Virus record (IMG/VR): IMGVR_UViG_3300042923_000190
Location: 1 to 22,229 of that record
Strand: one strand, 5' to 3'
DNA from: a virus
DNA: 22,229 nt
Shown here: one piece after another, positions 1 to 22,229 of the stretch
Position numbering within the stretch: the stretch's first letter is position 1
Layout: every line of letters begins with the position of its first letter
The notes under the pieces: model-generated
What the model saw: the letters and a program-made list of their open reading frames with translations, nothing else
Told to the model about the DNA's origin: nothing
Databases searched by the model: none
Made by a program: the position numbers and the translations under genes

Positions 1-33
1 ATCGTCCAGCGTGTACCGGGTAAATGTCCTCAC
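1..33 (-). CDS. 5' end of a further gene, possibly endolysin (partial)
   Basis: Only the first 11 codons are in the window. A GTG codon overlaps the TGA stop of the holin candidate (ACGTGA arrangement) and opens a frame reading (M)RTFTRYTLDD with no stop before the window edge. A GGCGGG stretch just upstream could serve as a weak ribosome site. Close overlap with the upstream gene is the rule in this genome, which supports a real start. A gene directly after a holin is often the endolysin, but nothing in eleven residues identifies it, so that is inference from position only. Confidence 0.35.
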   Translation of the reverse strand, partial: MRTFTRYTLDD

Positions 34-251
34 GTCCCGCCACCGTCCTTATCTTCGGGCTTCTTGATACCGAGGTACAATTTTATCACCGATACATCTT
101 TACGAATAGTTTCGTAACTCTTAGTTAGTTTGTCTATGATGGAAATGTATCGGAGTTCGCGGGTGCGAGAGTCCCATATAATGAAGCATACTGCCGCTAC
201 AAAAAGTCCATGTTCTTTCGCTATCCCCGTCAAAAACTCCACCGGACTCAC
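30..251 (-). CDS. BhlA/UviB-like holin candidate
   Basis: This small protein (73 aa from the first possible start) has one N-terminal hydrophobic segment (FVAAVCFIIW, about residues 17-26), then a charged, helical, Lys/Glu-rich tail. That is the layout of BhlA/UviB family proteins, small single-span membrane proteins annotated as holin-like in Gram-positive phages and plasmids. Holins permeabilise the host membrane at lysis. The start is uncertain. A GTG at 251 follows the TAG of the upstream gene with no gap but has no well-spaced SD. A GTG at 242 (70 aa, beginning MEFLTG) has AGGTGAG just upstream and better matches the usual BhlA start. Its position after the large virion proteins and at the end of the structural block fits a lysis gene. 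It could instead be a small membrane protein of other function. Confidence 0.6.
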   Translation of the reverse strand: MSPVEFLTGIAKEHGLFVAAVCFIIWDSRTRELRYISIIDKLTKSYETIRKDVSVIKLYLGIKKPEDKDGGGT

Positions 252-3200
252 CTACTCTTGGGTTTTATAGTCAAACGGTCTACCAATCAATGCACCAATT
301 ATGTCTGTTCCGGTGTCTTTACCCCCGCTGGAGCCAAGGAGTTGTACAAGCTTTGCAATCCCCCCGGTTTGTTTCAGCATATATTGTAACGCCTCTTGGG
401 TTCCGACGGTTCCACCGTTTTGTGTAGCGTCCCAATCGACGGGTTTGTTGGTATAGAACTGTTTGTTTAACGACAATTCCGTTGGTATTTTAGCCAGTGG
501 AGTCATGTTCGACATCAACTTACGAACAGTGTCCAGTTGGTTCGGTTGTCCGTAATCCAAGTCGGATAGTGGTAGGTTGAGCGGAAGTCCTACGTTCGTG
601 CCGGGAATCTTCCAGTACCGATCCGCGCCCCATTCTGGATTTTCGGCTCCAGTCGCTTCGTCCCATTCGCGCTTAATCCGGTCGAAGTTTTGGTATACCC
701 TCGTGTTCTTAAAGAACTGTTCGAATTGTAGTGGTAAGTTGTTCTTCGTCCAGTTCCAGAATGGTACAGCCAGCCTAGCAACCTTGTCACCCTTGGTCAT
801 TTCCTGATATGAGAACAAGTATTGACGCACTTGCTGTGCGGCTTTCTCAGCGGAGCCAGTGGTTGCCTTTCCGTGTAGGAAGTTAGCCAAGCGGGTTACG
901 TTCTCGCCGTATAACCCGGCTTTAGCCCACAGTGTCTTTTCCATGAACGCACGTGTCGCCTTCTCCGTTGCAACCAACTTCCCACCCTTGCTGTTCTCCG
1001 TCACGAACCGTTTGAAATCCGCTGTGAACCCCTGTCCGAACGCGCCGTGGTCTATGGCTTCCTGCATAAGCTTGGTTGCGCGCGGATCAAGCGTCCCCTT
1101 CTTGAACCCTTTGATTAGTTCCATAGATGCCGTGTAGTCTCTCATCCGTACACCAGCCAGAGCGTTGTTGAAGATGTTACCTACGAAGTTATTCCAAAAG
1201 TGAGAAGGGACGGCGGTCGTGACCAAGGACTTCCAGATGTTCGTTACAGCCTGCATCCCATCCATGACCTTGTTTATCCCGTCGAAGGTGAAAATCTCGT
1301 CTACCTTTTCAAGCCCTTTCAACACATCGCTGTGTATGCTATCTCCAGCATCTAATCCTAGCGCCTCGGCTTGCTTCTCACTAAGAGTTGTATACTCGGC
1401 GGCATTGTGATGACGGGCGCTGTTTTGTGCCTGCAACCGTATCAAGCCCTTATCTTTTAGCGACGTACTCAACGCTTTCATAGCGGACTTACGAACACCT
1501 TCGCTTGCACGTTTGAACACCGCTTCTATGGTGTCACGTTCGAACAGGTTAGCGATTTCGTCGGCATCTTCGCGTAAAGCAGTTGCTTTATCTAAATCGC
1601 CAGCGGCTTCCGCTTTGTTGGCTTTAGCGCGGGTTCCGTTGACGTAGTTATCTAAATCTGCAAGCGTGTCGAAGCCTTCCCGTTCTTTGTTGAAACCACT
1701 GACACCAGACAAGCCAGAGAGTGCAGATTTCTTGGCTCCCGGCGTGATGTTCTGGTTCATGACGTGTGGGAAGTAGTCCTTCCGCAACTTATCTAAGACG
1801 CCGGATTCAAGTCCTTGCTGTCCGGTACGATCCAGTATCTTCCCGAACATGCCGCTGAGTTCTTGGACGACTTGTTGCCGTGCCGGATCAGTCGAGCCAG
1901 CGAAGCCGACTGGAAGCTTCCCGCCCTCCAGTAAATGCTGTACTTCTCTTAACTCGTTGTCGGATACCTTGTTTTTCTTCACGAATTGGTCGATAGCCTT
2001 CCGTTCGCTATTCAACTGGTTGCTACGCCCTAAAATCTGCGTTTCGGCGTCTCTCATGGCGTTCGCAGACGAATCGACGTAATGAGTTCCCGTACCTAAC
2101 GTCCTTGGGTTGAACACAGATGGAAGGATTGAACGACGTGCAACCTCTCCTTGGGTGTATTTCGGGCTGGATTTCAGGAGCGTTTGGAGCATATTCGACG
2201 AACCCTGTGTTGTAGGGATATTCATCCCCGGTGTCATGTGCGGTGCGGCTCCAAGATTTACGTTAGGGTCAACGCCTTTTGGACTCCAGTTAACCTGTTC
2301 ACCAGCGGCATCTACGTGTTTCGCTGTATTCCGAGAGAAGTTTTTGAACGCTTCTTCCGTCAGTTGTTCGGCAGAATCCACGCCGTACACAGATTTCAGG
2401 AAAGTAGCCTGATCCTGCGCGTTCATCCCCAAATGCTCCAAGGTGGACACGACCTGTGCACCACCCACACCGCCGATAGGACGTGTAGTGGTACGAGCCA
2501 GTTTACGAAGCCAGTCGGGTTTTTGTCCTACGGCTACCTTCTTACCGAACGGCACGCCGACCGAGAATAGGGCATTCTGCTTGCTACCCCTCGCGGCGTC
2601 AACTGCATCCAACACCTTCTGAGAACTGTTCTTCCTTGCGGCATCGAGGACTTTTTGTGTCCCGGCTCTGTATGCGTCGCTTGCGTTATTGCCGAAGTTA
2701 GGCAACGCTTTTTCTGTCCGTGTTGCTACACCTTCGCCAACTTGTTCTGCGATTTTAGACACGTCCCAAGCCTTTTTCGGGATGAAGCCAAGAGCCTTGC
2801 CGGATGTCTTGGTTACTGCAATTCCTGCATCCTTCGCCGCCGCCAATGCCGCCGCCTGTCCTGCCGACTTCATGGCTCCAGTCGATCCACCTGTTACCCA
2901 AGTGAGAGGGTCGGCTAGGATGTCGATACCTAGCCCGCCCCACCTTTGAGCCGCTTCGTTCTTCACACCGAACTGATCTTTGAGGATGTCCGCGCCGTGT
3001 TTGCTGTTCTGCGAAATCAGATTCAAGGAGCCAAGGAGGGGAATGTCGTTGTACTGAATTCCCCGTCCTCCGGTTGTCCATTGTTTGATCTGATTCGAGA
3101 CACCCTTATACGCCTGTTCACCAAGTCCAAACGTCGGATCGAGGAACCGGGCGAAATCGTTCACACTTCCTTTGCCTTGGAAGATGTCTTTTGCCGAACC

Positions 3201-3443
3201 TGCTTTGTTGTACACGGTGTCCGTGACCATCGAGCCAAGCCCTGTGAGGGAGCCAAGCATCTGCTTCCACAGTGCCGGATTGGTCGCTTTCTTCTTTGCC
3301 GCTTTGCCAGAGAGATTGGACTTAGCGAATGCGTCTATCCAATTCGAGTTCTGTGATACGTGTCCCGGTACGCTGGACAGGTCGATGGACTTGGGCGCTT
3401 TGTACACAGGATTCTTTTCAACTTTTGCCTTCTCAAATGCCAT
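252..3443 (-). CDS. Large internal/ejected virion protein candidate (1063 aa)
   Basis: This is the largest gene in the window and the last of the structural block before the holin. The product is soluble-looking, helical and mixed-charge. Recognisable stretches are GIDILADPLTWVTGG (about 172-186), a hydrophobic PSHFWNNFVGNIFNNALAG (746-764) and PFWNWTKNNLPLQ (894-906). To my knowledge, FWNNFVGN and PFWNWTKxNLP stretches are typical of very large phage structural or polyvalent proteins carried in particles. Position after the nozzle matches the T7 gp13-16 internal-core arrangement, so I infer a DNA-ejection protein. No lysozyme, transglycosylase, protease or RNA-polymerase catalytic motif was recognised. 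It starts at ATG behind AAGGGGG with 9 nt spacing, and 14 nt separate it from the upstream gene. A tail-associated role not involving ejection is possible. Confidence 0.6.
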   Translation of the reverse strand: MAFEKAKVEKNPVYKAPKSIDLSSVPGHVSQNSNWIDAFAKSNLSGKAAKKKATNPALWKQMLGSLTGLGSMVTDTVYNKAGSAKDIFQGKGSVNDFARFLDPTFGLGEQAYKGVSNQIKQWTTGGRGIQYNDIPLLGSLNLISQNSKHGADILKDQFGVKNEAAQRWGGLGIDILADPLTWVTGGSTGAMKSAGQAAALAAAKDAGIAVTKTSGKALGFIPKKAWDVSKIAEQVGEGVATRTEKALPNFGNNASDAYRAGTQKVLDAARKNSSQKVLDAVDAARGSKQNALFSVGVPFGKKVAVGQKPDWLRKLARTTTRPIGGVGGAQVVSTLEHLGMNAQDQATFLKSVYGVDSAEQLTEEAFKNFSRNTAKHVDAAGEQVNWSPKGVDPNVNLGAAPHMTPGMNIPTTQGSSNMLQTLLKSSPKYTQGEVARRSILPSVFNPRTLGTGTHYVDSSANAMRDAETQILGRSNQLNSERKAIDQFVKKNKVSDNELREVQHLLEGGKLPVGFAGSTDPARQQVVQELSGMFGKILDRTGQQGLESGVLDKLRKDYFPHVMNQNITPGAKKSALSGLSGVSGFNKEREGFDTLADLDNYVNGTRAKANKAEAAGDLDKATALREDADEIANLFERDTIEAVFKRASEGVRKSAMKALSTSLKDKGLIRLQAQNSARHHNAAEYTTLSEKQAEALGLDAGDSIHSDVLKGLEKVDEIFTFDGINKVMDGMQAVTNIWKSLVTTAVPSHFWNNFVGNIFNNALAGVRMRDYTASMELIKGFKKGTLDPRATKLMQEAIDHGAFGQGFTADFKRFVTENSKGGKLVATEKATRAFMEKTLWAKAGLYGENVTRLANFLHGKATTGSAEKAAQQVRQYLFSYQEMTKGDKVARLAVPFWNWTKNNLPLQFEQFFKNTRVYQNFDRIKREWDEATGAENPEWGADRYWKIPGTNVGLPLNLPLSDLDYGQPNQLDTVRKLMSNMTPLAKIPTELSLNKQFYTNKPVDWDATQNGGTVGTQEALQYMLKQTGGIAKLVQLLGSSGGKDTGTDIIGALIGRPFDYKTQE

Positions 3444-3457
3444 GTACTAAAACCCCC

Positions 3458-5344
3458 TTATTGTCCACCGAATACCCGATCCAAGTAGGCTTGATAGGAG
3501 TCAGTCGACCCGTCTGGATTCATACCCGGCGACGTTTGTCCTGCTGGTGCCGCCGACTTGGTTCCTCCGGTCACGACTTCCAATCCAGTCATTACATTGT
3601 CGTAGTTCTTTTGTGCCGTCTTCAAAGCGCCTTGGATTTCTGGTGGTACGGCTTGACCCTTGCTGATGTACGCCTTCTGGATTTCGACGTATTGGGAAAT
3701 CTGCGATTGCGCTCCGTCCAGCTTCGCTTTCAAAGCGTTCAATTGGAGCGTGTTATTCGCGTTAGTGTTCGAAGCGTTCTGCTTGTTGATTGCGGCGTCG
3801 ATAGCCGCACTATTCTTACGAATAGTTTCGTTCAAGCGGTTGGCGTCTGCTACGCTACGCATGATACCGTTGTTCGCGCTGATGGATTCCGTCGCCCGGT
3901 TATGAGAAACCTTCTCGTTGAATTCAGCGGTACGGAGTTGGATGTCAGCCAAGAACTTGTTCGTATCCAAGGTAGGTCTACCTTGTGCGTCTACGCCCAT
4001 GATGTCTGTCATCTTCAAGTTGTAGTCTTGCTCCAGCTTAGAGACGAATTGACGATCTTCTTGTGCAAGTTTGTCGTAATTGAAATTGCTGTTCAAGAGG
4101 TCGCCGGAATCGAATTGCGCGTACGGCATTTGTTTGCCAGTCAAGCCAGCGTATACCTTCGCCATTTCTAAGAGGTTCTTGCTGGAGCCTTCGAACATAT
4201 CTTGGAATTGACCTTGTTGCAAGTTGTTCAAGTTCAAGCCGGAGACTTGTTGTTGCACATTCGCAAGCTTCTCGCCATACTGCGCGTTCGTCTTTCCGAT
4301 GTTCTGTTGTGTAGTAGCAAACAGTTTGCCAAGCGCGTTTTGTTGATTCATTTGGAGCCTAGTGTCGGCGTCTTGCTGGAACCCGGAGCCAGTACCAGAG
4401 AGTCCACGGCTGGATAGGTTCTGCCTAGCTTGGAGCCAGTCTTGGAATGTCTTGTCCTTGATCGTGTTGACGTCGCTATCCTTGTTCGCCATGAGGGCAT
4501 CTAGATCGGCTTTTTGTTGTGCCGTCAGGTTAGCCAGTAGTGCGTCGTAGGATGTCTTCTTTTGAAGGTATTCGGACGAACCCAAGGATTCGGCAAGCGC
4601 CCGCATACTATCCCAATACGGATCATTCTGATTTGTGGCGGCGTTACCGTAATCATTCACGTTTTGGTTATACTGGTCGAACAGTTGGGTTTGCCCGTTG
4701 TTCTGCATAACTTCCATGGAATTGTTTACAGCGCCGCCAAACCCGCCTTGGTTGCTGGATACTGCGCCGCCGCCACCGCCGTTCAAACCGTTAATGTAAT
4801 CGTTCATTTGTTGTGCGTTCATGCTTTGGTAGTTAGCCAAGGATGTGTCGCTTCCGTACAACTGTTTCGCTTGTGCCGCCGCCCACGCTTTCTGTGTGTC
4901 CGTCGCACCCGGCGCTTCGTACAACTTCTTTAAGTACAACAGTTGGTTAGCATTTTCGCCTGCATTCTGTGTGTACTGTGTCTTCCCGTCCGCACCTGTC
5001 TGGACGTTGTTTAGTGGCGCTGGTGTGGCGGCTGTCGGCGACTTTGGAACCACTGGCGCTGGAGACGGTGTTTGTGTCGGTGTTTGTGTTTGTGTCGCCG
5101 GAGTTGGTGATGGATTCCAGACTGGCGGTTGCCAAGACGGTGTTTGTGTTTGGGCTGGTGCTGGTGTCGGAGTTGGTGTCGACGCTGGTGGTTTCCAAGG
5201 AGAACCTATAGCTGGTGTTGATGCTGGCGCGGGTGATGGGTTATAGAACGGATTGACACCAGTGGATTCCTTGACGGTGTTGTTCTTCAAAGTCCCGTCA
5301 GCATTGTAATACGTTGAGCCGCCGCTTTTCGGTTTGGTTGCCAA
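3458..5344 (-). CDS. Internal virion protein candidate, Pro/Thr-rich N-terminus (628 aa)
   Basis: Residues about 36-110 are low-complexity Pro/Thr/Gln/Ala (repeats such as PTPTPAPAQTQTP and TQTQTPTQTPSP). A Gly run (189-193) follows, then a long Gln/Asn/Lys-rich helical region to about residue 590. The stretch LSSRGLSGTGSGFQQDAD resembles sequences in podovirus internal virion proteins. Its place between nozzle and the 1063-aa protein, coiled-coil character and lack of enzyme motifs suggest an internal core or ejection protein; this is inference. The start codon is TTG at 5344, set by AAGGAGGG 7 nt upstream; no ATG in this frame has comparable support. An alternative is a tail-knob or head-tail chaperone-like protein. 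Confidence 0.55.
   Translation of the reverse strand: MATKPKSGGSTYYNADGTLKNNTVKESTGVNPFYNPSPAPASTPAIGSPWKPPASTPTPTPAPAQTQTPSWQPPVWNPSPTPATQTQTPTQTPSPAPVVPKSPTAATPAPLNNVQTGADGKTQYTQNAGENANQLLYLKKLYEAPGATDTQKAWAAAQAKQLYGSDTSLANYQSMNAQQMNDYINGLNGGGGGAVSSNQGGFGGAVNNSMEVMQNNGQTQLFDQYNQNVNDYGNAATNQNDPYWDSMRALAESLGSSEYLQKKTSYDALLANLTAQQKADLDALMANKDSDVNTIKDKTFQDWLQARQNLSSRGLSGTGSGFQQDADTRLQMNQQNALGKLFATTQQNIGKTNAQYGEKLANVQQQVSGLNLNNLQQGQFQDMFEGSSKNLLEMAKVYAGLTGKQMPYAQFDSGDLLNSNFNYDKLAQEDRQFVSKLEQDYNLKMTDIMGVDAQGRPTLDTNKFLADIQLRTAEFNEKVSHNRATESISANNGIMRSVADANRLNETIRKNSAAIDAAINKQNASNTNANNTLQLNALKAKLDGAQSQISQYVEIQKAYISKGQAVPPEIQGALKTAQKNYDNVMTGLEVVTGGTKSAAPAGQTSPGMNPDGSTDSYQAYLDRVFGGQ
5015..5239 (-). 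repeat. Low-complexity Pro/Thr/Gln coding repeat
   Basis: This is a purine/pyrimidine-biased stretch with reiterated GTGTTTGTGT and GGTGT units on the plus strand. On the minus strand it encodes about 75 residues of PT, PA and QT repeats in the 628-aa virion protein. It is likely an extended disordered linker and a site prone to replication slippage, so length variation between isolates would be expected. Confidence 0.75.
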
Positions 5345-5351
5345 TTGGGTT

Positions 5352-5359
5352 CCCTCCTT
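5352..5359 (-). promoter_or_regulatory. SD site fixing a TTG start
   Basis: AAGGAGGG on the minus strand lies 7 nt before the TTG at 5344. It selects that codon as the start of the 628-aa virion protein. Confidence 0.75.
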
Positions 5360-7661
5360 ATACTTTCTTTAATTTATGTTCGAACCCAACACCGAATATT
5401 TCACAAGGCGCATTCTCTTTGTGTTGGATGTTCACCTTAACACGGCGACACTTACCTTGGATTGATGCTTTCTGTACTGATATCTGGATGTCGCCTAACG
5501 GATTCTTTCCTAACACCCAAGAGCCAACGATAGTTCCGGCATAAAAGTGGATATTAGGTTCCGTCGTTACTTGCCACTGTGTGTCGGCGCCGTCATTTAG
5601 GACTACCGCTTTACCGTCTTCTGGCGTCAAGATGACTGCGGAATCCGCATAAACTCTTACGTACAAGTTCGTGTTCGTCTTAAAGTGTCGGGCAAGGATG
5701 TACATCCTTCGCATCTTTTTGAAGTTGAAGGAGTACCCAAGATCGTACATCTTCGAATCCAGTTCCATCGTGTATACGTCCGTACCGTCTGCCCATACCG
5801 TGTCGTCTTGCCTGTAAATGTCTGGAGAGTTGGTCAGGTTGTACGCCTTACCGCCGTGTGTGAGAAATTGCTTGATAGTCAGTATAGATGACTTGTCACG
5901 AACCCACACACCTAATTCGTGATAGAACCGATATATTGTTTTCGTTGCCGGGAAGCATATCCAATACTGGTTGTCGTGGAACATGGAACATGCGTCGGTA
6001 TCCGGGTAGGACGTAGCTATCATTTTTGTGTAAATCTCGTTGTGGATTTGTACGTCCGTCCGCTTGACGTTCATGACCTCTATACGGTACGGGTTTGGGC
6101 GTAGTGACGTTATCCCGTTGTATGATAGGAACATGATTTGATTCCCGACAACGGATGCCGCCCTAGGTGCGATACTCCCGATAGAGTCGTGGATGAGGTA
6201 TCGGGCATAAGTCGTTGGATCTTTTCCGATCAAAGTTTGTATCGTAGTCGGCGTCATGATGACCAAGTAATCTTGGAATCTGACAACGCTAGTTACTGGC
6301 TCTAACTTTCCAGTGTCGAAGCTGAGTACATTCGTCGTTGGTATATACCTCGGGTTTTTAAGATCGGATATATACATTAGGAACGGGTTCTTTGTATCCC
6401 CATAAAGCAGGAGACGATCCCAGTGTAGCCGGATGTAAGTACAGGTCTGGATTCCCGACATGTCTTGGGTGTTGTTTTCCTTGTTCAGCGTACCTTCGAT
6501 CCTATACCCAGTTATGCTTCCCTTTACCTCGGTTGTCGCTGGCACCGCGCTGTTGCGAACCGTTACACGAATGTCATAGGTTGCGACACTACTAACATTC
6601 ATGTCGAACGTCTTCCCGCCCGCCGTTTCATTTGTCCAGTTCCTTCCGATTGTCCAGCCTGCAACACCTTGGATCGTGGATGTTGTAAGTGTAATTCCAG
6701 TAAACGGTGTGGAGACTGAATAGTATGCATCTGGTTGGACTCCGACTGTGTTACAAGTAAACGTTACTGTCGATCCAGTACCACCGGATGTCCAGCCGTT
6801 GAAGAATGCTCCACGTATTCTTGCCGCCGCAACCGTGGTTGTATCACCTGAGAGAAAGTTGACTCCAATCGTTTGTCCACCGATGGTAAACAATATGTTC
6901 CCAGTTGTCGTGGCTCCCGTCAGAACGTTTATCGTGAATACTTCTGCTACACCGTCGCTAACATTAGAGTTCGTTATCCGGTATTCCCACTTGTAATCCA
7001 ACGACGCAATAGTGGACGGCTTACCAACATAAGCTGTGAACGGTAGAGGCATGTTGACCGCACCGGATCGGTAGTATGGCGCGATACCGGAGACAGTTAT
7101 GTTCGTTGTAACCGAGTCTTGTACGTAGCCAGCGGGGTTAGGAGCCAGGGCATTTGTTCCTATGTAAACAACCTCTTGGACAGTAGGTGTGTAAGGTACT
7201 ACAGTCTTTGCGTTAAAGTAACCGGATTCGTATGTGAACTCGACCAACTTAGTTCCTGTAGCAATGTACAACACCGTTCCGTATTGGACAGCCTCTACCA
7301 TTTTCGTCGTCTGGAATGTCCAAGGAGTCCCGTTGTCTGTTATCTGAATGTTGATGGATTCGCCTGTAGTGTATTGGTAGTAATAAATTCGACCGTTGGA
7401 TGCAAAGATATGGTCTGGAGTTGTGCCGCCTACTTTGTAGTACAGGAAGTGCCCTTGACATGTTGCTGGTAGGGTTGTCATTTTCACTCTGCCTGTTCTC
7501 CGTTTTGCGGAGTCACGTCCAGAGAGGTCAACGTTTTCCATTACAGGAAATTCGTCATCCTTCAAACGTTCGTTCGATATCTCCGAGTTATGCCCGCCAG
7601 CATAAGACATGTATGCCTCGAACAGGCGTGCTTCCGGGTTCGGTGTTGTGTTCTGCTTCAT
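5358..7661 (-). CDS. Tail nozzle / tail tubular protein B-like (767 aa)
   Basis: The long beta-rich protein begins with a stretch typical of podovirus nozzle proteins: AGGHNSEISNERLKDDEFPV, then MENVDLSGRDSAKRRTGR (residues about 21-58). These proteins open with a list of segments to draw and a 'mean value'-like fold, followed by a beta-propeller. The later part (HELGVWVRD, then SKMYDLGYSFNFKKMRRMYI) also fits that group. The nozzle forms the distal tail tube of short-tailed phages (T7 gp12 type). Residues 238-337 form a separate domain also found in the fibre (see findings). The start is the ATG at 7661, because GGAGGT sits 7 nt upstream and the ATG overlaps the TGA of the adaptor gene (ATGA). 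An in-frame ATG six codons earlier lacks an SD. Tail-tip function is inferred from homology of pattern and order. Confidence 0.7.
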   Translation of the reverse strand: MKQNTTPNPEARLFEAYMSYAGGHNSEISNERLKDDEFPVMENVDLSGRDSAKRRTGRVKMTTLPATCQGHFLYYKVGGTTPDHIFASNGRIYYYQYTTGESINIQITDNGTPWTFQTTKMVEAVQYGTVLYIATGTKLVEFTYESGYFNAKTVVPYTPTVQEVVYIGTNALAPNPAGYVQDSVTTNITVSGIAPYYRSGAVNMPLPFTAYVGKPSTIASLDYKWEYRITNSNVSDGVAEVFTINVLTGATTTGNILFTIGGQTIGVNFLSGDTTTVAAARIRGAFFNGWTSGGTGSTVTFTCNTVGVQPDAYYSVSTPFTGITLTTSTIQGVAGWTIGRNWTNETAGGKTFDMNVSSVATYDIRVTVRNSAVPATTEVKGSITGYRIEGTLNKENNTQDMSGIQTCTYIRLHWDRLLLYGDTKNPFLMYISDLKNPRYIPTTNVLSFDTGKLEPVTSVVRFQDYLVIMTPTTIQTLIGKDPTTYARYLIHDSIGSIAPRAASVVGNQIMFLSYNGITSLRPNPYRIEVMNVKRTDVQIHNEIYTKMIATSYPDTDACSMFHDNQYWICFPATKTIYRFYHELGVWVRDKSSILTIKQFLTHGGKAYNLTNSPDIYRQDDTVWADGTDVYTMELDSKMYDLGYSFNFKKMRRMYILARHFKTNTNLYVRVYADSAVILTPEDGKAVVLNDGADTQWQVTTEPNIHFYAGTIVGSWVLGKNPLGDIQISVQKASIQGKCRRVKVNIQHKENAPCEIFGVGFEHKLKKV
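6651..6950 (-). other. Inserted beta domain in nozzle, shared with the fibre
   Basis: Residues about 238-337 read AEVFTINVLTGATTTGNILF, then GDTTTVAAARIRGAFFNGWT, then GTGSTVTFTCNT, ending in TTSTIQG. The same order of landmarks (N-terminal beta pairs, 'D-T-x(n)-IR-A-x-GWT-GG-G-T-VTFT', Thr-rich end) occurs in the fibre gene at 11335-11628. It is probably an Ig-like or carbohydrate-binding accessory domain, though I cannot name the fold with certainty. Confidence 0.65.
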
Positions 7662-8242
7662 GGTAAGTACCTCCACCATTCATGCGGCGGGCTAACTAAG
7701 TCGGCATGAATCTCCCAAATTACTGTTATGTAATCACCACTTACCAAGCCAACAGAACTGTCTATTGTGAATGTGTTGTCTGTTGTACTGGTCGACGCTT
7801 TGACAGGTACGTCGTTCACGTATATTCGAAGGTCTGCGTACCTCCGATCATAACCGTCCTTAGTTATGTTGTAAGTGAACACACTGTCAACGGCGCGAAA
7901 CTGTTGCACATTGAAGTCATCCCAATATCGGTACGGCGGTGTGTAGTTCTCAGTGAAGTTGGGGAGTCCATTTTGGAAGTCAGCCATGTAGCTGTCCTTC
8001 TCCCGTACGGAAGAGTCGTAGCCCTTGTACATCGCCGCCGCATAGAATACCGGGAGTTTGTGGAATTTTTCAGGGAAGACGAACGTACCGCTAGGCACAT
8101 CGGACGAAAGTTGTGGGAAGTCGCATTTTACAGCGGTCGCCATTTCGTTCTGTCCCATGTTTAATAGTGTGGCTGTTATGCCCGCCTCTACGGTGTCGTC
8201 TACCAAGAACCTAAGTAATTGTTGCATATCCGAGAAGTTCAT
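7658..8242 (-). CDS. Adaptor / tail tubular protein A-like (194 aa)
   Basis: The N-terminal half is helical (FSDMQQLLRFLVDDTVEAG) and contains the segment EKFHKLPVFYAAAMYKGYDS, a pattern seen in head-tail adaptor proteins of podoviruses, where residues before it set the portal contact. The C-terminal half is beta-rich (LRIYVNDVPVKAS, then DYITVIWEI). Length matches the roughly 190-200 aa of T7 gp11-like proteins. It overlaps the nozzle gene by ATGA, so the two are translationally coupled as expected for sequential tail parts. It starts at ATG 8242 with AAGGGGTGG upstream at a longish spacing. Adaptor function is inferred from size, pattern and adjacency. It could alternatively be a minor tail protein. 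Confidence 0.6.
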   Translation of the reverse strand: MNFSDMQQLLRFLVDDTVEAGITATLLNMGQNEMATAVKCDFPQLSSDVPSGTFVFPEKFHKLPVFYAAAMYKGYDSSVREKDSYMADFQNGLPNFTENYTPPYRYWDDFNVQQFRAVDSVFTYNITKDGYDRRYADLRIYVNDVPVKASTSTTDNTFTIDSSVGLVSGDYITVIWEIHADLVSPPHEWWRYLP

Positions 8243-8260
8243 AGCTCACAGCCACCCCTT

Positions 8261-9637
8261 TTATAAAGTCGATTTTGCGATTGGTTGCCAGTCGTTCGTA
8301 CCTACTGCCCGGTAGGTTACAGTTCCCCGCACACCAGAGGCAAATGTAGTATCCCTGTTCGACGTGTTTCCGTCGTTGACAGTCAACGAGAATGCCGCCG
8401 AAGATTCCTTTACAATCGTGAACTCCAGACCGTCGTACAAACCAGTGGTTGGTAGGTTGATTGTCCGGTTCGCAGTCAACGTCTTAAACCGTTGAGTAGG
8501 GTTCGACGTTACAGTCAGAGTAACATCGGCGTCCGGGCAATCCGTTGTCAAGTTCCTCGGCATTAAATCTACGTCCAGCCTTGGCTTCGGTTTGTCTGCC
8601 GCCAGTCGAACCATGGTGCCAAGGGATATTTTTAAGTCAGCCGCCAAGAGGAAGTTGTCGGATCGACATGCCGCACCAGCACCGCCGTCTGGAAATGATG
8701 CATCTGCAACCAAGCCAAGGACGATTAGGCTTGCCCCGCCGTCGCACACGTTGACGAAATACAAGTCACCGCCGACTGTCATTGGGCAGTTCGTAATCGC
8801 GCAACCTATCATCTTGACGTTAGAATTGGAGAAGTTCCAGAAGTATTTATTTGAGCCGTTTCCGACTGTCGTTACTTGTTCTGCTCGGGTGTTGATTAGT
8901 GTGACGTTGTAGCAGGACGATATCGACATGACGGATACGCTGAAATCTCCTTCATTGAACTCTACCGTATCCAAGAGGACTGTATCGCAGTAGGCAATCA
9001 TGACTGCCGACTCTACCATACCTTGTCCGTGGATATACACATCTTCCAGCTTGATGACGGGTTGCCCAACTGCTGGTTCCGGCTGGATTCGAATCGCACC
9101 GCCGCCCATTGTTCCGAAGTTACATTTACGGATGGTTACGCCCCATAACGCTAGTTGTAAATCAGGGTTCAATAGGATGCCGTAGTAGCCGCGATAGAAG
9201 CTACAATTTTCAATCTCGAAATTGAAGAATCCGTCAGAGGTTCCAGATGTGAGGTCAAAATAGATGTGTGCGCCTCTTGGATTTGCTGGCGTTTGCTGTG
9301 TGTTGTAATCCAAGGATAGGTTGCTTATTTTCCAAGAGTGAGTCAGCGACACACCAAATGTGAATATCGGCTTGTTGCTAGTGTGCTGTTTGATAATAGT
9401 ACCGCCGCGAGAGTCGCCTTCAATCTGGAATCCGGTCATAAAGGGTAGTACTAGTTCGTCGGTAATCTTGTAGACGCCAGCGGGGATATACAGCTTACCG
9501 TTCTGGATGTTACCGCCAGCGTATCCGGCTTTCAGCACGACGATTGCGGCTTTGAATGCCGCTGTACTGTCACCGACTCCGAGTGGATCGGCTCCATAAT
9601 CCGTAGGATCAACTATCGTTCCTGTATATGTTGACAA
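8261..9637 (-). CDS. Tailspike, pectate-lyase-like beta-helix (458 aa)
   Basis: The N-terminal segment VDPTDYGADPLGVGDSTAAF, then AAIVVLKAG and KLYIPAGVYKI, is the signature of the pectate-lyase-3 type right-handed beta-helix used in phage tailspikes that bind or cleave surface polysaccharide. The middle (about 80-350) is a beta-helix with repeated short strands (WKISNLSLDY, FNFEIENCSFYRGYYGILL, LWGVTIRKCNFGTMGGG). The C-terminal 70 residues (LTANRTINLPTTGLYDG, then EFTIVKESSAAFSLTVNDG) form a compact beta module common at fibre ends. The start is TTG at 9637 behind AAGGAGGG with 6 nt spacing. Catalytic residues cannot be assigned by eye. It lies directly after another beta-helix spike gene, so the virion may carry two specificities. 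Confidence 0.8.
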   Translation of the reverse strand: MSTYTGTIVDPTDYGADPLGVGDSTAAFKAAIVVLKAGYAGGNIQNGKLYIPAGVYKITDELVLPFMTGFQIEGDSRGGTIIKQHTSNKPIFTFGVSLTHSWKISNLSLDYNTQQTPANPRGAHIYFDLTSGTSDGFFNFEIENCSFYRGYYGILLNPDLQLALWGVTIRKCNFGTMGGGAIRIQPEPAVGQPVIKLEDVYIHGQGMVESAVMIAYCDTVLLDTVEFNEGDFSVSVMSISSCYNVTLINTRAEQVTTVGNGSNKYFWNFSNSNVKMIGCAITNCPMTVGGDLYFVNVCDGGASLIVLGLVADASFPDGGAGAACRSDNFLLAADLKISLGTMVRLAADKPKPRLDVDLMPRNLTTDCPDADVTLTVTSNPTQRFKTLTANRTINLPTTGLYDGLEFTIVKESSAAFSLTVNDGNTSNRDTTFASGVRGTVTYRAVGTNDWQPIAKSTL

Positions 9638-9643
9638 GTACAG

Positions 9644-9651
9644 CCCTCCTT
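9644..9651 (-). promoter_or_regulatory. SD site fixing a TTG start
   Basis: AAGGAGGG followed by CTGTAC precedes the TTG at 9637. The same GGAGGGCTGTA leader precedes the fibre start at 12858, so the two leaders look related by descent or selection. Confidence 0.75.
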
Positions 9652-11260
9652 ATTTCGAATCTATTTGCTTCCAGTGGTATGCGTTATCGCCCATCTTTTT
9701 GCAGATGTACGTTCGATCCGGTACGTTTGTGCCACCCAGTAGTACGACGAGTCTACCGGAATTACCTGCATTTGCCGCTGGTAGTGTCGAAAGCTTTTCA
9801 GCCGTTGTTGTCGAGCCACCACCACCGCCGCTTACCGCGATTGCCGTCCAAACAGAGCCGTCGAAGTTGTAGGTCAAACCGTCGCCAAGGTTGAACGTTT
9901 GTTGACCAGCCGCATAGTAGGTCATCGACGGAACGGATGTAACTGTGAAGAATCCAATGCGTTTGTGGTTGGCGTTTGTTCCTGAAAAGAATGGTGCCGT
10001 CTGCGTACTAACTTCGATGATATTTCCAGAGAATACAAGTCCTGAACAGTTGTTAACTTCCATACCACGTTCCGCGAGAATCGTACTACGATTATCTATG
10101 GAAACGTTGTTAGCCAGAACAGTGTCCGAACATCCAACCAAGTAAATGTTGTCTGCGCCTGCCGTCGCGCTGGTGTTGGAATTGTATATCCGATTGTTGG
10201 ATACATCGCTGTTCGTAATTCCGTCCAGTATTATGCCGTATTTGTAAGCCAAGTGGGATGTGTTCCCTGAGAGTCCCATACCGTCAACGCCTGTGAATTG
10301 GTAGGCTGTTTCTCCCGATTCTGTTACAGTGTTGAACAACACTTTCAGATTGACAACCGTTGCTGTTGCCGTGATACCACGGAACGCGCCGCCGATGATG
10401 TTGTTTCCAATGACTGTCACGTTCGTTGCGTCTGTAGTGATTTCGATTCCGATTCTGTTCGCGCCTGCTGGCGTTACTGCGCCGACGTTGCTGAGTATGT
10501 TGTTTCCGACAATTGTATCGTACGGTGCGTACGTGTTGTAGAAGCCGTCACGGAGAACCAAGATACCAGATGATGCTGTTCCGTTGATATTGTTGTTCGT
10601 AATGATAACCCGTTTTCCACCGACATGCGTAATGCCGCGAGACTTGCTGTTCGTGATCTGGTTTCCAGTGATAGTGACGTCTTCGCAGTAGGCACCGTCT
10701 CCGACGTAGGACACAACCGCAATTGAATCGTCACCTGTGTTAATCAAGATGTTGTTAGAGACGATGACACCAGTCGATCCGTCTGTGATGTGAATCCCGT
10801 CCGCTAACGTGTTGTTGATGTTACAGTTCGTAATCACACACTCATGGCTTCTACGAACCAGTGCGAACGTTGCCGCTGAACCGTCACAAGATACATTGTC
10901 GACAATTACGTTAGTAGAGTCGATGATGTAGATACATTCTTGGGACGAATTCCGTACGGTTGCGAGGCTCTTAATTTTGAGGTCGCGTATGGTCACGTTC
11001 GAGGCGTTGCTAAGATAGATCGCGGACGCAGGATCGTTGTCGATGAAAATCTGCGAAGAATCACCGACGCCTGTTATCTTAACAGGTGCGTTAACAAAGA
11101 GCCTGTTAGAGATACGATAGTTGCCGGGAGGGATGAATAATTCCCCGTTAACAGACAGCGCCTTCGTTAACGCTTTTCTAAAGGCTATGTAATCATCTAT
11201 TACCCCGCCGCCTTTTGCTCCGTAATCGCGAACATCGAAGCGTACTGCATTGATTGCCAC
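9650..11260 (-). CDS. Tailspike, pectate-lyase-like beta-helix with parallel beta-helix repeats (536 aa)
   Basis: The N-terminus (RFDVRDYGAKGGGVIDDY, then ELFIPPGNYRI) is the pectate-lyase-3 motif. The body is a long right-handed beta-helix with Asn-ladder coils such as VTITGNQITNSKSRG, VIITNNNINGTASSG and VTVIGNNIIGGAFRG, typical of polysaccharide-binding or depolymerising spikes. A Gly5 linker (about 475-480) leads to a C-terminal module (491-536: LPAANAGNSGR, then DRTYICKKMGDNAYHWKQ) shared with the neighbouring fibre. The start is GTG at 11260. AAAAGGAGGG lies 6 nt upstream, whereas an in-frame TTG at 11266 abuts the SD and cannot be used sensibly. The gene begins 2 nt after the fibre stop. 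Enzymatic activity is possible but no catalytic site could be assigned. Confidence 0.8.
   Translation of the reverse strand: MAINAVRFDVRDYGAKGGGVIDDYIAFRKALTKALSVNGELFIPPGNYRISNRLFVNAPVKITGVGDSSQIFIDNDPASAIYLSNASNVTIRDLKIKSLATVRNSSQECIYIIDSTNVIVDNVSCDGSAATFALVRRSHECVITNCNINNTLADGIHITDGSTGVIVSNNILINTGDDSIAVVSYVGDGAYCEDVTITGNQITNSKSRGITHVGGKRVIITNNNINGTASSGILVLRDGFYNTYAPYDTIVGNNILSNVGAVTPAGANRIGIEITTDATNVTVIGNNIIGGAFRGITATATVVNLKVLFNTVTESGETAYQFTGVDGMGLSGNTSHLAYKYGIILDGITNSDVSNNRIYNSNTSATAGADNIYLVGCSDTVLANNVSIDNRSTILAERGMEVNNCSGLVFSGNIIEVSTQTAPFFSGTNANHKRIGFFTVTSVPSMTYYAAGQQTFNLGDGLTYNFDGSVWTAIAVSGGGGGSTTTAEKLSTLPAANAGNSGRLVVLLGGTNVPDRTYICKKMGDNAYHWKQIDSK
9653..9790 (-). other. C-terminal 'LP-x-ANAGN-GR ... 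YICKK ... WKQ' module of spike
   Basis: The last 46 residues after a Gly5-Ser linker match the C-terminus of the 531-aa fibre in landmarks: LPAxNAGNxGR, then D-x-x-YIC-x-K, then Y-x-WKQ. In this copy the module is uninterrupted. The DNA keeps short identical runs (GCTTCCAGT and TGCAGATGTA on the plus strand) with the fibre copy, indicating common descent. Confidence 0.7.
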
Positions 11261-11262
11261 GG

Positions 11263-12858
11263 TCAACCCTCCTTTTGCTTCCAGTCGTACTCGTCGGTTC
11301 CGATCTTAATGCAGATGTAATATTCGTCAGGGAATCCGTCGGTGCCTTGTGTAGTTGTGGACATTGTTCCGGTCGCGCCTGTAGTGCCGGGCGAGTACGC
11401 CGAATCTGTTCGTATCGCGGCTACTGTAGATGTAAAAGTTACAGTTGTGCCGGAGCCGCCTGTTGTCCAGCCGGGGTAGGATGCCGCCCGAATCTTCGTC
11501 GCAACCAAGGAGGCTGTGTTATCTGTCGTCAGAACAGGCACCTGTTTCGCTACCCCGTCCAACGTGACCACGACGTTCGAGTTCGCACCAGAGCCAGCGG
11601 TAATTAGTAGGCTTGATACTTCCGATACACCTGTAGCGCCGTTGATGACGTACTCTCTACCACGGTTTCCTGCGTTTGGTGCGGGTAGTGCCGCGCCTCG
11701 CTCTACGAAACTGTCGGTTAAGTTGTATCCTGCTGTAGTTGTTGGTTTTCCTGTGATCGATGCCCAAGCTACCGAACCGCCACCGCCACCGCTGGAGAAG
11801 TCCCAAGCGACACCATTCCAACGCTTCCATAGTAGATTCCCTGTATCGAACCACATGTCATCCAGCGTCGGTGTTGCTGGTGCGCTTGCCGCTACGCTGT
11901 ACAGGTTGCCGTTAAGCTTTCCGATCCAGTTGAACCCGGTCGTGTTTCCTGTGAGTGTCGAGTTAGTAAACATTGTGGCTTTCGATTCGTTGTCCACATT
12001 ACCTAACCCTACGTCAGCCTTTACTAGCGTTACACTACCTGTTTTGCCTGCAACGCTTGTGACAGCGGAGCCAGATGGTAGTTCGATCCAGTTGGCAAGC
12101 GTGGATGGTGGTAGCGCGTTGAGGATGAATGTAGCAGGTAAATCCGAACGTACTGCAAAATCACCTTTGATTGCCGTAGACAACGCAAGCATTGCGGCTT
12201 GGGAGTTTACTACGAAAGTGTTTGCTAGGGAGGTTACAGGGATGATAGATGCGTCCAGTAATCCGTTGGAGCCAACCAGTGGTACGGTTCCACTTGTTGT
12301 TCCTGTATTTCTGCTTGCCGCTGTTCCTGCGTCTGATATCTTCGAAAGAGTCAGCGTCGGGATGTCGCCTACAGTTAGTAGTGTTACACCACTAGTAACG
12401 CGACCTTTTGCGTCTACTTGAACCTTTGTATAGGTGCCGGGTGTTACGATGTTTCCCAACGTCAGTGTCATCGTCTTTGCCGTGTTGTCCAACGTCACAG
12501 TGCCGGAAACATCGCCGTTAGCCGTCAGTGCGTGTATGTGTGTTAGTGTAGCGGCGTCCGTGATTCCATACCCTGTAAGTGTGGTAGGTTTGCCTGTTAT
12601 ATACGTCCACGGTAACCCTTGTACGATGAGCCAGAGGCTTAGTAGTTGGTTGTTGATCGTGTTTCCAGTCAGACCTGCAATATCCGGCGCGGATATGTTC
12701 GAAGAGTTCAAGCCTATAATTCTGGCAAAGTTGTCGTTGATTGCTGTTTGAAATATCTTAAATAGTGGGTTCAAGTCTGCCCCTGTAGGAGAGCCTTGTG
12801 CGTCAACTGTTTCACCTGTTAAAAACTTATGGTAACTTGTATCTCCGATGTGTGACAT
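11263..12858 (-). CDS. Tail fibre with phage-fibre repeats (531 aa)
   Basis: Fibre-type repeats are plain to see: WTYITGKPTTLTGYGITDA (84-102) and WASITGKPTTTAGYNLTDSF (365-384), a GTYTKVQVDAKGRVTSG unit (141-157), and VTSVAGKTGSVTLVKADVG (266-284). LDDMWFDTGNLLWKRWNGVA (332-351) precedes a Gly5 linker (357-361). The C-terminal module (389-410 plus 509-531) is split by a 98-residue beta domain (411-508). Such proteins trimerise as thin fibres for host recognition. The N-terminus (residues 1-80, helical, including NPLFKIFQTAINDNFARIIG) is likely the attachment part. The start is ATG 12858 behind AGGAGGG. It lies between lectin protein and spikes in a surface-recognition block, and may be a fibre or a scaffold on which spikes assemble. 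Confidence 0.8.
   Translation of the reverse strand: MSHIGDTSYHKFLTGETVDAQGSPTGADLNPLFKIFQTAINDNFARIIGLNSSNISAPDIAGLTGNTINNQLLSLWLIVQGLPWTYITGKPTTLTGYGITDAATLTHIHALTANGDVSGTVTLDNTAKTMTLTLGNIVTPGTYTKVQVDAKGRVTSGVTLLTVGDIPTLTLSKISDAGTAASRNTGTTSGTVPLVGSNGLLDASIIPVTSLANTFVVNSQAAMLALSTAIKGDFAVRSDLPATFILNALPPSTLANWIELPSGSAVTSVAGKTGSVTLVKADVGLGNVDNESKATMFTNSTLTGNTTGFNWIGKLNGNLYSVAASAPATPTLDDMWFDTGNLLWKRWNGVAWDFSSGGGGGSVAWASITGKPTTTAGYNLTDSFVERGAALPAPNAGNRGREYVINGATGVSEVSSLLITAGSGANSNVVVTLDGVAKQVPVLTTDNTASLVATKIRAASYPGWTTGGSGTTVTFTSTVAAIRTDSAYSPGTTGATGTMSTTTQGTDGFPDEYYICIKIGTDEYDWKQKEG
11267..11276 (-). promoter_or_regulatory. SD site fixing a GTG start
   Basis: AAAAGGAGGG lies inside the last codons of the fibre gene. 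Spacing to the GTG at 11260 is 6 nt, so GTG rather than the TTG at 11266 is the start of the 536-aa spike. Confidence 0.75.
11335..11628 (-). other. Inserted beta domain in fibre C-terminal module
   Basis: Residues 411-508 of the fibre interrupt a module that is continuous in the neighbouring spike. Landmarks are ITAGSGANSNVVVTLDGVAK, then DNTASLVATKIRAASYPGWT, then GSGTTVTFTS, then a Thr/Gly-rich exit (TTTQGTDG). They recur in the nozzle protein. This may be an Ig-like or bacterial-immunoglobulin-type accessory domain; the family name is not certain. Confidence 0.65.
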
Positions 12859-12869
12859 ATACAGCCCTC

Positions 12870-13481
12870 CTACTTGGTGACAGAATAGTTCTCAACTTTT
12901 GCTACAGATGTCGGTGTTCCAGCCCGGAAGTGAATCAACCCGGTTTTGGAGTTCGATCCGAACGTCGTTTGGTCGCCGCCGCTGAGTGTAAAGTCGATAA
13001 CCTGTGTTCCGTTAATTTTGACCTTTATGTTAGCGCCTGTTACTACAACGCTTACGGTGTAGAAAGTGTCGTCCGCATAGGAGCCAGAGAAGGAGGCGAG
13101 GTCGTCGGTCGTGCCGCTCTCTTTGTACAACTTGACTCTAGTGGGTTCGATACCTACGCCTATCAAGCTGGTATCGCTTATGTATTTGACCAGTAGGTAG
13201 AACTCGTTGTAGTGCCCATCGCCAGCATCCCAGTCGGCTTTAAGGTCTGCCGTTACCGTGTAGTTCGCCAACCCCGCAACTGGTGCGGTTACAATCGCGT
13301 TGTGTTGGTCGCCTGCACAGTAGCCTTGATTGCTCAACACGCCCCAAGTGCCAGCGACTACCGTCCAACTTGCTCCCATTGAGGAAGCGTTGTCTGCCCG
13401 GTCAAAGTTGTCGGAGAACAATACATTTGAGATACCACTACCTACACCTTTTATCATCTGTGAGAAGCGGTTTCCGAACAT
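12870..13481 (-). CDS. Concanavalin-A-like lectin/LamG-type surface protein (203 aa)
   Basis: FSDNFDRADNASSMGASWTV (22-41), AGTWGVLSNQGYCAG (43-57), then beta-strands such as YTVTADLKADWDAGDG and YNEFYLLVKYI, and TFYTVSVVVTGANIKVKING, follow the jelly-roll pattern of concanavalin-A-like lectin/glucanase (LamG/DUF1080-like) domains. These bind glycans. The first about 20 residues (MFGNRFSQMIKGVGSGI) may anchor the domain. It starts at ATG 13481, 1 nt after the TAA of the spike-base-like gene, with only GGTGGTGTGG as SD, so translation probably depends on the upstream gene. With that neighbour it looks like a receptor-binding pair on the virion surface. No catalytic residues were recognised. 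Confidence 0.65.
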   Translation of the reverse strand: MFGNRFSQMIKGVGSGISNVLFSDNFDRADNASSMGASWTVVAGTWGVLSNQGYCAGDQHNAIVTAPVAGLANYTVTADLKADWDAGDGHYNEFYLLVKYISDTSLIGVGIEPTRVKLYKESGTTDDLASFSGSYADDTFYTVSVVVTGANIKVKINGTQVIDFTLSGGDQTTFGSNSKTGLIHFRAGTPTSVAKVENYSVTK

Positions 13482-13482
13482 A

Positions 13483-13743
13483 TTACCACACCACCAATAT
13501 GCCGGACGCTGTTGTTGCCGCCATGACCTTGGTCACGCTGATCGGATAGAGTCCGACAGGGATGTTGGTAAACGTTACGATTGCACCGCCTGCCAGTGTT
13601 ACTGCGAGGTTGCCAGTCGTTCCAACGTATACTCCAGCGGATTTCTGGTACACCGTCGAGTCGGATGGAGTCGCCGATACTGCGTGTTCGATGAATGCGC
13701 CACGTCCTGCGTCGTCCTGCATGATGTTTACTCCTGTGCTCAT
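13483..13743 (-). CDS. Spike-base-like protein (RCAP_rcc01079 family-like, 86 aa)
   Basis: The sequence matches the pattern of the spike base family known from the Rhodobacter gene transfer agent (rcc01079/GhsA): HAVSATPSDSTVY, then GVYVGTTGNLAVTLAGG, then VTFTNIPVGLYPISVTKVMA and a hydrophobic end (ILVVW). Length about 86 aa is right for the family. These small beta proteins sit on the capsid and hold a receptor-binding spike. The next gene encodes a lectin-like protein, consistent with that role. It starts at ATG 13743 with AAGGAGGGG immediately after the U-tract of the upstream terminator. I assign the family from recalled pattern only. A small head or neck protein is the alternative. Confidence 0.6.
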   Translation of the reverse strand: MSTGVNIMQDDAGRGAFIEHAVSATPSDSTVYQKSAGVYVGTTGNLAVTLAGGAIVTFTNIPVGLYPISVTKVMAATTASGILVVW

Positions 13744-13757
13744 TTAAGCCCCTCCTT

Positions 13758-13800
13758 ATTAAAAACACCCATCCACTCGTACTAGAAGTAGATGGGTGCT
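13758..13800 (-). terminator. Rho-independent terminator after major capsid gene
   Basis: On the minus strand CACCCATC (13798-13791) pairs with GATGGGTG (13773-13766), 8 perfect base pairs. A further 5 pairs (two of them G-T) sit below a 7-nt loop. Five U residues follow (13765-13761), then AATA. It lies 23 nt after the capsid stop codon and only 15 nt before the next start codon, so there is no room for a promoter between the terminator and the next gene. Confidence 0.88.
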
Positions 13801-13823
13801 TTGATGTGTTGTTTAAGCGTTTA

Positions 13824-14792
13824 TTAAGCCGCGCCAGTTCCGAGGGAACCAACGATACCACGGAAGTCGGAGTAGCCGACCGAGAAACGCATGTACGCAC
13901 GATATTTGGCTTGCATCGTGTCGAAGTCGTTTTCGTTCGCGAACTCCAGCTTTTCTCTCCAGAAGAAGTTAAGTTCGGCTACAGTAGGGTCGATAACGTA
14001 CCATGCTGTATCGGAACCACCTTGGTCAGCGGAGAGGTAATCCATGACCACGACTTTCTTGATCTTGTTGCCGACGATATTCTTCTCGCTGGATGCATTG
14101 GATACGTTGGTAGTCAACGTACCGTTACCAAGCATAGAGATCGAAGGGCTTCCGACGATAGTTTCGGCGATGTTAGCCAGAGCAGGAGGTACGACGAGTA
14201 CGGACGGTTTGCATTGAACCAAGATACCTGCATCGTTTTTCTGCGTAGCCGCTTGTGTCAATGCCGCTTTGATGGACTTGTCCGACAATGCCGCATCTGC
14301 CGCCGTAGCGCCGAACGCCGTCGACAAACGGTTGTTGATGACTGTCTTATCGTTAAGCGCCATGTGCGTGGTAGAGATAAGCGGCTTACCGTCGAAACCG
14401 TTCACTGTGAAAGCGTCGATTAGGACTTTAGCGGCTACCTTCTCAACTGTAGCACGTGCGGCGATACCGAACTTGGCAGGCATCTTGTTGATTTGGTTAT
14501 ACATGGCATCCTTGATAAGTTTGCGTTCGACCGTGAAGCCTTTCGCATATTCTTCGTGGATGTATTGGAGCGGCAATCCGCGAGTCGGATCGTCGTACTT
14601 GATAGAACCGCCGGACTCTTTTACTTCGAACAATCCGAATGCTCCCATCCGGTAGTCGGTTTCCACCGCTTTATCCGAGTTCTGAACCTTGAATACTTGG
14701 CTGAACTGTTCCGGTAACTCACGGTAAGAATCGAAGAATATCTTCCGAAGTCCCGGCTCCAGTAACCGTCCATATGTGGATGATACTAACAT
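13824..14792 (-). CDS. Major capsid protein, HK97-fold (322 aa)
   Basis: Size, position after scaffold and decoration genes, and mixed alpha/beta sequence fit a major head subunit. The stretch RKIFFDSYRELPEQFSQVF (residues 16-34), then DPTRGLPLQYIHEEYAKGFT (about 78-97), and the C-terminal DFDTMQAKYRAYMRFSVGYS (about 289-308) resemble Mu gpT-like or HK97-fold capsid subunits. The ending 'K-x-RAYMRF-x-V-G-Y-x-DFRG' is characteristic of P-domain strands. No protease gene is present, and scaffold is separate, so the 5-kDa delta-domain type processing is not indicated. It starts at ATG 14792 with AGGGGGAAG upstream. A strong terminator follows. Several hundred copies per particle are expected for this role. 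Confidence 0.85.
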   Translation of the reverse strand: MLVSSTYGRLLEPGLRKIFFDSYRELPEQFSQVFKVQNSDKAVETDYRMGAFGLFEVKESGGSIKYDDPTRGLPLQYIHEEYAKGFTVERKLIKDAMYNQINKMPAKFGIAARATVEKVAAKVLIDAFTVNGFDGKPLISTTHMALNDKTVINNRLSTAFGATAADAALSDKSIKAALTQAATQKNDAGILVQCKPSVLVVPPALANIAETIVGSPSISMLGNGTLTTNVSNASSEKNIVGNKIKKVVVMDYLSADQGGSDTAWYVIDPTVAELNFFWREKLEFANENDFDTMQAKYRAYMRFSVGYSDFRGIVGSLGTGAA

Positions 14793-14816
14793 TTCGGCTT
14801 CCCCCTTCCTCTTAAA

Positions 14817-15332
14817 TTATGGTAGTAATGTTACGAAAACGCTGAGCAAGTCAGCGGAGTAGTCTTCAACCTTAACCAAGACGTTAACAGTCTGAGTTGT
14901 GTCTACCGTTTGATCGCCTGCCGCATCTTGCGAAATTCCGTAGGATACGCCGACCATTGCGTTCGTTGCTGTTTGACCAGCCTTTAACGGTACTTTGTAT
15001 ACTGCGTTCGGATCGTGGCGAACCTTACCAACACCGTTCGGGTTGCGAGTCGTGTTGATAGAGTTAGCGTTGAACGAAGAGTTTACAGCGGCGTATGTAC
15101 CACCAGCGGCAAGTCCTACGAATTCCGTTCCTTCCAGAACGCCGTAAGCTTTAGGTGGAGTGGTTACGTTCTTAGAGCGAACCAGCAAGCCAGACGCCAG
15201 ATGGACTAAGTCGCCCTTTGTAACGCCGTTCGTGCCGACTGCGTTCTTGTAGTTGGTAGCCGTATCTAACGGTTTGTCAGTTACCACGTCAGCGCCGTCG
15301 CCTTGCAATGTGTATGCGAATACGAATGCCAT
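14817..15332 (-). CDS. Putative head decoration/stabilising protein (171 aa)
   Basis: A small beta-rich, Gly/Thr/Val-rich protein lies directly between scaffold and major capsid genes, where many phages place their capsid decoration protein. Visible pieces are GVTKGDLVHLASGLLVRSKN (36-55), KAYGVLEGTEFVGLAAGGTY (61-80) and the end VKVEDYSADLLSVFVTLLP. The 'KGDLV ... YGVLEG' pattern resembles DUF2190-like decoration proteins, but I am not sure of the family. It starts at ATG 15332 with AAGGAGGG 8-9 nt upstream. No signal peptide, membrane segment or catalytic motif is seen. It could alternatively be a head fibre base. Confidence 0.55.
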   Translation of the reverse strand: MAFVFAYTLQGDGADVVTDKPLDTATNYKNAVGTNGVTKGDLVHLASGLLVRSKNVTTPPKAYGVLEGTEFVGLAAGGTYAAVNSSFNANSINTTRNPNGVGKVRHDPNAVYKVPLKAGQTATNAMVGVSYGISQDAAGDQTVDTTQTVNVLVKVEDYSADLLSVFVTLLP

Positions 15333-15346
15333 TACGTGTTCCCTCC

Positions 15347-16222
15347 TTAACTTGTTTTATTTTTGATATAGTCTGCCTCCGAGATATTCATCATTTTGCA
15401 GATGTACTTCTCGTCTGGAGTTAATATAGTTGTCGGTGCTGTCACACTACCTTGTGGCGGTAATGCGGAAGGCTTCCTACCAGACTGTTCAGCAAGCAGT
15501 TCCGTTTGCAATTGCTCCCGTTGTGCGGCGAATATCTTAGCACCATGTACGGCGTATACGGCATCCTTCAATGGAACATCGGGATTGCCTAGCGTCGTGA
15601 GCATGTAATTCCTTGCTTGATCGACATCGGCTTGTGTGAGGTATGGGTGTTCGGCGATGATCGCTTTCCCATCGTTTTCGATCCTAGCAACCCATTGCTC
15701 GAACTTTACTTGGGTAAGCGTTAGATTAGCGGACTCGGCTTCCTGCTTTACTCTGGTAAGTTCTGCTTCGTTTTGCGCGACACGAGGAACCAAGGATGGA
15801 ATTTGTTCGTCCGTATACCCTTCGGCTTTCAGTCGTTCGGCTATCTGTGCGTGCTGGATTTCCGTCATCAACTGTTCGACCGTCTTGCCTGACATTTCCG
15901 CAATCGTTTTGGCGAACTTCACTTCCGGCGAGTTCTCCAATGCGGTCTGAGCGATTTTCGCTTCCCTCGCTCTACGGCGTTCGGCGTTGGCGGCGTTGAC
16001 GTCAGGTGCTTCCGGCGTTGTTGGTTCTTCGACAGTTGGTTTTGGCGTTACTGGTTCAGCGGGTTTAGGCGGCTCAACCACTGGCGGCGTCGGCGTTGTC
16101 GGCTCAACGACTGGCTCTCCTTCTACTACGTTGTCCGGTTGTGTTGCGTTGAACTTCGTAAGAGTGGTTTCCAAGTCTTCAATAACAACGTTTTCTTGCG
16201 CCATGTACTCGTCCAAATTCAT
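15347..16222 (-). CDS. Capsid scaffolding protein (291 aa)
   Basis: This acidic, highly helical protein has a Pro/Thr/Val/Glu-rich linker at about 35-75 (EPTTPTPPVVEPPKPAEPV), then a long coiled-coil-like region (AERRRAREAKIAQ, IAERLKAEGYTDEQIPSLV). Its C-terminal basic helix is ILTPDEKYICKMMNISEADY, the 'LTP ... MGIS-EEEY' ending typical of scaffolds in Gram-positive phages. It directs procapsid assembly and exits before packaging. Its position just before decoration and capsid genes fits. The start is ATG 16222, with AAAGGGG 8 nt upstream. An in-frame TTG at 16330 falls on the -35 box of the promoter and has no SD, so the 36-residue extension is rejected. Confidence 0.8.
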   Translation of the reverse strand: MNLDEYMAQENVVIEDLETTLTKFNATQPDNVVEGEPVVEPTTPTPPVVEPPKPAEPVTPKPTVEEPTTPEAPDVNAANAERRRAREAKIAQTALENSPEVKFAKTIAEMSGKTVEQLMTEIQHAQIAERLKAEGYTDEQIPSLVPRVAQNEAELTRVKQEAESANLTLTQVKFEQWVARIENDGKAIIAEHPYLTQADVDQARNYMLTTLGNPDVPLKDAVYAVHGAKIFAAQREQLQTELLAEQSGRKPSALPPQGSVTAPTTILTPDEKYICKMMNISEADYIKNKTS

Positions 16223-16230
16223 GTCGATAT

Positions 16231-16237
16231 CCCCTTT
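16231..16237 (-). promoter_or_regulatory. SD site fixing scaffold start
   Basis: AAAGGGG followed by ATATCGAC leads to the ATG at 16222. It decides the scaffold start over the longer in-frame frame opening at 16330. Confidence 0.75.
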
Positions 16238-16265
16238 ACCTTTTTGCGCGTGGTTCGCGTGATTT

Positions 16266-16284
16266 GCCGCTGTGCGGGTGCGGC
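16266..16284 (-). other. GC-rich hairpin in scaffold leader
   Basis: GCCGC and GCGGC form a 5-bp all-GC stem around a 9-nt loop in the predicted 5' leader of the scaffold transcript. It might stabilise the mRNA or be a binding site for feedback control. The stem is short, so chance cannot be excluded. Confidence 0.35.
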
Positions 16285-16301
16285 TCCCGTAGGTGGGGAT
16301 T

Positions 16302-16330
16302 AATCTACCGGAATATGTAACTCCTGTCAA
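16302..16330 (-). promoter_or_regulatory. Sigma-A-like promoter for scaffold-capsid transcript
   Basis: On the minus strand a perfect TTGACA (16330-16325) is followed by exactly 17 nt and TAGATT (16307-16302, 4 of 6 matches to TATAAT). It lies just downstream of the terminator that follows the portal gene and about 80 nt before the scaffold start. This would start a separate transcript for scaffold, decoration and capsid proteins by host RNA polymerase. Confidence 0.7.
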
Positions 16331-16360
16331 GATAGAATACTCTATATGTGGTACAAACAG

Positions 16361-16390
16361 AGAAAAACCACCCCTAGAGGTGGTATTTTG
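16361..16390 (-). terminator. Rho-independent terminator after portal gene
   Basis: ACCACC (16384-16379) pairs with GGTGGT (16372-16367) around the 6-nt loop TCTAGG. Five U residues follow on the minus strand, and an A-rich run precedes the stem. It lies about 14 nt after the portal stop codon (TAA, 16404). It ends the packaging transcript before the promoter at 16302-16330. Confidence 0.85.
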
Positions 16391-16403
16391 CTCTATTAGA
16401 CTG

Positions 16404-18395
16404 TTATCCCGCCGTCATTGCGCCCATAGCTTGGGCGTCAGCCGAACCGCTCGGCGCGGTCGCGTCAACTTGTGCCTGCGAAGTTCCTGCTTCTTCGGCT
16501 TGTTGTGGGTTTACTGCCAAACCGTTGTTTAAGTGTTGTGCAGTAAGTTCGAGATTGCTTTGATCGGCGATGACTTGATTCATGAGCATTTGTTGCATGG
16601 TGTCGTAGATAACTTGTGGATCTTTGCTGGTGACGTTGAACGCGATTTCCCCAGTAGGCATAAGCTTTGGAGGTTGTGCCTTCTTTTGTTGTTGTTGAAG
16701 TTCGACGTCCTTCTGCATACGCTCCAAGATGAGTTCTTTGTCCTTGTAGTTGGACATTTTAAGGAACTCTTGTGGCGTTATGATAGCAGGCGTATAGCCG
16801 TATTTCCCTTGGATATCCAACAGTTCTTTAGCCTCGATCTTGCGTGCCTCTTCGGTAGACGGAGCCACGGCGTAGGTGTCGCATGTGGACATCCATTCTA
16901 GCTGGTCAGCCATTTTTTCCTCGATAGGTTCGTAGTCGCTGAACGTCACCTTGCCGTCTGCGCCGCGATCCGGTAGAGTCCGCTTCTCCGTCCACTTGTA
17001 CATAATCATCTTACGGATGATGTCGGACAAGTCCTCTACGAAAGCGTCTATTTGCTTCATCTTATCGCGGTCGCGGATAGAGGCTTGATCTATCAGACTA
17101 CGTACCCCGGTCGATGTCGTCAAGGAGCCAACGGATTGACCTGTGTACGCTTCACTTACGCCCGTTGTCTCCCGGATGTCTGCCTTCATCGCATTGTCGA
17201 CTTCGAACAGACCTTGTGGAATTACTGGAGGAACCGACCACATGATAGACTTGTTCGCGTCTACGTCGTTGGTTGTCCACGTTTTGCCCGGCAAAGTCCC
17301 GGTTAACGCCACTTCCTGTGCGCTAATGCCAGAGGAACGGGTGATGACCTTTTGCGGGTTTTGATGCATCGTCGCGATGATGCTATACGTCTGTTGTGTC
17401 TTGTTGATTATACGTTGGTTTTCTAGCAAGTCCATGACAGTAGATGTGCCGTGGAATTGTTGTTCCTCTTGCTCATCCAATAGAGCCGCAAACGGATAGC
17501 AGTTTGGCTTCATATCTTCGATACGCAAAAGATAGAAATCCGTGTTGCGTAGGTAATACGTGACATCCAGTTGGTATTTCCCTAACTTGGTAAGGTACCG
17601 TTCCCAATGGATATGTACGGTTGCCATGTAGTCCTTATCGTCGGCAATTGCGGCGTTACTTGGTGTGTAGTCCCGAGGGAGTGTCCGACCGTCTGCCGTA
17701 TCTTGGTGTTCCAGATGGTCGCTGGTCAGCGCGTCCAGCTTCGCCAACGTGCCCTCTTTCTCGCAATACTCGCGGAACGCTGGATTGTGCTTCACCGTGT
17801 TGAGCGGCATCGTCTCTGGCGTGTCTATGAATTTTGCCTCTTCAATACAGAGCGCGTCCGGGTCGATAAAGAATCGGTCAATAGACCACAACTTTACACA
17901 GATTTTGCCTTGGTAAAGTCGGTTGCCTTCCTTCTTGTCCGCATCGTATACGCCGCCTACGTAGTTCCGTTCGTCGAAGACATAGGCTACTGATGTACCC
18001 TTTAATAGAGCGCGGTCGATAGCCCAACGTACAGTACGACCTACTTTGCCCCATTTCCACACGTGCTGGTACGCCTTCTGCAAGCGTTCAATAGGCTCTA
18101 CAAACTGTTGCTCCAGCGGGGTGACTTGTGTCGTCGGAATCTCAGCCGCCAAATGGGCACGTTTGATCGTACGAATATAGCGAATCATATTCGTAACAGG
18201 CTTTGGAATCCAAGGTGGTATGTTCGCGTCCTTCCACTGGTCGCCGCGATCATAGATGTCTAGTATGCGCCATAAGGCTATCTTCTTGATGATTGCCTGT
18301 TCGGCACGCATGAATCGCTGGTAGTAGTTGTTGATTTTACCTGCAACTAGGACTGATTTCTCGACATTCTTATCTTGCTTTTCGAGGTCTGCCAT
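16404..18395 (-). CDS. Portal protein (663 aa)
   Basis: Length and pattern match P22/T7-like podovirus portals. The N-terminus has an aromatic, helical region (KINNYYQRFMRAEQAIIKKI), then YDRGDQWKDANIPPWIPKPV (about 49-68) and TNMIRYIRTIKRAHLAAEIP. The central core includes IDRFFIDPDALCIEEAKF, a stem/wing segment NCYPFAALLDEQEEQQFHGT, and QQTYSIIATMHQNPQKVITR. The C-terminus is a long Gln/Lys-rich helix (ERMQKDVELQQQQKKAQPPK) with a Gly/Ala tail. Twelve copies form the DNA channel at one capsid vertex and contact terminase. Its ATG overlaps the preceding TAA (TAATG), with AGGAGGT about 12 nt upstream. The terminator after it closes the packaging block. Confidence 0.85.
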   Translation of the reverse strand: MADLEKQDKNVEKSVLVAGKINNYYQRFMRAEQAIIKKIALWRILDIYDRGDQWKDANIPPWIPKPVTNMIRYIRTIKRAHLAAEIPTTQVTPLEQQFVEPIERLQKAYQHVWKWGKVGRTVRWAIDRALLKGTSVAYVFDERNYVGGVYDADKKEGNRLYQGKICVKLWSIDRFFIDPDALCIEEAKFIDTPETMPLNTVKHNPAFREYCEKEGTLAKLDALTSDHLEHQDTADGRTLPRDYTPSNAAIADDKDYMATVHIHWERYLTKLGKYQLDVTYYLRNTDFYLLRIEDMKPNCYPFAALLDEQEEQQFHGTSTVMDLLENQRIINKTQQTYSIIATMHQNPQKVITRSSGISAQEVALTGTLPGKTWTTNDVDANKSIMWSVPPVIPQGLFEVDNAMKADIRETTGVSEAYTGQSVGSLTTSTGVRSLIDQASIRDRDKMKQIDAFVEDLSDIIRKMIMYKWTEKRTLPDRGADGKVTFSDYEPIEEKMADQLEWMSTCDTYAVAPSTEEARKIEAKELLDIQGKYGYTPAIITPQEFLKMSNYKDKELILERMQKDVELQQQQKKAQPPKLMPTGEIAFNVTSKDPQVIYDTMQQMLMNQVIADQSNLELTAQHLNNGLAVNPQQAEEAGTSQAQVDATAPSGSADAQAMGAMTAG

Positions 18396-18715
18396 TATTG
18401 GTAATCAACCTCCTTTTTATTTGCCGCCCGCTCTTTCGCTATTAACTCGTTTAAGTAGGCTTCGTCTTCTAGCGACATTCCGGGGTAAACGGGTTCCTCT
18501 TTCTTCTCTTCCACAACCACTGGCGGGTCGATACGCTCCAGTAGGGAACGGAACTCCGTGAGCCAGAGGATGCCGATAGAGATTGCCGCGAACCGTTCGC
18601 CTTTGACCATTGCTGTCTCGATCTTCTTGACGTCAGACGTCAGTAAGTCAATCGTTTGAAAGGTAGCGTCGTTGTAGTAGAGGACATACGGGTGTTTCTT
18701 TAACTCTCTTCCCAT
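18395..18715 (-). CDS. Small unknown protein between terminase and portal (106 aa)
   Basis: I do not recognise this protein. It is acidic to neutral and mostly helical (DLLTSDVKKIETAMVKGERF, then IGILWLTEFRSLLERI), with an acidic Glu/Lys-rich C-terminal third (VVVEEKKEEPVYPG, LEDEAYLNELIAKERAANKK). No membrane span or cysteine motif is seen. The start at 18715 (MGRELKK) is 1 nt after the terminase stop, with GTGGGG upstream. An ATG five codons earlier lies inside the terminase gene and has no SD. The stop overlaps the portal start by TAATG, so it is translated with the packaging genes. A packaging accessory or head-assembly role is a guess from position. Confidence 0.7.
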   Translation of the reverse strand: MGRELKKHPYVLYYNDATFQTIDLLTSDVKKIETAMVKGERFAAISIGILWLTEFRSLLERIDPPVVVEEKKEEPVYPGMSLEDEAYLNELIAKERAANKKEVDYQ

Positions 18716-18716
18716 G

Positions 18717-20213
18717 TCAATACCCCACATCCAAATAGTTTAGTTTTTGGTACTCGCGATAATCGAACATGTCTTCCTCTGAATGGAGCCTATTAAAGTC
18801 TTCCATAGTGCCGGGACGGGAGCCAATGGTTCTAAGCATGTCGGGGTCGTCTGGTAACTCCATCATCATGTAGCGCAAAGCGTCCATCGCGTGATCGTGT
18901 TTTTTCTCAGGATTTTCGTCGAGATTTTCGTCGTCATCCATCGACAATTCAGGATACTTGTACCCTATCATTTCTCGCTTGGTGTTTATACACCGTGCGA
19001 ATATCTTCAACTTACCTCGTTCGATGTAACTGTTTACCTTCATCAATCCGGCTTCCATTTTGTTGTTTCCCGGTTGCCAGAAGATGCCGTATTCCTGATA
19101 GAGTCCCATGACACTCTTTCCGTCTGAGGTTTGTTTGTTAGCCATAGACGGATCGCCCTTCATGTATCTTAGGAGTCCGGTAGGAATAAGTTCGAACTTG
19201 GGTTTGAGGGCGGCGGCGTGTTCGGGAACGACCTTTCCGGCGACGTAGTATTCGTCATAGATGTATACGATTCCTTCCACCGGGTCAATTGCTCCTGTAA
19301 GAACTGCTGTAGGATTCCTTCGCCCAAAATCTCCTCCAATGATTCGTTCAAAGTGCGGTTGTATGAGTTCGTCATTGTCTTCAATAAATGTTGATATGGC
19401 GTTGACATATACTGCCCCCTCTGCATGGTCAAACGAACCTCGGGTAAATCGGTTGATCCACCATGTTGGTTTGTTCTTGGTAATTTTAGCGAGGAAGTCG
19501 GCAGGCAGGTACTTGTTAAGGGAAGTTGCCCATATGAAGCAAAGTATGTCGGGATCATAGTCTTCATGTTCGGGATGGAGCGGGCTTCTTCTGGCTTCAT
19601 TTTCTACGATTACCTCCTTGATCCAACCCAAGTCCGGGTTAGAGCATATGAAAAATGCGCGATTCCAGCCAAGCGGGTGCCGCAAACGTGCCAAGATTTG
19701 ATCGTAGATTGTGCGCTTGATGCCAGAGGCTTCTTCCATGTGACAATGTGCGGCGTTGATCGACCGTAGCTTCTCTTCATCGTCTGAGGGTATGCCCCAT
19801 ATGACGTAACCGTTGGTTAAAGTTATCGTCATTTCCTGCTTATTAATGGAGTCAATAAGAGGCGGCGGGATTACTTCATCTAATAGGAGTTTCCACGTCG
19901 TCTTTTTAAGTAGCGGCAAGGTCGGAGCCGTGACCAAGCCAACGCTCTTAGGGCACTCCAGCGCACGTAGGAAAAACTCATGCACCGACGCCTTCGATTT
20001 TGCCGATCCGTACCCGCCGAAAATGCCGATAGTTTGTAGCTTATAAGTGCCGTCTTCATTGATGTTGAATGGAGCCTCATGGAACAATTCTTGGTAGTCT
20101 TGCGGATTGTACGTTAGCTGGAGCGCACCGCAAACCGGGCATTCCAAGTAGGATGGATGTTCATCCCTTGGCGGCTGGAGTTCCGCTTGTTCGCATTGAG
20201 GACATGTTATCAC
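18717..20213 (-). CDS. terL: Large terminase subunit with N-terminal zinc ribbon (498 aa)
   Basis: ATPase and nuclease landmarks are in order: Walker A GGYGSAKS (66-73, Lys72), a Walker B region AHCHMEEAS (155-163) and the coupling motif SNP (191-193). The RNase-H-like nuclease then begins with Asp295 in IIGGDFGRRNPT, a second Asp354 in GDPSMANK and Asp444 in HDHAMDALRYM. The enzyme pumps and cuts DNA at the portal. It begins CPQC (4-7) and CPVC (25-28), a four-cysteine zinc ribbon ahead of the ATPase. Walker A has Ala where Gly is usual before Lys. The start is GTG 20213, with GGGGTGA 6 nt upstream. An AT-rich repeat gap lies directly 5'. About 50 residues follow the nuclease. Confidence 0.92.
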   Translation of the reverse strand: MITCPQCEQAELQPPRDEHPSYLECPVCGALQLTYNPQDYQELFHEAPFNINEDGTYKLQTIGIFGGYGSAKSKASVHEFFLRALECPKSVGLVTAPTLPLLKKTTWKLLLDEVIPPPLIDSINKQEMTITLTNGYVIWGIPSDDEEKLRSINAAHCHMEEASGIKRTIYDQILARLRHPLGWNRAFFICSNPDLGWIKEVIVENEARRSPLHPEHEDYDPDILCFIWATSLNKYLPADFLAKITKNKPTWWINRFTRGSFDHAEGAVYVNAISTFIEDNDELIQPHFERIIGGDFGRRNPTAVLTGAIDPVEGIVYIYDEYYVAGKVVPEHAAALKPKFELIPTGLLRYMKGDPSMANKQTSDGKSVMGLYQEYGIFWQPGNNKMEAGLMKVNSYIERGKLKIFARCINTKREMIGYKYPELSMDDDENLDENPEKKHDHAMDALRYMMMELPDDPDMLRTIGSRPGTMEDFNRLHSEEDMFDYREYQKLNYLDVGY

Positions 20214-20225
20214 AGCCTGTCACCC

Positions 20226-20262
20226 CTGATATAGTAGCTGATATAGTTCATAAGATATATCA
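20226..20262. repeat. Iterated CTGATATAGT / TATATCA elements upstream of terL
   Basis: In the only AT-rich gap of the packaging block a perfect 10-bp direct repeat CTGATATAGT occurs at 20226-20235 and 20238-20247 (12-bp period). TGATATA (20239-20245) is also inverted against TATATCA (20256-20262). The last copy overlaps the stop codon of the upstream gene. It could be a small-terminase or regulator binding site, or an RNA stem limiting terL translation. Confidence 0.5.
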
Positions 20263-20991
20263 ATCTGGCTCGGACTTCGCTTGCTCCAACTGCTTTTTAT
20301 GCGTCTCATCTTTATGAGACATTTCTTGTGCGTGCTTATCGTCGTTTTGGTTGAGTTGCTGGTTGCCTTGGCTGGTTGCCTGCTGGTGGGCTTCCTCGCC
20401 ATGAGCCAAGGATTGCTCATGAAGGTCGTCGCTTTGCTCCATGCCTTGTACTGCTTGCGCCTTGGCTAGTTCTGCCTGCTCAGCTTGTACCTGAATTTTA
20501 GCCTCCGATTGGGCTTGTTCCAGTTGCATTTTATGCTGTGCTTTCATCTGCTCCATTTCGAGTTGTTTTTCCATCTTGTATTCCTCGAATTGTAGCTTCT
20601 GTTCTTCGAACTTCATTTTCATGTCCATTTCTTGCTGTTTTAAGGCGAGTTCCGCTTGCTTCTGTTCGGTGTTGTCAGCACCGTCATTTTGGATCAAAGG
20701 AACCAGAGAGGAAATGGATTGCGACAACTGCGTGACGAACGTGACTTTTTGGTATGTAACCATGTCTTGTTGTTGGAGGATTTTCGTTAAGTAAATCAAC
20801 ATGAGATTAATCGTCTGGTGCGCGTGGTTTTCCGTGAGTTTGTCGGGAGGAGCCAGAGGCATTCCGATGTTCATCGGTTTTGGGGGTATGCCGGGCATTG
20901 CCGTGCCGTCCTGTGGTCTTGCTGGCGTCATGCCCATCGGAGCAACACCAGAGCCAGCGAGGATTCCTGTCGTCGGTTGGTTCATTCCCAT
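20260..20991 (-). CDS. Coiled-coil protein of packaging block (243 aa)
   Basis: A Pro/Gly/Met-rich N-terminus (about 1-55, TGILAGSGVAPMGMTPARPQ) precedes a helical region. From about residue 100 on it is a long Gln/Glu/Lys/Met-rich coiled coil (ELALKQQEMDMKMKFEEQKL). Near the end a 17-residue His-containing unit is repeated: DDLHEQSLAHGEEAHQQ, then DDKHAQEMSHKDETHKK. No enzyme motif is present. Start choice: ATG at 20991 overlaps the previous TAA (TAATG), with AGAGGTG 7 nt before it. An ATG two codons earlier is too close to that SD. Similar Gln/Met-rich coiled coils are found near portal genes in other phages, but I know no function. An assembly chaperone or inner capsid role is possible. 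Confidence 0.75.
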   Translation of the reverse strand: MGMNQPTTGILAGSGVAPMGMTPARPQDGTAMPGIPPKPMNIGMPLAPPDKLTENHAHQTINLMLIYLTKILQQQDMVTYQKVTFVTQLSQSISSLVPLIQNDGADNTEQKQAELALKQQEMDMKMKFEEQKLQFEEYKMEKQLEMEQMKAQHKMQLEQAQSEAKIQVQAEQAELAKAQAVQGMEQSDDLHEQSLAHGEEAHQQATSQGNQQLNQNDDKHAQEMSHKDETHKKQLEQAKSEPD

Positions 20992-21503
20992 TACCATTCA
21001 CCTCTTACATATTTAGCGTATAGTTCGGCGTTCGCGAGTAGCAAGTCTTTCATGTCGGCAACGTCGCCGCACTCTTCTACTATCATTTTGTTGACTTGGA
21101 CGAAGTAATCCAGTAGAGCGCGTTGTGCCTTCATATTCTCTATTCGCAAGAGGTCGTTCGCGTTTGCTTCGGCGGCTTTTTTCTTCTGCAATTCCTCTTG
21201 CTTCGCTTTGCACGTTAAGCACGTACAGAATGACGGGTGTTTCCCGTCTTCCGTTATACGGCGTCCAGTGATTGTGCCTGTGCCGTCCATTACGTAGATC
21301 GGATGTTCGACACCCGGAGCGACGTTAAAAGGTGGTTTAGGAGCCAAGGATTCTAGTTCGCACAGCGTACACGGTTCGAATGCGGTGTGCTTGGCGCACA
21401 TTGTGTCGGAGACATACACTTTAGGTTCTCTTCGTTCTTCCTCGCAATCTCGGCAAGGCTCTCGGAGGTGGTGCTTGACGCACAAAATCTGGTGCTTATG
21501 CAT
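20991..21503 (-). CDS. Duplicated C-x-K-H zinc-motif protein (170 aa)
   Basis: I do not recognise the family. Two copies of a Cys/His motif are visible: LCVKHHLREPCRDCE (7-21) and MCAKHTAFEPCTLCE (35-49), giving C8-x2-H11-x5-C17-x2-C20 and C36-x2-H39-x5-C45-x2-C48. A third cysteine group CTCLTC lies at 93-98. Each repeat has three Cys and one or two His, enough for one zinc ion. The rest is helical (AKQEELQKKKAAEANAND) with a C-terminal hydrophobic-charged helix. It lies between the small-terminase candidate and the coiled-coil protein, with TAATG overlaps on both sides. That suggests it works in packaging, perhaps as a nucleic-acid or terminase-binding factor; this is inference. Confidence 0.8.
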   Translation of the reverse strand: MHKHQILCVKHHLREPCRDCEEERREPKVYVSDTMCAKHTAFEPCTLCELESLAPKPPFNVAPGVEHPIYVMDGTGTITGRRITEDGKHPSFCTCLTCKAKQEELQKKKAAEANANDLLRIENMKAQRALLDYFVQVNKMIVEECGDVADMKDLLLANAELYAKYVRGEW

Positions 21504-22042
21504 TAGAACGGATCGCCTCCAGCATCTTCTGAATTGGTAGGTTCAATTGCGCCGCTACTCGTCGTATGTCGAGCGTATAATTCATCGTCGTCGACGTCCG
21601 GTCGTTCGGCTGTTGGGACATAGGAGCCAGATGGTTCCTGTTTGACGGGTTTTCTAGGGCGTTGGACATAAGTTAGCACGACCGTTCTATTAGACTGTTC
21701 TTGGGTGAGGATTTGCGAGATTTCCGTGATCTGTTTTGCCGCTGTCGTGTTGCCGCCTGCCGCACTGGTAGCCAGAGCTTTGTGCGCTTTGCGGAAAGCG
21801 ATACCGGATTGAAACTGGATGACACCCTTAATGTACCGTTGAACAACGTCGAGACTGAGGAACGAACGCCACTCTTCGTGCGAGGTGTCCGGGTAAGCCG
21901 CAACGAGTTCGGAAGTGTCCCATGTCAGGAGGTCTGGATTGTTATCGAACTCCGTAGCCATGAGGTCGAACGTTTCTTTGACGTATTCGTGGTACGTTTC
22001 ATAGGCTTCCGTCTTCCTTAATAAAGACAACAGTTGAGCCAA
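21503..22042 (-). CDS. Small terminase subunit candidate (179 aa)
   Basis: An N-terminal helical region (LLSLLRKTEAYETYHEYVKE, then LLTWDTSELVAAYPDTSHEE, WRSFLSLDVVQRYIKGVI) is followed by FRKAHKALATSAAGGNTTAA and a predicted oligomerisation helix KQITEISQILTQEQ. Next comes VLTYVQRP, then an acidic disordered tail. This layout (DNA-binding helices, an oligomerisation core with 'A-A-K-x-I-x-x-I-x-x-L', and a beta hairpin) resembles small terminases of Gram-positive phages, which recognise the packaging site. The gene lies upstream of terL, as usual, but is separated from it by two genes. The start is TTG 22042, behind AAAGGAGG. The stop overlaps the next ATG (TAATG). No firm family match, so the role is provisional. 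Confidence 0.5.
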   Translation of the reverse strand: MAQLLSLLRKTEAYETYHEYVKETFDLMATEFDNNPDLLTWDTSELVAAYPDTSHEEWRSFLSLDVVQRYIKGVIQFQSGIAFRKAHKALATSAAGGNTTAAKQITEISQILTQEQSNRTVVLTYVQRPRKPVKQEPSGSYVPTAERPDVDDDELYARHTTSSGAIEPTNSEDAGGDPF

Positions 22043-22049
22043 GGAATGA

Positions 22050-22058
22050 GCCTCCTTT
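22050..22058 (-). promoter_or_regulatory. SD site fixing a TTG start
   Basis: AAAAGGAGG lies just after the TAA of the upstream partial gene. It leaves 7-8 nt before the TTG at 22042, the only start in this frame with such support. Confidence 0.75.
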
Positions 22059-22229
22059 TAGGTCGTTTTTCGCGCTTCCCACTTGCCTCGCGGTGACTTA
22101 TCGGTGATGTCGCCGGGAACCAAGGAGTATGTGCCTGCCGAAATGGCTAGGGTTCTGAGTTCTTCGTATGTGTAACTGACTGGTTCGCCATTTGGCACGC
22201 TGTCAAACACCCAATCATCGATTGCGATA
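22058..22229 (-). CDS. Hypothetical protein, C-terminal 56 residues (partial)
   Basis: The frame is open from the window edge to TAA at 22058. It reads AIDDWVFDSVPNGEPVSYTY, then EELRTLAISAGTYSLVPGDI and TDKSPRGKWEARKTT. I see no known motif. The basic C-terminus (SPRGKWEARK) and position directly before the candidate small terminase suggest a DNA-associated early-packaging or accessory protein, but no function can be named. The start lies outside the window. The coding sequence ends 15 nt before the next start codon, and the strong SD of that gene overlaps the stop. Confidence 0.55.
   Translation of the reverse strand, partial: IAIDDWVFDSVPNGEPVSYTYEELRTLAISAGTYSLVPGDITDKSPRGKWEARKTT

Follow-up and report, generated by a model that had tools for sequence, protein, structure and literature searches.

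The window analysed here, the whole 22,229-base virus record IMGVR_UViG_3300042923_000190, carries a gene pair that we read as a head spike of the GTA/Carin1 type, in a podovirus whose host is probably Gram-positive. The spike base is firmly identified, and the adjoining lectin-domain protein is likely to be its fibre. We consider it probable that the two form a putatively glycan-binding spike on the capsid vertices. Since a pedestal gene and a coupled lectin gene follow the capsid gene, small spikes of lectin type probably stand on the corners of the capsid, besides the tail spikes of the virion. The late genes are all on the minus strand, in the order terminase, portal, scaffold, a 171-aa protein, capsid protein, the 86-aa and 203-aa proteins of the pair, a 531-aa fibre-like protein, two beta-helix tail spikes, adaptor, nozzle and two large proteins. 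The two open reading frames of the pair lie exactly where the original prediction placed them. The features of this region are as follows.

13824..14792, minus strand: major capsid protein, HK97-type, Mu gpT/Phage_capsid_4-like (PF25209, E 1.5e-17; phrog_371, E 1.6e-25)
13762..13802, minus strand: intrinsic-terminator-like hairpin (RNA fold -24.3 kcal/mol, z -7.7, then a U-run)
13483..13743, minus strand: head spike base protein, 86 aa, RCAP_Rcc01079 family (NF048002, phrog_12296, profile, AF2, Foldseek)
12870..13481, minus strand: concanavalin-A-like lectin-domain protein, 203 aa (PF06439 below the gathering score; three-sequence profile to CBM66), proposed spike fibre
11263..12858, minus strand: 531-aa fibre-like structural protein (PHROG tail/structural matches; own strong Shine-Dalgarno AGGAGGG)
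9650-11266: 538-aa tail spike, with a C-terminal domain similar to that of the 531-aa fibre

The 86-aa protein belongs to the spike-base family, and its membership is settled by sequence, profile and fold. It matches NCBIfam NF048002 (spike base protein RCAP_Rcc01079 family) at 45.7 bits (E 5.7e-12) against a curated cut-off of 28 bits, with residues 19-86 aligned to positions 15-85 of the 85-position model, and it matches phrog_12296 (E 8.7e-12), a family that PHROG labels tail fiber. Searched as a single sequence it is led, weakly, to 8cjz_h (E 0.0064) and 6tb9 (E 0.045) at the head of the list. A profile built from 80 relatives in viral, phage and genome contigs reaches RcGTA Rcc01079 (6tb9) at E 3.9e-18 and the Carin1 spike base (8cjz_h) at E 5.3e-10, so that the family proposed for this protein in the original prediction, that of the gene-transfer-agent spike base and not some other, is borne out. 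The AlphaFold2 model of the monomer (71 sequences) has a pLDDT of 88 and consists of a beta-rich core at residues 21-86, where pLDDT is 94-97, preceded by a low-confidence N-terminal arm (1-20). In a Foldseek search of the PDB, 6tb9_A1 and 8cjz_h came out on top (TM 0.70-0.71, probability 1.00), while all remaining matches had a probability of 0.87 or less and a TM of 0.45 or less. PDB entry 8cjz is the mature capsid of bacteriophage Carin1; attributions of the entry to Jorvik, Ebor or R4C did not fit. P0001 searched alone in the genome contigs gave no match.

The base gene has a strong Shine-Dalgarno sequence (AAGGAGG), and sites of this type stand upstream of most genes in the window. The lectin gene, whose ATG follows the base stop codon after 1 nt, has a weak site of its own, a GGTGG stretch, as had been noted from the sequence at the outset. 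The lectin gene is thus translationally coupled to the base gene. The gap of 80 nt between the capsid gene and the base gene contains the strong terminator-like hairpin, which was found by RNA folding and is absent from the list of a simple terminator scan. This hairpin may set the stoichiometry of capsid to spike, as partial read-through would suit far fewer spikes than capsid subunits.

The 203-aa protein has a concanavalin-A-like lectin fold, as originally proposed. The case is weaker from the protein alone, which matches PF06439 (concanavalin-like group) at E 5.7e-5, under the gathering score, and solid with a small profile: three sequences (the 203-aa protein with relatives L275 and L004) lead to the levanase CBM66, its nearest relative of solved structure, at E 4.4e-16, a match carried partly by L275, as the single 203-aa query did not list CBM66. 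Lectin-family Pfam matches are found among the three aligned members. In L275 the related domain is the lectin domain of a secreted glycosidase, in a genome that shares its phylum with a Dethiobacter MAG. The lectin domain spans residues about 20-203, after a non-canonical N-terminal stretch at 1-18 (MFGNRFSQMIKGVGSGIS); the single-sequence AlphaFold2 model is poor (pLDDT 43). Glycan binding by this protein is suggested by its fold similarity to lectin and CBM domains. A search of the phage collection with P0002 returned no match.

Where on the virion the pair sits is best judged from the two family members with solved structures. In RcGTA, the base (Rcc01079) forms a pentamer on each capsid pentamer, with its N-termini as the hold, and the base pentamer carries one fibre molecule (Rcc01080) through fibre residues 2-10, in which alternating (iso)leucines occupy five pockets as a five-point-star peptide (PMC7296036). 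The RcGTA fibre mediates capsule binding (PMC7296036; PMC10218006). RcGTA resembles the window in base family and fold, in an adjacent gene of glycan-binding type and in an HK97-type capsid. It differs in being a long-tailed alphaproteobacterial gene transfer agent with its spike genes at a separate locus outside the capsid cluster, and its fibre is a 325-aa protein with an IALGLGLGL anchor, whereas the window lectin has 203 aa and no such anchor.

Carin1, a podovirus of Cobetia, is closer. According to its PDB title and genome record, from which the Carin1 details given here are taken, gp40 is a structurally identified and validated head spike base, and the genes run capsid, cement, gp41, base (gp40), gp39, gp38, connector, nozzle. 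Shared with the window are the podovirus type, a base gene between the capsid gene and the connector, a tightly spaced lectin-like neighbour and a tail-spike depolymerase. Carin1 differs in its Gram-negative marine host and in gp39, which has 384 aa and starts MLGLGLGI; between capsid and base it has a cement gene and a 29-aa gene where the window has the terminator-like hairpin. The window itself shows the arrangement of a two-gene head-spike module, a base gene in the head region followed by a fibre/lectin gene (MCP, base, lectin, 1-nt gap), and contig L002 repeats its pattern of capsid, base, lectin, fibre/spike genes, adaptor and nozzle. We favour mounting on the capsid because Carin1, with the same gene order, is a podovirus with a structurally validated head spike base, and because the genes directly upstream of spike bases in related loci (68 genes), where recognised, mainly encode portal, capsid or head-tail proteins.

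The pair could instead be a tail appendage, with the base on the adaptor or nozzle and the lectin as an accessory receptor-binding protein of the tail-spike cluster that follows. Three fibre/tail-spike genes do come directly after the pair, ahead of adaptor and nozzle, and the PHROG label of the family reads tail fiber. Two loci keep a tail position in consideration. A long-tailed prophage in a Dethiobacter MAG (L111, 7248-8207) encodes, in its tail module after the tape-measure gene, a 319-aa fibre-like protein with a spike-base domain fused on at its C-terminus, and the domain may serve on tails too. In Verrucomicrobia phage P8625, the base comes, with its partner, after a tail fibre gene. 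We nevertheless regard this placement as unlikely for the window. Both family members of solved structure, those of RcGTA and Carin1, are mounted on capsids, the window gene order matches Carin1, the coupled lectin gene separates the base from the tail spikes, and the related phage API480 and contigs L196-L199 possess an adaptor without any spike base. The 531-aa fibre-like gene is context and lies outside the spike pair. Its C-terminal domain and that of the 538-aa tail spike are alike (LPAANAGNSGR...YICKKMGDNAYHWKQ in the spike and LPAPNAGNRGR...YYICIKIGTDEYDWKQ in the fibre).

To place the lectin gene, about 90 related spike-base loci were compared. Partners were defined as non-redundant genes of at least 120 aa directly 3' of the spike base, with genes of the same loci as controls, and the anchor motif as four alternating hydrophobic residues at the start with small or polar residues between. 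The motif occurs in 25/69 partners and in 5/1087 control genes (Fisher p 2.6e-28), although, while suggested by RcGTA, it was defined after inspection of this first set; in a second set it was present in 6 of the 22 partners. Among the five hits in controls, two or more (L070, L079) are apparently partners that have been displaced. The N-terminus of Carin1 gp39, MLGLGLGIARQ, has the motif. In 50/103 pairs, base and partner lie -1 or +1 nt apart (+1 in the window), and Laminin_G_3 is the commonest Pfam family among downstream partners (9/72). The pairs of P8625 (gp23-gp24) and of Flavobacterium phages likewise consist of a base followed by a ConA-lectin/adhesin gene; unlike the window, they belong to other morphotypes and occupy other positions, have canonical anchors such as MIGLGLDLSL and are annotated as tail fiber. 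Anchors of this kind (MIGLGLDLSL, MIDLGINLF, MLSLSLSLT, MLGLGLGI) were seen at partner starts across podo-, sipho- and myoviruses. Rhizobium phage RHph_Y25 and its relatives (L007, L013-L018) have no lectin partner: there the base gene is immediately followed by a small-terminase-like gene and the large terminase.

The N-terminus of the window lectin (MFGNRFSQMIKG) does not have the anchor motif, and its score is equalled or exceeded by 74/1087 controls, so it is not clearly anchor-like. A reading of this N-terminus as one of the flavobacterial anchors of ISNAIKG type was also tried and dropped, as scoring against the 1087 control N-termini gave no distinction. Because the motif is absent from the window lectin, we infer its attachment to the base from position. 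The proposal of a capsid-mounted spike is partly borne out: Carin1, with its gene order and validated base, favours it, and the lectin is without the anchor seen in RcGTA, Carin1 and many relatives. The missing anchor also suits a different arrangement, in which the base is a capsid vertex protein that forms a simple cap or carries some other protein, and the lectin belongs to the virion, or is secreted, independently of it; several relatives have spike bases that precede terminase or other unrelated genes. Against it stand the 1-nt spacing with no good Shine-Dalgarno of the lectin's own, the prevalence of lectin-type domains among partners, and a comparison of N-termini in which no other window protein begins with the strict motif. 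The nearest relatives of the window base (L205-L210) also have partners with non-canonical starts (MLNIIKNTIN, MLNLLRNSIN), so there may be a second anchor type. We hold a lectin independent of the base to be improbable, and the 203-aa protein to be the likely fibre of the head spike.

In the favoured reading, five 86-aa bases would be fixed to each capsid pentamer by their N-terminal arms, and each base pentamer would hold one 203-aa lectin protein by its N-terminus. A particle would then have at most 11 flexible lectins, at the vertices other than that of the portal. They would reversibly bind a host envelope glycan (capsule, exopolysaccharide or wall polymer) and so retain the particle close to the cell until its tail spikes and short tail engage. 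Accessory capsid fibres are also found on Phi29, a podovirus of a Gram-positive host. Its head fibres (gp8.5) are trimeric, stand at quasi-threefold sites and have no spike base. They are unrelated to the spike proposed for the window, and the likeness lies in the accessory capsid fibres and the Gram-positive-host podovirus.

The phage is, from its protein matches, a podovirus related to the Paenibacillus larvae podophages, and it has beta-helix tail spikes, in keeping with the morphotype first assumed. API480/SV21 provide the best matches of the terminase (38% over 89%) and the nozzle (32% over 82%), and the only matches of the portal (37% over 81%). A Gram-positive host is likely because of these matches, the AAGGAGG sites and a weak match to a BhlA-type holin at 30-251. 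Paenibacillus phage API480 has no spike base, its adaptor following without one; it was rejected as a carrier of the pair, as its 87-aa protein after the capsid is unrelated. The nearest contigs (L196-L199; capsid 60% and terminase 50% identical to the window) likewise have no spike base and carry a different 164-aa protein between capsid and adaptor (e.g., L199:11509-12003). Since API480 is without a base and L196-L199 have another protein in the slot, the spike pair is an exchangeable cassette. The 164-aa protein, for which no PHROG or PDB match was found, is possibly another capsid decoration. Family members above the cut-off occur in 1/398 genomes of the Dethiobacter phylum and in 5/190 of the class of a Rhizobium, so that Gram-positive examples are rare.

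Structures of lectin spikes on capsids are available for very few tailed particles; the window contributes a likely case with a Gram-positive host. The novelty falls short of what the original prediction implied, since Carin1 is already a podovirus with head spike bases and depolymerase tail spikes. More tentatively, and at somewhat less than even confidence, spike bases could serve tailed phages in general as sockets at the vertices for lectins that can replace one another, each held by a short peptide at its N-terminus; this phage would then extend the device to a Gram-positive host, with a lectin held by a different, non-star N-terminus. A small gene directly 3' of a spike-base gene, often with an alternating hydrophobic start, can be identified as probably encoding a capsid lectin, and genes with such anchors in hundreds of unannotated phages are now labelled hypothetical or tail fiber. 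Since these partner genes are recognisable, it becomes testable from sequence whether two-step adsorption, by the head and then by the tail, is common among podophages. A further arrangement was seen at L003:4962-5533, where two tandem 91-aa paralogues, distantly spike-base-like and without a match to the spike-base family model, lie 3' of a portal-like gene.
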